From positions 1 through 56,810 of the forward strand of contig CANPYX010000013.1 of NCBI GenBank assembly GCA_947588955.1: a DNA stretch of 56,810 bases. Reading direction: 5' to 3'. Both the position numbers and the translations under genes were made by a program. This DNA comes from an uncultured Oscillospiraceae bacterium. GTDB taxonomy: Bacteria > Bacillota > Clostridia > Oscillospirales > Oscillospiraceae. The notes beneath the pieces are model-generated. The model saw only the letters and a list, made by a program, of their open reading frames with translations, made no database searches and was not told the origin of the DNA. This document shows, in pieces, positions 1 to 56,810 of the stretch. Positions within the stretch are counted from its first letter, which is position 1, and each line of letters opens with the position of its first letter.

Positions 1-1611
1 CTGGATGCCCAGAAAGCCAGAATGAAAGCCTTTGCTGATTATAACGACTATGAAATCGTTGGAGAATACGAAGACGCAGGCAAGTCCGGCAAGTCCATTG
101 AGGGCAGATTTGAGTTTAACCGTATGATGGAGGACATTAAATCCGGCAAGGACGGTGTGGCATTTGTTCTCGTTTTCAAACTGTCCCGATTTGGGAGAAA
201 TGCGGCGGATGTGCTGTCCACCTTGCAGATCATGCAGGATTTTGGCGTCAACCTGATTTGCGTGGAGGATGGGATTGATTCTTCCAAGGATGCCGGAAAA
301 CTGATGATTTCCGTCCTATCCGCCGTTGCGGAAATCGAACGTGAAAATATTCGCGTCCAGACGATGGAGGGGCGCATTCAGAAAGCGCGTGAGGGAAAAT
401 GGAACGGCGGCTTTGCCCCTTACGGTTATCAGCTTGTTGATGGGAAACTGGAAATCAATGAGGAAGAAGCCCCTGCCATTCGGACGATTTTCGACCAGTA
501 CGTCCACACCGATATAGGCTCTAACGGGATTGCAAAGTATCTGGAAAACCACGGTATTCATAAGATACAACGGCAGAACGGGAAAAATCCTCTTTTCGAT
601 TCGCATTTAATCCGGCTGATATTGAAAAACCCTGTTTACTGCGGTAAAATTGCTTATGGCAGGAGAAAGACCGAGAAAGTCCACGGCACCAGAAACGATT
701 ATCATCTTGTGGAGCAGGACAATTACATTTTGGTGGACGGATTGCATGAGCCGATTGTCACAGAAGAAGTCTGGCAGGAGGCGCAGGTGAAGCTGCTGGC
801 ACAGGCGAAAAAATATGAGCATGTGAACCGCGGCAAAGATGAGCGTACTCACCTGCTTTCAGGCATTGTAAAGTGTCCCATCTGCGGAGCGGGAATGTAT
901 GGGAACAAGAGCATCAAGCATAAGAAAGACGGCACAAAATACAAGGATTTCTACTATTACGGATGTAAACACCGCAGCATGACACGGGGCCACAAGTGCG
1001 ATTACAAGAAGCAGATCAGGGAGGAACTTCTGGACGATGCGGTAGCAGAGATCATCGTCAAGCTGGTCAGCAATCCCAAGTTCGCGGATATGATGCAGCA
1101 GAAGATCAACATGAAGGTGGATACCTCCGCCATAGAACAGGAGATTGCAAACTATGAGAAGCAGCTCCGGCAGAGCTATTCTGTCAAATCAAAAATCATG
1201 GAGGAAATAGATTCTCTCGACCCGGATGACAGACACTATATCCGGCGCAAGGCAGACCTCGATGACCGGCTTTATCGGATGTATGACAAGATAGAGGAAA
1301 CGGAGTCCCGGCTCATCGAGGCGAGGGCGAAAAAGACCGCAATCGAAGCGGAGAAGATCACCGGCGATAATATCTACAAGGTGCTGATTTATTTTGACAA
1401 GCTCTACAAAGTGATGAATGATGTAGAGAAGCGGCAGCTTATGGAATCGCTGATTTCAGAGATACAGATTTTTGAGGACAGGCAGCCTAACGGTCAATGG
1501 CTCAAATCCATGAAATTCAAGCTCCCTATTATTGAGGGAGATATGGAATTGAGTTTGGACAATGATGAACATGTCGAAACAGTAGTATTGATGTCAAGAA
1601 CTGCAGAGTAA
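1..1611 (+). CDS. Large serine recombinase, 5' end outside window
   Basis: Site-specific DNA recombinase of the large serine (resolvase/invertase) family, which integrates or excises mobile elements. The frame is open from base 1, so the N-terminus with the catalytic serine lies upstream of the window. Visible parts, counting from the first ATG at 22: rest of the resolvase catalytic domain (about residues 1-120, with KLSRFGRN and EIERENIR), recombinase domain (about 125-260, with FAPYGYQL), zinc beta-ribbon (CPICGAGM then YYGCKHRS and KCDY, about 280-330), and a charged coiled coil (about 360-445). This is the usual architecture and length for the family. It probably belongs to the element carrying the adjacent restriction genes; that link is inferred from position only. 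Confidence 0.93.
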   Translation: MDAQKARMKAFADYNDYEIVGEYEDAGKSGKSIEGRFEFNRMMEDIKSGKDGVAFVLVFKLSRFGRNAADVLSTLQIMQDFGVNLICVEDGIDSSKDAGKLMISVLSAVAEIERENIRVQTMEGRIQKAREGKWNGGFAPYGYQLVDGKLEINEEEAPAIRTIFDQYVHTDIGSNGIAKYLENHGIHKIQRQNGKNPLFDSHLIRLILKNPVYCGKIAYGRRKTEKVHGTRNDYHLVEQDNYILVDGLHEPIVTEEVWQEAQVKLLAQAKKYEHVNRGKDERTHLLSGIVKCPICGAGMYGNKSIKHKKDGTKYKDFYYYGCKHRSMTRGHKCDYKKQIREELLDDAVAEIIVKLVSNPKFADMMQQKINMKVDTSAIEQEIANYEKQLRQSYSVKSKIMEEIDSLDPDDRHYIRRKADLDDRLYRMYDKIEETESRLIEARAKKTAIEAEKITGDNIYKVLIYFDKLYKVMNDVEKRQLMESLISEIQIFEDRQPNGQWLKSMKFKLPIIEGDMELSLDNDEHVETVVLMSRTAE

Positions 1612-1639
1612 GGATGCCGGAAACAGATTGAAATAAATG

Positions 1640-1688
1640 GATTCCGAGATTCGGTCCTGGCGAGGACGATTTCCCGGAATCTTTTTTT
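1640..1688 (+). terminator. Rho-independent terminator after the serine recombinase
   Basis: Inverted repeat with outer arms GATTCCG and CGGAATC and an inner GTCC/GGAC pair, followed by a run of seven T. It sits 29 bases after the recombinase stop and suits it as a terminator. Confidence 0.75.
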
Positions 1689-1811
1689 GACGATAGTTAT
1701 GGCCGTCGAAAATGTCTTTTGTGAGATTGAATACCCATCTTTTGTGGAGGTGAGGTAACGAAACTTATGTCAAAAAGACGAGGCAGATTGATATGTCCGC
1801 CTCGTCAGTAT

Positions 1812-2858
1812 CTAAACGTGTAATTCGGGTCTGTTTTTATATATCCGTTTTAACAACGCGTCAACTTCATCCATGGATAAACTGCCTTGTATTCGGTTCC
1901 CATCTTCGGAAATCCAGCTTATGTTATCCGCTGTATGTCCGTTTGCGCCATCGGTATCTGATGCTTTTAATGGGTTTAGATGTACTACTTGAAACTTGGA
2001 TTTACCGTGTGTAGGATGTAATGCATCATCCGCAAACTCCTTATACTGAATATTATCTCCGGTTATAGGACATTTACAATAATCAAAGTGGTTAGATAAA
2101 AGCCCATCATGCTGGAGATTATTAACCAGTCCTATGTCGCAGCCTTCAAATGTGGCGATTTGCAGAAGTAACTTTGTCTCGATCTTCATACAATTTCGTC
2201 TAAGAGCATACTGCACAGAGTTTGGATGCGCCTCCCAGCGCTTTTCACGATTGGTTTTATAATCTCCGGTAAGTGCACGATCGGTTAAATATGTTTTGAC
2301 TTTGATCTTATCAGCTAAGATTGCCTGGAATACCTCACTTGCAGGGTTTCTATGAGTATCTCGTATAAATCTACGCATGGTAATACAGTCTTTGATCTCA
2401 TCGCTAAGAAACAAATCTACATTTTGAGCTGTATGTATTGGAGAAGCAAAGCGATCAATGTAATCCACGGGCATTTCATAAGGAACGACAGTGCGGTTAA
2501 AGAACTCTTTTAACATGTTGAAGTCATCGGTAGAAAGATTGGCAATCTTATTGAGGAGTTTGTTAAAGATTTCAACGCACGTATCATAAGAGGAATAGCG
2601 CACATCTCCTTTTAGCCTGCGGCTCCAATGAGCTTCAACCTTCGTCGAAGTTACAGTATTATTTACTGGTTCAATTAAAAAAGAGTTCCTAATTAAGCTG
2701 CGGCGGAATGCTATGAATTCTTTTACAGAAAGTTTATGCTTTATGATATTGTATTCGTGACTTTGAACCGGTTCAAGGCAGTCCTCAAAATCGATACATT
2801 CATCAATTCTAAAGCGTACAGAATTTACTGCCGCATCAATTATTTGTTTAAAATCCAT
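1812..2858 (-). CDS. HNH-type endonuclease, likely restriction component
   Basis: Uncharacterised 348-aa protein with an HNH-like (beta-beta-alpha metal) C-terminus: a CKCPITG knuckle, then FQVVHLNPL in the position of the family's DHxxP segment, then ADNISWISEDGNRIQG resembling the closing N-containing part. The N-terminal 250 residues match nothing I recognise and may bind DNA. I chose the start at MDFKQ because AGGAGG lies 8 bases upstream; the 34 codons before it in the same frame are AT-rich and lack a ribosome site. It is divergent from a methylase-specificity fusion, which suggests the pair forms a restriction-modification system with this gene as the nuclease. The nuclease call rests on motif shape; the pairing is inference. 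Confidence 0.65.
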   Translation of the reverse strand: MDFKQIIDAAVNSVRFRIDECIDFEDCLEPVQSHEYNIIKHKLSVKEFIAFRRSLIRNSFLIEPVNNTVTSTKVEAHWSRRLKGDVRYSSYDTCVEIFNKLLNKIANLSTDDFNMLKEFFNRTVVPYEMPVDYIDRFASPIHTAQNVDLFLSDEIKDCITMRRFIRDTHRNPASEVFQAILADKIKVKTYLTDRALTGDYKTNREKRWEAHPNSVQYALRRNCMKIETKLLLQIATFEGCDIGLVNNLQHDGLLSNHFDYCKCPITGDNIQYKEFADDALHPTHGKSKFQVVHLNPLKASDTDGANGHTADNISWISEDGNRIQGSLSMDEVDALLKRIYKNRPELHV

Positions 2859-2889
2859 GCCGATGCCTCCTTGTATTCTCACCATGAAC

Positions 2890-2917
2890 ATTTTACCACA
2901 AAAAGTTGAAATGTACA
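2890..2917 (-). promoter_or_regulatory. Possible promoter of the HNH gene
   Basis: On the minus strand TGTACA, 16 bases, TAAAAT, with the start codon about 25 bases beyond the expected transcription start. The -35 matches consensus at 4 of 6 positions, so this is tentative. Confidence 0.35.
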
Positions 2918-2980
2918 TATTCTGAAAATAAAAAAAAGAAAAAAGAAAAACATATTTCATCTTATGAAATACCGAAATTG

Positions 2981-3009
2981 TTGAATCATTTTCTGTAATA
3001 TGATATAAT
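2981..3009 (+). promoter_or_regulatory. Promoter of the methylase-specificity gene
   Basis: TTGAAT, 17 bases, TATAAT: a perfect -10 and a 4/6 -35 at ideal spacing. The start codon at 3043 follows after a short leader with AGAAGGAGA as ribosome site. Confidence 0.65.
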
Positions 3010-3042
3010 CAAAACATAAAATGAGATTAGAAGGAGAATAGT

Positions 3043-4947
3043 ATGGTTACATTTTCGGCAAAAGAAACATTTCTTGATATTCGAAATTTCTTAGCAGGGC
3101 GATTCCTTGGGGCAACTCGAGACGAATTCTTTTTGGATGAGGTAATAAAACTGATCTTTTGCAAATATGAGTTAAAAAATACAGGCACAAATGATATTGA
3201 TGATGTTGAACTTGCAAGCCTTTATCGGAAAACGTTCAAGACGGTTTTTGAGCTTCATAAAGATATTTATCAAGAAGAGGCTTGTGAAATTGAGTTAGAT
3301 CCGATAAGTATAAGGTACATAGATGGTAAGCTTAATGAACTGGATTTGTTTAATCTGGAACGAGATCTGATCGGAGATGCTTACGAGATATTCATGGGTG
3401 ATGCTATTAAGGGGCAATCAGGACAGTTCTTTACCCCTCAAAATGCCGCAGAAGCTCTTGTTAAAATGGTAGCACCGGCGCCAAATGCGAGCATAGTAGA
3501 TCCGGCGTGTGGAGCAGGAGGCTTCCTTGTCGCGTCAATTAAGTATTGGAAGAAGCAAAATGCTGATTACTCAAATAATAACCTGTATGGTGTGGATAAA
3601 GATAGTTACCTCACGCGCCTGGCAAAAATCCACCTTGCCTGTATGGGGCATGATACAAAGACAATCAATTGTGCGGATAGTCTTGTGTGGGATGAAAAGA
3701 TCTTAGGAAAGTGCAATGCAAAATATGACGTTGTCCTGACTAATCCACCTTTCGGGGTGAACATTCAGGCGGGGACACGTGAAACGCTTTCCAAGTTCGA
3801 TCTTGCATATAAATATCGCAAGAAAAAAGACGGCTCGTCGGAGAAAACAGATGTAATAAATGAGTCTGTTGCTCCGCAAGTTGTTTTTATGGAACAGTGC
3901 GTTAATCTTGTTAAACCTGGAGGCGTTATCGGTATAGTTGTGCCAGAAAGCATGATATCTAACAAAAAATACTCATACGTTTCAAAGTACATTTTAAGAA
4001 CGTGCTACATTAAGGCCATTATAGGTATGCCGGAAGAATTGTTTAAAACATCCGGTAAAGGCGGAACTCACACTAAAACATGCTTACTTGTTCTTGAAAA
4101 AAAGAAGAAGACAGACGAAAAGAATTACAGTATTTTTATGGCAGAAGCAAAATGGTGTGGACACGACTCAAGAGGAAGAGAAATACCCAAGGATGACATT
4201 CCGGCAATTATCGAAAATTATAACAAATATCAGCGAGGTGAAGAATGTAAGAATGATCACCTTGGCTTTATAGTGGGAAGAAGCCAAGTATTAAATAGCA
4301 TTCTTGCCCCACGTGCTTATATTTTTGATAATCAGAATAATGATGGGTTAGAAAAAACTCACCAGTTGGTAACAATCGGACAACTTGTTGATGAGAATGT
4401 GCTGGAGATAACAACTGGTAATGAGGTTGGAAAGCTGGCTTACGGAACCGGTACTATTCCTTTTGTTAGAACGTCGGATATATCTAATTGGGAGATAAAA
4501 TCAGATCCAAAACATTTACTAAGTGAAGAAATATATAGGAGCCTTGCGGATAAACAAGATGTTCGGGAAGGCGATATCTTGATGGTAAAAGACGGCTCCT
4601 ATTTGATAGGGACGTGCGCGATGATAACAAAATATGATACCAGAATAGTGTACCAAAGCCACTTGTATAAAATAAGGGTTGCAGAGGGTAATAAGTATAA
4701 CCTTGACAAGTATTACCTTTTGGCGGCTTTGTCTTCAGAATATGTTAGACAGCAGATTTTTTCTAAAACATTTTCTCAAGATATTATAAATTCTCTTGGA
4801 GACCGTTTGAAAGAATTGATTATTCCCATTGCAACGGATAAAAAACGCATAGATAAAATTGCGGGAATGGTTAAAAAAGCCATAGATGATAGCATAGAAG
4901 CGCGTGAATTGGCAAAAAAGGTACGAGTTGAAGTGTTCGCGGTATAA
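3043..4947 (+). CDS. N6-adenine DNA methylase fused to a specificity (TRD) domain
   Basis: A 634-aa HsdM-like adenine methyltransferase with a C-terminal target-recognition domain, so modification and sequence recognition are in one polypeptide. The N-terminal helical domain (about 1-125) leads into GQFFTPQNAAE, then the AdoMet motif DPACGAGGF near residue 153 and the catalytic NPPFG near residue 234. The last 200 residues (from about 440) read like one half of an HsdS subunit: LVTIGQLV, a PFVRTSDISNW segment, EGDILMVKDGS, QSHLYKIRV, and a terminal helix like the HsdS spacer. A single half-TRD would suit a dimer recognising a palindromic or bipartite site. No HsdR helicase-nuclease is nearby; the divergent HNH gene is the likely nuclease. 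Own promoter at 2981-3009. Confidence 0.9.
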   Translation: MVTFSAKETFLDIRNFLAGRFLGATRDEFFLDEVIKLIFCKYELKNTGTNDIDDVELASLYRKTFKTVFELHKDIYQEEACEIELDPISIRYIDGKLNELDLFNLERDLIGDAYEIFMGDAIKGQSGQFFTPQNAAEALVKMVAPAPNASIVDPACGAGGFLVASIKYWKKQNADYSNNNLYGVDKDSYLTRLAKIHLACMGHDTKTINCADSLVWDEKILGKCNAKYDVVLTNPPFGVNIQAGTRETLSKFDLAYKYRKKKDGSSEKTDVINESVAPQVVFMEQCVNLVKPGGVIGIVVPESMISNKKYSYVSKYILRTCYIKAIIGMPEELFKTSGKGGTHTKTCLLVLEKKKKTDEKNYSIFMAEAKWCGHDSRGREIPKDDIPAIIENYNKYQRGEECKNDHLGFIVGRSQVLNSILAPRAYIFDNQNNDGLEKTHQLVTIGQLVDENVLEITTGNEVGKLAYGTGTIPFVRTSDISNWEIKSDPKHLLSEEIYRSLADKQDVREGDILMVKDGSYLIGTCAMITKYDTRIVYQSHLYKIRVAEGNKYNLDKYYLLAALSSEYVRQQIFSKTFSQDIINSLGDRLKELIIPIATDKKRIDKIAGMVKKAIDDSIEARELAKKVRVEVFAV

Positions 4948-4971
4948 AAGGTGGACCGTGCTTTATAAAGC

Positions 4972-5241
4972 GTCGGCGTCACTGCTGAGGATATTGAAAA
5001 TACCAAAGATTACATTTTTAAAGGACTTGACCGTCAGCTTTAGAGTTATAATTTGAAAAATTTTGCGGCTGATCCGCTTAGAGTAATGGGCTATGCGCGA
5101 GGGCAATTACGGTCTGTTTGTCACTCTTTAAACTGTACACCGAATGTCTGGAAGTATCTGGATAGTTCGCCTATCATCCACAGCATCAATGACACAGAAT
5201 TGGTTAAAGTTTATATTCCGGTTTCTAAGGAGGAATGACGA
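4972..5241 (+). pseudogene. Decayed coding fragment with in-frame stop
   Basis: One frame reads SVGVTAEDIENTKDYIFKG, meets a TAG at 5041, and continues open to 5238 (GYARGQLRSVCHSLNCTP then LVKVYIPVSKEE). The composition looks protein-like on both sides of the stop, there is no convincing start, and it lies between the methylase and the next intact gene. I read it as the tail of a gene lost from the restriction locus. I do not recognise the family. Confidence 0.35.
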
Positions 5242-5242
5242 T

Positions 5243-5845
5243 ATGAGAACCGAAAAAACTAATGTGCCGGCCCCCTCCTCTGAGCAGGTCCAGCATTATC
5301 TTCGCGCCTGGGATGAGACTGAGAGCTATCGTCTTCAGGAGGACGCGCTGGACAAGCTTTTCTTTACACTTTGTCCTGAGAATACGGAGATGTCCGATAT
5401 TCTTTTGAAAGTCGCGGCGCTGAATGATTTTTACAGCACAAACATCTTCTCGGTCTACCCCGTGGCAAAGCATATATTGTCGTTGAGGATCGACGACCGG
5501 CTAAAGGCGGGCGACGAGGCGCTCGTTTCGGATATACAGAAGGTCACTATCAACGGAGTCGAGAGACACTTCTATTCCTTCGCGACAAAGTATTGCAGCC
5601 ACCACCGACCGTTGGATTATCCTATCTATGACAGCTATGTGGAAAAGGTGCTGTGTTATCTCCGGAATAAAGATAGCTTCGCCTCCTTCAAGACCTCGGA
5701 ATTAAAGGATTACGGAAAATTCAAACAAACACTCATCGACTTCAGGTCATTTTACGGCCTTGACCGGTACAGCCTGAAGGAGATCGACAAATATATCTGG
5801 CAGCTCGGGAAGGAGTATTTTCCCATTAGATATGGGAAAAAGTGA
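5243..5845 (+). CDS. Uncharacterised protein of the restriction locus
   Basis: A 200-aa soluble protein started at MRTEKT, 9 bases after AAGGAGGA. It is rich in aromatic and charged residues, and a central FYSFATKYCSHHRPLDYPIYDSYV-like stretch (about residues 112-135, Cys-His-His) looks like a conserved active or binding site. The pattern reminds me of small glycosylase-fold or accessory proteins found beside restriction systems, but I cannot name a family with confidence. It is downstream of and co-oriented with the methylase, separated by a decayed fragment, so it may be restriction-system cargo. No signal peptide or membrane segment. Confidence 0.6.
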   Translation: MRTEKTNVPAPSSEQVQHYLRAWDETESYRLQEDALDKLFFTLCPENTEMSDILLKVAALNDFYSTNIFSVYPVAKHILSLRIDDRLKAGDEALVSDIQKVTINGVERHFYSFATKYCSHHRPLDYPIYDSYVEKVLCYLRNKDSFASFKTSELKDYGKFKQTLIDFRSFYGLDRYSLKEIDKYIWQLGKEYFPIRYGKK

Positions 5846-5857
5846 GCTGTAGGCTCG

Positions 5858-5889
5858 CCGCACCGGGCGGTTTGTTCCCGCCGGTGCGG
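5858..5889. repeat. GC-rich hairpin
   Basis: Arms CCGCACCGG and CCGGTGCGG (9 bp) around a 14-base loop, just after the stop of the preceding gene. There is no T-run, so terminator function is uncertain. Confidence 0.4.
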
Positions 5890-5900
5890 GAACGGGGGGG

Positions 5901-5951
5901 CTTCTTTTCTCATCTTTTTCTCAAAAATGAGAAAAAGACGAGTAAAAGAAG
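5901..5951. repeat. Long AT-rich hairpin
   Basis: CTTCTTTT plus CTCATCTTTTTCTCA pair across an AAAA loop with TGAGAAAAAGACGAG and AAAAGAAG: about 23 paired bases with one mismatch and one bulge. It may terminate the preceding transcript or be part of a repeat element. Confidence 0.5.
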
Positions 5952-6462
5952 CAAAAGAGAGAAAAAGAAATTTTCTTTTTGGAGTTGGCAGAAGCTTGTT
6001 TCGTCTCAGCGTTATATCGGCACGTCGGCTCCCGCGGTCTGAATGTTTTACGCACGGGCAGAAGAATCGACGCGCGGGTTCCCAAAACCGAATTGCACAG
6101 TCTCCGAAATCGCTTAGCCGCTTAACGTGGTCAGTCGACAGTACGTCCTGCTCCTTAACATCGCCGCGCTTTGTGGGTGCGTGTCGGGCAGAATGTTTTA
6201 GTGTTGCTTCTACACATCGTGTGCTGCCGCGGTGGTAGTTTTTACGCCTTACTTCTATATCTGCGCCCTCGGCTTCGCCATTGGGCGCTGGGGTGAAGTA
6301 ATCGGCAGGTTCAAATCTCGGTGAAAGCCGCCACCGCTTTGGGTCGGCAGAAGCGTTTGTGACCTTCCGTTTAACTTTGCTGAGCTTTGTTGGCACTTGT
6401 CGGGCAATATGTTTGGACCGATTCGACTTGGCGTTCCGGTCGTGTTTTTATTAGGAGAATCT
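5952..6462. other. Non-coding stretch, no gene supported
   Basis: About 500 bases with no convincing gene on either strand. The antisense open frame here has an Arg/His/Pro-rich composition and no ribosome site, so I leave it out. Imperfect internal repeats are visible: CGGGCAGAATGTTTTA-like motifs near 6045, 6187 and 6401, and GGCAGAAGC near 5988 and 6346. I see no tRNA or recognised RNA family. Confidence 0.4.
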
Positions 6463-6897
6463 ATGGTAGAATTGAGAGCGATAACCGAAGATAATTTTCA
6501 ACAATGCCTGAGCTTACACGCAAGTGTTCAAGACACCAGCTTTGTTGATACTGTTACATATTCTTTGGCGGAGGCATGGGTATATTATCGGGACGCAAGA
6601 CCGTTTGCCATTTATAACGATGGCGTATTGATTGGTTTTGTTTCGATGTATGTCGGAGAAGAAAACTGTCAAATCGTCAATTTTCTAATAGATGACGCGT
6701 TTCAAAGAAAAGGATTCGGCACAAAGGCGGCAAAGCTGTGTATTGATTACCTGCAAAGCGAATTTGGTGCGCGCAGAGTCTCCGCTCCCGTAAAGCTGGA
6801 GCACGCTGCCGCTCAGAAATTCTGGAAAAGACTGGGCTTTTCCATGTCTGATACAGTTGAAGACGGATACGTTTTTATGAGAAAAGCGCTGACTTAA
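6463..6897 (+). CDS. GNAT family N-acetyltransferase
   Basis: A 144-aa acetyl-CoA-dependent N-acetyltransferase. The start MVELRAITED follows TTAGGAGA by 5 bases. The GNAT fold is visible: the N-terminal strand LRAITEDNFQQC, then central strands with DGVLIGFVSMY and CQIVNFLI, the acetyl-CoA loop QRKGFGTKA (motif A, Q/RxxGxG/A), and a terminal AAQKFWKRLGF followed by DGYVFMRKAL. The layout resembles polyamine or diamine acetyltransferases, but substrate cannot be read from sequence. It is monocistronic, between non-coding regions. Confidence 0.88.
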   Translation: MVELRAITEDNFQQCLSLHASVQDTSFVDTVTYSLAEAWVYYRDARPFAIYNDGVLIGFVSMYVGEENCQIVNFLIDDAFQRKGFGTKAAKLCIDYLQSEFGARRVSAPVKLEHAAAQKFWKRLGFSMSDTVEDGYVFMRKALT

Positions 6898-6902
6898 ATA
6901 AT

Positions 6903-7040
6903 CCCGTTCCTTCGCCGCTTCACCGTCGCGAAAGCCGCAATCTTCGCCTCCACGCAAGCGTGAAGGCTCACTCGCAGACTTTGTTCTTCCTCTCCTTTCA
7001 GAACGGGTAAACCGAAGAGCGGGGGACCGTACGATCATGA
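6903..7040 (+). repeat. Degenerate third copy of the dispersed structured repeat
   Basis: This stretch aligns by eye with the cores of the repeats at 27113-27350 and 50283-50530. Shared pattern: GTCGCG, AAG, CGC, TCGCC, CGCAAGCG, GGCTCA, CTT, TCCTCTCC. The small stem around GCAA differs (CACGCAAGCGTG here, CCGCCGCAAGCGGCAGG-like in the others) but still pairs. The leading 21-bp hairpin is absent. Confidence 0.5.
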
Positions 7041-7155
7041 GATGTCAGCTTGGTGCCGGAGGAACGCGGACGCATTGCTGGACATACTGAAACAGTGGGA
7101 AAACGGAGCCGATTATGTTGACCTGATCGCCGACCCAATTCTAAGTCGAAAATGA
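7041..7155 (+). pseudogene. Possible gene-tail remnant
   Basis: One frame ending in TGA at 7153-7155 reads protein-like: ALLDILKQWENGADYVDLIA then DPILSRK. There is no start. It may be the last codons of a lost gene, or chance. Confidence 0.2.
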
Positions 7156-7195
7156 GATGGAAGTCTCATGACAGGCATAAATTTAGACTTAGAAT
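7138..7195. repeat. Nested inverted repeat
   Basis: Outer arms ATTCTAAGTC (7138-7147) and GACTTAGAAT (7186-7195) are perfect. Inside is a second perfect pair, ATGAGA (7152-7157) and TCTCAT (7164-7169). It lies just upstream of the HD-domain gene. It could be a protein-binding operator, an RNA hairpin in the leader, or an end of a lost mobile element. Confidence 0.5.
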
Positions 7196-7226
7196 GACTT
7201 AATCCATGCCTATACGGAGGTACCGC

Positions 7227-7904
7227 ATGACCACACCCGATTACATCCTCTGGGACACCTACATGAATAAAATCATGAGCGACAGCGCCCACGACAGGGA
7301 GCACGTATACAGGGTACTTTACAACGCCCTGGATATCGCCTCCTGTGAGGTCGGCGCCGATATGGATGTGCTGGTTTGCGCCTGCCTTCTCCATGATATC
7401 GGCCGCCCGGACCAGCTTTCCGATCCAAAGCTCTGCCACGCCGTTGTCGGAGCTGAAAAGGCATACAAATTTCTTACGGAAAACGGCTATTCCCGGGACT
7501 TTGCCGCCCACGTCCGCGACTGCGTCCGCACACACCGCTACCGCAGGGCGTGCCCGCCGGAGACGACGGAGGCCAGAATCCTCTTTGACGCGGACAAGCT
7601 GGACGCTGTGGGGACCATGGGCATTGCCCGGACTTTTCTCTACAAGGGCGGAATAGGCGACCCAATCTATAACCTTGGCAAGGACGGTATACCCTCCGAC
7701 GGCGTTGGCGATACCACACCCTCATTTTTCCAGGAGTACAAATTCAAATTGGAGAAGCTTTACTCCGGCTTCCACACCGCCAGAGGGCGGGAGCTTGCGG
7801 AAAAGCGCAGGAACGCTGCTGAAAGCTTTTACCTCGCCCTGTTGGACGAGTCCCGTTCGCCGTACATTCGCAGCAGGAGCATTTTGGAGAATTTACTTAA
7901 ATGA
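7227..7904 (+). CDS. HD-domain metal-dependent phosphohydrolase
   Basis: A 225-aa HD-superfamily hydrolase. The start MTTPDY is placed at GGAGG plus 6 bases; the ATG at 7206 has no ribosome site. The metal site is visible: H22 in SAHDREHVYRV, then H56-D57 in CLLHDIGRP, a later HAVVGAEKA histidine, and DADKLDAVGTMGI with the closing aspartate. Relatives act on phosphomonoesters or nucleotides; the substrate here is unknown. The stop overlaps the next start (ATGA), so the two are translationally coupled. Confidence 0.9.
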   Translation: MTTPDYILWDTYMNKIMSDSAHDREHVYRVLYNALDIASCEVGADMDVLVCACLLHDIGRPDQLSDPKLCHAVVGAEKAYKFLTENGYSRDFAAHVRDCVRTHRYRRACPPETTEARILFDADKLDAVGTMGIARTFLYKGGIGDPIYNLGKDGIPSDGVGDTTPSFFQEYKFKLEKLYSGFHTARGRELAEKRRNAAESFYLALLDESRSPYIRSRSILENLLK

Positions 7905-8686
7905 CAAACAGTGATATACTTAATACAGCCCTCCGCCAGTCCGCCTGGGACTGCAATTGCTCCCCGGAGGATTTTAAGAAAACCGAGCACACCCTGACCC
8001 GCTCCCAGCCGTCTCCTCAGGCGAGGAGATATTTAAACCTCCCCCACATCTGCAATTTCGTCACCTACGGCGCGGGCATCGTCGCCTCGGCGGGGGAGGG
8101 GTACGGTAAGCCGGCAGGGGAGTGCCTTGGGATATTCCCCTGCGACAAGCCACCCTACAGGCTTTTTGAGACCCCCGGCGCGCACCTGGTGGAGGAGGCG
8201 TTCGCCCCCTACGGCGGCAGTATATGCTTCATGGCGGAATACTTCCTGCCGGACCTTGCCGCCCTTGGCGAAAAGCTCTGCTCCTTTGAGTTGAGGCTCC
8301 TGGGGCGCGAGGATTTCCCGCCGCTTTACATACCTCAGTGGTCCAACGCCCTGTGCAGCCAAAGACCGCAGCTTGACGTGCTGGGTGTAGGCGCGTTTGA
8401 CGGCGGAAAAATGGTGGCGCTGGCGGGCTGCTCAGCCGATTGCGATACCATGTGGCAGATCGGGGTAGACGTACTGCCGGAGTACAGAAAAATGGGCCTC
8501 GCCACGGCGCTGACCTCAAGGCTGGCGCTGGAGATACTTGACAGGGGAAAGGTTCCCTTCTACTGCGCCGCCTGGTCAAATATAGCCTCCGTCCGCAACG
8601 CCCTCTCCTCCGGCTTCAAACCCGCATGGGTGGAGCTGACGGTAAAAACCAGAAACTTCGTTGACGGCATGAACAAAGGCAGTTAA
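7901..8686 (+). CDS. GNAT family N-acetyltransferase (261 aa)
   Basis: Two-part protein. About residues 1-150 hold an uncharacterised N-terminal domain (CNCSPEDFKK, LPHICNFVTYGAG). About 150-255 form a GNAT domain with MWQIGVDVLPEYRKMGLATALTS as the acetyl-CoA binding segment and FYCAAWSNIASVRNALSSGF as the closing helix-strand. The start overlaps the HD-domain stop by four bases. The acceptor is unknown. Confidence 0.82.
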   Translation: MTNSDILNTALRQSAWDCNCSPEDFKKTEHTLTRSQPSPQARRYLNLPHICNFVTYGAGIVASAGEGYGKPAGECLGIFPCDKPPYRLFETPGAHLVEEAFAPYGGSICFMAEYFLPDLAALGEKLCSFELRLLGREDFPPLYIPQWSNALCSQRPQLDVLGVGAFDGGKMVALAGCSADCDTMWQIGVDVLPEYRKMGLATALTSRLALEILDRGKVPFYCAAWSNIASVRNALSSGFKPAWVELTVKTRNFVDGMNKGS

Positions 8687-8727
8687 CCTTTTGGACATAA
8701 AAAGCGCCTTTTGGGGGTAAAAAAGAG

Positions 8728-9711
8728 ATGAAAAGGATACTTTTGATAGGCACCGGCGGGACTATAGCCTCACGGCAGACGGGCGAAGGACTTGCCCCCG
8801 GAATACCCGCGTCAGGGCTACTTTCAAGCCTGGGAGGGACCGGAAATATTCAGGTGGACAGCAGGGAGCTCCTGGCGCTGGACAGCACCAACATAACACC
8901 GGAGCACTGGCTCATGATCGCCGGCTGCGTCGAGGAAAATTATGATATCTACGACGGCTTTGTTATAACCCACGGCACCGACACCCTTGCCTACACCGCC
9001 GCGGCGCTGAGCTACCTCATACGAAAAAGCCCCAAGCCCATAATCCTCACCGGCGCCCAGAGACCCATCGGATACGACTCCACCGACTCAAAGGACAACT
9101 TGCGGGACGCCATACTCGCGGCGTCCTCGGACATGCCGGGTGTGGCAATAGTTTTTGACCACAGGGTCATTTTGGGCACCAGGGCGAAAAAGACGCGCTC
9201 CAAGAGCTACTCCGCCTTCGAGAGCATAAATTACCCGGAGCTTGGCGTCATACGCGACGGGGAGCTTGTGGTATTTATTCGCCAGGAAAGCGGCGAAAAG
9301 CCGGAGTTTTCCACGAAATTGAACACCAAAGTGGCGCTTTTGAAGCTTATCCCCGGAACGGGCAGGGAGGTGCTGGACTTCCTCTTTGAGTGCAACGACG
9401 CCGTGGTGATCGAGAGCTTCGGCGTGGGCGGGCTACCCGAGGCGGGCGGGTTCTTTGAGTGCGTCGAGGAATGGAAGAAAAAGGGACGTACGGCCGTGTT
9501 GACAACCCAGGTGGAGAACGAGGGCTCGGACCTGGCGGTCTACCACGTTGGAAGCAGGCTCAAGCGCGATTTGAAGGTTTTGGAGGCCTACGACATGACC
9601 ACCGAGGCTGTGGTCGCCAAGCTCATGTGGGTCCTCTCCCAAACAAAAACCGCCACGGAGGTGGAACGCCTGTTCTACACCCCCGTGGCGATGGATATGT
9701 TCCCGAGGTAG
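8728..9711 (+). CDS. ansA: Type I L-asparaginase
   Basis: Cytoplasmic asparaginase converting L-asparagine to aspartate and ammonia. The 327-aa length suits the bacterial type I family. Catalytic features: GTGGTIAS near the N-terminus with the nucleophilic Thr, and THGTDTLAYTAAAL containing the second Thr-Asp of the active site. ILTGAQRPIG and ESFGVGGLPE are family hallmarks. No signal peptide. It begins 41 bases after the acetyltransferase with a GGGGGT ribosome site, so it may be the third gene of that unit. Confidence 0.94.
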   Translation: MKRILLIGTGGTIASRQTGEGLAPGIPASGLLSSLGGTGNIQVDSRELLALDSTNITPEHWLMIAGCVEENYDIYDGFVITHGTDTLAYTAAALSYLIRKSPKPIILTGAQRPIGYDSTDSKDNLRDAILAASSDMPGVAIVFDHRVILGTRAKKTRSKSYSAFESINYPELGVIRDGELVVFIRQESGEKPEFSTKLNTKVALLKLIPGTGREVLDFLFECNDAVVIESFGVGGLPEAGGFFECVEEWKKKGRTAVLTTQVENEGSDLAVYHVGSRLKRDLKVLEAYDMTTEAVVAKLMWVLSQTKTATEVERLFYTPVAMDMFPR

Positions 9712-9713
9712 GG

Positions 9714-10196
9714 TTATTTTGCGATGAGAATGACCTCACCTGTGGCGGTGTTGTACCCAACGGTGACCTTTCTTCGGAAAAAGTCCTCATAGTGCGGGCG
9801 CTTCCAATGTGTGCAGTAGATGGACCTTGTCCGGACCCTAACAGAGTTTCCGTTTGCGTCCTGTACGGCGATGGGGAAGGTAACACGATTCCCTAAAATG
9901 CCAGTGTGCTCAAATTCCTCTATCACCTGATTGGAGAAGACATAGCTTTCCGGAGACTTGTAAAGGGACACGTACCTCACCCCGTAGTAGACGGCGAAGG
10001 GGACATACCACACCGTAAGGACTCCGAGGGAGATGAAAAGAACGGTATTTCTGTAGCCGGGAAACCCCGCCATGCAGACGCAGACCACGACTGCCATAAA
10101 AATGAGCAGAAAGAGGTAGGACGCTGTCAGAACCTTGAGGTCAGAGATGTACGCCCTCGCCTCGGCGGAGTTTTTGATTTTTTGCTGCGTGTTCAT
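9714..10196 (-). CDS. Membrane protein of unknown function
   Basis: A 160-aa protein with two transmembrane segments (about residues 26-50 with LFLLIFMAVVVCVCMA, and about 58-80 with TVLFISLGVLTVWYVPFAVY), then a C-terminal soluble domain (KSPESYVFSNQVIEEFEH onward) that reads as a small beta-rich module. Start MNTQQK chosen because GAGGTGAC lies 4 bases upstream; the frame's earlier ATG has none. It ends 3 bases from the convergent asparaginase stop. No family recognised. Confidence 0.75.
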   Translation of the reverse strand: MNTQQKIKNSAEARAYISDLKVLTASYLFLLIFMAVVVCVCMAGFPGYRNTVLFISLGVLTVWYVPFAVYYGVRYVSLYKSPESYVFSNQVIEEFEHTGILGNRVTFPIAVQDANGNSVRVRTRSIYCTHWKRPHYEDFFRRKVTVGYNTATGEVILIAK

Positions 10197-10255
10197 ACAT
10201 GTCACCTCGGAAAGAATCGTATCACAAGGCATAGAATTTTGCAAGTCTTACCGCT

Positions 10256-10729
10256 TTATTTGATGATTTCCTCCACTTCCCCGATATACATGGTATGCGG
10301 CGCCTCGGTTTTATAAAAGGCACTGACGACCTTCTCCGGCATGGCGGCGGGGTCCATGTCCTGCCGGTAAATTTTCCGGCAAATCAGGGTGGTGTGGGCC
10401 TCCTCAAAGGTCACGGCGTTTTCGAGAAATTTGGGGGTGAGACCGGACTTTGCTACCTTGTCCCCGTCCCTGCCTGACTCGGAGCCCAGGAGCAGCAGGG
10501 CTTTCCGGTACGCCTCGGGAAAAAAGCTCACGGTGAAAAAGTCGTTTTCCTCCAAAAATCCGTGGGTGTAGCGCACTGGCTTGACATAGACGGTGACGAC
10601 GCTCTTTCCCCACAGTGTCCCGGCTCCGCCCCAGCTGACGGTCATGGTGTTGTACCGCTCCCGCGTCCCGGCGGTTACCAGCGCCCACTCCCGGTCGAAC
10701 AGGGAGAAAATATCGGTTTTGAGTTCCAT
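10256..10729 (-). CDS. Flavin reductase family protein (FMN-binding split barrel)
   Basis: A 157-aa FMN-binding protein of the flavin reductase-like split-barrel superfamily. MELKTDIFSLFDREWALVTAG is the N-terminus, NTMTVSWGG is the FMN-contacting segment typical of the family, and VKPVRYTHGFLEEN, FTVSFF and LLLGSESGRDGDKVAKSGL follow in canonical order. The start is set by AAGGAGG 5 bases upstream. The physiological electron acceptor is unknown. Confidence 0.88.
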   Translation of the reverse strand: MELKTDIFSLFDREWALVTAGTRERYNTMTVSWGGAGTLWGKSVVTVYVKPVRYTHGFLEENDFFTVSFFPEAYRKALLLLGSESGRDGDKVAKSGLTPKFLENAVTFEEAHTTLICRKIYRQDMDPAAMPEKVVSAFYKTEAPHTMYIGEVEEIIK

Positions 10730-10788
10730 AAGATTCCTCCTTATCAAATTAGATGACTATAGTATACTTCAACACGGAGGTGTTTTCA

Positions 10789-12399
10789 ATGAAAATTACA
10801 TTTATAGGCGCCACTCATGACGTCACCGGAAGCTGCACTTTACTTGAGGTTGGGGGGCATAATATACTTATTGACTGCGGTATGAAGCAGGGTTCTACGG
10901 CCTTTGAAAACGTTTCCATACCGGTCAAGGAGGGGGATATTGAGTGCGTTTTACTCACTCACGCCCACGTTGATCACTCGGGGAACCTTCCACTTCTTTA
11001 CAAAAACGGCTTTCGCGGGGCAATATACACCACGGAGGCCACCAGAAATCTGTGTGAAATAATGCTACGCGACTGCGCCAACATCCAGATGTCCGAGGCG
11101 GAATATAAATCCAGGAAGGCAAAACGTGCCGGAGAGCCCGAGGTGGAGCCGCTTTTTGACATAAATGACGCCGAAAATGTCCTGAAGCTCTTTCGGGGCT
11201 GTGACTACGGCAGACCCATCCGCATTAACGAAAACCTCACCGTCAGGTTCACCGACATAGGTCACCTTTTAGGCTCCGCCTGCATAGAAGCATGGCTTGT
11301 TGAGGGGGAAAACACGCGAAAAATGGTGTTTTCCGGCGATGTTGGGAATACCTGCCAGCCAATCATATGCGACCCGGAAAAGGTTCGGGAGGCGGACTAC
11401 GTTCTGCTGGAATCCACCTATGGCGACAGGTTCCACGGCGAGCGGAGGGAGTACATAAATACGCTGGCGGGATTCATTCAAAGGACTCTGGACAGGGGAG
11501 GGAACGTGATAATTCCCTCATTTGCCGTGGGCAGGACTCAGGAGATATTGTACTTTATAAGAGAAATCAAAAACAATGAGCTTGTAAAAAACCACCCGGG
11601 TTTCCCCGTGTACGTGGACAGCCCACTTGCCAACGAGGCGACAAGCGTCTTCATGCAGTGCGACACCCGCTACCTTGACGAGGAGACGCGCGCGGTGATG
11701 GCGGCGGGGGAGAACCCGCTGGTGTTCGACGGACTTTACCTCACTACATCAACCGAGGAATCCCGTGCGCTGAATACCGATATGGAGCCGAAAATAATCA
11801 TTTCCGCCTCAGGAATGTGCGACGCGGGCAGGATCAGGCACCACCTCAAGTATAACCTGTGGCGACAGGAGTGCATGGTATTATTTGTCGGCTACCAGGC
11901 GGCGGGGACGCTGGGCAGGTTGATTTACGACGGGGCGAAGTCGGTGAAGCTTTTCGGCGACGACGTTGCGGTAAACGCGGAGATACAGTATCTTCCGGGC
12001 GTTTCGGGGCACGCCGACAAGGGCGGTTTGCTGGACTGGATCGGTGGCTTTGACCCCAAGCCAAAGCTTGTTTTTGTTAACCACGGGGACGAGGGAGCCT
12101 GCGAGGAGCTGGCAAGAGCTCTCAACGAGGAGAAGGGCATAAAGGCCTACGCGCCTTACTCCGGCGCGGAGTTTGACCTTCTTAAAGGCGAGTTTGTCCG
12201 CATAACCGAGGGCGTTCGGGTGAGGAAGGAGAAGCCCGCGAGTCTGGCCAGGAAGCGGGCGGACGACGCCTTCCGCCGGCTCATGGACGCCGTAAACCGC
12301 CTCGTCCTCGCCGCCCAGGACTGCGACGGCATGGCGACAAAGGACCTTGCCAAGCTCACGGGGATGGTTACGTCACTGACGGAGAAAATGCGGAAGTGA
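10789..12399 (+). CDS. MBL-fold beta-CASP RNA metallo-hydrolase
   Basis: A 536-aa zinc hydrolase of the beta-CASP group, whose members include RNA exonucleases and endonucleases. The metallo-beta-lactamase signature LLTHAHVDHSGNLP gives the HxHxDH zinc site near residue 57. DIGHLLGSACIEAW, VFSGDVGN and LLESTYGDRFH follow. The beta-CASP insert contains NVIIPSFAVGRTQEILYF, and the C-terminal motifs include IISASGMCDAGRIRHHLK and SGHADKGGLLDWI. Start MKITFIG is placed by CGGAGG 8 bases upstream. A C-terminal extension of about 70 mostly helical residues is unassigned. Probably monocistronic. Confidence 0.93.
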   Translation: MKITFIGATHDVTGSCTLLEVGGHNILIDCGMKQGSTAFENVSIPVKEGDIECVLLTHAHVDHSGNLPLLYKNGFRGAIYTTEATRNLCEIMLRDCANIQMSEAEYKSRKAKRAGEPEVEPLFDINDAENVLKLFRGCDYGRPIRINENLTVRFTDIGHLLGSACIEAWLVEGENTRKMVFSGDVGNTCQPIICDPEKVREADYVLLESTYGDRFHGERREYINTLAGFIQRTLDRGGNVIIPSFAVGRTQEILYFIREIKNNELVKNHPGFPVYVDSPLANEATSVFMQCDTRYLDEETRAVMAAGENPLVFDGLYLTTSTEESRALNTDMEPKIIISASGMCDAGRIRHHLKYNLWRQECMVLFVGYQAAGTLGRLIYDGAKSVKLFGDDVAVNAEIQYLPGVSGHADKGGLLDWIGGFDPKPKLVFVNHGDEGACEELARALNEEKGIKAYAPYSGAEFDLLKGEFVRITEGVRVRKEKPASLARKRADDAFRRLMDAVNRLVLAAQDCDGMATKDLAKLTGMVTSLTEKMRK

Positions 12400-12563
12400 A
12401 AGGTGTCCGCCCTTAACGGGCGCGGGGGCTCCTGAGCCGCGGGGCTATTTATAAGGTATCCGCCCCTATGGGGCGGGGGCGAGTGCGTGGAATTGGGGGG
12501 TGCGCATATGGGGGTGAGGGGGTGGTAGACTTGTGCTGCCTTCTCATATATTTTTGCAAAAGA
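12400..12563. other. Non-coding spacer with a GC-rich hairpin
   Basis: Contains CCGCCCC-TAT-GGGGCGG at 12460-12476 and a weaker GGCTCCTGAGCC. Nothing coding is supported. Confidence 0.5.
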
Positions 12564-12603
12564 AGCCGATGATTTTGTGACGGTTCTCACAAAATCATCG
12601 GCT
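12564..12603 (-). terminator. Terminator of the radical SAM operon
   Basis: A perfect 17-bp stem (AGCCGATGATTTTGTGA and its complement) with a 6-base loop. On the minus strand it is followed by TCTTTTGC, so it best serves the radical SAM gene that ends at 12650. It may also stop the plus-strand transcript. Confidence 0.75.
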
Positions 12604-12649
12604 CTGCGTCTTTAATTATGTTGGATTGATTATTACAAAAAAGCCCCGC

Positions 12650-13786
12650 TCAAATTCCGTACTTTTCAAATTCACCATAATAGAGTCTTCTGATCTCTTC
12701 AATGGCATTAATTGTATAATAGGTTTTGTGAGCGTCATACCGTTTGGGATTTCGGATAATTCTCTGTGCTTCCAACTCGGCCGCGAATAGGCAAATCAGC
12801 TTTTGTGTCCTGCAGTGAATATCATCCTTAACGCCAAAATCCTTATTGGTCTGATAGTTTGCCCCGGCACAGGTTGGACACATTGGATAAATGTAACAAT
12901 CCGTAAAGCACTTATCGCAAGCAAACAATGACTCATTAGAAAAATCAAGAGACATAACCTCTTTTAGCTCTTCCGGCGAAAAAGTCATTGGTGTGAAATA
13001 AGAACAGGGATATTGCTTTCCGTCAACATCAAAGAACAGACAGCTCACTCCTGTGCCGCACCATTTAAACTTTCGGCGGTCCCTGGCCTCACACAGCGCG
13101 AACTGCTTGTCAAACATCTGATTGTACAGGTTATCGTTCTCCACATAGAAGTCGACAAGTTCTTTTAGCTGACGAACAAGCTCCCGGACGACCTCCTCCT
13201 CATCCCACTGGAAATTCCCTTCCGCAAGATTCACTCCTCTTACCTTCTGAAAGCCGAGAGAGTGAATGAACTTGATGCTCTCTGCCAATCGCGGGATCGA
13301 ATACTCCGAAATTGTCATCTTAACGCCTTGCTCCGGCCAGTTTTGTGCAAAAAAGCCGGTATCTATCTTCTCAAAGGAGCCGCTCCGATTGTGGTTATGG
13401 ACCTCCGGCGTGCCGTCGATACTAAGACCCAAATAAAAGCCATTGCGATGCCCGTGAAACCACGCCTTCATCTCATCGTTCAGAAGCGTTCCGTTGGTTG
13501 TAGCAAAAAGCATTTTTTTCGTGTCCGGATAACGCTCATGAACATATTCATATATCTGCCTTAAAAGCTCAAATTCCAAAAGCGGTTCCCCGCCCATAAA
13601 TTTGAGCAAGATCCCACTGTATTTTTCCCTGTCATAGGATTCGAAAATCTTATCGACACATGCCTTCGCCGTGTCAAGGTCCATACTTACCGGGCTCTTG
13701 TGCTTTTGATAACAGTACACACAATTCAGATTGCAGCTGCGCGTCACGCAGATTGTAGGATCATATAACTTTCCCTGCTTTTCCAT
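12650..13786 (-). CDS. Radical SAM/SPASM enzyme, candidate peptide maturase
   Basis: A 378-aa radical SAM enzyme with a SPASM-type C-terminus. The CxxxCxxC cluster is C18-C22-C25 (TRSCNLNCVYC). GGEPLL at 65-70 is the AdoMet motif. The C-terminal cysteines (WCGTGVSCLFFDVDGKQYPC, then CDKCFTDCYIYPMCPTC and a late IHCRTQKLIC) match auxiliary iron-sulfur clusters used by peptide- and protein-modifying members such as sactipeptide maturases and anaerobic sulfatase maturases. It lies 36 bases after a small zinc-ribbon protein with a Cys-rich tail and is co-transcribed with it. Start ATG at 13786; a TTG at 13798 with GGGGAGA upstream is an alternative. The substrate is inferred. Confidence 0.9.
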   Translation of the reverse strand: MEKQGKLYDPTICVTRSCNLNCVYCYQKHKSPVSMDLDTAKACVDKIFESYDREKYSGILLKFMGGEPLLEFELLRQIYEYVHERYPDTKKMLFATTNGTLLNDEMKAWFHGHRNGFYLGLSIDGTPEVHNHNRSGSFEKIDTGFFAQNWPEQGVKMTISEYSIPRLAESIKFIHSLGFQKVRGVNLAEGNFQWDEEEVVRELVRQLKELVDFYVENDNLYNQMFDKQFALCEARDRRKFKWCGTGVSCLFFDVDGKQYPCSYFTPMTFSPEELKEVMSLDFSNESLFACDKCFTDCYIYPMCPTCAGANYQTNKDFGVKDDIHCRTQKLICLFAAELEAQRIIRNPKRYDAHKTYYTINAIEEIRRLYYGEFEKYGI

Positions 13787-13822
13787 GCTTCCTGTCAATC
13801 TTCTCCCCTGAATTTCACAGCA

Positions 13823-14152
13823 TCAGTTCCAAATGCTTCCGTCGCAATCGCACTCGCCCACCGCGCAGTCACAAGTGCCGTTGGGAGTCTCATCCCACAC
13901 GGGCATACCGGTTGGTCTGCTGACCGCTTCCGGTTCTACCTCCTTCTTGACCTGAGCAAGCTTATCCATGGTATTTCCGGAAAGGACCGGCATCCCATCT
14001 TCCTTTACCTGGCTTCCGCATTTAAAGCAAAACCTGGCGGCATCAGGTAACTGCGTTCCGCACTTCGGGCACACGTTGGCTTTTTTCGCGCCGCACATCA
14101 TGCAATACTGTGCCCCCTCAACCATTTCCGCTCCGCATTTTACACATTTCAT
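13823..14152 (-). CDS. Double zinc-ribbon protein with Cys-rich tail, candidate modified precursor
   Basis: A 109-aa protein that starts at MKCVKCG (GGGAGG 7 bases upstream). Two zinc ribbons are visible: C3/C6 with C17/C20, and C28/C31 with C42/C45. A charged linker (about 47-90) follows, then a short tail TCDCAVGECDCDGSIWN carrying C94, C96, C101 and C103 in two CDC pairs. No membrane segment. It is the first gene of a two-gene operon with a radical SAM/SPASM enzyme and has a near-consensus promoter. The layout, a folded leader followed by a compact Cys-rich tail, is what a ribosomally made, radical-SAM-modified precursor might look like. The alternative is an ordinary zinc-ribbon protein next to an enzyme by chance. 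Confidence 0.75.
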   Translation of the reverse strand: MKCVKCGAEMVEGAQYCMMCGAKKANVCPKCGTQLPDAARFCFKCGSQVKEDGMPVLSGNTMDKLAQVKKEVEPEAVSRPTGMPVWDETPNGTCDCAVGECDCDGSIWN

Positions 14153-14265
14153 ATTTTTTCCTCCCAAATTTTCTTTCTATTTTTAAACATTTAATCACAT
14201 ACTTAGGCCTTGGCGGTCTAACTTTTTTTCCTGTTTGGTAATTCCTGCTATGTAACAGCATTTAC

Positions 14266-14294
14266 ATTTTATCCCGCAGCACTTATTTTGTCAA
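14266..14294 (-). promoter_or_regulatory. Strong promoter of the zinc-ribbon/radical SAM operon
   Basis: On the minus strand TTGACA, 17 bases, TAAAAT: perfect -35, 5/6 -10, ideal spacing. The leader to the ATG at 14152 is about 107 bases. The intervening DNA is AT-rich. Confidence 0.75.
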
Positions 14295-14321
14295 TTTCTC
14301 CATAGGGGTAAAAAATGTATT

Positions 14322-14729
14322 TTACGATATGAGCTTTTTGGCGAAGGTGGCGGCGGAGGTCAGGTCGGTTTCATTGGGGCGGCCCTTGTGGAGGAAGGCG
14401 AAGGAGCCGGGGCAGGAGAATTCCTCGTCGGACATGGGGATATTCTTCGCGGCAAGAAGCTTTTCCACGTATTTTTTAGTCGATCTGAGGGAGGCGGAGG
14501 TGCTGAAATTTACTGCCTTTCCCACGGAGACTGTGATGCCGGAGATGAATTTTTTTACCTCGTCGTCCACGTCGAAGGCGTAGGGGGAGCTTCCAAGGAA
14601 CAGAATGTCCACGTCCTCGGTAAGGGGCTGGGAGACGGGCTTTGCCTCTACGCCGACGGCGGAGGATATTGCCTCCGCGAGACGTTTGGTGTTACCGCCT
14701 CTGGAATAGTAACGGATAGCGAGCTTCAT
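14322..14729 (-). CDS. Flavodoxin-like protein
   Basis: A 135-aa flavodoxin-fold protein. MKLAIRYYSRGGNTKRLAEAI carries the phosphate-binding loop (S-x-G-N-T). DILFLGSSPYAFDVDDEVKKF and VNFSTSASLRSTKKYVEKLL follow in flavodoxin order, and CPGSFAFLHKGRPNETDL near the end matches short single-domain flavodoxins. It is expected to bind FMN and carry electrons; the partner is unknown. Start set by AAGGAGG 8 bases upstream. Single gene. Confidence 0.85.
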   Translation of the reverse strand: MKLAIRYYSRGGNTKRLAEAISSAVGVEAKPVSQPLTEDVDILFLGSSPYAFDVDDEVKKFISGITVSVGKAVNFSTSASLRSTKKYVEKLLAAKNIPMSDEEFSCPGSFAFLHKGRPNETDLTSAATFAKKLIS

Positions 14730-14916
14730 TTTTTTGTCCTCCTTGCTTTTAAAATTAACCCATATGTTCATGGTATTTCAATTGGGGTGAATTGTCAAGA
14801 AGGGGGGCGTTTTTTTTGCGCCGCGGCGGTGGAAGGTGAAATTGATGCGGCGCTGAAATAATCTTCTGCCTTATAGTGTAAAATAGAGGAATACCTTATT
14901 TTATACGGAGGCAGTT

Positions 14917-15753
14917 ATGGAAAATAGAACGCTGGACGAGAATTTGCGCGGCTTTGCCGCTTGGCTGCGGCGGGAGGAAAAGAGCGAGGGAACGGTGGAG
15001 AAGTATCTCCGGGACGCGGCGGGGTTTGCCGCGCACATGGGTGGCGCGCCCGTCACAAAGGACGCCGTTGCCGCGTGGCGGGACTGGCTGGTGACGCAGG
15101 GGTACGCGCCGGTCACGGTCAATTCCATGGTGGCGTCGGTGAACGCCCTGCTGCGGTTTTTGGGGCGGGAGGACTGCCGGGTAAAAGCCCTGCGGCTCCA
15201 GCGGAGGGTGTTCCGGGATCGGAGCCGGGAGCTGACGCGAGAGGAGTATGGCCGCCTCCTCGCCTCCGCTGGCGGAAAGTCAAGGCTGGCGCTGCTGATG
15301 GAGACAATTTGCTCCACCGGCATCCGGGTCAGCGAGGTCAGGTATATCACTGTGGAGGCGGCGAGAGAGGGCAGGGCGGAAATCTCCCTCAAGGGGAAGA
15401 TCCGCGTCATCCTTCTCCCCGGCAAGCTCTGCCGGAAGCTTTTGAAATACGCAAAAAAGCAGAAAACCGCCTCCGGCGAGATATTCCTCACAGGAAACGG
15501 CAAGCCCCTGACCCGCGGTCAAATCTGGGCGGAAATGAAGGCCGTGTGCAAAAAAGCGGGGGTGGACCCGCGAAAGGTCTTCCCCCACAATTTAAGACAT
15601 CTATTTGCCCGAACCTTCTACCGCGTGACACGCGACATCGCAAAGCTGGCGGACGTACTGGGTCACAGCTCCATCGAGACCACGCGCATTTACCTCATCT
15701 CCACCGGCGAGGAACACGCGCGGGTGCTGGACCGGCTGGGGCTTGTGAGTTAG
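14917..15753 (+). CDS. Tyrosine recombinase adjoining an invertible segment
   Basis: A 278-aa tyrosine recombinase (XerC/D-like). An N-terminal SAM-like DNA-binding domain (about 1-95) precedes the catalytic domain: R in ETICSTGIRVSEVRYI, K in ISLKGKIRVILL, HNLRHLFARTF with the H-x-x-R pair, LGHSSIETTRIYL with the second H and the nucleophilic Tyr. RBS ACGGAGG. It is immediately followed (its stop codon overlaps the first inverted site) by a 225-base segment flanked by inverted sites and then a surface-protein operon, the arrangement of a dedicated inversion enzyme. A close paralogue lies at 55930-56745. Confidence 0.94.
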   Translation: MENRTLDENLRGFAAWLRREEKSEGTVEKYLRDAAGFAAHMGGAPVTKDAVAAWRDWLVTQGYAPVTVNSMVASVNALLRFLGREDCRVKALRLQRRVFRDRSRELTREEYGRLLASAGGKSRLALLMETICSTGIRVSEVRYITVEAAREGRAEISLKGKIRVILLPGKLCRKLLKYAKKQKTASGEIFLTGNGKPLTRGQIWAEMKAVCKKAGVDPRKVFPHNLRHLFARTFYRVTRDIAKLADVLGHSSIETTRIYLISTGEEHARVLDRLGLVS

Positions 15754-15776
15754 GACAAAATTACTATTTTGTATCC
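15753..15776. repeat. Left inverted recombination site
   Basis: Contains ACAAAATTACTATTTTG (15755-15771), itself a dyad CAAAAT-tact-ATTTTG with flanking GGA/TCC. The same 17 bases occur in reverse complement at the right site. A tyrosine recombinase core with 4-base spacer is a reasonable reading. Confidence 0.7.
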
Positions 15777-15819
15777 TACATAAAACTATATTTAGGGCAC
15801 TAATACCCTACATAGACAG

Positions 15820-15848
15820 ATTTTAGCACGGTGGAAACGAAATGTAAA
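15820..15848 (-). promoter_or_regulatory. Promoter inside the invertible segment
   Basis: On the minus strand TTTACA, 17 bases, TAAAAT: 5/6 at each box, ideal spacing. It presently faces left, away from the surface operon. Confidence 0.7.
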
Positions 15849-15889
15849 GTCTCTAATACAAGAAAATTATAAAAAATTGCACAATTAAC

Positions 15890-15922
15890 AGGACCGCAAA
15901 ACGAAAATTTTTCGTCGGTCCT
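15890..15922. terminator. Hairpin inside the invertible segment
   Basis: AGGACC/GGTCCT outer stem and ACGAAAA/TTTTCGT inner stem, followed by TGTTGT. A weak terminator that could block read-through from the recombinase in the OFF orientation. Confidence 0.5.
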
Positions 15923-15983
15923 TGTTGTCATGTCCAAAATCAGCAAATAAATGGACGTTTACCAATTATGGGCATTATTCCGT

Positions 15984-16025
15984 ATGACACTCAATGCAAA
16001 ATAGTAATTTTGTATTGAGTGTCAT
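15984..16025. repeat. Right inverted recombination site with extended palindrome
   Basis: CAAAATAGTAATTTTG (15997-16012) is the exact reverse complement of the left core. It is embedded in a 42-base palindrome with perfect 12-base arms ATGACACTCAAT and ATTGAGTGTCAT. Confidence 0.7.
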
Positions 16026-16106
16026 AGAAGGAGGCGGTGCGCGACAGAGGGGCGGGAATATTATATTTCTGAATCCAATATAAATTGCAAAAAGGAGGTT
16101 ATTTTA

Positions 16107-17648
16107 ATGAAACGCAAAATCTTTTCAGCGGTGCTGGCGCTTGTCATGCTTCTGACGCTGGCGCCCGTGGCGTTTGCGGCGGAGGACGAGGACGAGCCGG
16201 TTGTCATTCTGCCTGACGGGACGAAGGTGGTGGGGATACCCACGATTGACGCGCCTGAAATGGCTCTGTCCGCCGAGGAAACTGTCATTCCCATTCCTGA
16301 TGAAGATGCCTTTGCGGCTATCACTGCAAGTCAGTGGACAAGCGGTGCAACATTTGAAATTCAGGGCGATTTGAACCTGGAACAGCTTTACATTGACGGA
16401 GAAGTACCAAACTATTATGGTTTAATTAATTTTTTCTATGGAACAATCAGAGGCGTTTGGCTTGAGGATGAGGGACGCTATCCTATCATCAAAGGAATTC
16501 CCAGCGCAAAATGCCTTATTCGGTTGCCTATCGGAGGTACGATAGAAAATCTGATTTTTGATCATGGTACAAATACACCGTACATCACTTTCTTAGCCGG
16601 CGCTTTTACCAACCAGGTTCATACTCTGACATTGAACAACATTACCGTTCAGGGCAACGGTGAAACCGCAACAAGAGTGGGCTCCAATTACTCCCCGTTC
16701 GTTTACACTTGCCCTGCCGGTGGCATTATTATGAACAACTGTGTCAATAAGATAAACATGGTTGGCTCCGGGTACAGCAGCGTCTTCTTTGGATATTACC
16801 CCGCATATTACAGCGAAGGGCACCAAAGGGACATTGAGTTTATAAATTGTACAAACTACGGCAACCTCACCACAAACATGGCAGGAATGTTTTTTGGAAA
16901 TTCCACGGGTCTTGATAATTACATAGGGGACATCAAGCTTGTCATTGAAAACTGCGTGAACAATGGTTCTATCCTCGGAAGAAACAGTGCTTATTACCTC
17001 TGTGCCGCCGCTGCGAATGAGGGCGAATTTTCCGACGGTTCGACCTCCGGAAAGATCGAGGATGTCTTGGTAAAAGGGAGCGAATCTCCTTATGCCGCAC
17101 AGTTTGAAGACATTCAAAAAATTACAGGCACTCCCAATGTAATCGGCAAAGCTCCAACCCTTGAGGGTTTTTCGGCTATATGGAATTCCGACAACACGAT
17201 TTCTTTCACTCCGGCAACGAACAACGAAGAAGTAGCCTATTATAGAGTTCGAGTGGGTTCATATTTACACGCTTGGGATACTGAAAATAACAAATTTTTC
17301 GGCACATATCTTTATACGGTAGAACAGCGATATAACTCTGATGCCGTAACGGGTATGGAGAGCGTGAAAGCGGAGCTGATGGCATATGGCTTTGCTGACA
17401 GCGATTATGGGCCTCAAACCGAAGTTGTGCTTTCATATCCTGTATGTGATGTCAATGGAGAAAAATTCTATTTTATACAAAATACAGACGGAAACATTTT
17501 CCAGTATTATGCTACAGGTAATCTGAACGACGAAGGGACGCCCGTAGATAATATGGCCGTTCCGCCGGCTGTTGTTATAGTGACTGCCTATGGCGTCGAT
17601 AACAATACGCTTCAAGCCATTTGGCTGACAAAACCGGAGGTGCAATGA
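16107..17648 (+). CDS. Secreted protein with repetitive Asn/Gly-rich body, phase-variable candidate
   Basis: A 513-aa exported protein. The signal peptide MKRKIFSAVLALVMLLTLAP ends at about AFA-A. The middle (about 150-300) has short strand-turn units with recurring N and G (TLTLNNITVQGNG, IIMNNCVNKINMVG, IEFINCTNYGNLTTN, LVIENCVNNGSILG), which reads like a right-handed beta-helix of the pectate-lyase-like type. No anchor is visible, so it may be released or held by the SLH partner. RBS AAAGGAGG. Its TGA overlaps the next gene's ATG (ATGATG). It lies 81 bases beyond the right inverted site; no promoter is visible between. Confidence 0.85.
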   Translation: MKRKIFSAVLALVMLLTLAPVAFAAEDEDEPVVILPDGTKVVGIPTIDAPEMALSAEETVIPIPDEDAFAAITASQWTSGATFEIQGDLNLEQLYIDGEVPNYYGLINFFYGTIRGVWLEDEGRYPIIKGIPSAKCLIRLPIGGTIENLIFDHGTNTPYITFLAGAFTNQVHTLTLNNITVQGNGETATRVGSNYSPFVYTCPAGGIIMNNCVNKINMVGSGYSSVFFGYYPAYYSEGHQRDIEFINCTNYGNLTTNMAGMFFGNSTGLDNYIGDIKLVIENCVNNGSILGRNSAYYLCAAAANEGEFSDGSTSGKIEDVLVKGSESPYAAQFEDIQKITGTPNVIGKAPTLEGFSAIWNSDNTISFTPATNNEEVAYYRVRVGSYLHAWDTENNKFFGTYLYTVEQRYNSDAVTGMESVKAELMAYGFADSDYGPQTEVVLSYPVCDVNGEKFYFIQNTDGNIFQYYATGNLNDEGTPVDNMAVPPAVVIVTAYGVDNNTLQAIWLTKPEVQ

Positions 17649-20614
17649 TGAAGAGTTCCGTTTTGCACAAATCATTTATCGCCTCAGCATTAATGGTTGT
17701 ACTGTTGCTTTCATTTTTCGCTCCAACTATAACTGTATACGCGGCAAGTGACCCGAAACCTAATTTCACAGTTACTGGTACGTTTAAGCAATATGTTTGG
17801 TATCCAAATAAAGAGGAGGGAAGTAGAAAGGGGTTTGAAAGTCCGGAAGCGACAATGTCACTACCCAATAGCGCACTACCCTCAAACAATCTGCAATCGA
17901 TTCTTGAGTGCATTGAAGCGGGAAAGTTTGAGGGGCAAGTAAGTGGGAGTGGGGTTAATGCTTTTCAGAATGTATATGAGCTGAACAAAGACGCTCCCAT
18001 TTCAATAACTTTTAGCACAAGGAAACAATATAACGATTATGGTAATGTTGTCAACACAATCAACAAAAAGGTGGTATTTACAAGAAACAAGGGAGAAGCC
18101 GAACTCGGTGCGCTTGACGGCGATGACGTTATCACCATCTACAATGGAAGTGATGACGGAATTACGATAACGTCTACCCCGAGCCGCAAATTTCAAGCAG
18201 CAGATTTGGCGACCTACCCCCCGGAGGTAAATGAAATCAATTTCCAAAAAGGCTTGGAAATTAACGGAGGGGCAAGCGTAAGTATCGTGTCGGAAGTTAC
18301 GCCAAGTGACAAGGCATCCGCCATATCCACACACTGCCTTAAGATAAAAATCGGCGGCGGAGAAGGCGAGGCAAAGCTTGCCATAAATGACGGCACACTC
18401 AATATCAGCGGATATAATTTTGATTGTTATAGCAGCCATAAGGCAACATATAATTTCTTAACCAGCACATATCTGATTTTTGAGCAAGGGTCATCGATGA
18501 CAATTGGTAAGGACGGCAGTGTTACCGTAGCCGGTGCTCAGGTCGAGGATACGCAAGACAGTAATAACACCATTATTGAAAATGCAGGTTCTTTGACGAT
18601 TACAGAGGGTAAAAAGCAAGCGCCCTCCAATGTACTTACCAAAAGCAGCAATTCTGCCGTTAAGTGTTCAGACGGTTCCAGCCTGACCATCACAGGCAAA
18701 AGCGCGGTCAAGAGCGGCGAAGGTGGCAACAAGGCTGTGGAGCTTGCCCCCGGCGCGAAGGTGACCACCGACGCGGTGAAGGATCTGACCGTGGCGGAGG
18801 ACATGGTAGAGGCGTATGTGGACAACAACGGCAAGGTGATCCAGAAAGCCGACGAGAACGATCTGCCTGCCTTTACGGAGCCTGTTGAGGTAGAAGCCGA
18901 TGTAAAAGACGGCGTCGTGGACAAGGACGACAAGTTGAAAGAGGCCGCAGGAAATGTCGGCGCTGAGCTTCCCACAGACGCGCAGACCGCCGCCGCTCAT
19001 GAATGGGCTCATGACAAAGCGGATGAGGCGAAGAAGAAGCTGGGAGAAACTGAGGAGGATGTCAACATTTACGTCCTGACCACCGTAGAAACTACGGTGG
19101 AGGATTTCAAAGCCGACACCGCCTTGACGCTCGATATCACGCCCCGTTATGAGGTCATCGCCACCACGGCGGGGACAAAGGACGGGATACACCTTGAAGC
19201 AGAGAGCGGTCAGGAGAAAAACGCCGTCTTGTTGGATGGAGGGGCTCTTGAGGTGAACCGCCCGGTGGAAATGGTGATCCCCATTCCGAACGCCTTGTAT
19301 CACACCGTTGGAACCGAGGCAACGCCGAGCTTTGTGGTCCTCCACGAGCATGAGGGAAAGGTTTATCTCTACCACGCGACATATAGCTCTACCAGTGATG
19401 TAGGCGCGCATATCACATTTACCAACGAGCACGGCTTCTCCAAGTTTACCGTTATCGTCGTAAGGCAGGGCAGTCTCTCAAATCTGACCGCCTCCGTGGG
19501 AAGTATGGAGACGTTTGACCCCAGCAAGGAAGAAAAGTCTTACACCGTTAACGTCCCCTACAGCGTTTCCGAGCTGGAGCTCACCGCAACGACGGCGGTC
19601 CAGGACGATGAGGTCACGGCGAAGCTGGGCGAAGGTGAAGACGCAATTGTACTTTCACCCGAACAGGATGAAACCGTTACCGACAAGGACGTTTACACGA
19701 TTTCTGTTCCCGACCTTGCGGTTGGCGACAACACCGTCACTATCACCGTGACGCACGGCGAGACCGAGACCACCTACACCGTCACCATCAACCGCGCGGC
19801 ATATGTGCCGCCTGTGCCGCCGTCCTACACCGTTTCCGCTGAGGAAGCGGAGAACGCCGAGGTTGAGCTTTCCACCGAGAAGGCGACAGCCGGCGACTCC
19901 GTCACCGTCACCGTCACCCCCGCCGAGAACTTCCACGTCTCCGGCGTGACCGTCACCGGCGCCGACGGGAAGGAGATTACCGTTGTGGATAACGGCGACG
20001 GCACCTTCACCTTCACAATGCCCTCCGGCGGCGTGACCGTCAAGGCTGAGACCTTCAAATGCCCCTCCGTCGAATACACCGACATCGACGTTACAGAGTG
20101 GTATCACGATTACGTCGACTACGCCATAACCCATGACCTCATGGACGGCTTCGGCGACGGCGTATTCGCCCCCGAAAAGACCGTGACCCGCGCTCAGATG
20201 GCGGGTATCCTCTGGAACCTTGAGGGTCAGCCGGTGGTCAACTACCTGATGACCTTCACCGATGTTCCCGATGGTAAGTGGTACACCGAGGCAATCCGCT
20301 GGGCGGCGAGCGAGGGCATCATCTCCGGCTTCGGCGACGACACCTTCAGGCCCGAAGACATCATTACTCGTGAGCAGATGGCGGCGATGCTGTACTTCTA
20401 CGAGGAGTACAAGAACGGTGACCACACCGTTGATGCTGAGCTGACCTTCACCGACTCCGGCGAGGTCTCCTCCTGGGCGAACGAGGCCGTTGTGTGGTGC
20501 GTCGGCAAGGACCTGATCCACGGCAAGGGCGACAACGCCTTTGACCCGCGCGGCACCTCCATAAGAGCCCAGCTCGCGACCCTCCTGGCGCTCTACGACC
20601 AGATGGACAAATAA
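17648..20614 (+). CDS. S-layer-anchored surface protein with cadherin-like domain and three SLH repeats
   Basis: A 988-aa cell-surface protein. The signal peptide starts MKSSVLHKSFIASALMVVLL and ends near VYAAS. A long N-terminal region (about 35-600) has possible beta-solenoid stretches (LAINDGTLNISGYNFD, GSLTITEGKK). Then comes a cadherin-like beta-sandwich (NLTASVGSMETFDPSKEEKS to YTVTINRA), a Val/Thr-rich module, and three SLH domains at the C-terminus: TDIDVTEWYHDYVDYAI, FTDVPDGKWYTEAIRWAA, FTDSGEVSSWANEAVVWC. SLH domains bind pyruvylated secondary wall polymers. Start chosen at 17648 for GGAGG spacing of 7; the ATG at 17645 is possible. Operon partner of the preceding secreted protein. 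Confidence 0.92.
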   Translation: MKSSVLHKSFIASALMVVLLLSFFAPTITVYAASDPKPNFTVTGTFKQYVWYPNKEEGSRKGFESPEATMSLPNSALPSNNLQSILECIEAGKFEGQVSGSGVNAFQNVYELNKDAPISITFSTRKQYNDYGNVVNTINKKVVFTRNKGEAELGALDGDDVITIYNGSDDGITITSTPSRKFQAADLATYPPEVNEINFQKGLEINGGASVSIVSEVTPSDKASAISTHCLKIKIGGGEGEAKLAINDGTLNISGYNFDCYSSHKATYNFLTSTYLIFEQGSSMTIGKDGSVTVAGAQVEDTQDSNNTIIENAGSLTITEGKKQAPSNVLTKSSNSAVKCSDGSSLTITGKSAVKSGEGGNKAVELAPGAKVTTDAVKDLTVAEDMVEAYVDNNGKVIQKADENDLPAFTEPVEVEADVKDGVVDKDDKLKEAAGNVGAELPTDAQTAAAHEWAHDKADEAKKKLGETEEDVNIYVLTTVETTVEDFKADTALTLDITPRYEVIATTAGTKDGIHLEAESGQEKNAVLLDGGALEVNRPVEMVIPIPNALYHTVGTEATPSFVVLHEHEGKVYLYHATYSSTSDVGAHITFTNEHGFSKFTVIVVRQGSLSNLTASVGSMETFDPSKEEKSYTVNVPYSVSELELTATTAVQDDEVTAKLGEGEDAIVLSPEQDETVTDKDVYTISVPDLAVGDNTVTITVTHGETETTYTVTINRAAYVPPVPPSYTVSAEEAENAEVELSTEKATAGDSVTVTVTPAENFHVSGVTVTGADGKEITVVDNGDGTFTFTMPSGGVTVKAETFKCPSVEYTDIDVTEWYHDYVDYAITHDLMDGFGDGVFAPEKTVTRAQMAGILWNLEGQPVVNYLMTFTDVPDGKWYTEAIRWAASEGIISGFGDDTFRPEDIITREQMAAMLYFYEEYKNGDHTVDAELTFTDSGEVSSWANEAVVWCVGKDLIHGKGDNAFDPRGTSIRAQLATLLALYDQMDK

Positions 20615-20700
20615 CCTTAGCTTCTTCCATTTCACCTCAACATCCCACCTCCGGGCCGGTGGAATTCCGGTCCGGGGGAACGGGGAAGACGGGAAAAAAG

Positions 20701-20736
20701 AAATCTGTGAATTCCGCGGAATTCACAGATTTTTTT
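20701..20736. terminator. Bidirectional terminator
   Basis: Perfect 15-bp palindromic stem AAATCTGTGAATTCC / GGAATTCACAGATTT, with T-runs on both sides (T7 on plus, TTTCTTTTTT on minus). It serves the SLH gene and the convergent minus-strand gene, whose stop codon falls inside the stem. Confidence 0.85.
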
Positions 20737-21469
20737 GCGTTATGGGGGGCAGGGAGGATATGTGGGGGTAGTAGACGAAAAATTCCTTTATGCCGAGGGA
20801 GGAGGCGAGGCGGAGCTTTTGGGTCAGGGTTTGGGGGGTGTTCCAGATGAGGAGGCGGAGGCGGCGGTTTTTGAGGTAGCTGGCGTAGTTGGCGCAAAGG
20901 TGGGGGGAGTAAAAGGGGCGCAGGGGCGGCAGAGATTTTGGGGAGACAAGGGAGCCGAGGCCGGTGGGACAGGGGAGGGTGTATTCGGTGTAGGTGAGCT
21001 CCAGCTCAAGGGCGAGCCGTTCGGGGCCGTAGAGGGCGGCGAGGCGCTTTAATCTGCTCTCGTATGAGCCGCGTGTATTTTGCGCCGGCAGCGCGATCCG
21101 GCAGCCGGGGACGGCGGCGTAAGGCTCCGGCAGATAGAGGCGTATGCCGCGGCGGGCGGCTTTTTCAGAGAGAACAGAGCAGAAGGAGAGAAGGGGCGGG
21201 GTTGGGCGGGGGAGGTCTATGACGAGCCCGGCGGAGCCCAGGCGGACACATTCGCCTGTGAGCTCTTCGGATATGGCGTCCAGGGGACCGCGGCCGGTGA
21301 AGGAGGACATATCCACGTCGATAAGCTCCGGCCTTACCGCCGGCATGGGGGAGCGGTAAAGGCGCAGGTCCCTGCCCAGACGGTGGGACATGGCGCAGAC
21401 GGGACCGATTTTTGACGCCTCGGCTATAAGTCCGGGGGGAGCGGAGAGATAAATTTTCATTTCAGACAT
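20723..21469 (-). CDS. Uncharacterised protein, possible TIM-barrel fold
   Basis: A 248-aa soluble protein. Start MSEMKIYLSAPPG chosen for GGGTGA about 8 bases upstream. Alternating strand-helix signals (IYLSAPPG, PELIDVDMSS, AGLVIDLPRP, GIRLYLPEP, RLALELELT, LRLLIWNTPQTLTQKLRLA, EFFVYYPHI) suggest a beta/alpha barrel. I do not recognise the family. The stop codon lies within the bidirectional terminator hairpin. Confidence 0.72.
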   Translation of the reverse strand: MSEMKIYLSAPPGLIAEASKIGPVCAMSHRLGRDLRLYRSPMPAVRPELIDVDMSSFTGRGPLDAISEELTGECVRLGSAGLVIDLPRPTPPLLSFCSVLSEKAARRGIRLYLPEPYAAVPGCRIALPAQNTRGSYESRLKRLAALYGPERLALELELTYTEYTLPCPTGLGSLVSPKSLPPLRPFYSPHLCANYASYLKNRRLRLLIWNTPQTLTQKLRLASSLGIKEFFVYYPHISSLPPITQKNL

Positions 21470-21546
21470 ATACATTTCACCCAAAGTATGCTATACTGCC
21501 ATTGTCGGGGACAACCTGTATGATTTTATGCGCGGGGTGCAAGGAT

Positions 21547-22038
21547 ATGAGATTTTCCCTGCTGCCGGAGAGAAAATTTGATAGCGTGACGGATATTGAG
21601 CCGGAGCTTTTGCGCGCCATGGGCGTGGAGCTGCTGATTCTTGACGTGGACAACACCATCGCACCATACAAGACTCTGACCTTGGAAAAACGGGTCACCG
21701 ACTGGGCGGCGAGGGTCAAGGACGCGGGGATCGGGCTTTTTATCGTCTCAAACAACAAGGGCGAGAGGCCGGAGGTCTTCGCCAGTCTCCTGGACATACC
21801 TTTTTTGAAGCGCGCCGGCAAGCCCAGCCCCAGGGGAGTGCGGCGGGCGCTGGAGCTTTCGGGCACACCGCCGGAAAGGGCGGCGCTGGCGGGGGACCAG
21901 ATATACACAGACACAGTTGCCGCGAGCCTTGCGGGGGTACACATGCTTTTGGTGGAGCCCATAAGGTTTACGAATATATTTTTGGCGATACGTTATTTTT
22001 TTGAGCTTCCCTTCCGCAGGGAGCGCAAACACAATTGA
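21547..22038 (+). CDS. yqeG: YqeG-type HAD phosphatase
   Basis: A 163-aa HAD-superfamily (subclass IIIA) phosphatase. ILDVDNTIAP holds the nucleophile Asp and the acid Asp (DxDxT-like). FIVSNN is motif II and GKPSPRG with AALAGDQIYTD are motifs III and IV. Start MRFSLLPERKF is placed by GGGGTG 7 bases upstream; upstream in-frame ATGs at 21502 and 21520 lack this. The stop overlaps the region before the M24 peptidase, with which it forms the first pair of an operon toward EF-P. Substrate not known. Confidence 0.9.
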   Translation: MRFSLLPERKFDSVTDIEPELLRAMGVELLILDVDNTIAPYKTLTLEKRVTDWAARVKDAGIGLFIVSNNKGERPEVFASLLDIPFLKRAGKPSPRGVRRALELSGTPPERAALAGDQIYTDTVAASLAGVHMLLVEPIRFTNIFLAIRYFFELPFRRERKHN

Positions 22039-22052
22039 AAGGGGTTTTTAAA

Positions 22053-23123
22053 ATGAACAACGTAAAGAAGATCTCCGCCGCGCTGACGGGGAAGGACGCA
22101 CAGGCGATTTTTGTCACCTCCGACCAGAACAGGTATTACGCCACGGGGTTCGGGTCCTCGGCGGGGGAGCTTATAATCTGCGCCGACGGCTCGGCGGCGC
22201 TTTTTATCGACGCCAGGTATTTTGAGGAGGCGAGCCGCTCCATCTCCGAGGTGGAGGTCATATGCTCCAACGACAAGCCTGTTTACGAGCTGATGAACGA
22301 CTACTTCAAGGCCCACAATGTCACGAAGCTGGCGGTGGAGGAGCGGTGGCTCAGCTACGCCGCCTACACCTCGCTCCAGAGGAAGCTGGAGCCGGAGTTC
22401 ACGGCGGGACAGGACATTCTCAGGGACCTGAGGGCCGTGAAGTCGCCGGAGGAGATGGAGTACCTTGTGGCGGCTCAGAGGATAGCGGACAGGGCCTTTG
22501 AGAACACGCTGAAGCTCATCACGCCCGACATCACCGAGAGGGAGCTGGCGGCGGAGCTCACCTGTCAGATGTTGAAGCTTGGCGCGCAGGACAAGTCATT
22601 TGACCCCATAGTCGTCTCCGGCTCGCTTTCCAGCGTGCCCCACGGCAAGCCCAGGGACGTGAAGCTCCAGAGGGGCTTTTTGACCATGGACTTCGGGGCG
22701 CTCTACAAGGGCTACTGCTCCGACACCACCCGGACCGTCGCCATCGGCGCGCCCACAAAGGAGATGGAGAAGGTATACAGCACCGTTTTGGACGCTCAGG
22801 TGACCGCGATATCCGCGGCGAAGGCGGGGCTCACTGGGAAGGAGCTGGACGGCGTCGCGCGCAAGGTCATCGCCGACGCGGGCTACGGGGAGTATTTCAC
22901 CCATTCCCTCTCCCACGGCGTGGGCATCGACATCCATGAGTACCCCAATTGCTCACCCAAGAGCGACAACGTGCTCAAGGCGGGGGACGTCATCTCCATG
23001 GAGCCGGGGATCTACCTGCCGGGGAAGTTCGGCGTGCGGATCGAGGACGTCATCGAGATAAAAGAGGACGGCTGCTTTGACCTCACGGAGCTTCCCAAGG
23101 AGCTCTTGGTGTTCTGCGACTGA
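22053..23123 (+). CDS. M24 family Xaa-Pro aminopeptidase
   Basis: A 356-aa metallopeptidase of the pita-bread fold that removes N-terminal residues before proline. An N-terminal creatinase-like domain (about 1-130) precedes the catalytic domain with the metal ligands in order: MDFGALYKGYCSDTTRTV (two Asp), SHGVGIDIHEYP (His), SMEPGIYLP (Glu) and VRIEDVIEI (Glu). Start set by GAAAGGGG. It is 14 bases after yqeG. In many Clostridia this peptidase is directly upstream of efp, as here. Confidence 0.94.
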   Translation: MNNVKKISAALTGKDAQAIFVTSDQNRYYATGFGSSAGELIICADGSAALFIDARYFEEASRSISEVEVICSNDKPVYELMNDYFKAHNVTKLAVEERWLSYAAYTSLQRKLEPEFTAGQDILRDLRAVKSPEEMEYLVAAQRIADRAFENTLKLITPDITERELAAELTCQMLKLGAQDKSFDPIVVSGSLSSVPHGKPRDVKLQRGFLTMDFGALYKGYCSDTTRTVAIGAPTKEMEKVYSTVLDAQVTAISAAKAGLTGKELDGVARKVIADAGYGEYFTHSLSHGVGIDIHEYPNCSPKSDNVLKAGDVISMEPGIYLPGKFGVRIEDVIEIKEDGCFDLTELPKELLVFCD

Positions 23124-23152
23124 AAAGTTTTGGTATAAAAGCATAATTTCTC

Positions 23153-23181
23153 TTGCAAAAAGGGAAAATGTGCGGTAGAAT
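23153..23181 (+). promoter_or_regulatory. Promoter of efp
   Basis: TTGCAA, 17 bases, TAGAAT, ending 49 bases before the efp start codon. It gives efp its own promoter in addition to read-through from the peptidase. Confidence 0.6.
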
Positions 23182-23229
23182 GAATCAGATATACTAATAC
23201 GTATAATACTCTACGGGAGGATAAACAAA

Positions 23230-23799
23230 ATGGCAACTATTACCGCCAGCGATTTCAGAAACGGAAAGACATTTGAGTACGAGGGCAAGCCCGTCGTGGT
23301 CGTGGAGTTCCAGCACGTCAAGCCCGGAAAGGGCGCGGCCTTTGTCAGGACCAAGATGAAGAACCTCATCACCGGAGCCGTGACAGAGACCTCCTTCAAC
23401 CCCACCGCCAAGTTCGAGGAGGCGTTTGTGGAGCGCAAGGAGGCGGAGTACCTCTATCAGGACGGGGACCTTTATTACTTCATGGACCCGGAGACCTACG
23501 AGCAGGAGCCTGTTTCCGGCTCGAAGCTGGGAGACAACTTCCGCTTTGTCAAGGAGAACATGATTTGCGTCATCAGCTCCTACAAGGGCGACGTCTTCTC
23601 CGTGGAGCCCCCCAACTTTGTGGAGCTTGAGATCACCGATACCGACCCCGGCTTTGCGGGTAACACCGCCACCAACACCTTAAAGCCCGCCACGCTGGAG
23701 ACCGGCGCCGAGATAAAGGTGCCCCTTTTCATCAACGTGGGCGACAAGATCCGCATTGACACCCGCACCGGCGAATATCTTGAGCGCGCGAAGGGCTGA
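23230..23799 (+). CDS. efp: Elongation factor P
   Basis: A 189-aa translation factor that relieves ribosome stalling at polyproline. The full EF-P layout is visible: KOW-like N-terminal domain with the tip loop VKPGKGAAF and Lys34 in the position that is modified in many bacteria; central OB domain with [20 protein letters not shown]-terminal OB domain ending [14 protein letters not shown]. The loop has K-P-G-K-G as in ordinary (non-Arg) EF-P. RBS GGGAGG. Confidence 0.98.
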
Positions 23800-23846
23800 G
23801 CCCTTTAAGCGGAAATACGCTTTTTGTGGAAAAGGAGGAAAATAAA

Positions 23847-24368
23847 ATGACGCCTGCCGAAAAAGTAGCTTATATCAAGGGACTTATGGAGGGTATGGGA
23901 CTTGACACCGAGAAGGGCGAGGGGAAGATACTCGCGCAGATAGTCGATGTTCTGGAGGACCTTGCCCTGGAGCACGAGGACCTTCAGTCCTCCATCGAGG
24001 AGCTGGGCGACGGCCTTGACGCCGTGTCCGACGACCTGGAGTTAGTGGAGGATGTGGTCTACGGCGAGGAGGATATTGACGACGCCGACGAGTGCTGTTG
24101 CCACCATCATCACCATCACCCCCATCCCCATGAGCTTGAGGACGAGGATGAGGACGAGGAGTATGAGTACGAGGTGGAGTGCCCCGCCTGCGGCGCCGAG
24201 CTGGTGCTTGAGGAGGGCGACCTTGAGCAGGGCGTTATCCAGTGCCCCGAGTGCGGCGAAACTCTGGAGCTTGACCTCACCGAGATGGACGATGAGGACG
24301 AGGACGGGGACGACGATGACGACGACTACGAGGAGTACGACGACGAGGACCTGGAGCCGGAAGAGTAA
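23847..24368 (+). CDS. CD1247-type acidic zinc-ribbon protein with natural His6 tract
   Basis: A 173-aa protein. The N-terminal helical domain MTPAEKVAYIKGLMEGMGLD with LAQIVDVLEDLALEHEDLQ matches the CD1247-like family. The middle has CCC followed by six His and PHPH, then Asp/Glu-rich stretches. A zinc ribbon CPACGAELVLEEGD ... CPECGETLELD follows, and the end is almost all Asp/Glu. RBS AAGGAGGA. It follows efp by 47 bases. Function unknown; the His and Cys tracts suggest metal binding. Confidence 0.85.
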   Translation: MTPAEKVAYIKGLMEGMGLDTEKGEGKILAQIVDVLEDLALEHEDLQSSIEELGDGLDAVSDDLELVEDVVYGEEDIDDADECCCHHHHHHPHPHELEDEDEDEEYEYEVECPACGAELVLEEGDLEQGVIQCPECGETLELDLTEMDDEDEDGDDDDDDYEEYDDEDLEPEE

Positions 24369-24383
24369 AAACATTTAACAATT

Positions 24384-24413
24384 AAAAAGACCGCCCAATG
24401 GACGGTCTTTTTT
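24384..24413 (+). terminator. Terminator after the efp operon
   Basis: AAAGACCG and CGGTCTTT stem with TTTTTT following, 16 bases after the stop of the CD1247-like gene. Confidence 0.8.
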
Positions 24414-24432
24414 GGCGTTTTTTGGTGCTGTA

Positions 24433-26304
24433 ATGATTGATGTTTCGGTACAGAATATAAGAATAGCCTTTGAGCAGGGGAAAGATGTGTTGAAGGGGAT
24501 CTCCTTTGACGTTAATTCCGGCGAGCATGTGGGGATACTTGGAAGGAACGGCGCGGGGAAAACCACGCTTTTCCGGGTGATCTCGGGGCGGCTCGCCGCA
24601 GACGAGGGCGTGATTGTGACGCCGCCGGACAAGCGGGTGGGGGTGCTGAGCCAGCTGCCCGTTTATCCAGACGGGTTCACCGGGGAGGACGTGCTCCGCG
24701 CCGCCCAGGAGAGGATCGTTAAGATGGGCGGGGAGATGGAGGAGCTGGCGGCAAAAATGGCAGCCGGGGATTCCTCCGCCGACACACTGAGGGCTTATGA
24801 CAGGCTCTCGGCTGAATTCCTGCGCCTGGGGGGATATGAGCTTGAACGCTTTCGGGACACCGTTGCCAACGGGCTGGGGATACCGGCGCGGCAAAGGGAT
24901 CAGGAGTACGCTCAGCTTTCCGGCGGGGAAAAGACGAGGCTCAACCTGGCACGGCTCATTTTGGAGGATACGGATATACTGTTGCTGGACGAGCCCACGA
25001 ACCACCTGGATATGTCCGCCGCCGAGTGGCTGGAGGACTATATAAACCGCTTCAAGGGGACGGTGCTCGCCATATCCCACGACAGGTATTTTCTGGACAG
25101 GACGGTATCGAGGATAATCGAGATAGTTGACGGGAAGCCTGAGTTTTACAGCGGGAATTACAGCTTCTATCTCACGGAGAAGCGAAGGAGATACGAGGAG
25201 AGGCTGAGGCAGTACGAGAAGCAGGAGGCGAAGATTGCCCAGCTCCAGAAGGCGGCGGACGACCTGCACCTGTGGGCGTTCATGGGGGCGGACAAGCTGC
25301 ACAAGAGGGCGTTTTCCATTGAAAAGCGCATTGAGAAGATGCGCGTCACGGACCGTCCCCAGCAGGAGGCGAGAATGAGGTCGCGCTTCGGCGAGACGCA
25401 GTTTCGCGGCGACGAGGTGCTTGTGGCGGAGGGCGTTGAGAAGTCCTTCGGGGACAAGCGGATACTCTCCGGCACGCACTTTCTGGTGGAGCAGGGTGAG
25501 CGGGTGGCGCTCATCGGCGACAACGGGACGGGAAAATCCACGCTCATCAAAATGATAATGGGGCTGGAGCCTGAGGACGCGGGATTCATACGCCTGGGTC
25601 CCGCGGTAAAGGCGGCGTATCTTCCCCAGACCGTGACATTTGAGGACGAGGAGCTTTCGGTGCTGGAGACCATGATGTACGAGGGCAAATGCTCACAGCA
25701 GGAGGCGCGGGACAGGCTGGCGGCGTTCCTTTTCCGGGGCGACGGGGTGGAGACGCGTGTCTCGGCGCTGTCGGGCGGGGAGAGGAGCCGGCTGAAGCTC
25801 TGTATGCTCATGAGGTCGGACATAAACCTTTTGATACTTGACGAGCCCACAAACCACCTGGACGTGGCGAGCCGCGAGTGGATAGAGGAGGCGCTTTCCG
25901 ATTACGGGGAGACGCTTCTGTTCGTGTCCCACGACAGGTGGTTTATAAGCCGCTTTGCCACGAGGGTCTGGGCGATGGGCGGCGGGGAACTCAGGGACTA
26001 CCGAATGGGTTACGAGGAGTACAGGGAGTACCTTGAGCGGCAAAAGCAGCTGGCGCAGACGGCGGCGCAGAAGGCGGAAAAGCCGAAAAAGGAGCCGAAA
26101 AAAACGCCTCCGGCGCAGGCAAAGTCCGCGGCGAGGCTTGAGCGGGAGATAGGGCAGCTGGAGGAGAAGCTGGCGGAAAACGAGAGGGCACAGGAGGCGG
26201 CCTCCACGGACTACCATAGGCTAATGGAGCTTTCTGAGAAGCACGGGGAGCTCGCAGAGAGGTTGGAGGAGCTATATAGGCAGTGGGAGGAGGCGAGCGT
26301 ATGA
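24433..26304 (+). CDS. ABC-F type ATPase
   Basis: A 623-aa soluble protein with two ATPase domains and no membrane part, so an ABC-F ribosome-associated factor (related to YdiF, Uup and EttA). First domain: Walker A GRNGAGKTT, signature LSGGEKTRLN, Walker B ILLLDEPTNHLD. A linker coiled coil (about 240-300; EKRRRYEERLRQYEKQE) follows. Second domain: Walker A GDNGTGKST, signature LSGGERSRLK, Walker B LLILDEPTNHLD. A Lys-rich C-terminal coiled coil (about 540-620) ends it. Its last codons overlap the start of the next gene. Starts at MIDVSVQN; no strong Shine-Dalgarno. Confidence 0.94.
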   Translation: MIDVSVQNIRIAFEQGKDVLKGISFDVNSGEHVGILGRNGAGKTTLFRVISGRLAADEGVIVTPPDKRVGVLSQLPVYPDGFTGEDVLRAAQERIVKMGGEMEELAAKMAAGDSSADTLRAYDRLSAEFLRLGGYELERFRDTVANGLGIPARQRDQEYAQLSGGEKTRLNLARLILEDTDILLLDEPTNHLDMSAAEWLEDYINRFKGTVLAISHDRYFLDRTVSRIIEIVDGKPEFYSGNYSFYLTEKRRRYEERLRQYEKQEAKIAQLQKAADDLHLWAFMGADKLHKRAFSIEKRIEKMRVTDRPQQEARMRSRFGETQFRGDEVLVAEGVEKSFGDKRILSGTHFLVEQGERVALIGDNGTGKSTLIKMIMGLEPEDAGFIRLGPAVKAAYLPQTVTFEDEELSVLETMMYEGKCSQQEARDRLAAFLFRGDGVETRVSALSGGERSRLKLCMLMRSDINLLILDEPTNHLDVASREWIEEALSDYGETLLFVSHDRWFISRFATRVWAMGGGELRDYRMGYEEYREYLERQKQLAQTAAQKAEKPKKEPKKTPPAQAKSAARLEREIGQLEEKLAENERAQEAASTDYHRLMELSEKHGELAERLEELYRQWEEASV

Positions 26305-27098
26305 AGGAAAAGAGGCGGCGCGGTGGCGAACACGCGAAGAAAAGCGGATACGGGGGATATTTTATTACCGCGGCGGTGCTGGCGGTGCTTGCGGCGTTTT
26401 TCGTGTTCGCCATGTCGGGGTACAGATTCCTGGGGCTTTGCTTTTTTGCCGCGGCGTGCCTTGCGCTTGCCTTTGCGGGGATAAAGGCTCTGGGCAAAAG
26501 GCGGGAGAAAGCGGCGCTTATTTTGAAGAAGATATTTGTGTACGCCATCGTCCTCGGTTGTCTTGCCGGGGCGGTTACGGAGTCGGTGATAGTCACCGAG
26601 GTCATCGGCGCCGGCGGAAGCGGGGCGTATGCCGTGGTGCTGGGGGCGGGAGTCAACGGCACCGTGCCCTCCAGGGCGCTTTGGGCGAGGCTCAACGCCG
26701 CGCTTGATTTCGCGCGGGAGGAGCCGGAGGCGATGCTCGTCCTCTCAGGCGGGCAGGGGAGCGGGGAGGACATCTCCGAGACGCAGTGCATGTATAATTG
26801 GCTCACCGAGAGGGGCGTTGACCCCTCCAGGCTCATTTTGGAGGACAGGTCCACCAGCACAGAGGAAAATCTGACCTTCTCAGCCGAGAAGCTGAGGGAG
26901 CTGGGAGTGGAGCCGGAGAACGTGACAATAATCACGGCGGGCTACCACATATGCAGGGCGAAGCTAATGGCGGAGGACCTGGGCTACACCCATGTGTCCG
27001 CCCGCGCCGCCTACACCGGCTACCCGGTTTTGGAGCTCAACTACTACCTTCGGGAGATACCGGCGATATGGGTATATATTTTGGCAAAAAAGGGCTGA
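26301..27098 (+). CDS. YdcF family (DUF218) membrane protein
   Basis: A 265-aa protein with three N-terminal transmembrane segments (about 20-45, 47-65 and 78-95), followed by the DUF218/YdcF domain: AVVLGAGVNGTVPS, MLVLSGGQGSGEDISE, LILEDRSTSTEENLTFS, VTIITAGYHICRA. Members act at the cell envelope; some (ElyC, SanA) affect cell wall integrity. The start ATGA overlaps the ABC-F stop and GGGAGGAGG precedes it, so the pair is coupled. Confidence 0.9.
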   Translation: MKEKRRRGGEHAKKSGYGGYFITAAVLAVLAAFFVFAMSGYRFLGLCFFAAACLALAFAGIKALGKRREKAALILKKIFVYAIVLGCLAGAVTESVIVTEVIGAGGSGAYAVVLGAGVNGTVPSRALWARLNAALDFAREEPEAMLVLSGGQGSGEDISETQCMYNWLTERGVDPSRLILEDRSTSTEENLTFSAEKLRELGVEPENVTIITAGYHICRAKLMAEDLGYTHVSARAAYTGYPVLELNYYLREIPAIWVYILAKKG

Positions 27099-27112
27099 GC
27101 TTTTTTGAGGGG

Positions 27113-27350
27113 AGAACGTGCGGAAAGCCCCCGCGAAAGGTCTGCGGACCTTTCGCGGGGGCTTTCCTGCTGTCGCGGTGCGCGCCCTCGTCGTCGCTGA
27201 AGTCGCTTAACCTCGCCCCGCCGCAAGCGGCAGGGCTCAGGCGCGGACTTCGCTCCTCCTCTCCCCACGCAATCATGATTGCGTGGGGACCCCATAAGGC
27301 ATACACTTGCGCGACATAAGGTGATTTTTTCGACGCACATGTCGCCGAAA
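27113..27350 (+). repeat. Dispersed structured repeat, copy A
   Basis: Between the convergent YdcF and CarD-like genes. Begins with a perfect 21-bp hairpin with TGCG loop (27122-27167), then a conserved GC-rich core with CCGCCGCAAGCGGCAGG-like stem, then the 26-base palindrome CCCCACGCAATCA/TGATTGCGTGGGG (27263-27288), then TTTTTTCG...CGAAAAAA. Copy B at 50283-50530 shares order, lengths and core, but its 21-bp stem differs at nine positions, all compensated. Confidence 0.8.
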
Positions 27351-27372
27351 AAATATTTGAATTTGGGGATTT

Positions 27373-27900
27373 TCAGCCGTTGAATTCTTCGCCGGCTTCT
27401 ATGGTGGCGAGGGCGTTTTTTACGTAGGCGTCAACGTCGTCTCGGTCGATATTCAGGGCGACGGCGAGCTCACCGTAGAGCATATCCTCGGCGCGCTTCA
27501 TGTAGCGTTCGTCTATCTGACCGAGCTTTTTGCCGTTCTCGGCGGCGTACCGGCGCTTTTCCGCCACGTCCTTTATGAGCTTCACAAGGCTGATGCACTC
27601 GTATTTTTGGATCGTCTGCTGGTAGTGCTCGGTGAGAAAGCGCAGATTCATGGGCTCGTAGAGCTCGCCGCTCACATGCGGGATGGAGCGGATGAGGTCG
27701 ATTGCCTCGTCGCGGGATATGACGGGGCGCATGAAGACAGGGGTATCCACCGGCGCGAAGACCTTGCCGGTGCGGTAAAGGGGGGAGAGGGTGTAATACA
27801 GCCTGTCCTTATTGGCGCCGGACACGTTGGGACAGCCTATGTCTTCAACGACACAGACTCCCTCGCCGCCATATATGATATACGCCCCGGTGTCAAACAT
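27373..27900 (-). CDS. CarD-like transcriptional regulator
   Basis: A 175-aa protein with an N-terminal CarD/TRCF RNA-polymerase-interacting domain (FDTGAYIIYGGEGVCVVEDI, LSPLYRTGKVFAPVD, about 1-70) and a C-terminal helical DNA-binding-like domain (KYECISLVKLIKDVAEKRRY, MKRAEDMLYGELAVALNID). CarD proteins act with RNA polymerase at promoters. RBS GGGAGAG. It is convergent with YdcF across the repeat. Confidence 0.9.
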   Translation of the reverse strand: MFDTGAYIIYGGEGVCVVEDIGCPNVSGANKDRLYYTLSPLYRTGKVFAPVDTPVFMRPVISRDEAIDLIRSIPHVSGELYEPMNLRFLTEHYQQTIQKYECISLVKLIKDVAEKRRYAAENGKKLGQIDERYMKRAEDMLYGELAVALNIDRDDVDAYVKNALATIEAGEEFNG

Positions 27901-28049
27901 AAAAGCACTCTCCCAAATTTTCCGCCCGATAATGATTTGTCAGCTCCCGTCTAAATATGATTATAACACAGATTTTGCCCGAATGTAAGCATAAATTTTC
28001 ATTTTTGGGCAAAAAATTGTTGCAATATTTGCGGAAAAATCAAAATCGC

Positions 28050-28078
28050 TTGCGTTTTGGTGGCGTTAATAATATAAT
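28050..28078 (+). promoter_or_regulatory. Promoter of the aldo/keto reductase gene
   Basis: TTGCGT, 17 bases, TATAAT, 34 bases before the start codon and upstream of GAGGAGG. Confidence 0.6.
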
Positions 28079-28112
28079 ATTTTATATAATTTCTAAACGA
28101 GGAGGAAATGTT

Positions 28113-29234
28113 ATGAAAAAGCTGGGATTCGGGCTAATGAGGTTGCCTGTCACCGACCCTGAGAACGGCGCCAGCATTGATATGGAAAAGCTGCGGGACA
28201 TGGTGGACCTGTTTTTGGAGAGGGGCTATACATATTTTGACACGGCGTATATGTACCACGACCACCAGAGCGAGATCGCCATACGCGAGGCGCTGGTGAA
28301 GCGCCACCCCAGGGACTCCTTTACGCTGACCACAAAACTTCCCACAATGATGCTGACAGAGCCGGGGGACCAGGAGCGGATATTTGAGGAGCAGAGGCAA
28401 AAGTGCGGGGTGGAGTTCTTTGACTACTACCTTCTGCATAACCTTAACAGGAGAAATTACGAGACGGCGGAGAGGCTTGATTCATTCGGCTTTTTGAGAG
28501 GATTGAAGGAGGAGGGGAAGATACGGCACATCGGCTTTTCCTTCCACGACAACGCCCAAATGCTGGACACCATCCTCACTGCCCACCCTGAAACGGAGTT
28601 TGTACAGCTTCAGGTGAATTATCTTGACTGGGAGTCGGAGAGGGTACAGTCGAGGCTGTGTTATGAGACGGCTGTTCGCCACGGCAAGAAGGTCATAATC
28701 ATGGAGCCGGTGAAGGGCGGCGCGCTGGCGAAGCTCCCTGAGGAGGCAGAGGGCCTTTTGAAGACGGCGGACCCGGAGGCGTCCATCGCGTCCTGGGCGG
28801 TGCGGTTCGCGGCGTCACTTCCCCAGGTCCATGTGGTGCTGTCGGGCATGAGCAGTATGGAGCAGCTTATGGACAACACCTCCTTCATGACGGACTTCGT
28901 GCCCCTCACGCAGGAGGAGAAGGCGATGCTGGAAAGGTGCGCGGACATCATCAACAACTACACCGCCGTTCCATGCACCGCCTGCCGGTACTGCACGGAG
29001 GGGTGCCCCATGGGGATAGACATCCCCAATATTTTCTCAATGTACAACGCCCACATGAAGGCTGAGCTTCTCCACAGCTGGGGCGACAAGTCCAAGGAGA
29101 GCTATCGGGAGTACATAACTGAGCACCACAAGGCCTCGGACTGCGTACAGTGCCGCCAGTGCGAGGGCGCATGCCCACAGCATCTTCCCGTTGTAAAGCT
29201 CCTCAGGGACGTGGCGGCGGAGCTTGAAAATTAA
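28113..29234 (+). CDS. Aldo/keto reductase with C-terminal ferredoxin domain
   Basis: A 373-aa oxidoreductase. The barrel starts LGFGLMRLPVTD, with the AKR residues visible: FDTAYMYHDHQSE (Asp, Tyr), LTTKLP (Lys), DYYLLHNL (His). The C-terminal third carries two 4Fe-4S cysteine sets, CTACRYCTEGCPMGIDIP and CVQCRQCEGACPQHLPVV. Starts at ATG after GAGGAGG; the upstream frame is AT-rich. The flavodoxin-family protein follows 19 bases later and may pass it electrons. Confidence 0.93.
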   Translation: MKKLGFGLMRLPVTDPENGASIDMEKLRDMVDLFLERGYTYFDTAYMYHDHQSEIAIREALVKRHPRDSFTLTTKLPTMMLTEPGDQERIFEEQRQKCGVEFFDYYLLHNLNRRNYETAERLDSFGFLRGLKEEGKIRHIGFSFHDNAQMLDTILTAHPETEFVQLQVNYLDWESERVQSRLCYETAVRHGKKVIIMEPVKGGALAKLPEEAEGLLKTADPEASIASWAVRFAASLPQVHVVLSGMSSMEQLMDNTSFMTDFVPLTQEEKAMLERCADIINNYTAVPCTACRYCTEGCPMGIDIPNIFSMYNAHMKAELLHSWGDKSKESYREYITEHHKASDCVQCRQCEGACPQHLPVVKLLRDVAAELEN

Positions 29235-29253
29235 ATCTTGAGGTGATATAAAA

Positions 29254-29877
29254 ATGAAGGTACTTCTTGTAAACATGAGCCCGCATGAGCACGGGTGCAC
29301 CTACACCGCGCTTTCAGAGGTTAAAAAAACGCTGGAGGCGGAGGGGGTCCACGCGGACTTCTTCTGGACAGGCAACAAGCCCATTGCCGGCTGTATAGGC
29401 TGCGGTTCATGCAGAAAAACCGGCAGGTGCGTATTCGGCGGCGACCCGGTGACGAGCTTCATTGACATCTGCGATGAATACGACGGGTTCGTTTTCGGCT
29501 CTCCGGTGCACTACGCCGCCATGGGCGGGGCTGCCACCTGCTTCATGGACAGGGTGTTCTACTCCGCCGGGTCGCGCCTCAGGGGAAAGCCCGGCGCGGG
29601 GGTGGTATCCGCAAGGCGCGGGGGCACCACAGCGGCGCTGGACCAGCTCAACAAATATTTTTACATCAGCGGTATGCCGATCCCTACCAGCCAGTATTGG
29701 CCCATGGTCCACGGCAACCGCCCTGAGGAGGCGGCGCAGGACCTTGAGGGTATGCAGATAATGAGACTTTTGGGCGCTAATATGGCGTGGCTTTTAAAGT
29801 GCATCGAGGCAGGGAAAAAGGCGGGGATAGAGTGCCCCAAACCGGAGCCCAGAGTCAGTACGAATTTTATAAGGTAA
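29254..29877 (+). CDS. Flavodoxin-family NAD(P)H-dependent oxidoreductase
   Basis: A 207-aa flavoprotein of the NADPH-dependent FMN reductase type. LLVNMSPHEHGCTYTALSEV is the N-terminal FMN loop, GCIGCGSCRKTGRCVF a Cys-rich segment typical of iron-sulfur-flavoprotein relatives, and DGFVFGSPVHYAAMGGA the second FMN loop. Encoded 19 bases after the aldo/keto reductase with GAGGTGA. Substrate unknown. Confidence 0.92.
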   Translation: MKVLLVNMSPHEHGCTYTALSEVKKTLEAEGVHADFFWTGNKPIAGCIGCGSCRKTGRCVFGGDPVTSFIDICDEYDGFVFGSPVHYAAMGGAATCFMDRVFYSAGSRLRGKPGAGVVSARRGGTTAALDQLNKYFYISGMPIPTSQYWPMVHGNRPEEAAQDLEGMQIMRLLGANMAWLLKCIEAGKKAGIECPKPEPRVSTNFIR

Positions 29878-29910
29878 AAACACGAACAAAAAGTTTCTTA
29901 ATTCCGATTT

Positions 29911-29977
29911 GATATGCTCCCCCTATAGCATACAGTGCTTTCCATTTTTCACTGTATGGCTATAAGGGGAGCATATC
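29911..29977. repeat. 67-base inverted repeat at a gene break
   Basis: Left arm begins GATATGCTCCCC and right arm ends GGGGAGCATATC. About 27 bases pair, with one mismatch and one bulge, around a 12-base centre. It sits just upstream of the HsdS tail remnant, so it may mark a recombination or insertion junction. Confidence 0.6.
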
Positions 29978-30152
29978 AATTGAAACACTCATGGCAGAGA
30001 TTGAAAAGTTAGAGAAATATAAAACAAAACTTATCTCTGATGTCGTAACCGGCGAAATCGACGTTTGCGGTATCGAAATTCCTGAATATGAATACGCCGA
30101 GGAAGAAGCGGACGAGGAAAGCTCCGTGGAGGACGAAGACATAAGCGAGTAA
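29976..30152 (+). pseudogene. C-terminal remnant of a type I restriction specificity subunit (HsdS)
   Basis: The frame reads IEKLEKYKTKLISDVVTG, then EIDVCGIEIPEYEYAEEEAD and an acidic end to a TAA. KLISDVVTGxIDV is the usual C-terminus of HsdS subunits. The remaining 350 or so residues are missing; the frame emerges from the inverted repeat. No HsdM or HsdR partner adjoins it. Confidence 0.7.
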
Positions 30153-30170
30153 GCGATGAGGCGGACGGCA

Positions 30171-30308
30171 ATGTGTGATAACGAAATGATTACTTACGAG
30201 GATATCTACTCTGAAGTAAAAGAAGCCTTGCTCACTTCGAGAAACAAGGCGTACACCGTTGTGAATTTTACAATGGTACAGGCGTTCTCGCACATTGGCA
30301 AGTTTTGT
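30171..30308 (+). pseudogene. N-terminal remnant of a YhcG/DUF1016 nuclease
   Basis: The frame reads MCDNEMITYEDIYSEVKEAL, then LTSRNKAYTVVNFTMVQAFSHIGK, matching the start of the DUF1016 N-terminal domain (YxxIKxxIxxARxxAxxAVNxxMVxxYWxIGK). It then loses similarity. The C-terminal nuclease domain is absent. Confidence 0.55.
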
Positions 30309-30415
30309 GCGCGGGGTGTATGGACGGAATCGTATGTGGGAAAAATCAAATCAGATGATTGCATTTGCAATCAGCATGTGTTATACTATACTCACAACGA
30401 AAAGGAGGGGTCAGT

Positions 30416-30709
30416 ATGGCGAACACGCTGGTACAATTTCGCATGGAGGAGACGGCCCGCATCAAGGCGGCGGGTATCTGTGAGCGGTTGGGGATCGACG
30501 TTCCCACCTATCTGCGCATCTGCATGACGCGGCTCATCGAGGAAAACGGCATACCTTTTAGCATGACGCTGGAGAACAAGGCGGAGAGCCGCGGGCTCCG
30601 GGCCATGAGGGAGGCCAGCCGGATAGCGGAGACACATGGGAACGCCGAAATGACGCTGGAGGAGATCAACGCCGAGATCGATGCCGCCCGCGGGGAGGGG
30701 TCACGCTGA
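30416..30709 (+). CDS. RelB/DinJ-like antitoxin
   Basis: A 97-aa antitoxin with an N-terminal ribbon-helix-helix region: MANTLVQFRMEETARIKAAG (strand and helix) and GIDVPTYLRICMTRLIEENG. The C-terminal acidic helix EMTLEEINAEIDAARGEG is the toxin-binding type. RBS AAAGGAGGGG. It overlaps the start of a PIN toxin that is internally deleted, so it is an orphan antitoxin in practice. Confidence 0.85.
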   Translation: MANTLVQFRMEETARIKAAGICERLGIDVPTYLRICMTRLIEENGIPFSMTLENKAESRGLRAMREASRIAETHGNAEMTLEEINAEIDAARGEGSR

Positions 30710-30870
30710 AATATTACGCCGTTTTGGATACCAACGTCATTGTCTCCGCCATGCTGCGGTGGCAATCCGTCACCGGTAATCTGCGCCGCTTCCCCGTAAA
30801 GCCCTTTGTGGTGACGCCGAGGGAGATGCTGGACATCATTATCAAGGATGCCCAGGAAGGGGAAGACTAA
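30706..30870 (+). pseudogene. PIN-domain toxin with internal deletion
   Basis: 54 codons starting at a CTG that overlaps the antitoxin stop: KYYAVLDTNVIVSAMLRWQS is the PIN N-terminus with Asp8, and RRFPVKPFVVTPREMLDI is the C-terminus of the same family. About 85 residues between SVTGN and the later VTGN-RHFP point, including most acidic metal ligands, are missing, as if lost between two matching GN-encoding stretches. The frame is retained. Not expected to be an active nuclease. Confidence 0.75.
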
Positions 30871-31066
30871 GAGAATATGTTCACGAAAGACGCCCTGTAC
30901 TGTTAAAGCCAGTACGGGGCGTTTCGTATTATACGAAAGGCACACACTTCGCCGGGTATTTTTAGCGAGTTCGTATTCATAAATAATTCTCCCTTTTGAC
31001 AGTCAGGTTCTTCTCGACTTTTTCGTCTCTCTGCGGTATTGTGTGTTGCCAGAAGGAGGGCTTCAT

Positions 31067-31150
31067 ATGGACAGCATCATAAAGCTGACCTATGTCGACG
31101 AATGTGATGCTGAAGAAGGTGACAAGAACATTTATCCTATGCTTTTTTGA
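31067..31150 (+). CDS. Very short open frame with good ribosome site
   Basis: 27 codons (MDSIIKLTYVDECDAEEGDK then NIYPMLF) after AGAAGGAGGG. It is either a small peptide gene or the first codons of a truncated gene. The flanking region is a remnant graveyard, which favours the latter. No family recognised. Confidence 0.3.
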   Translation: MDSIIKLTYVDECDAEEGDKNIYPMLF

Positions 31151-31174
31151 ATATTGTTGTAACACAAGCTGCCG

Positions 31175-31728
31175 TCAGAGCCGTTGTCCAGCCACGGATT
31201 TGGCAAGGGCCTGTTCCACAAAGCTGTTCAGTGAAATTCGCTGGGCCTCCGCCAGGTACTTCTCCACCTGCCCCTGGTTCTTCTCTTTCTTGCCTGATAG
31301 AAAATCCGGCGTGTACGTCTTTTGCATTAACACGTCTCCAGTGCATTTCGCGTTACTGAGCATCCGATAAATGGTGGAGGTGCTCCACTCAGATTTGCCG
31401 GTGACAGTCTTGATTCCGTGGGATTCCAGATACTTCTTGTTTTTTCGAACACCGCTTCCCTGGACGTACAGGTCAAAAATCTTCCTTGCAACCTCCGCCT
31501 CCTCCGGGACAATCTTCAAAACACCATCTGGGCCTTTGGTGTAACCGAGGAAGCGTGTGTGATTGAGGCGCGTCTTCCCCTCAATCATCCGATGGCGGAG
31601 CCAAACTTGATGTCCCTGCTCCTTGACCAACTTTCCGCCTGGTCAATGGCCGCCAGCTGCTCGATGATGAGATTGTTGGCAGTCAAAGTGTTGATGCCGC
31701 CAGTCTCAATGTACACGCCGGTATTCAT
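31175..31728 (-). pseudogene. Broken serine recombinase
   Basis: Two overlapping frames on the minus strand. 31728-31585 encodes MNTGVYIETGGINTLTANNL then IIEQLAAIDQAESWSRSRDI, the middle of a resolvase catalytic domain, ending at TGA. 31630-31175 continues in another frame with MIEGKTRLNHTRFLGYTKGP, VPEEAEVARKIFDLYVQGSG and TGDVLMQKTYTPDFL, the recombinase domain. The N-terminal catalytic serine region and the zinc ribbon/coiled-coil end are missing, and a frameshift separates the halves near 31590. Confidence 0.8.
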
Positions 31729-31780
31729 TTGTTTTAACCTTCTTATTTCTTCTTGACTTTGTTAGCAGGTCTTATCTAAA

Positions 31781-31813
31781 AAAGGCCGTGGGACGGAAAA
31801 TCCCACGGCCTTT
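31781..31813. terminator. Terminator-like hairpin, left copy
   Basis: AAAGGCCGTGGGA, 7-base loop, TCCCACGGCCTTT: perfect 13-bp stem. A near-identical copy lies at 39385-39417. Flanking bases (CTAAAAA before; CTGTCCGGCCCTTTAC after) are also alike. Confidence 0.75.
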
Positions 31814-31876
31814 AGCTGTCCGGCCCTTTACAATCCGAATCTCCAAAGGGAAGCTGTCAACAAGATACATGAGGAT

Positions 31877-32170
31877 CTAATCGATTGACCACCAGTAGTC
31901 GTAGATCTTGCGATAGCCGTTTCCGCGTGGAGGGAGATTCGGGGCGCGGCGGACGGCCTTGGCGGAGCGGTGCTTATGGTATGTCATGGCCTTGGAGGTC
32001 TTTCTGTGTTGGAGATACTTTCCAAGGATCACATGACCGTTCACCAGCTCATACTTCACATAAATCGACCGGGGATACGCCATATACGCGGCCGTACGGA
32101 GGGCTTTTTCGAGCTTTTTCCGGTGCGCCTCGATCCTGTAAGCCCGGCCTCTCGCAGTCGTGTCCGACAT
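31877..32170 (-). CDS. Small basic protein, unknown
   Basis: A 97-aa Arg/Lys/Tyr-rich protein (MSDTTARGRAYRIEAHRKKL, YELVNGHVILGKYLQHRKTS, LPPRGNGYRKIYDYWWSID). A GGAGG ribosome site lies 10 bases upstream. The strong positive charge suggests nucleic-acid or ribosome binding. I do not recognise it; similar short Arg/Tyr-rich proteins occur in mobile elements of gut Firmicutes. Confidence 0.55.
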   Translation of the reverse strand: MSDTTARGRAYRIEAHRKKLEKALRTAAYMAYPRSIYVKYELVNGHVILGKYLQHRKTSKAMTYHKHRSAKAVRRAPNLPPRGNGYRKIYDYWWSID

Positions 32171-32465
32171 GGCTGTCGCCTCCTTCGCCTCATTATAGGC
32201 CGTGCGGTGGCCAAAGTCAAGCCGCCGCGCGGCACTCTTTTGCGACCCGAATATTCATCAAAGTGAATAGGATCAGGAAACCTGTTTTATTTAAGGGAGA
32301 GAAGGCAAAAAATTGCGAATATATTCACAATAACAGGAATATTTATGCGCACATCGAAAGGAGGCGGACAGGCCGGCGTTGAGTACTCTACATGGCTTTT
32401 TTGGGCAGGCGGGTGTATCATGCGAAATGGGAAAAAAGGAAAATGAAACAAAGGAGGGCTGCTGA
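32171..32465. other. Intergenic region
   Basis: Contains small dyads around ATTCATCAAAGTGAAT. A 33-codon frame at 32345-32446 has only a weak ribosome site and is not called. Confidence 0.4.
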
Positions 32466-33356
32466 ATGGACATGAGGTTTTATCGGGATGATGACGGTTG
32501 TGTTTACCGGTTCCTCTGGCGGAGGTTCCGGGAGAGCGCGGAGAGAGCCGCCGCGCGGGAGGGACGGGAGAGGATGAAGGAGCGGCTGGCGGGCGCGGGG
32601 GGTGTGTCGGAATCAGCTGTTGAGAACCATCTGCGCCCCCGGACAAAGCGCGGTGCCAATTTTCCCTGCGACATCGCCACCATCCGCGCCTACGGGAGGG
32701 CGCTGGAGGGGGACGAGAGGGCCTTTCTGGAGCTGACGGTCCCCCACATGGACGCCCCGGCGGCGGAGCCGGCGGACCCCCGCGAGGTCCTGCTTCTGCT
32801 GGGTTCCCGCTTCGGCGGCTGGCAGGAGCGGGACCGGGGCGTAGGTGAGGCGGTGTTCACGGGGCTTTGGGAGCTCCTGGGCTTCTACGCCGCCACGGAC
32901 TGCTACAACCGCCGGCCCGACACCGGGGAGCTGGAGGGCGCGGAGGAGTACTTCGCCGCCAGACTGGGGGACATTCACCGCGCGGCGCTTTCGGCAGGGG
33001 AACATGGGGCGCGGCGGTTCCTGGAGGTCGCTATAGACGAGGTCGAAGCCTTTGTGAGGAGCTACGAGCTGCCGGGTGTGCCGGAGCGCTGGCTCAGGCT
33101 GAACCCGCGCCTCGGGTTTTTCGACCCGGTGTTCGAGCTGGCGGAGTCCCAGGCCCCGGAGACGCTGGACGGGCTTGACGCCGCGGGGCGTCTGCGCGTC
33201 CCACTCCCCACCCCCTGGGAGCGGCGGATGCGCGGGCTCTACTTCTCCGCGACGGACGGCGACGAGGCCGCCTGGTTCACCCGCGAACTCCAGGAGACGC
33301 TGGTGCGGGTGTTCCGCGAGCCCGGTTGCGCGGGGGAGGGGAATGTGGTAGAATAA
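32466..33356 (+). CDS. Uncharacterised protein, first gene of the phosphoesterase island
   Basis: A 296-aa soluble protein after AAAGGAGGG. The N-terminal 100 residues (RRFRESAERAAAREGRERMK, GVSESAVENHLRPRTKRGAN, CDIATIRAYGRALEGD) look helix-turn-helix-like. The rest is helical and acidic, with REVLLLLGSRFGG and RYELPGVPERWLRLNPRLGF-like stretches. No family recognised. The N-terminal resemblance to a DNA-binding regulator is weak inference. Confidence 0.7.
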   Translation: MDMRFYRDDDGCVYRFLWRRFRESAERAAAREGRERMKERLAGAGGVSESAVENHLRPRTKRGANFPCDIATIRAYGRALEGDERAFLELTVPHMDAPAAEPADPREVLLLLGSRFGGWQERDRGVGEAVFTGLWELLGFYAATDCYNRRPDTGELEGAEEYFAARLGDIHRAALSAGEHGARRFLEVAIDEVEAFVRSYELPGVPERWLRLNPRLGFFDPVFELAESQAPETLDGLDAAGRLRVPLPTPWERRMRGLYFSATDGDEAAWFTRELQETLVRVFREPGCAGEGNVVE

Positions 33357-33404
33357 GGGTAGGCAGGAGGAACCTGTACGAAAAAGAAAGTAGGAGGCTA
33401 AAAA

Positions 33405-34097
33405 ATGGATGTTACAAATGAGAATCTTTTGAGGTTTTATGCGGATATGGGTACGGAAGAGACCTACCCAATCACACAGAAGTACCTGGAGAGTCATAAA
33501 CCGAGCGCCGAACCCGGCAATTATGTCAATTTAGCATACGCATTCTGGGGATGCGAGCAAGTGGGAACAAAAAAGGAAGCTATTGAAAATAAGAATTTTT
33601 ATCATTGGCTCGAGGACAATTATGCAAGCATGATGTCGCTGGAAGCTCTCAAGGATCATAAATTTCTGTTTAAAAAAATGAAGACAACAGACCCATTGCT
33701 CCAGAAATGGCACTTATTTGTCTCTTTTTATACGCTTGAAGAATATTGGTGGAAAAGTGGAATTGAGCAAGTAAGCTGGAAAAAAGCATCCGTTGTGCCG
33801 CAATGGTTAACAAAAGAGAAAATATCAAAAGATGTGAGAGAATCCCCGTTCAGTATTCTGTGTGGTAGTTATGGTTGTCACGAGCTTCTCTTATGGATGT
33901 ATGAGGCAGCGGTTCTAAAAACGAAGTCACACGAGTTGGATGATATGAAGAATCAGATAAATAACGGGACTTTGGATGGCAAAACAATATGGAAAAACTT
34001 AGCTGGCAGCAGTTACAAATACAAACCGGTAATTGATAAAATTTATAACCTCATTGAGAAATACTATAGCCATTCTAGTGAAGGGAGTGAAGCTTAA
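33405..34097 (+). CDS. Uncharacterised low-GC protein
   Basis: A 230-aa protein, MDVTNENLLRFYADMGTEET, aromatic- and Lys-rich, with a GCHELLLWMYEAAVLKTKSH helical segment. Markedly lower GC than its neighbours, which suggests separate acquisition. RBS AGGAGG 8 bases upstream. No family recognised; no signal or membrane segment. Confidence 0.7.
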   Translation: MDVTNENLLRFYADMGTEETYPITQKYLESHKPSAEPGNYVNLAYAFWGCEQVGTKKEAIENKNFYHWLEDNYASMMSLEALKDHKFLFKKMKTTDPLLQKWHLFVSFYTLEEYWWKSGIEQVSWKKASVVPQWLTKEKISKDVRESPFSILCGSYGCHELLLWMYEAAVLKTKSHELDDMKNQINNGTLDGKTIWKNLAGSSYKYKPVIDKIYNLIEKYYSHSSEGSEA

Positions 34098-34098
34098 C

Positions 34099-34341
34099 TT
34101 GAAGTGTATCAAGCTCTTTCTCGGCGAGCGCGAGGTCGGGCGGGCATACGCGGACAGGTTTGTGAACATGGTGCCGCCCAATCCATTCGGAACTAATTCC
34201 AGAAGCTGGTACGACGACTGCTTCTACGGGATCGACAAGAGCGATACGTTCGCCCAGCGTTTTCAGCTGGTGACTGAGAACAACTACATGTGCTTCTCCA
34301 AGCCCACCCTGAAGCTCTTTGCCTGTGAGGTGGACGAGTGA
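34099..34341 (+). CDS. Small uncharacterised protein (TTG start)
   Basis: An 80-aa protein beginning at TTG (LKCIKLFLGEREVGRAYADR), 2 bases past the preceding stop, with GGGAG about 10 bases upstream. It contains WYDDCFYGIDKSDTFAQRF and ends LKLFACEVDE. It lies directly before a phosphoesterase and is probably its operon partner. Unknown function; an ATG start further upstream overlaps the previous gene too far. Confidence 0.55.
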   Translation: MKCIKLFLGEREVGRAYADRFVNMVPPNPFGTNSRSWYDDCFYGIDKSDTFAQRFQLVTENNYMCFSKPTLKLFACEVDE

Positions 34342-34360
34342 TGCGGAAAGGGGGACGCGC

Positions 34361-35062
34361 GTGATTTTTGTGGTCAGCGATATTCATGGAAGCTTCGATG
34401 CATACCGGCGGATCTTGAGCGAGATAGCCTTCAAGTCCACGGATACCCTGTACGTCCTGGGGGACGTGGTAGACCGGGGGCCGGACGGGATCAAAATCCT
34501 GCTGGACATGATGGGCCGGCCCAACGTGGTCCCAATCCTGGGAAACCACGAGCTGATGATGGCGGTTTCACTGAAATTCCTGACGCGGGAGATCACGGAG
34601 GAATCAGTCTCAAATCTGGACGAAGCTGAGATCGAGGCGCTGTCGGACTGGTTCGCCAACGGCGGTGAGCCCACCCTCCGAGCCTTCAACGCGCTGTCCC
34701 GTGAGAAGTGGTTGGAGATCGTGGAGTACCTGGGGGAGTTTTCTCTTTACGAGGAGGTCAGGGTCGGCGGGCGAAACTATGTTCTGGTCCACGCGGGCAT
34801 CGACAACTTTTCGCCGGAGAGGTCCCTGGAGGACTACGACCCGGCGGATTTCCTGGAGGGGCGGTCCGGCCTCACTGACGCCTACTGGCCCGACAAAACT
34901 GTGATCTCCGGTCACACCCCCACCCGGCTCATCCCCGGCAACCCCGCGCCCGACCGTATTTACAAAACCGGGGGCCGCATCTGCATCGACTGCGGCTGCG
35001 GCTTCGGTGGGACGCTGGGGGCACTGTGCCTTGACACGGGCGAGGAGTTTTACGCCAATTAA
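34361..35062 (+). CDS. Calcineurin-like metallophosphoesterase 1 (Ser/Thr phosphatase type)
   Basis: A 233-aa metal-dependent phosphoesterase starting at GTG after AAAGGGGG. The canonical five blocks are visible: VSDIHG, LGDVVDRGPDG, LGNHELMM, VLVHAGID, ISGHTPTR. This order and GDVVDRG match PPP-like/ApaH-like phosphatases acting on phosphoproteins or dinucleotides. First of three phosphoesterases in this island, and about 160 bases ahead of the next, with a tiny frame between. Confidence 0.92.
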   Translation: MIFVVSDIHGSFDAYRRILSEIAFKSTDTLYVLGDVVDRGPDGIKILLDMMGRPNVVPILGNHELMMAVSLKFLTREITEESVSNLDEAEIEALSDWFANGGEPTLRAFNALSREKWLEIVEYLGEFSLYEEVRVGGRNYVLVHAGIDNFSPERSLEDYDPADFLEGRSGLTDAYWPDKTVISGHTPTRLIPGNPAPDRIYKTGGRICIDCGCGFGGTLGALCLDTGEEFYAN

Positions 35063-35082
35063 CGTAAAAGGGGCGCGGCGCC

Positions 35083-35211
35083 GTGACGAATACAGAGAAG
35101 ACTGAGGCGGTGCAAGCTCACGCCCAGGTCCATGTTCGTTCTGAAAGCGCCGGCGGGCGGGTCGCGATTTTGGCGTTTGACGAGGAGACGGGTAAATACC
35201 GTTCGGTTTAA
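35083..35211 (+). CDS. Tiny uncharacterised protein
   Basis: 42 codons from GTG (MTNTEKTEAVQAHAQVHVRS then AGGRVAILAFDEETGKYRSV). A modest AGGGG precedes it, and its TAA overlaps the ribosome site of the next gene, suggesting a coupled small gene. No family recognised. Confidence 0.45.
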   Translation: MTNTEKTEAVQAHAQVHVRSESAGGRVAILAFDEETGKYRSV

Positions 35212-35225
35212 GGAGGAAAAGCGAT

Positions 35226-35915
35226 ATGGTAATTCTTACCGGCGACACCCACCGGGATTTTGACCGTATTTTCGACTTCTGCGCGGAGTACGAGACGACC
35301 AGGGAAGATATTCTGGTCATCCTGGGGGATGCGTGTATCAACTATTTTTTGGACGGCTCCGACTATAATCTGAAATGGGAGCTGGCCCATCTGGAGGTGA
35401 CGCTGCTGTGCGTCCACGGGAACCACGAGGAGCGTCCCTTCCTCATCGACGGCTACGAGGAAAAGGAGTGGCGGGGCGGCGTCGTATACTGGGAGAAGGA
35501 ATTTCAGAACCTGCTTTTTGCCAAGGACGGCGAGATCTACGACCTGGAGGGCAAGCGGGCGCTGGTCATCGGCGGGGCCTACAGCGTGGACAAGCGGTGG
35601 CGGCTGGCCACCGGCGAGCCGTGGTTTCCCTCGGAACAGCCCTCCGAGGAGATCATGGACGACGTGGAGCGGGCGCTGGACCGTGTCCACTGGCGGGTGG
35701 ACGTGGTGCTGTCCCACACAGCGCCTCTGAAATATGAGCCTGTGGAGGAGTTCCTGCCCACCGTCGACCAGTCGCTGGTGGACAAGACCACCGAGCGCTG
35801 GCTGGACTCCATCGAGGAGAGGCTGGATTACGGTCACTGGTATCTGGGCCATTACCACTGCGAAAAGCGGGAGGCCAAGGTCAGCATTTTGTTTGAGGAA
35901 TTCGTGGAGCTTTAA
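35226..35915 (+). CDS. Calcineurin-like metallophosphoesterase 2
   Basis: A 229-aa metallophosphoesterase: GDTHRDFDR, LGDACINYF, CVHGNHEERPF, VLSHTAPLKY and GHYHCEK give the D-x-H, GDxxx, GNH(E/D) and GHxH blocks in order. Distinct from its two island neighbours in block spacing. AAGGAGG ribosome site. Substrate unknown. Confidence 0.92.
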   Translation: MVILTGDTHRDFDRIFDFCAEYETTREDILVILGDACINYFLDGSDYNLKWELAHLEVTLLCVHGNHEERPFLIDGYEEKEWRGGVVYWEKEFQNLLFAKDGEIYDLEGKRALVIGGAYSVDKRWRLATGEPWFPSEQPSEEIMDDVERALDRVHWRVDVVLSHTAPLKYEPVEEFLPTVDQSLVDKTTERWLDSIEERLDYGHWYLGHYHCEKREAKVSILFEEFVEL

Positions 35916-35942
35916 ACAGTACCGCGAAAGGGAGGTTTGCCA

Positions 35943-36776
35943 ATGACCGAGCATGTTTTCACCCCGGAGGATATCCCCGCGATAGTGCGAGAGCTCATCG
36001 ACTATTGCAAAAAATGGGGCCTGTGGCGGGATGCAAGCGTTGTCGCCGGAGGAATGCGCTATTCATATTACACGCCGAAGCTCGGACCGGAATTTTACGG
36101 TCCCGGCGGGCTTCTTGAAGGCTGTGACGACGTGTGGGCAAATGAGCTTTCCGACGTGGAGCGGGAGCGGCTTTTCAGCGCACCGATATACGATCCCAAT
36201 ACCGGCGGTTATGAGTTTGTGTGCCTTTGCAGCCCGGAGCCGCTTTTGGATATGACGTTTGAGGGGCCGCTCTACGACCTGCTGCACCAGACCCGGTACA
36301 GTACGGAGCTTGCCGAGATGTCCCCGGAGGGGCTGGAGGAGGTCATGAAGCTCCTGCTGGACAGAAGCTCCCAGGTCCGCTGTGAGGCGGGCCTGACGCC
36401 GGACATCGGGGAGGAGGCGATGTCCGACGCAAAAAGGCTCATGAAGCGGCTGGAGGGCTGGGACCCCGAGGAATTCGACACCTGTGAGGATTATCTGGAG
36501 TTTACGGAGCTTGAGGACCCCGTTTGCGTAGGAGAGCTCCCGTTGCGGGCGGAGCTGCGGGAGGCCCTGGAGCTGTCCGGGGACGCGCGGGAGGACGCGC
36601 TCTATAAGGCATTTATGATGAAAAAGCTGTGCGACCGTTATTTTGACGGCCCGACAATCGTCGATTACGGGAAACTGGAGGCGCGGGTCTACGAGGGCTT
36701 TACGGACATTTTCGACAGGTACGGCCTGCGGTATGAAATGTGCTCCGGTACAACGCTGACGGCCTATAGAAGCTGA
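35943..36776 (+). CDS. Uncharacterised acidic protein
   Basis: A 277-aa protein, start MTEHVFTPEDIPAIVRELID (GGAGG 7 bases upstream; the TTG at 35937 is less likely). Helical acidic middle (LEEVMKLLLDRSSQVRCEAG, DAKRLMKRLEGWDPEEFD). No family recognised. Same strand and tight spacing (27 bases) with phosphoesterase 2. Confidence 0.7.
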   Translation: MTEHVFTPEDIPAIVRELIDYCKKWGLWRDASVVAGGMRYSYYTPKLGPEFYGPGGLLEGCDDVWANELSDVERERLFSAPIYDPNTGGYEFVCLCSPEPLLDMTFEGPLYDLLHQTRYSTELAEMSPEGLEEVMKLLLDRSSQVRCEAGLTPDIGEEAMSDAKRLMKRLEGWDPEEFDTCEDYLEFTELEDPVCVGELPLRAELREALELSGDAREDALYKAFMMKKLCDRYFDGPTIVDYGKLEARVYEGFTDIFDRYGLRYEMCSGTTLTAYRS

Positions 36777-36798
36777 TAGCCGTCCGGGAGGGATGACA

Positions 36799-37317
36799 GT
36801 GGAGCTTATGTACGGCGGGACCTTTGATTTGGAGGCTCTGGACGGGACATTTCCGGCAAGGTGCGTATACATGCACTATCAGGCATCTACGGGTCTGGGC
36901 GGACCGGGGGGCATCGAGTGTGTCACCCGCGACGGTACGCGATGGATCGTGGGAATGGAGAGCGTGGATATCCCGGAGCACCTGTTCCTGCGGCGCTTCC
37001 CGGCGCTGGACGCCCTGTCCAAAAGCCTTTGGAAAACGGATAACCCCGAAAGCTTCCAGCGGCTGGACGGCTGGTACGGCAGGGACGCGGACCTGTGCCT
37101 TGCGGTGTTTGTGCGTGAGGCATTTTTTGAAGCCCATACGGAGGACTTCTTGCCGTTCAACGGGAAAACCGGCCTTTTCGGGGAGCGGGACGCGGTCCTG
37201 CGCCTTCTGAACGCGGAGGACCGTCCGCCCATGCTCTGGTCGGAGACGGCCCGGTGGATAAAGAAAAACACAAAAACGGATTTACGGTTGGAATCGACAG
37301 AAAGGGGCTCGATATGA
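36799..37317 (+). CDS. Uncharacterised protein, possible LPD28-like
   Basis: A 172-aa protein with VELMYGGTFDLEALDGTFPA, CVTRDGTRWIVGMESVDIPE and CLAVFVREAFFEAHTEDFLP. I prefer a GTG start at 36799, 5-6 bases after GGGAGGG; the ATG at 36793 abuts the ribosome site. The N-terminal motif resembles small LPD-type domains of mobile elements, but I am not sure. Its stop overlaps the next gene. Confidence 0.6.
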   Translation: MELMYGGTFDLEALDGTFPARCVYMHYQASTGLGGPGGIECVTRDGTRWIVGMESVDIPEHLFLRRFPALDALSKSLWKTDNPESFQRLDGWYGRDADLCLAVFVREAFFEAHTEDFLPFNGKTGLFGERDAVLRLLNAEDRPPMLWSETARWIKKNTKTDLRLESTERGSI

Positions 37318-38138
37318 TCATAGCCGGATTCGCGGGGACGGGGAAATCTACCTTCGCGGCGCGGGTCGAGAACGCCATAGACCTGACCTCCATGCCATTC
37401 AGCAGGATACTCCCCACGGTCAAAAGCGGGGAGCCGGAGGCGGAGAAGGCCGCGCCCTGGCTTTTAAACGACCCCCTCTACCCGGACAACTACGTGGCCG
37501 CCGTCCTGCGGGCGGAGCGGCGGTACGACTATGTTATCATACCCACCAGCCAGTGGGTTATTTACAGGCTGCAAAAAGAGTACGGACGGAAGATCGTCGT
37601 CTGCTGTCCCACGGACGAGTGCAGGGAGGAGTACCGCCGGCGGTTTGCCGACCGGGGCAACTCCGAGGAGTTTATCAAGGTGTTCATCGACGGGTGGGAG
37701 AGTATCCTCTCGAATGTGCGGGAGCTTGACAACGTCGTACATATTCCCCTAGGTCCGGGTGAGCATCTGACCGACATCCGTGAGAAGCTGGACAGGGAGC
37801 GCGCTTCGGACGCTACGCAACCCGTCTCGGAGCGGCTGGTGGAAAAGCTGGAAGGGGAGGTGCGCGAGGGCGGGAAGGGCTATGTCCTGTATATCTCCGG
37901 GTGGGAGGACACCTGCCATTACCGCATCCCCGACCTCCACGACCCAGCGGAGCGGGACTTCCTCTATCGGGTGGGGCGGGAGCTATGGGAGCTGGGCCTT
38001 TCCCGGATCGTGGAGGAGGCGTTCATCTTCGAGCGGGTTGGCCGCGAGTACGAGGTGAATTTTGTTGACCGCGAGGGGCTGGCGGAATTTTTAGATCGCG
38101 AGCGGGCTATTCAGAAGGCTCAGGGGGTGAAGCCATGA
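37314..38138 (+). CDS. P-loop kinase-like protein
   Basis: A 274-aa ATP-binding protein starting MIIAGFAGTGKSTFAARVEN, with Walker A GFAGTGKST at residues 5-13. YDYVIIPTSQWVIYRLQKEY, then IVVCCPTDECREEYRRRFAD, is the pattern of an AAA-type nucleotide kinase. A C-terminal domain (about 180-274; EGGKGYVLYISGWEDTCHYR) is unassigned. It overlaps both neighbours by 4 bases, so it is translationally coupled between the unknown protein and phosphoesterase 3. Substrate unknown. Confidence 0.85.
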   Translation: MIIAGFAGTGKSTFAARVENAIDLTSMPFSRILPTVKSGEPEAEKAAPWLLNDPLYPDNYVAAVLRAERRYDYVIIPTSQWVIYRLQKEYGRKIVVCCPTDECREEYRRRFADRGNSEEFIKVFIDGWESILSNVRELDNVVHIPLGPGEHLTDIREKLDRERASDATQPVSERLVEKLEGEVREGGKGYVLYISGWEDTCHYRIPDLHDPAERDFLYRVGRELWELGLSRIVEEAFIFERVGREYEVNFVDREGLAEFLDRERAIQKAQGVKP

Positions 38139-38863
38139 TCTACTATATTGCGGACATCCATTTCGGACACGAAAACGCGATCCGGTACGACGAAAGGCCC
38201 TTCGCCGACACGCGGGAGATGGCGGAGAGCCTGATCGAGCGCTGGAACCGGCGCGTAGACGAGGAGGACACGGTCTATGTGCTGGGCGACGCTTTCTGGA
38301 AGGCTGGGGAGGACAATATCAATATTTTCAAGCGCCTCAACGGGCACAAGCGGCTGATTCGGGGAAACCACGACCGGGTTAATGGGCCGCTGGGCACCCT
38401 GTGGGAGAGCGTGGAGCCATACGCCGAGATCGTGGACGGGGGCACTCAGGTGGTCCTGTGCCACTACCCAATCCTGTTTTACAAAAACCAGCACCATGGG
38501 GCGGTCATGCTCTACGGCCATGTCCACAGCACAGTTGAGTGGCGGCTTATCGAGAAATGGCGGCGGGAGCTGCGAACGCTCGGCATCCCCGACAGGATCA
38601 TCAACGTGGGGTGCATGATGGAATACATGGACTATGCTCCGCGCACGTTGGCGGAGCTTTTGGAGGCCGGCGCGGGAGGCGTCGGGAAAAGCATTGAACA
38701 CGGGAAAAGCGCTTCAAACGGAGAGGCTCCTGCTCCTGCCGGGGCAGAACGCCAGGGACAACAAGCCGTTTCTTCGGATGCTTCGGGAGGATGGGGATTT
38801 TTACATGTTCTGCGGCGTAAAGTATTCCAGACGGTATTTGCGGAAATTCGCGGATTATTTTGA
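38135..38863 (+). CDS. Calcineurin-like metallophosphoesterase 3, with run-on C-terminus
   Basis: A 242-aa frame; the phosphoesterase part ends near residue 190. Blocks: IADIHFGHENAI, VLGDAFWKAG, IRGNHDRVN, CHYPILFYK, GHVHS. After about residue 185 the frame loses domain character (SIEHGKSASNGEAPAPAGAE, then EIRGLF) and overlaps the next acetyltransferase by 170 bases. A frameshift near 38690 would explain both facts. Start overlaps the P-loop gene's stop. Confidence 0.85.
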   Translation: MIYYIADIHFGHENAIRYDERPFADTREMAESLIERWNRRVDEEDTVYVLGDAFWKAGEDNINIFKRLNGHKRLIRGNHDRVNGPLGTLWESVEPYAEIVDGGTQVVLCHYPILFYKNQHHGAVMLYGHVHSTVEWRLIEKWRRELRTLGIPDRIINVGCMMEYMDYAPRTLAELLEAGAGGVGKSIEHGKSASNGEAPAPAGAERQGQQAVSSDASGGWGFLHVLRRKVFQTVFAEIRGLF

Positions 38864-39293
38864 GAGGACGGGCCATGGGGAGTGTATCTATTCCCTTTTC
38901 CTGAGGGACGAACCGGAGCGGTTCATCGGGTACGTGGGATTCCACCGGGAGGACCATTACGAGCTGGAGTTCTATGTCTCAAAGCCGTACAGGAACCGGG
39001 GCTACTGCACGGAGGCGTCCAGGGCGGTCATAGGACAGCTCTTCGGGGAGGGACTGAGCGTGGACGGCGAGCCCCTGACCGTGGACAGCCTCTTCTCCAC
39101 CATCGTTGAGGGCAACGATCCCACCGCGCGCGTCCTTAAAAAGCTGGGCTTCAAACGCAACATCCCCAAGGACGGCCCCATACTCGTCATGGTCGGCCAC
39201 GTCACCAAAACCGGCAAGATCCTCGATACCTGGGTGGAGGAATACATCATGGAAAAGCCCGCCCGACAGGAAGATGGGAGCGTACAACCCTAG
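38694..39293 (+). CDS. GNAT family N-acetyltransferase, RimJ/RimL-like
   Basis: About 199 aa from a TTG at 38694; the true start is uncertain because the gene overlaps the preceding frame. LQTERLLLLPGQNARDNKPF is the RimL-like N-terminus. GYVGFHREDHYELEFYVSKP is the central strand pair, RNRGYCTEASRAVIGQLF the acetyl-CoA motif and NDPTARVLKKLGFKRN the closing segment. A C-terminal tail continues to PARQEDGSVQP. Confidence 0.85.
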   Translation: MNTGKALQTERLLLLPGQNARDNKPFLRMLREDGDFYMFCGVKYSRRYLRKFADYFERTGHGECIYSLFLRDEPERFIGYVGFHREDHYELEFYVSKPYRNRGYCTEASRAVIGQLFGEGLSVDGEPLTVDSLFSTIVEGNDPTARVLKKLGFKRNIPKDGPILVMVGHVTKTGKILDTWVEEYIMEKPARQEDGSVQP

Positions 39294-39384
39294 ATAGATA
39301 AATCCTCATGTCGGGCATTTACGGGAAAAGGTCAAACAGCATCGGAGCAAACGTATAAGTAAAAACTATACAGCCATAACTAAA

Positions 39385-39417
39385 AAAGGCCGTGGGAACC
39401 AAAATCCCACGGCCTTA
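39385..39417. terminator. Terminator-like hairpin, right copy
   Basis: AAGGCCGTGGGA ... TCCCACGGCCTT, 12 bp, inside a roughly 55-base imperfect direct repeat of 31775-31830. Follows the acetyltransferase by about 90 bases. Confidence 0.75.
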
Positions 39418-39793
39418 TGCTATCCTGCCCTTTCCGCTACAAATTCAGTCAGTGGGCCAACTTGTGGTCGGGCCACCTTTTTGGTGGAAAGAGGGCTGGA
39501 CGATTCAGATAAGCGAAAAATTAAGCAAGGAGGGTCTTCCGATCTACCGGGAAACCCATTGATGCGGTTTTCACGGAGGGGTACTTTTCGATATACGATT
39601 CAAGCTCGTCCACGAAGCGCCTTCAGCGCAGGTCGTGCGGAACCAGCCTGGAAATGCACAGGAGTAAGCCATAGATCCTGTTATTTCCGATACAATGCTT
39701 TCGATCCAGCTCTCAAAATATGTATAGCCTACTCCGTATGTGCCGACAACCGTCTTCTTGTCCTCGCTTTTCATGAATAATCGGCGCATTTCT

Positions 39794-39823
39794 CCCCATC
39801 TGAATCTGTTGATTCAGGTGGGG
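39794..39823. repeat. Perfect hairpin
   Basis: CCCCATCTGAATC, TGTT loop, GATTCAGGTGGGG: 13 bp with one G-T-type mismatch. It lies beyond the 3' end of the acylation operon and could terminate it. Confidence 0.55.
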
Positions 39824-39941
39824 TAAGTGACGCTTGTTGTATGTTCTAATCCTGCCTGACATGTGCCTAATCTAAATTATGATTTCAAAACATTTCTTAC
39901 GGCTCCCGTCATTTGATATGGGCAGCTTTTTGGAATTGGCG

Positions 39942-41279
39942 TTATTTGAGTTTGAGGTAAATTCCCAGGATCATCTTTTCCAGCTCTGCTTCGGTCAGGT
40001 CGGCAAGGTTTTTGGTTTCGGCGGGGGGCTGGACGGAGCTGCCCTTTGTAACGGTGAAGGTGAGGGCGTCGCGGTCGCCGCGCTCGCCGGCGAACCATAT
40101 GCCGTCGTAGGAGAGGGAGCTGTCGGAGACGTTCAACGTGCCCTCCAGGGCGAGGGTGGTTATATCCGTGCTGTAGGTGATATAGTCAAATTTACCGTCG
40201 GGCGCCCAGTCCAGGGTGGTGGTGCTGCCATAGCCCCAGAAGGTGGACATATCGAAGTCCACGCCCTCTCCAAGGTCAAGGGTGAAGCTGAGCACCGGGT
40301 CCAGGGAGACGGAGAGGAGGGAGCCTGAGTCGCCGTAGAGCTCCACCTCAAGGCTGTACGCGCCGTCGGCGGCGGAGGCGGAGATGTGGCGGAGTCTGCC
40401 GTCGGAGATGGTGAAGCTCACGGGGGTGTCGGAGGCGGAGGAGCGGAGCTTTTCAATAGTTTCCCTGAAGCCGAGGACGCTGTCGTCGCCGGATACCATT
40501 CCGTAGCCCATGATCCCTTCGGGCATAAGGTCAGCAAGTCTCCCCATGAGGTCCGCGGTTTCTGCCGGGGTGAGTACGGCGGTGACGGTTCTGGGGTCCT
40601 CGGCGCTGTCGGCGGAAAGCTCCTTGCCGGAAAGAAACGACTTCAGAGCGGAGGCGGCGCCGTCAAGAAAGCTCGCGCCGTAGACGCCCGCGTCCTCGGG
40701 GAGGGCGGAGAGGAAACCGTCTATCCCACCAAGCCCCGCCTCGTCAAGGGAGAAAATGCCGGAGAAGGGGGTGCCGGAAAGCTGAGAGGACATGTCCTTA
40801 GGGTCAACGCCGTAGAATACGTCGCTGCCGAAAAGCTCGCGGGACGCCACGCCGACGAAATCCGGGGAATAGGTGAGGCTGAGCCCGTAGCCCTCGGGCT
40901 CATATCGGTTGGTGACAAACGCTGTGCCGGAGTCCCTGTCCTGAACGGCTGTGCCGGTGACGGTGGACTTGCTTTCCCCGTCGTCGGAGGTCTTCTCGGC
41001 TGAGTATTCGGCGGTGAAGGCGGGGGAGGAGAGAAGCTCCCACGCCTTTCCCAGGTTAGAGGCTCCAAAGCGCGCCTTCAAATCGTCCCGCGTCTTGTCA
41101 ATGGCGCTCTCCAGGGCGCCGAGGTTGTCGGGACCGTTCACGGAGGACTGGTTGTCCGCCGTGCCGCCCCCATGGTTGCCATCGGGAGTGCCGGAGGGAG
41201 TTTTTTCACAGCCGGAGACCAAAGACATGACGAGCAGGACGGAGAGAAGAAGGGGTATAAGCTTGGGAAAGCGATTCAT
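39942..41279 (-). CDS. Lipoprotein of the acylation operon
   Basis: A 445-aa lipoprotein. Signal sequence MNRFPKLIPLLLSVLLVMSL with lipobox LVSGC. A Gly/Asn-rich linker follows, then a long beta-rich domain (about 90-440) with many Thr/Ser strands (GTAVQDRDSGTAFVTNRYEP, AYSLEVELYGDSGSLLSVSL). No family recognised. GAGGTGA ribosome site; 5 bases after the DHHW gene's stop, so last gene of the operon. Confidence 0.8.
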   Translation of the reverse strand: MNRFPKLIPLLLSVLLVMSLVSGCEKTPSGTPDGNHGGGTADNQSSVNGPDNLGALESAIDKTRDDLKARFGASNLGKAWELLSSPAFTAEYSAEKTSDDGESKSTVTGTAVQDRDSGTAFVTNRYEPEGYGLSLTYSPDFVGVASRELFGSDVFYGVDPKDMSSQLSGTPFSGIFSLDEAGLGGIDGFLSALPEDAGVYGASFLDGAASALKSFLSGKELSADSAEDPRTVTAVLTPAETADLMGRLADLMPEGIMGYGMVSGDDSVLGFRETIEKLRSSASDTPVSFTISDGRLRHISASAADGAYSLEVELYGDSGSLLSVSLDPVLSFTLDLGEGVDFDMSTFWGYGSTTTLDWAPDGKFDYITYSTDITTLALEGTLNVSDSSLSYDGIWFAGERGDRDALTFTVTKGSSVQPPAETKNLADLTEAELEKMILGIYLKLK

Positions 41280-41284
41280 AAAGA

Positions 41285-42382
41285 TCACCTCATGATCATC
41301 GCGGTGTTCAGCACCAGGGTGGAGTTCAGGAAGAGAACGTCGGAGCCGGGTGTGAACGTGACGTAGTTGGAAAGGTAGGCGGAGGCGACGTACCGAAGGT
41401 CGATAACCGTGATTTTTGAGTACGCGCCGGTGAAGAGCGGGGCGATGGAGGAACCGAAGGAGTCACGGAAGATGTAAAGCTCCCTGTCGGTCCGGGCGTT
41501 GGGGCACTCTATCTCAATTATTGGCTGTGTGCCGCCCAAAAATACATCGTATCCGTCCATTCCGTCAAAAAGCTCCGGGGTGTAGACGGTGTCGTACTTA
41601 TACATGGGTCCGGAGACGGCCGCCGAGTCGGTCTGCTCGCTTGTGAGGTAGACAAGGTCGTCGGAGCTCACGGGCAGCGCCGCCTGCTGGATATAGACGC
41701 CGTGGAAGGGGGTGAGGGTGTGGGCTGTGTAATCGCTCTCAGACGTCAGGTATTCGCCAACGCCCATGGCGTCGCCCAGACGCTTTACGGTGTCAAAGAG
41801 GTCCGGCTGCTTCCAGTGGGTGTCCGTGCGGTAATATTTGTCCACGGAGAGGGTGTCAAGAATGTCGATGTACTCCGCGCCGTCAACGCCCTGCTTCATT
41901 ATATCAAAAAGTTTGTCATAGTCAATATGCGGGTAGCCGGAGTCGCGGACGAAATATGACTTGTCGGGGACCACGGTGTAGTACACGTTGCACCCGTCAA
42001 GGTACGTTTCGATCACGGAGTTGTAGAGCTTCGCGGCGTAGGCTATCTGGTTTTCGTTGGTGGCGGTTTCGTTCTTGTAGACAACGCCGTCACGTATCCA
42101 TATGCCGTTGGTGTCCTTCTGGCGGAGGGCGTAGAGGCGGAAGGCGGAGTTTACAAGGCGGAAGTCCTCGCGCAGGGGGAACTGGTCGAGGAGATATTCC
42201 TCAAGGTCGTCGGAAAACTCCCGGTTGAACAGGGCCTTGGCGGTGACGCTCGGAGCCTGGGCAAGCTCGCGCCGCTCGGTGAAGCTTTTGTCCTTGTCGG
42301 GGAGAATGAGCTGGGCGGCGGCAAAGCCGAAGATGAGAAGGGCGAAGACAGCCAGCGTTACGATATATTTTGTCTTTTTCAT
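41285..42382 (-). CDS. DHHW family (AlgX/AlgJ-like) acyltransferase partner
   Basis: A 365-aa membrane-anchored protein with one N-terminal transmembrane segment (KYIVTLAVFALLIFGFAAAQ). The catalytic signature YRTDTHWKQ matches the DHHW group of SGNH-like O-acetyltransferases that act with MBOAT proteins. IFRDSFGSSIAPLF near the C-terminus carries the nucleophile-like Ser. Start MKKTKYIV set by GGGGTGA. Expected to transfer acyl groups to a surface glycan outside the membrane. Confidence 0.88.
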   Translation of the reverse strand: MKKTKYIVTLAVFALLIFGFAAAQLILPDKDKSFTERRELAQAPSVTAKALFNREFSDDLEEYLLDQFPLREDFRLVNSAFRLYALRQKDTNGIWIRDGVVYKNETATNENQIAYAAKLYNSVIETYLDGCNVYYTVVPDKSYFVRDSGYPHIDYDKLFDIMKQGVDGAEYIDILDTLSVDKYYRTDTHWKQPDLFDTVKRLGDAMGVGEYLTSESDYTAHTLTPFHGVYIQQAALPVSSDDLVYLTSEQTDSAAVSGPMYKYDTVYTPELFDGMDGYDVFLGGTQPIIEIECPNARTDRELYIFRDSFGSSIAPLFTGAYSKITVIDLRYVASAYLSNYVTFTPGSDVLFLNSTLVLNTAMIMR

Positions 42383-42394
42383 GTCCGTCACCCC

Positions 42395-43786
42395 TTAAAA
42401 TCTGAAATATAGGAACGGGTTGAAGGAGCCGTTTATTATGAACGCCGTGGAGAGAATGAGTAGAGCGCCCACGGCGACGGGCTCCAGGACCACACCGGGA
42501 GCGTCTGAGAGCTTGCCGTAAAGAAGCTTGGGGAGGGGAGTGGAGCCTATGGCGGCGAGGACAATTGGCACGGCGTAGCTCTTAAGGTAATAGACGGCAT
42601 CGGAGGAGACGAGCGGTATCCCGCCCGCGCCGAAAAGACCGCCGATGTCGGACACCACGCCCTTGAGCCCCGCGGCGTTGAATATCACGAAGCTTATGAC
42701 CACCAGGAACATCACGTATATGTGGGATATGAAGGAGGGGAGCTTTTCCAGCGCCTTACCAAGCCACAGCTTTTCGATTATCAGCAGTACGCCGAACATC
42801 ACGCCCCACAGGACGAAGTTCCACTCAGCGCCGTGCCACGCGCCGGTGAGTATCCATACGACGGCGATGTTACGCAGCCACTTGAGCTTAGTGGTCCTGT
42901 TGCCGCCCAGGGGGATGTAAACGTAGTCCCGGAACCAGCCGCCCAGGGTCATGTGCCAGCGGCGCCAGAATTCGGTTATGGATTTTGAGATGTAGGGGTA
43001 GTTGAAGTTTTCCGGGAACTTGAAGCCGAACATGGAGCCGAGGCCTATGGCCATATCGGAGTAGCCGGAGAAGTCAAAGTATATTTGCAAGGTGTAGGAA
43101 ATTGCATAGAGCCAGTAGAACAGTACCGACTTGTCGCCGGAATCGCGGAATATCTGGGTGAGCTCGCCCATCACGTTGGCGATGAGGACCTTTTTGCCAA
43201 GACCGAAGGCGAAGCGTCGGATTCCCAGGGCGAGGCCCTCAAGGGTGTGGCGCCTGTCCTCAAGCTCCGCCGCCACGTCCACGTAGCGGACGATGGGTCC
43301 GGCTATGAGCTGGGGAAAGAGGCACACGAAGGTCGCCATTGTGCCCAGGTCCTTTTGGGCGTGGGCGCGCCCGCGGTAGACGTCGATGGTATAGCTCATG
43401 GTCTGGAAGGTGAAGAAGCTTATGCCGATGGGCAGGGGCACGCCGGTCTTGGGGATCGCCGTGCCGAGTATGGAGTTGACGGTGCCGATGAGGAAGTCGG
43501 TGTACTTGAAAAAGCCCAGCATGGCAAGGTTTATGACGATGGAGGATATGAGCGCCGCCTTCGCCTTTTTCTCGCCCCGGTGCTTTTCAATGTAGATCGA
43601 GTGGAGCCAGTCGGAGATGGAGGAGAATATGAGAAGGAGCACGTATACGGGCTCGCCGAAGAAGTAGAAGATGAGGCTCCCCAGGAGCAGTACGTAGTTT
43701 TTAGCCTTGACGCCGGGAGCCAGGTAATACAGCAGAAGGATTATCGGCAAAAAGGCGTACAAAAACGTGACGGACGAAAAAAGCAT
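42395..43786 (-). CDS. MBOAT family O-acyltransferase (AlgI/DltB-like)
   Basis: A 463-aa polytopic membrane protein that passes acyl groups across the membrane for surface-polymer acylation. About eleven hydrophobic segments; PLPIGISFFTFQTMSYTIDV, PQLIAGPIVRY, YFDFSGYSDMAIGLG, FWRRWHMTLGGWFRDYVYIP and LTGAWHGAEWNFVLWG are the MBOAT landmarks, the last holding the catalytic His. Followed after 12 bases by the DHHW partner. Confidence 0.96.
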   Translation of the reverse strand: MLFSSVTFLYAFLPIILLLYYLAPGVKAKNYVLLLGSLIFYFFGEPVYVLLLIFSSISDWLHSIYIEKHRGEKKAKAALISSIVINLAMLGFFKYTDFLIGTVNSILGTAIPKTGVPLPIGISFFTFQTMSYTIDVYRGRAHAQKDLGTMATFVCLFPQLIAGPIVRYVDVAAELEDRRHTLEGLALGIRRFAFGLGKKVLIANVMGELTQIFRDSGDKSVLFYWLYAISYTLQIYFDFSGYSDMAIGLGSMFGFKFPENFNYPYISKSITEFWRRWHMTLGGWFRDYVYIPLGGNRTTKLKWLRNIAVVWILTGAWHGAEWNFVLWGVMFGVLLIIEKLWLGKALEKLPSFISHIYVMFLVVISFVIFNAAGLKGVVSDIGGLFGAGGIPLVSSDAVYYLKSYAVPIVLAAIGSTPLPKLLYGKLSDAPGVVLEPVAVGALLILSTAFIINGSFNPFLYFRF

Positions 43787-43855
43787 AGGCGTCTCTCCCT
43801 TTTACGAAGTTGGGAGGCTCGGAACGGGCCTCCCAATAATATCGCTTTTCTGAAT

Positions 43856-44359
43856 TTACGCGTTGAAGGCGTCAACGAAGGTGTCGGCGCTGAGACCGAG
43901 TTCAGAGGAGGTCATCACAAAGAGGATGAGCCCGTCCTTCTCGGCGGAGGCCACGGAGTCTGCCGCCATGCAGATCATCCAGGCGGGGTTGGCGTTGGCT
44001 TCCAGGTCGCTCTTAAGCTGGTCTATGTCTGCGCCCTCGCCGGGCTGAATGAGGAGGACCACATGGGCCTGACCCATGAGGGGCTGGTTCACGGCAATCT
44101 TGGCGCCCTCGGGGACAGCCATTCCGCCAAACCAGTTGGCAAAGAGGCCGTCGGTCTCAAAGCCCGCGTCCTTCAAAGCGGCAAAGGATGTGGTCTCCAC
44201 GGGAAGCTCGCCGGTCTTGCCGTCGCATATGGCGGTGAGCTTTTCGACAAGCTCCTCGTCGGTGTAGCTTGCCGCGCCGCCCTCGGACTTATCGCCGCCG
44301 CAGGAGGCGAGAGCGAGGACGAGTACAAGTGCCAGGGAAATTGCGATTACCTTTTTCAT
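43856..44359 (-). CDS. DUF4358 lipoprotein (short)
   Basis: A 167-aa lipoprotein, signal MKKVIAISLALVLVLALASC with lipobox LASC. DUF4358-like body: LVEKLTAICDGKTGELPVET, GMAVPEGAKIAVNQPLMGQA, HVVLLIQPGEGADIDQLKSD and DGLILFVMTSSELGLSADTF. RBS GGAGA. A tandem paralogue lies immediately upstream. Its role next to MBOAT and DHHW is unclear. Confidence 0.85.
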   Translation of the reverse strand: MKKVIAISLALVLVLALASCGGDKSEGGAASYTDEELVEKLTAICDGKTGELPVETTSFAALKDAGFETDGLFANWFGGMAVPEGAKIAVNQPLMGQAHVVLLIQPGEGADIDQLKSDLEANANPAWMICMAADSVASAEKDGLILFVMTSSELGLSADTFVDAFNA

Positions 44360-44388
44360 TTTGCGTTTCTCCTTACAATTTTTTATCA

Positions 44389-45219
44389 TCAGCCGTTGAA
44401 CGCGGATATGAGGGCGTCCGCGATCTCGGTAGAGGACATTACAAAGAGGACAAGCCCGTCCCTCGCGGCGCTCTGGACGGATTCAGCCGAGGCGCAGATG
44501 TTCCAGCGGGGGTTGGCGTTCTCCGCAAGCTCTTTGGCGTATTCGTCGGCGTCCTGCCCCTCCGGGACCTCAATGAGCAGGGCGATGTGGGCGGGGAGAA
44601 CCATCATGGGCGTGTTCTCGGCAACGCGCATACCCTCGGTATAGGTGACGTTGCCGGAGAAGTAGTTGGCGAAGGAGCCGGAGGAATAGAGCGTAGCGGT
44701 GTTGTAGGTGTCAGGGGTGATGCCCTCGCACAGCTCCGCGAGCTTGTCCACCAGGTCGCCGGCGTCGGCAACCGGTATGTCCTCCGTCTCACCGCCGCCG
44801 GGGAAGCCGATGGAGGGGAAGCCTGGGGTGATGGAGGGGGTGTCGCTTCCCTCATTTTCGCCGTCTTCGCTGTTTTCACCGCTTCCGGGCACAGGGAACG
44901 CGGGTATGCCGCCGTGACCCTCGCCGGAATTGCCGCAGTTGTTCTCGGCGTCACCGTTATTCTCGCCGTCCGCGGGGGCTTGGTTGTCCTCGCCGTTGTC
45001 GGGCCGGCTGTCCTCCGGTGAGCCGCCGACATCGCCGTTTACGTCGCCGCCGTTGTCATCGTCGTTTTCACTGCCGGAGGCGCCGCCCTCGGACGTTTTG
45101 TTTTCGCCGTTTTCCGTATTTTCGCGATTTTCATCCTCGCCGTCATTCGCCTTTTGCGCGCAGGCGGCAAGCGCCAGGCACAGGGCAAGGGCGAGGAAAA
45201 TAGCTATGTATTTTTTCAT
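44389..45219 (-). CDS. DUF4358 lipoprotein with long acidic linker
   Basis: A 276-aa paralogue of the next gene. Signal MKKYIAIFLALALCLALAAC. An extended Asn/Asp/Glu/Gly/Ser-rich linker (about 22-150) separates the lipid anchor from the DUF4358 domain (LVDKLAELCEGITPDTYNTA, VLPAHIALLIEVPEGQDADE, DGLVLFVMSSTEIADALISA). First gene of the minus-strand operon 45219-39942. Confidence 0.85.
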   Translation of the reverse strand: MKKYIAIFLALALCLALAACAQKANDGEDENRENTENGENKTSEGGASGSENDDDNGGDVNGDVGGSPEDSRPDNGEDNQAPADGENNGDAENNCGNSGEGHGGIPAFPVPGSGENSEDGENEGSDTPSITPGFPSIGFPGGGETEDIPVADAGDLVDKLAELCEGITPDTYNTATLYSSGSFANYFSGNVTYTEGMRVAENTPMMVLPAHIALLIEVPEGQDADEYAKELAENANPRWNICASAESVQSAARDGLVLFVMSSTEIADALISAFNG

Positions 45220-45408
45220 CTTATCATTTCCCTTTCAGAAGTTTGTGGCGCGGTCACAGTACCTCGCACCATTATGACGCTCGGTTAGTTTAAAATGTTC
45301 CTGAAAAGGGAAAATTATTTGCTCTCTTTCCGGCTATCTCAATTTCATTTTGCGTTCACGGAATATCTGGACCGCGACCGGTGCGAATATTCGCAGACAA
45401 ACGGGGAT

Positions 45409-45819
45409 TCAGCATATTACCGGCTCCCAGGCAAATGGCAGCAAATCCTTTGCTTTAACTTTAATCAGTTTTCCGTTTTCATCGTTCACGATCACTTTTA
45501 TATCAGGACAGTATTCATATAGCATCTGCCGACAATTTCCGCAAGGCGGTATGACATAATTTAAGTGTTTATCGTGAACTGCAACAATAGTATCAAAATC
45601 TCTTTCACCCGCCGATATAGCAGTCCCTATTGTTATATATTCTGCGCAAGAGCCGTGAATTCCGTCGCAGTTTACACCTTTATAGATGTTACCATTCTTG
45701 CACAGAACGGCACACCCAACCGTATGATTGTATATACCATCGTCGAAATTCTCTTTTAATTCTTTTAAAGCAATTTCTATCAGCCTCTTATCACGATCGC
45801 TCAGTTCATATCGTTCCAT
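45409..45819 (-). CDS. Cytidine/blasticidin deaminase-like protein
   Basis: A 136-aa zinc deaminase. HGSCAEYITIGTAI provides the C-A-E catalytic site and VIPPCGNCRQMLYEYCPDIK the PCxxC pair. TVGCAVLCKNGNIYKGVN is the N-terminal strand pair. Low GC compared with flanking genes, which suggests recent acquisition. The motif spacing fits cytidine deaminase or blasticidin-S deaminase-type enzymes. Single gene. Confidence 0.88.
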   Translation of the reverse strand: MERYELSDRDKRLIEIALKELKENFDDGIYNHTVGCAVLCKNGNIYKGVNCDGIHGSCAEYITIGTAISAGERDFDTIVAVHDKHLNYVIPPCGNCRQMLYEYCPDIKVIVNDENGKLIKVKAKDLLPFAWEPVIC

Positions 45820-45898
45820 AATAACCCCTCCGAAAATTCCGATTTGTCCACATTTCCCCTTGTTGGAATCATACCAAATATAAATTAAAAATGATTCA

Positions 45899-46663
45899 TT
45901 ATTTTGACTGGGAACACAAGGTTGGAGTGGAGCTTCCGTTTATGCCGGAAAGCTCCTTTATGACCTCGCCCGCCATGATTAGGCCGACTACGGCGGGGAC
46001 GAAGGCGCAGCTGCCGGGGACGTCGCGCCTGCCGGGGTTTTCGGCGGCGGCAAGGAGTTTGTCCTCCTCAGAGAGCACCGCCGCGGGCTCCCGGGAGTAG
46101 ACCACCTTCAAATGCTCGATGCCCCTTTTGCGAAGCTCCTTGCGCATAACGCGGGCAAGGGGGTCGAAGCTCGTTTCGGATATGTCGCTGACGCGGAAGG
46201 CGGTGGGGTCCAGCTTGTTGCCCGCGCCCATGGAGCTTATCACCGGTGTACCGGCGACGCAGGCGCTTTCGATGAGCGCCAGCTTGCCGGTGACGGTGTC
46301 GATGGCGTCCACCACGTAGTCATAGGCGGAGAAGTCGAACATCCCGGCGGTGTCGGGGCTGAAGAAGACACTGAAGGCGCGCAGGGTTATGTCCGGGTCG
46401 ATGTCCCAGACCCTCTCCGCCGCAGTTTCAGCCTTGGAATGTCCCACGGTGGAGCGAAGGGCGTGGAGCTGACGGTTTATGTTGGATTCGGAGAATACGT
46501 CGCTGTCCACCAGGTCCAACGCGCCGACGCCGGAGCGGGCGAGCGCCTCCACCGCGTAGCCGCCCACGCCGCCGAGCCCGAACACCGCCACACGCGAGCG
46601 GCGGAGCCTTTCAACGCCTTCGGCGCCAAGGAGCATCCTTGTGCGGGTGAGGCTGTCGCTCAT
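45899..46663 (-). CDS. tcdA: tRNA threonylcarbamoyladenosine dehydratase
   Basis: A 254-aa ThiF/E1-like ATP-dependent enzyme that converts tRNA t6A37 to its cyclic form. VAVFGLGGVGGYAVEALARS is the nucleotide-binding motif; DLVDSDVFSESNINRQLHAL, YVVDAIDTVTGKLALIE and ISSMGAGNKLDPT follow as in TcdA. Its start overlaps the stop of the small upstream gene by 4 bases, so the two are coupled. Confidence 0.93.
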   Translation of the reverse strand: MSDSLTRTRMLLGAEGVERLRRSRVAVFGLGGVGGYAVEALARSGVGALDLVDSDVFSESNINRQLHALRSTVGHSKAETAAERVWDIDPDITLRAFSVFFSPDTAGMFDFSAYDYVVDAIDTVTGKLALIESACVAGTPVISSMGAGNKLDPTAFRVSDISETSFDPLARVMRKELRKRGIEHLKVVYSREPAAVLSEEDKLLAAAENPGRRDVPGSCAFVPAVVGLIMAGEVIKELSGINGSSTPTLCSQSK

Positions 46664-46986
46664 GTGCGCACCCCCTCAACGCCCAGGGCTTCAAGTGCGT
46701 CCTGACCGCGCTTTGTGAGGGCCATGCTCCCGCGCCTTTGGCAGGAATCATACCCCATATAGTCAAAGCCCACGAGTGGAAGGTCATAGTCCACATCCGC
46801 AAGTCCGCTGAGCACAAGCGCTGTGACGGCGCTTGAATATGTCTCGCCGCTCTCGGAGATGTAAAACGGCTTTCCGTCTCTCTCTCCAACGGGGAGAAAG
46901 GCGTCCCGCCCCAGCTCTTCCAAAAGTCCGATGGCCTTTTCCGTGAGAATGATCTCATTCCCGCCGCACCCGCCGCAGCCTGCCAT
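46660..46986 (-). CDS. Small protein with GCGGCGG start, possible winged helix
   Basis: A 108-aa protein, MAGCGGCGGNEIILTEKAIG. Helix-rich, LTEKAIGLLEELGRDAFLPV and ALTKRGQDALEALGVEGVRT suggest a winged-helix-like fold. The Cys-Gly start could bind a metal. Start set by GAGGTGA. Translationally coupled to tcdA; function unknown. Confidence 0.75.
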   Translation of the reverse strand: MAGCGGCGGNEIILTEKAIGLLEELGRDAFLPVGERDGKPFYISESGETYSSAVTALVLSGLADVDYDLPLVGFDYMGYDSCQRRGSMALTKRGQDALEALGVEGVRT

Positions 46987-47025
46987 ACGCTTCACCTCGG
47001 TTCTAAAATTTCCTGTTTTAAGAAG

Positions 47026-47054
47026 ATTATACCATTTTTATACGTATAAGTCAA
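47026..47054 (-). promoter_or_regulatory. Promoter toward the small gene and tcdA
   Basis: Minus strand TTGACT, 17 bases, TATAAT. Near consensus at both boxes. Confidence 0.7.
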
Positions 47055-47085
47055 TCACCGCCGCGACACTAGTATTCGCGGGGGA

Positions 47086-47114
47086 TTGTAATTTTACCGC
47101 AGGTATGATAATAT
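47086..47114 (+). promoter_or_regulatory. Promoter toward the methionine sulfoxide reductase gene
   Basis: TTGTAA, 17 bases, TAATAT, 31 bases before the start codon. Divergent to the one at 47026-47054. Confidence 0.5.
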
Positions 47115-47145
47115 AAGAAAAAATTATCAGCGAGGGTGAGAAGCT

Positions 47146-47628
47146 ATGTACGTTGAAATTGAGTATCCCACGGAAAAAGGGGAGTTTTACAGGGTACTGG
47201 AGGAGCAGCTGAGGCTCTATACCGGGAAGGAGACTGACAGGACGGCGGCGCTGGCGAACTTCTCCGCCGTGCTGAAGCAGGCGTTTTCGGATATAAACTG
47301 GGCGGGCTTCTATCTCGTCTCCGGGGACGAGCTGGTGCTGGGCCCCTTCCAGGGAAAGCCGGCGGTGAGCAGGATAGCCTACGGCACCGGCGTGTGCGGC
47401 ACCGCCTGGAGGGAGCGCAGGGCGCAGGTGGTGGAGGACGTGGACTGCTTTTCGGGGCATATAGCCTGCGACTGCGGCACCCACTCGGAGATAGTGATAC
47501 CGCTGAGGGACGCGGCGGGGGAGATATGGGGCGTACTCGATATGGACAGCACCGTAATGGGCAGGTTTACCGAGGAGGACAGACTGGGCCTTGAAGGGTG
47601 TGTCAACCGGCTTGACAAATTCGCGTGA
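47146..47628 (+). CDS. msrC: Free methionine-(R)-sulfoxide reductase (GAF domain)
   Basis: A 160-aa GAF-domain reductase. The family segment GKPAVSRIAYGTGVCGTAWR then GHIACDCGTHSEIVIPL is clear. Of the three conserved cysteines, two are visible (C84 and C108); the first, in GKPAC of relatives, is Val74 here, with extra C101 and C110 nearby. Substrate recycling may therefore use a different cysteine. Start after GAGGGTGAG. 9 bases before the NUDIX gene, so co-transcribed. Confidence 0.92.
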   Translation: MYVEIEYPTEKGEFYRVLEEQLRLYTGKETDRTAALANFSAVLKQAFSDINWAGFYLVSGDELVLGPFQGKPAVSRIAYGTGVCGTAWRERRAQVVEDVDCFSGHIACDCGTHSEIVIPLRDAAGEIWGVLDMDSTVMGRFTEEDRLGLEGCVNRLDKFA

Positions 47629-47637
47629 GGTAACATC

Positions 47638-48537
47638 ATGATACATGAAAAAAGCTGCGGCGCGGTGATCTACACCGTGTCCAACGGAGAGAGGCTTTAT
47701 CTCGTCGAGCGTATGCAAAAGGGTCACACCTCCATCTGCAAGGGTCACATGGAGGGCGAGGAGACGGAGCATGAGACGGCGTCGCGGGAGATACGCGAGG
47801 AGACGGCGCTTCAGGTGCGGTTTATCGACGGATTCAGGCGCACCATCGAGTATTCGCCCTATGAGGGGTGCCTTAAAGAGGTGGTTTTCTTCCTAGCAAA
47901 GGCGTCGGACACCGCCGTAACGGCCCAGCCCGAGGAGGTCAGGAGCATAGAGTGGCTGAAGCTTGAGGACGCCCTCACGGAGCTTACGCACCTCTCCGAC
48001 AGGCAGACGCTTTTGGCGGCGGAGAGGTTCCTAAATGAGCGGGCGGGGCTTACGGAGTTTCGCCCCATGCGCAGGAAGGGCAGGGAGCTTTCGGGCGCTG
48101 AGTGCGAGGAAATACTTGAGCGCGGGACATCGGGGGTGCTGGCGCTGGAGGGGGACGAGGGCTTCCCCTACGCCGTGCCGCTGAGCTATGTTTATGCCGA
48201 CGGTAAAATCTATTTCCACTGCGCCAAATCGGGGCACAAGCTGGACGCCGCGCGGCGCTCACCGCGCGCCTCCTTCTGCGTTGTGGACAGGGACGATGTA
48301 GAGCCGGAGAGCTACACCACCCGCTACCGCAGCGTCATCGTGTTCGGAAGGCTCCGTGAGCTCTCCGGCGGGGAGCTGCCGGGGGCGATCGAGCTGTTGG
48401 CGAGGAAATATTTCCCGGAGGACACGCCTGAGCACCGCCGGAGGTATATCGACGCTGAGATCGACGGGATGGCCATGCTGGAGCTGACGGCTGAGCATAT
48501 GACCGGCAAATCAAATATCCCGGCGCAGAACGGGTGA
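47638..48537 (+). CDS. NUDIX hydrolase fused to a PNPOx/Nim-like flavin domain
   Basis: A 299-aa two-domain protein. Residues 1-140: NUDIX hydrolase with the box GHMEGEETEHETASREIREE (about 36-55), the usual GX5EX7REUXEE pattern. Residues 141-299: FMN-binding pyridoxamine-phosphate-oxidase-like domain of the nitroimidazole-resistance type (PMRRKGRELSGAECEEILER, GVLALEGDEGFPYAVPLSYV, YFHCAKSGHKLDA). Such a fusion may couple cleavage of a nucleotide or flavin derivative to a redox step; the pairing is inferred. Follows msrC by 9 bases. Confidence 0.9.
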   Translation: MIHEKSCGAVIYTVSNGERLYLVERMQKGHTSICKGHMEGEETEHETASREIREETALQVRFIDGFRRTIEYSPYEGCLKEVVFFLAKASDTAVTAQPEEVRSIEWLKLEDALTELTHLSDRQTLLAAERFLNERAGLTEFRPMRRKGRELSGAECEEILERGTSGVLALEGDEGFPYAVPLSYVYADGKIYFHCAKSGHKLDAARRSPRASFCVVDRDDVEPESYTTRYRSVIVFGRLRELSGGELPGAIELLARKYFPEDTPEHRRRYIDAEIDGMAMLELTAEHMTGKSNIPAQNG

Positions 48538-48541
48538 GGAA

Positions 48542-50218
48542 ATGAGGAGGATAAGATTTGCCGCGCTTGTGAGCGCCGCCGCGCTGCTGCTCACCCTGAG
48601 CGCCTGCGGCGCGCCGGTTGAGCGGCTGCCTGACGCGCCGGAGGCCGCCGGAAATGAGGCGGCACAGCCTGCGGAGCCGCCGGAGCAAGAGGAGACGGCC
48701 GCGGAAAATCCGCCAGATAACGGAGAGGGTCAGGACGCGCCACAAGTGCCGGAGACGCCCACAGACAGCGTGCCGCAGAAGGACCCTGCGCCGGAAAAAC
48801 AGTATCCGACCGGGACCCCGGCAGAGGCGGACGGGCCGGAGATGCCGGAGACACCGCCGGATGCCGATACACAGGCGGAGCCTGATGACGGTACACCGAC
48901 AGAGCTTCGCGGGGCGAGGCCGTCAACCGCAGGGGCGCTGTCCGTGAAGGGTACATACCTTGTGGACGCGGCGGGGGAGAGGGTACAGCTGCGTGGCATC
49001 AGCACCCACGGGCTTGCCTGGTTCCCGCAGTACGTGAACGCTGAGCTTTTCAGGGAGCTTTCCGAGGACTGGGGCTGTAACGCCGTGCGCCTGGCGATGT
49101 ACACCGCCGAGTACGGCGGCTGGTGCACCGGCGGGGACAGGACCGCGCTTAAAAGGCTGGTGACAGACGGGGTGAGATACGCCGCCGATGCCGATATGTA
49201 CGTCATCGTGGACTGGCACATACTCTCCGACGGGGACCCCAATACATATAAATCTGAGGCCGAGAATTTTTTCAGGGACATTACGGCGGAGCTTTCGGGC
49301 TTTAACAACGTGCTCTATGAGATATGCAACGAGCCCAACGGCGGTACGGGCTGGGACAAGGTGAAAAGCTACGCGGAGGAGATCATACCCGTGATCCGCG
49401 AGAACGCGCCTGACGCCGTGATCTTAGTGGGCACGCCCAACTGGTCACAGCGGGTGGACGAGGCCGCCGGGGACCCCATAACTGGCTTTGACAACATAAT
49501 GTACACCCTGCATTTTTACTCCGGCACCCACAAGGAGGATCTGAGGAACACCATGACGGCGGCGCTGGACGCGGGACTGCCGATATTCGTCTCGGAGTTC
49601 GGCGTCACCGACGCCAGCGGCAGCGGCGGCGTGAACACCGTCGAGGCGGACAGATGGGTGGAGACGCTTGACGGGCGCGGGGTGAGCTATATGATGTGGA
49701 GCCTTTCCAACAAGGATGAGAGCTCAGCCGTTATTAAAAGCTCCTGCTCAAAGACCTCAGGCTTTTCCGAGGCGGATTTGAAGGAGTCCGGGCTGTGGCT
49801 GCTTGACACCCTGTCCGGCGACGCCGCTGTCTCTGTGGAGGAGGCGCGGGAGCCGGAAAAGACAGATGGCGAGACGCCGCAGGGAGGGACCCAGCCGCCC
49901 GACGCTGTGACGCCCGTTGAGGAGACAGGAGGCGACGGGAAGTTGACCTGGACCCTCACCGAGGTCAATTCCTGGGAGAGCAACGGCGAAAGGTTTACGC
50001 AATACACACTCACCGTGACAAACACGGGTCCCGGTGACATGGATACCTGGCGCGTGGACCTGGACATGGGCGCGCCCTTCACGCTGGAGAGCTCATGGAA
50101 CGGCGTATTTTCCGTAAGCGGCAGCACCCTCACGGTGACTCCCGCGGACTACAACGCCGCCCTCCCAGCCGGGAGCGCAACTGCGGATATAGGGATGATT
50201 TTATCCCAAAAGGGCTGA
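48542..50218 (+). CDS. Lipoprotein with GH5 endoglucanase and carbohydrate-binding domains
   Basis: A 558-aa surface lipoprotein. The signal MRRIRFAALVSAAALLLTLS is followed by lipobox SAC at the cleavage site. A Pro/Glu-rich linker (about 24-130) precedes the GH5 domain: VQLRGISTHGLAWFPQYV, IVDWHILSDGDPN, EICNEPNGG (acid/base Glu264) and IFVSEFGVTD (nucleophile Glu352). A C-terminal module (about 455-555; LTWTLTEVNSWESNGERFTQ, VTNTGPGDMDTWRVDL) is a CBM2-like beta sandwich. Cleaves beta-1,4-linked glycans; glucan specificity not decided. Follows the NUDIX fusion by 4 bases. Confidence 0.93.
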   Translation: MRRIRFAALVSAAALLLTLSACGAPVERLPDAPEAAGNEAAQPAEPPEQEETAAENPPDNGEGQDAPQVPETPTDSVPQKDPAPEKQYPTGTPAEADGPEMPETPPDADTQAEPDDGTPTELRGARPSTAGALSVKGTYLVDAAGERVQLRGISTHGLAWFPQYVNAELFRELSEDWGCNAVRLAMYTAEYGGWCTGGDRTALKRLVTDGVRYAADADMYVIVDWHILSDGDPNTYKSEAENFFRDITAELSGFNNVLYEICNEPNGGTGWDKVKSYAEEIIPVIRENAPDAVILVGTPNWSQRVDEAAGDPITGFDNIMYTLHFYSGTHKEDLRNTMTAALDAGLPIFVSEFGVTDASGSGGVNTVEADRWVETLDGRGVSYMMWSLSNKDESSAVIKSSCSKTSGFSEADLKESGLWLLDTLSGDAAVSVEEAREPEKTDGETPQGGTQPPDAVTPVEETGGDGKLTWTLTEVNSWESNGERFTQYTLTVTNTGPGDMDTWRVDLDMGAPFTLESSWNGVFSVSGSTLTVTPADYNAALPAGSATADIGMILSQKG

Positions 50219-50282
50219 GCCCTTTTGGGATAAAGGGGGAACGAATCTTTTTTCTCAAAAGAGCTGCGCTCTTTTGAGAAAA
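50219..50282. repeat. Hairpins downstream of the GH5 gene
   Basis: CCCAAAAGGGCTGAGCCCTTTTGGG around the stop codon (50203-50227) and CTTTTTTCTCAAAAGAG / CTCTTTTGAGAAAAAAG (50246-50286) with a 4-base loop. The first or second likely terminates the GH5 transcript. Confidence 0.6.
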
Positions 50283-50530
50283 AAGGGGACGTGCGGAAAA
50301 GGATTCGGAAATGTCTGCGGACATTTCCGAATCCTTTTCCTGCCGTTTTGCTGCGCGCCCTCGTCGTCGCGGAAGTCGCTTAACCTCGCCCCGCCGCAAG
50401 CGGCAGGGCTCAGGCGCGCTCTTCGCTCCTCCTCTCCCCACGCAATCATGATTGCGTGGGGACCCCATATGGCACACACTTGCGCGACAAAAGGTGATTT
50501 TTCCGACGTACATGCCGCCGGAAAAATGTT
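50283..50530 (+). repeat. Dispersed structured repeat, copy B
   Basis: Same order as copy A at 27113-27350: 21-bp hairpin with TGCG loop (50295-50340), GC-rich core identical over most of 80 bases, the 26-base palindrome (50436-50461), and a final stem TTTTTCCG...CGGAAAAA. The 21-bp stem differs from copy A at nine positions, yet stays fully paired. Again between convergent genes. Confidence 0.8.
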
Positions 50531-50589
50531 TGATTTGGAGCTTTGTGTCTGACCGAAAGAAAATTAGACATTTATTGGCGATTTTTGCG

Positions 50590-52338
50590 TCACATATGAA
50601 GGTTTTGGGTGTTGTAGAGGTTGGCGTAGTCGCCGTTGAGGGCAAGAAGATCGGAGTGGGACCCCTCTTCGGTGATGGTGCCGTCGCGTATGACGAGGAT
50701 TCTGTCGGCCGCGCGGACGGTGGAGAGACGGTGGGCGATGATGAGAGTCGTGCGCCCGCGGGCAAGCTCGTCGAAAGCCCGCTGTATCTTTGCCTCCGTC
50801 ACCGAATCAAGAGCTGAGGTTGCCTCGTCGAGAATGAGCACCGGCGGGTCTTTCAGGAAAATCCTGGCGATGGAGATCCTCTGCTTCTGTCCGCCGGAGA
50901 GGAGAACGCCGCGCTCGCCAACGTATGTATCAAAGCCCTGGGGCATATCCATTATGTCGTCGTAAATTTCCGCCCGCTTTGCCGCCTCAGCAACCTCGTC
51001 GTCTGTGGCATCGGGACGGCCGTAGCGGATGTTGTTCATTATGGAGTCGGCAAATAGAAACACGTCCTGCTGAACGACGCCTATATTGCGGCGCAGTGAC
51101 TTCTGGGTCACGTCGCGCACGTCGATGCCGTCCACGGTTATGGAGCCGGAGGAGACGTCGTAAAACCTGGGGATAAGGGAGCAGAGGGTGGTCTTTCCGC
51201 CGCCGGAGGGTCCAACCACCGCCACGGTCTCGCCGGGGGCGACGTGGATGGAGACGTGGTGGAGCACCTCGGTGTCGTCCCGCTCGTAGGCGAAGCTCAC
51301 GTCGTTTACGTCTATCCTGCCCTTGACGTTTTTAAGCTCCACGGCGTCCGGCTTGTCCTCCAGCTCCGGCTCAACGCGCATGAGCTCCACGAATCTGGAG
51401 AGCCCCGCGGTGCCGTTTACAAGCATTTCGGAGAGTGCCGCTATCTTTTTCATGGGGTTTATGAAGGTGGCGGTGTAGAGGGTGAAGGTGACGAGGTCCC
51501 GGTAGTCCATTCTCCCACGCATGATGAGAAAGCCGCCGCAGGCGATGACTATAACTGGCATAACTGAGGTAAAAAGCTCCAGGGAGCCCTGGAATATGCC
51601 CATAGCCTTGTACTGCGCCTTTTTGGAGCCGCGGAACCTGTCGTTTGCCCTGTCGAATTTCTCCTGCTCTGCCTCTTCGTTGGCGAAGGCCTTGGCGGTG
51701 CGCATACCGGAGAGGGAGGACTCGATGTCCGCGTTTATGGATGCCGTCACGCGCTTCACGGCCCTGGAGGTGTCCCGCAGGCGAATCCTGTTGAAGCAGA
51801 CGATGACGGCGAAGATGGGAATGAGTATCAGCATGACGAGCGCCAGCTGCCACTGGACGGTGAAAAGTATGGCGATGGCGCCGATGAGGGTGACGGAGGA
51901 GATGAACACGTCCTCTGGACCGTGGTGGGCAAGCTCGGTTATGTCGAAAAGCTCGCTGGTGAGGCGGCTCATCAGGTGCCCCGTGCGGTTTTTGTCAAAA
52001 AAGCTCACGGGGAGGGTCTGGAGATGGGAGAAGAGGTCGCACCTTATGTCCGCCTCCACAAGGACGCCGAAGCCGTGTCCCCAGTAGGTGACAACAAACT
52101 GGAGGAAGCCCCGGAGGATATAGGCAATTATCATCACCGACATCACGGCGAAAAAAGCGCCGTATACGTTTCCGGGTATGAGCTCGTAGAGGCAGATACG
52201 GGAGACGTAAGGGAACGCCAGGTCCACCAGGGCTATCAAAAGAGCACATGCCATATCCATGAGGAAAAGCCCCATGTGGGGTTTGAAATAGCTGAAAAAT
52301 ATCCGAAAAAGCCCCCAGTTTTTAAAATCCCGCTTCAC
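50590..52338 (-). CDS. ABC exporter, fused membrane and ATPase domains
   Basis: A 582-aa half-transporter of the MsbA/BmrA-like exporter type. Six transmembrane segments in about 1-310 (FMDMACALLIALVDLAF, VMSVMIIAYILRGFLQFVV, ILFTVQWQLALVMLILIPIF and others). ATPase domain: Walker A GPSGGGKTT, signature LLSGGQKQRISIA, Walker B VLILDEATSALD, and the H-loop IAHRLSTV. Expected to dimerise. Substrate not readable. The minus-strand gene ends in front of repeat copy B. Confidence 0.95.
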   Translation of the reverse strand: MKRDFKNWGLFRIFFSYFKPHMGLFLMDMACALLIALVDLAFPYVSRICLYELIPGNVYGAFFAVMSVMIIAYILRGFLQFVVTYWGHGFGVLVEADIRCDLFSHLQTLPVSFFDKNRTGHLMSRLTSELFDITELAHHGPEDVFISSVTLIGAIAILFTVQWQLALVMLILIPIFAVIVCFNRIRLRDTSRAVKRVTASINADIESSLSGMRTAKAFANEEAEQEKFDRANDRFRGSKKAQYKAMGIFQGSLELFTSVMPVIVIACGGFLIMRGRMDYRDLVTFTLYTATFINPMKKIAALSEMLVNGTAGLSRFVELMRVEPELEDKPDAVELKNVKGRIDVNDVSFAYERDDTEVLHHVSIHVAPGETVAVVGPSGGGKTTLCSLIPRFYDVSSGSITVDGIDVRDVTQKSLRRNIGVVQQDVFLFADSIMNNIRYGRPDATDDEVAEAAKRAEIYDDIMDMPQGFDTYVGERGVLLSGGQKQRISIARIFLKDPPVLILDEATSALDSVTEAKIQRAFDELARGRTTLIIAHRLSTVRAADRILVIRDGTITEEGSHSDLLALNGDYANLYNTQNLHM

Positions 52339-52452
52339 GTGAAAGATCTCCTTTGGCAGACATTGTGTTAAAGTATATCACGCCTGTACCGGATTGGCAA
52401 GCGCTTTACAAATGAAAAAAGGAGTGGTACAATTCAGGTGAGGTGAGGACCG

Positions 52453-52968
52453 TTGCTGGATACGTTGGAATTTGAAAACATAACGGCGTGCTCCTTCACG
52501 GGGCACCGTCCGGAGAAGCTGCCCTGGGGCTCCGATGAGCGGGACCCGAGGTGCGTGGAGCTGAAGGGGCGCATAAATGACGCCGTTCGCCACGCAAGGA
52601 AGCTGGGAGCGCGGCACTTCATATGTGGCATGGCTAAGGGGTGCGATATGTATTTTGCCGAGGCAGTCATCACGCTTCGCGACGAGTACACCGGAATTAC
52701 CCTTGAGGCTGCCGTTCCCCATGAGGGTCAGTCCAAGGGCTGGGCGGATGCCGACAGGGAGCGGTACGACTACATCCTCCACCAGTGCGACAGCATTACG
52801 CTCGTATCCCGCGCCTACACTCCCGGCTGTATGCAGCGCCGGAACGAATACATGGTCCGCTCCTCGCAGATACTCATAGCCGTTTTCAACGGCACCCCCG
52901 GCGGCACCCTCCAAACCGTCTCCTACGCAAAAAAGCTTGGCCTGCGCCTCATAGAGCTCCCCATATAA
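52453..52968 (+). CDS. SLOG family protein (DUF1273/YpsA-like)
   Basis: A 171-aa protein of the SLOG superfamily of nucleotide-binding Rossmann folds. CSFTGHRPEKLPWG, RHFICGMAKGCDMYFAEAVI and IAVFNGTPGGTLQTVSYAKK match DUF1273/YpsA. TTG start with GAGGTGAGG upstream. SLOG proteins are suspected to bind NAD- or nucleotide-derived ligands; function unproven. Confidence 0.88.
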   Translation: MLDTLEFENITACSFTGHRPEKLPWGSDERDPRCVELKGRINDAVRHARKLGARHFICGMAKGCDMYFAEAVITLRDEYTGITLEAAVPHEGQSKGWADADRERYDYILHQCDSITLVSRAYTPGCMQRRNEYMVRSSQILIAVFNGTPGGTLQTVSYAKKLGLRLIELPI

Positions 52969-53208
52969 CGGCACCAGTAGGAAATTACCGGTGGCAGTAA
53001 AACAGTATTTTTGTTTATATTTCCTTGACTTTCGCCGAGCGATAATGTACATTTGAAACGCATACATTCCGCATTGACCGCATCATCTGAGTAGGTGCAC
53101 TGCGGTCTTTCAGGGAAATGTATAAAAAATTGTTTCATTTTCCCGTCAAATGTGATATATTAGCTTTTGCGAAACACATATTTCGACATTTTTTGCGGAG
53201 GCGGCGCG

Positions 53209-53685
53209 ATGACAGAGACAGAGAAAGAATTGTTTATCATCACGCTTTATACAAATTATCGTGAATATTTGAAAAGGTCAGCCCGTATTCTCGGAGCAGA
53301 TCCTATGGATGCGGATGATTTTGTCCAGGATGTTTTCTTAATCGCGATGAAGAAAGCCGATATACTTATGAGGCGCAAAGACCCAAGGGTGTGGCTGGTC
53401 AAAGTGCTGGCGAACCATATGAGAAATTACCGCCGGCGTCACGAGAACAGATTCAACTGTTCTTTGGAGGAATATGGCGATTTTCCCGCCCCAAAGGAAG
53501 TTGAACCTCTTTGGCACATCTTGCCGTCTCAGTTTTCTGAAAGTGAGCAGCAACTTCTAATTTGGCGTTTTGAGGAGGGGATCAGCTACAAGGAAATGAG
53601 CAGGAGATTGGGTATATCTGAGAATTATTGCCGTGTAAAGCTATGCAGGCTTTTCAAAAAATACCGGGAACTGATGGGAATATGA
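53209..53685 (+). CDS. Sigma-70 family (ECF-like) RNA polymerase sigma factor
   Basis: A 158-aa sigma factor. Region 2: YREYLKRSARILGADPMDAD, DFVQDVFLIAMKKADIL and VWLVKVLANHMRNYRRR. Region 4: LIWRFEEGISYKEMSRRLGI then SENYCRVKLCRLFKKYRELM. MTETEKELF start set by GCGGAGGC. First of three genes with a membrane and a secreted protein, which fits an anti-sigma arrangement. Confidence 0.93.
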   Translation: MTETEKELFIITLYTNYREYLKRSARILGADPMDADDFVQDVFLIAMKKADILMRRKDPRVWLVKVLANHMRNYRRRHENRFNCSLEEYGDFPAPKEVEPLWHILPSQFSESEQQLLIWRFEEGISYKEMSRRLGISENYCRVKLCRLFKKYRELMGI

Positions 53686-53760
53686 TAAAAATTAGTATTA
53701 ATGATAACATTACGACATTTTCAATACAAATGTTTATACAGAGGAGAAAGGGGTGAGCCC

Positions 53761-54606
53761 ATGGACGGTAAAGCAGGTCCCGGTGAGAACGTATCAAATA
53801 ATCCTCACGATATGGACGAGCTGGCAAAAGAGCTGGATTCCATGTCCGTTGAGGACCTCAAAGAGGAGTTTAGAATACTTGTGTCCGAGATGGACGAGGA
53901 CTCCTCCTGCGGTGACCTTTTGGAATTGTACCTGGATACTATTGCCCGCAAGGAGCCTCAACCTCAAAGCATGGATGCCCAGACGTCGTATGAGCACTTC
54001 CTGAAGCGGATAAAGGCCAAGGGCAAGAAGCGCCACAGTCTCCGCGTCCTCCTGAGGGTGGGCATAATCGCCGCGGTGATCGCCGCGCTTATGGCGGCAT
54101 CTGTTGCCGTGGCGTATGCCAAGGGGTTCGACCTGTTTGACCGGATCGCCCACTGGACGGCGGAGATTTTCGGCTTGTCGTCAGGGGACGCGACGTTCAA
54201 AGACGGTGCAGAGATCCCAGCGCAGCTCCAGGGGATGAAGGAGGCAATGGAGCAGTATGGCATCAGCTCCGATTATCTCCCCACCTATTGGCCTGAGGGA
54301 TGCGAGCAATTGCGGATAACCTCTTCGGATAATCCGGAATCAAACATGATTTTAGGCGCATTTGAAGAAAATGGGCACCGCATTGTTTTATCCTATATTC
54401 AACTGCTGCCAGGTTCGTATGATGAATCATACAGTATAGACGATCAACCGTTTGAAATCTACGAACATAACGGAATTAAGTTTCACATTATGACAAATGA
54501 TGAGAAATACCTCGCGGTATGGATGTCGGATTATGTTGAATGCCGCTTAACAGGCTTGGACTCATACGAAGATCTTATCAAAATACTTGATTCGATTGGA
54601 GGTTGA
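53761..54606 (+). CDS. DUF4367 membrane protein, likely anti-sigma partner
   Basis: A 281-aa protein with one transmembrane segment (about residues 98-122, VGIIAAVIAALMAASVAVAY). The N-terminal 95 residues are cytoplasmic, acidic and helical (DELAKELDSMSVEDLKEEFR), suiting sigma-factor binding. The outside domain (about 125-280; LPTYWPEGCEQLRITSSDNP, YSIDDQPFEIYEHNGIKF) is DUF4367-like. AAAGGGG start. It follows the sigma gene by 75 bases. Binding to the sigma factor is inferred. Confidence 0.85.
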   Translation: MDGKAGPGENVSNNPHDMDELAKELDSMSVEDLKEEFRILVSEMDEDSSCGDLLELYLDTIARKEPQPQSMDAQTSYEHFLKRIKAKGKKRHSLRVLLRVGIIAAVIAALMAASVAVAYAKGFDLFDRIAHWTAEIFGLSSGDATFKDGAEIPAQLQGMKEAMEQYGISSDYLPTYWPEGCEQLRITSSDNPESNMILGAFEENGHRIVLSYIQLLPGSYDESYSIDDQPFEIYEHNGIKFHIMTNDEKYLAVWMSDYVECRLTGLDSYEDLIKILDSIGG

Positions 54607-54611
54607 AAGTT

Positions 54612-55046
54612 TTGAAAAAAAGTTTAAAGTACCTGGTTCTGGTCGTAATGGTTGTTTCTGTCCTCAGTTCCTCCGTCTTTGCGATGGAAAATACGAATAA
54701 GTATATTTCCTCGTGCGGTGCCTACATCCACAAATGGGGCGATGGGGACATCTCCGTTGAATTCCATGTCGTCGGTACGGACATCATGGACACGATCGGG
54801 GCGCATAGAGTCACTGTCTACAAGATGGAAGGAGAAACCATAAATTCTGGAAGTGACGAAGTTATCGCAACATACTGGCACGAAACATATCCCGGTTTGA
54901 TGATTACTGACGATTTCTTTTATTCCAATTCCATACGGCTCCAGGTAGCCCACGGTTACCGTTATTATGCCGTTATTGTCTATTACGCCACCCTTGGAGA
55001 CGGCGGAGATGATATGGCATACACCACAAAACCCGTCTGGGCATGA
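54612..55046 (+). CDS. Small secreted protein of the sigma-factor operon
   Basis: A 144-aa exported protein, signal LKKSLKYLVLVVMVVSVLSS ending near SVFA-M. A compact beta-rich domain follows (CGAYIHKWGDGDISVEFHVV, IRLQVAHGYRYYAVIVYYAT). TTG start at 54612 with GGAGG 9 bases before it; a TTG at 54603 lies too close. It may be a target of the sigma factor or a signal partner. No family recognised. Confidence 0.7.
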   Translation: MKKSLKYLVLVVMVVSVLSSSVFAMENTNKYISSCGAYIHKWGDGDISVEFHVVGTDIMDTIGAHRVTVYKMEGETINSGSDEVIATYWHETYPGLMITDDFFYSNSIRLQVAHGYRYYAVIVYYATLGDGGDDMAYTTKPVWA

Positions 55047-55056
55047 CCCACTCATA

Positions 55057-55099
55057 ATGGAAAAAGACCGAGAGGCCGCGCCTCCCGGTCTTTTTCCAT
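55057..55099 (+). terminator. Terminator of the sigma operon
   Basis: AATGGAAAAAGACCGaGAGG, CCGCG loop region, CCTCcCGGTCTTTTTCCATT: long stem of about 18 bp with T-run inside the right arm. Confidence 0.75.
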
Positions 55100-55141
55100 T
55101 TTCGTCTTACTTAAATACATTAAAGAAGGAGATCGTACACC

Positions 55142-55678
55142 ATGAAAATACAGAAAACCATCGTGTCCATAATGAATAAACTCAAGGCTCCCTTTGAAAG
55201 GACGGAAGTTGCCAAGTCGCTCCCCGGACATAAAGGAAAAGGGGTGCCTGACGCGGAAACTGTTGAGCTTTTGGTAAAGTGTATGCGGATAACTCCCGCA
55301 CAGATGATCTCCGGAGATACCGCTCCTGTCGATGCCGCCTTTGCCCTCATCGAGGGCCTGGTGGACTGTCTGCATCCGGCGGCACAGCAACCCGGCCGGC
55401 AACTGCTGGATGACCTGCGCGAGCTCTTTAGTGAATCGAAGGAGCTCTACTCACAGCACGCTCGCTGGCAGTATGCCGTCATAGAGCCACGTCCATCCCA
55501 ATACGCCCTCAAGGTGACGGAGAGGAGAGGGAAAGGTTGGCTGCTCACACCCGTGGTATCCCAGACATTTACTGACAACCGCAATGTCGCTACAGCCGCC
55601 GCCGAGCTCTTCACCCGCTGCGCCCTCTCTCCAACCCATCTGGACGAAGCCCTCAAGGATTTCATGAGCACACCTTGA
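55142..55678 (+). CDS. Uncharacterised protein
   Basis: A 178-aa soluble protein (MKIQKTIVSIMNKLKAPFER, VAKSLPGHKGKGVPDAETVE, RKGWLLTPVV-type strand, LFTRCALSPTHLDEALKDFM). RBS AAGGAG. N-terminal helix with positive charge. I do not recognise the family and see no signal or membrane segment. Single gene between two terminators. Confidence 0.6.
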   Translation: MKIQKTIVSIMNKLKAPFERTEVAKSLPGHKGKGVPDAETVELLVKCMRITPAQMISGDTAPVDAAFALIEGLVDCLHPAAQQPGRQLLDDLRELFSESKELYSQHARWQYAVIEPRPSQYALKVTERRGKGWLLTPVVSQTFTDNRNVATAAAELFTRCALSPTHLDEALKDFMSTP

Positions 55679-55788
55679 TCAATCGCCCCCACCCGGTCCT
55701 CCCGGACCCCCGGGGCAATTCTTACTGAGGGAAACCGGACGATACCATCAGTTTACATCCCGCGGCTTTTGAAATAATTCCAAAAATT

Positions 55789-55826
55789 ATTGGGGCTTAC
55801 CTTTTTAGGCAAGCCCCAATAAAATT
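55789..55826 (+). terminator. Terminator
   Basis: ATTGGGGCTT, 12-base loop, AAGCCCCAAT then AAAATT. 10-bp perfect stem after the uncharacterised gene. Confidence 0.65.
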
Positions 55827-55929
55827 AGAAACCGTAAGTATGTATGCACTGCCAATATAAAATCCACGAATGTTTTACCAGCCGTCCATAGGATATAATA
55901 AGTAAAAACAACAAAGGAGCGAGAGCGGA

Positions 55930-56745
55930 ATGGAAAAGGAACTTATGGGGTTTGAGGCGGAGCTGAGGGGGAAGGAGAGGTCTCAGGGGACACGGGAGCA
56001 GTACCTTCGCGCGGTCGCGAGGTTTTTGACGGATATGGCAGACGCACCCTTGACCCACGAGGCTGCGGCGGAGTGGCGAGACGGGTTGTTGCGAGAGGGA
56101 TACGCCGCGGCAACCGTCAACGCCATGGTCGCGGCGGTGAACGCCTATTTCGACTATATCCACCGCCCCGAACTGCGTGTAAAGGCCATTCGCGTCCAGC
56201 GCAGCGCCTTCAGGGAGCAGGCGAGGGAGCTTACCCGCGAGGAATACGAGCGCCTCCTGGACGCCGCCTCCGAGCGCCTGAGACTAATCATGGAAACCAT
56301 ATGCTCCACAGGAATCCGCGTCTCCGAGCTCAGATATATAACCGTCGAAGCCGCGAGAGCAGGGGAGGCGCGCATAAGTCTGAAAGGGAAGCTCAGGACC
56401 ATACTCATGCCGTGCAAGCTCTGCCGGAAGCTCTTGAAGTACGCAAGGAAAAAGAACACCGCGTCCGGCGAGATATTCCTCACCGGGCGCGGTAAGCCCC
56501 TGACTCGCCGCCAAATCTGGGCGGAGATGAAAGCTTTAGCCAAAAAAACAGGCGTGGAGGCGACTAAAATCTTCCCCCACAACCTGAGACATTTATTCGC
56601 TCGGACCTTTTACCGCGTCAGTCGCGATATCGTAAAGCTTGCCGATGTCCTCGGACATTCTTCCATTGAGACCACCCGCATCTACCTCATCACCACCGGC
56701 GCCGAACACCGCCGCGCGCTGGACAAGATGAGGCTTGTTATTTAA
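55930..56745 (+). CDS. Tyrosine recombinase, paralogue of the inversion enzyme
   Basis: A 271-aa tyrosine recombinase closely alike to the one at 14917-15753 (shared stretches such as ICSTGIRVSELRYITVEAAR, KLCRKLLKYARKKNTASGEI, HNLRHLFARTFYRVSRDIVK). The catalytic R, K, H-x-x-R, H and Tyr are all in place (GIRVSE, ISLKGKLRT, HNLRHLF, LGHSSIETTRIYLI). RBS AAAGGAGC. It is followed directly by a site resembling the first recombinase's left inverted site. Confidence 0.94.
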   Translation: MEKELMGFEAELRGKERSQGTREQYLRAVARFLTDMADAPLTHEAAAEWRDGLLREGYAAATVNAMVAAVNAYFDYIHRPELRVKAIRVQRSAFREQARELTREEYERLLDAASERLRLIMETICSTGIRVSELRYITVEAARAGEARISLKGKLRTILMPCKLCRKLLKYARKKNTASGEIFLTGRGKPLTRRQIWAEMKALAKKTGVEATKIFPHNLRHLFARTFYRVSRDIVKLADVLGHSSIETTRIYLITTGAEHRRALDKMRLVI

Positions 56746-56747
56746 TC

Positions 56748-56764
56748 ACAAAATAAATATTTCG
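56748..56764. repeat. Recombination-site-like sequence after the second recombinase
   Basis: ACAAAATAAATATTTCG, 3 bases past the stop: same spacing and shape as ACAAAATTACTATTTTG after the first recombinase. Its partner would lie beyond the window. Confidence 0.45.
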
Positions 56765-56810
56765 CCTCTACATACAGCAGCAAAACGGGTCCCAACTGCC
56801 ACCAAGTATA

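Follow-up and report, generated by a model that had tools for sequence, protein, structure and literature searches.

The stretch of DNA analysed here, called the window in what follows, comprises 56,810 nucleotides and constitutes contig C13 of a 2.56-Mb assembly with 58 contigs, obtained from an uncultured gut bacterium of the Oscillospiraceae. In its first half the window carries a tyrosine recombinase gene, a short segment bounded by inverted repeats and a two-gene operon, and a second recombinase gene of the same family is located close to its right end. The features considered in this work are the following:

14917..15753, plus strand: tyrosine recombinase of 278 aa, presumed inverting enzyme (Phage_integrase PF00589 and SAM-like N-domain PF02899)
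15755..16013, no strand: candidate invertible segment of 259 bp, both sites included (two other loci of the same genome carry a like segment in opposite orientations)
15755..15774, no strand: predicted left recombination site (core CAAAAT-TACT-ATTTTG, 15756-15771)
15793..15810, minus strand: short terminator-like inverted repeat just past the presumed transcription start (terminator scan)
15820..15848, minus strand: predicted promoter TTTACA-N17-TAAAAT with extended -10, leftward (OFF for the operon), called by consensus only, in a conserved block of 12 aligned loci
15890..15922, no strand: hairpin AGGACCG...CGGTCCT behind the promoter (z -3.7 on the plus strand, -2.7 on the minus strand)
15983..16026, no strand: palindrome of 44 nt that encloses the right site as the segment now stands (stem of 20 bp, -26.6 kcal/mol)
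15994..16013, no strand: predicted right recombination site (core CAAAAT-AGTA-ATTTTG, 15997-16012)
16092..16098, plus strand: ribosome-binding site AAGGAGG of the operon, read directly
16107..17648, plus strand: secreted protein of 513 aa, first gene of the operon (signal-peptide-like start, without Pfam match)
17651..20614, plus strand: surface protein, second gene of the operon (three SLH domains, one cadherin-like domain)
55930..56745, plus strand: second family recombinase, 68% identical to the first
56749..56764, no strand: left site of the second switch, CAAAATAAATATTTCG, 3 nt after the recombinase stop

The product of the first recombinase gene matches the Phage_integrase domain with an E value of 9.6e-23 and contains R137, K161, H224, R227, H250 and Y259, which we take to be its catalytic residues. 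Among 98 family members these positions are kept in 96 (R137), 97 (K161 and Y259) or all 98 cases (H224, R227 and H250). The best curated models matched were XerA, XerD and XerC, and Xer structures were also recovered, with scores below the equivalog cut-offs (XerA, 128 against 220 bits; XerD, 106.2 against 329.6; XerC, 95.7 against 335.15). The cut-offs of two tyrosine-type DNA invertase models, NF007370 and NF007371, presumably fim-like, were not reached either (29.8 against 221 bits and 22.9 against 222, respectively).

The original prediction had this gene ending at one copy of a 17-base inverted repeat, and indeed the stop codon of the open reading frame 14917-15753 lies one base short of the left site. 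The repeat itself exists and is exact, pairing 15755-15771 with 15997-16013; the right copy had been placed one base off, at 15996-16012. Taken at their full length, the left arm (15755-15774) and the right arm (15994-16013) are complementary at 19 of 20 positions. Both sites are near-palindromic, of the form CAAAAT-N4-ATTTTG; their asymmetric centre is TACT in the left site and stands inverted, as AGTA, in the right one. In tyrosine recombinases, an asymmetric centre sets the direction of the site. In the whole window there are two exact copies of the 16-nt core, and when up to 3 mismatches were accepted 4 matches were obtained against 0.28 expected. None of 1140 Markov-shuffled regions contained an exact inverted repeat of at least 16 nt. 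The enclosed DNA is AT-rich, as had been described, and 93 bp separate the right site from the start codon of the operon at 16107.

Promoters and terminators were scanned on both strands, the promoters over 14700-16200 with a consensus score out of 12. Six promoter-like sites were found against 1.1 expected, all of them on the minus strand; the absence of any plus-strand site in this range agrees with the earlier claim that no clear promoter stands between the right site and 16107. Two sites scored 10/12, at 15848-15820 and at 14798-14770 (the latter outside the segment), and only the former has a TG-extended -10. Weaker sites (9/12) lie inside the segment at 15994-15965 and 15936-15907, and a further weak one, at 16025-15998, overlaps its right end. 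The best promoter within the segment does then point leftward, away from the operon, and by promoter consensus the orientation had been correctly called OFF. Since this promoter faces the recombinase, the operon 16107-20614 is left without an evident promoter.

Several structures that could form in RNA accompany the promoter. The terminator scan gave four terminator-like sites on the minus strand against 2.0 expected, namely 15810-15793 and three within the recombinase gene. The hairpin AGGACCG...CGGTCCT is kept in 11 of 12 aligned loci and may possibly shield the operon as an insulator; we propose this role with reserve because the terminator scan did not flag the hairpin. The palindrome around the right site has a z of -10.2, and inversion of the segment would break it. 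No Rfam match was found within 14000-17000 at E<=0.1. We also considered the extended palindrome as a marker of the OFF state across the family, and 89 of 98 loci could be scored. Only a weak trend was seen: among 62 OFF loci the present orientation gave a better palindrome than the inverted one in 23 and a worse one in 18, and among 13 ON loci it was better in 3 and worse in 9. It is only close to the window's locus that the effect becomes strong (L001, L002, L015 and L044-L047; 7-12 of 12 pairs against 4-5), and the marker was discarded.

The source genome contains six family recombinases at E<=1e-60, in addition to one fragment at a contig end. A search with the pattern RCAAAATNNNNATTTTG gave nine places in this genome, corresponding to four pairs and one single site (on C2), and a control pattern gave none. 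The pairs were found on C1, C13, C32 and C37, and a recombinase on C25, 44-45% identical, has its own site pair with CATTAT arms. The most informative comparison is that between C1 and C37, which are near copies of one locus, with left flanks 95.0% and right flanks 95.5% identical. Their 150-bp inner segment is 96.7% identical when one copy is inverted and 49.4% when both are read directly, and therefore such segments do invert between such sites. The promoter of this pair, TTGATA-N17-TATACT, is directed toward the downstream SLH-type gene in C37 (ON) and toward the recombinase in C1 (OFF). By promoter consensus, C13, C32, C1 and C25 were called OFF and C37 ON. Of the window's second switch, the recombinase, the left site and the next 46 nt are present before the contig stops; the start of its segment resembles that of a locus called OFF (L052).

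Of 34 genomes of the genus, 19 contain relatives of the window's recombinase at E<=1e-60, one of them as many as 15; in the taxonomic family, relatives were found in 78 of 300 sampled genomes. Named genomes gave 186 relatives, of which the best 80 were retained: 32 of these 80 are titled Oscillospiraceae, and the isolates among them include Pseudoflavonifractor, Agathobaculum, Butyricicoccus, Neglectibacter and Schaedlerella. Cultured carriers of the family are, for instance, Neglectibacter timonensis (L154) and Agathobaculum sp. Marseille-P7918 (L160). The word "Lapin" in many isolate names suggests the rabbit gut as source.

From 189 loci we removed exact duplicates and 24 rows with less than 300 nt after the stop codon, which left 114 distinct loci; because they are best matches, a non-random sample with several from one genome, they are not independent. 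An exact inverted repeat of at least 12 nt lies close behind the recombinase in 98 of the 114 loci, against 4 of 1140 Markov-shuffled regions. In 90 of these 98 the repeat starts within 20 nt of the stop codon, and in 91 the segment spans 200-340 bp. Regarding the 16 loci that lack an exact repeat of 12 nt, four (L114, L124, L036 and L150) have an imperfect one (15-16/18) within 300 bp, and L165 has a 17/18 pair 1351 bp apart; in the other 11 the best repeat (12-14/18) was indistinguishable from shuffled sequence (12-15). The site arms go with the recombinase in the ten members that are at most 51% identical, nine of which have CATTAT arms and one CATAAT. Over the whole set the covariation between recombinase and site is weak (Mantel r 0.17, with 12 of 1000 permutations as high).

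Two loci of one genome (G024, L050 and L051) have three recombination sites in a row, the third being partly cut by the contig end in L050. Their arrays combine a promoter segment and a segment of about 50 bp in different order and direction, resembling a small shufflon. In addition, a contig ends within 100 nt after the recombinase match in 6 of 78 named loci (L100, L105, L123, L138, L149 and L151) and before it in none of the 78, and within 400 nt there are 10 ends after the match against 6 before it. It is only suggestive that these ends mark mixed orientation in the assembly, given that repeats between copies could have the same effect.

Orientation was called by promoter consensus in the 98 loci with exact repeats, which gave 67 OFF, 16 ON and 15 unclear. 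The called promoters occupy a fixed place: 74 of the 83 lie between 25 and 60 nt from the segment end, against 215 of 1197 in shuffled segments. Their spacing is 17 nt in 77 of 83, a value that the score itself favours. With limits on position and score, 58 OFF and 13 ON remained, whereas the shuffled control had no direction bias (605 against 592). On a tree of the 83 recombinases the orientation labels require 14 changes and shuffled ones 14.9 (no more than 14 in 151 of 500 shuffles), and thus orientation carries no lineage signal.

Reversed pairs of loci occur between species as well. L030 and L040 are 95.7% identical in the left flank and 67.0% in the right flank, and their inner segments are 78.7% identical inverted against 48.3% direct. 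L121 is reversed with respect to L098, L102, L117 and L125. L021 has a recombinase 82% identical to that of the window; it is ON and stands reversed with respect to L018, L032, L085, L163 and L164. Inversion is then visible between orthologous as well as paralogous loci. Sixteen loci combine a repeat with a recombinase that is 80% or more identical to the window's; 13 of them are OFF, 1 is ON (L021) and 2 are unclear. The 12 loci with window-like segments comprise 11 OFF and 1 unclear, a set in which selection by same-strand similarity favours one orientation. The sole window-like segment that seems inverted (L077, G018:C92; 61% inverted against 45% direct) follows a recombinase frame broken into two pieces; it apparently stands in the ON direction, perhaps as a switch frozen ON or through a sequencing error.

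Taken together, the locus is very probably a self-contained ON/OFF promoter switch, flipped by the adjacent recombinase and controlling the surface-protein operon. What we took to characterize an inverton was found: a short segment bounded by exact inverted repeats, an internal promoter that, judged by consensus and conserved position alone, faces the gene in just one of the two orientations, an adjacent recombinase with a complete active site, and both orientations within the family. The phase-variable invertible promoter of the original prediction is supported by the reversal between C1 and C37, the reversed pairs between species (L021 among them), the layout kept in 98 of 114 loci, the fixed place of the promoter and the unclustered orientation. 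We infer from sequence that the adjacent recombinase acts on the two flanking sites, that the window segment 15755-16013 flips, and that operon expression follows its orientation. In the mechanism that we propose, the recombinase 14917-15753 would recognise both near-palindromic sites and invert the 259-bp segment by site-specific recombination. In the present orientation the extended -10 promoter would be turned to the recombinase; after inversion it would read rightward, the -10 then lying within the segment some 48 nt from the right site, and the operon would be transcribed (ON). Behind the promoter, the hairpin could act as an insulator for the operon.

Other readings of the locus were weighed. 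The segment could be invertible but worked in trans by another recombinase of the same genome, the adjacent gene not being the main enzyme. The six family recombinases of the source genome have very similar site arms, the same site centre in C1 and C37 makes cross-action possible, and the three-site arrays of G024 suggest exchange between copies. However, all four site pairs found by pattern are directly behind a family recombinase, the layout is kept in 98 of 114 loci, and the TACT centre of the window's locus is found nowhere else in the source genome with the RCAAAATNNNNATTTTG pattern; action in trans as the main route is, in our opinion, unlikely. It is also quite unlikely that the switch is dead, that is, that sites and recombinase persist around a segment fixed in its present orientation. 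The 11 OFF calls in 12 window-like segments would fit such a state (with the selection for one orientation noted above), and L077 indicates that recombinases of the window's group can break. Nevertheless, the window's recombinase is intact with its catalytic residues, its sites are exact copies over 17 nt, and L021 is reversed with respect to its relatives.

Two more readings dispense with a promoter switch altogether. The inverted repeats could be mere RNA hairpins or terminators around an ordinary intergenic region, a view to which the 20-bp hairpin folded by the right site in the present orientation lends something; but the right site is absent from the list of the terminator scan, and in paralogues a segment with like repeats at its ends occurs in both directions, which makes this reading extremely improbable. 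The site pair could also be what delimits a mobile element, integrated or excised, that is served by a Xer-like recombinase, as the best matches to Xer models and structures and the layout of the sites, which resembles that of dif sites, might indicate. Here it should be considered that the sites are inverted and not direct repeats, and recombination between inverted sites inverts the DNA between them; furthermore, a span of 200-340 bp in 91 of 98 loci is short for cargo. We find a mobile element hardly credible.

Returning to the promoter switch, its OFF state might be a self-locking latch, in which the reversed promoter would send an antisense transcript into the 3' end of the recombinase gene and lower recombinase output. 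If this were true, OFF would be stable and ON would soon revert to OFF, which would explain the roughly 4:1 excess of OFF (67 against 16, or 58 against 13 under the strict limits) and also why the recombinase abuts the segment tail-first (90 of 98 loci have the start of the repeat no more than 20 nt behind the stop). In genomes with up to 15 family recombinases, the switches would in that case keep a reserve of surface proteins, pili and envelope genes, largely silent. Against this, the four terminator-like sites in the antisense direction might cut the antisense transcript short, which lowers the odds, and we regard the latch as a rather doubtful idea. In any case, the strong OFF bias constitutes a testable puzzle.

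The genes under control of these switches were also considered. At the window, the predicted secreted/SLH operon starting at 16107 was borne out, with a signal-peptide-like N-terminus in the first product followed by the three-SLH protein (17651-20614); proteins 60% and 57% identical to the 513-aa product lie downstream of the switches L046 and L053. A domain scan was made on 73 proteins, that is, 72 of 95 automatically chosen first open reading frames plus the window's second gene, the omitted frames being seemingly short, redundant or in the wrong frame. Among 25 of the 49 domain families, those listed, there were 12 SLH, 10 DUF4379, 10 Flg_new_2 repeats, 4 prepilin N_methyl, at most 7 integrase, 1 DegT and 1 GtrII. 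The genes behind the switches are not limited to SLH proteins: prepilins, proteins with repeats, zinc-finger proteins, second recombinases and single polysaccharide genes are also among them. The start GFTLVEL occurs in 6 of the 95 downstream frames, and six loci with 44-51% identical recombinases and CATTAT-type sites (L012, L031, L038, L078, L079 and L081) stand before prepilin-like genes; therefore, phase variation may extend to type IV pilin genes in these bacteria.

Short invertible promoters worked by tyrosine recombinases are known from other bacteria. One of them is fimS of Escherichia coli, as described in the accessible part of the source (PMC9993118). The window's locus shares both traits with it, but its recombinase scores far below the tyrosine-type DNA invertase cut-offs (29.8 against 221 bits). 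The fim system uses two tyrosine-type recombinases. In Clostridioides difficile, a single tyrosine recombinase, RecV, serves several switches, among them cwpV and flagellar ones, according to the available portions of three papers (PMC7446863, PMC5903667, PMC2784873). The cwpV precedent named in the original prediction holds insofar as that species, also of the Clostridia, has a surface gene with upstream DNA inverted by a tyrosine recombinase; it is a loose one insofar as RecV inverts several switches, while here, comparing with what those portions describe, each recombinase abuts its own segment. In Bacteroides, the accessible text of an inverton survey places invertible promoters near surface genes, with neighbouring invertases beyond the reach of the promoter (PMC11892184). 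The proximity to surface genes is common to both cases, but phylum and promoter motif differ, as far as that text goes. One of the C. difficile sources, in its available part, also mentions inversion signatures in 14 Clostridia samples and a recombinase beside the switch in most characterised systems (PMC5903667).

The nearest lead is inverton group 139, with 33 invertons, 32 of them in Clostridia, tied to tyrosine-type invertase group 35 in the portion of the survey at hand (PMC11892184). A member from Intestinimonas butyriciproducens is given there with 14-nt repeats, a length of 255 bp by the printed coordinates, and orientation shifts in culture (PMC11892184). Group 139 may well be the same family as the window's switch, being matched by description and not by repeat motif; the likeness (a Clostridia host, a nearby tyrosine-type recombinase, 255 bp against 259 bp here) is unspecific. 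Nothing near the coordinates of the I. butyriciproducens switch was present among the matches listed. Beyond what the accessible description of the group offers, the present analysis adds that the segment has a fixed place close to the recombinase stop codon, where the promoter lies within it, and that OFF predominates. In the literature on this family in Oscillospiraceae, searched mostly without subscription papers or supplements, only that general survey was found. Tyrosine-recombinase invertons are a kind already published, and hence only the locus and the detailed anatomy of the family are additions. Since enzyme, sites, promoter and cargo stand together in a fixed order, a single assembly is enough to recognise these switches, with no need of reads, and a well-bounded family with one recombinase per switch, in Oscillospiraceae and other Clostridia, is added to the known invertons.
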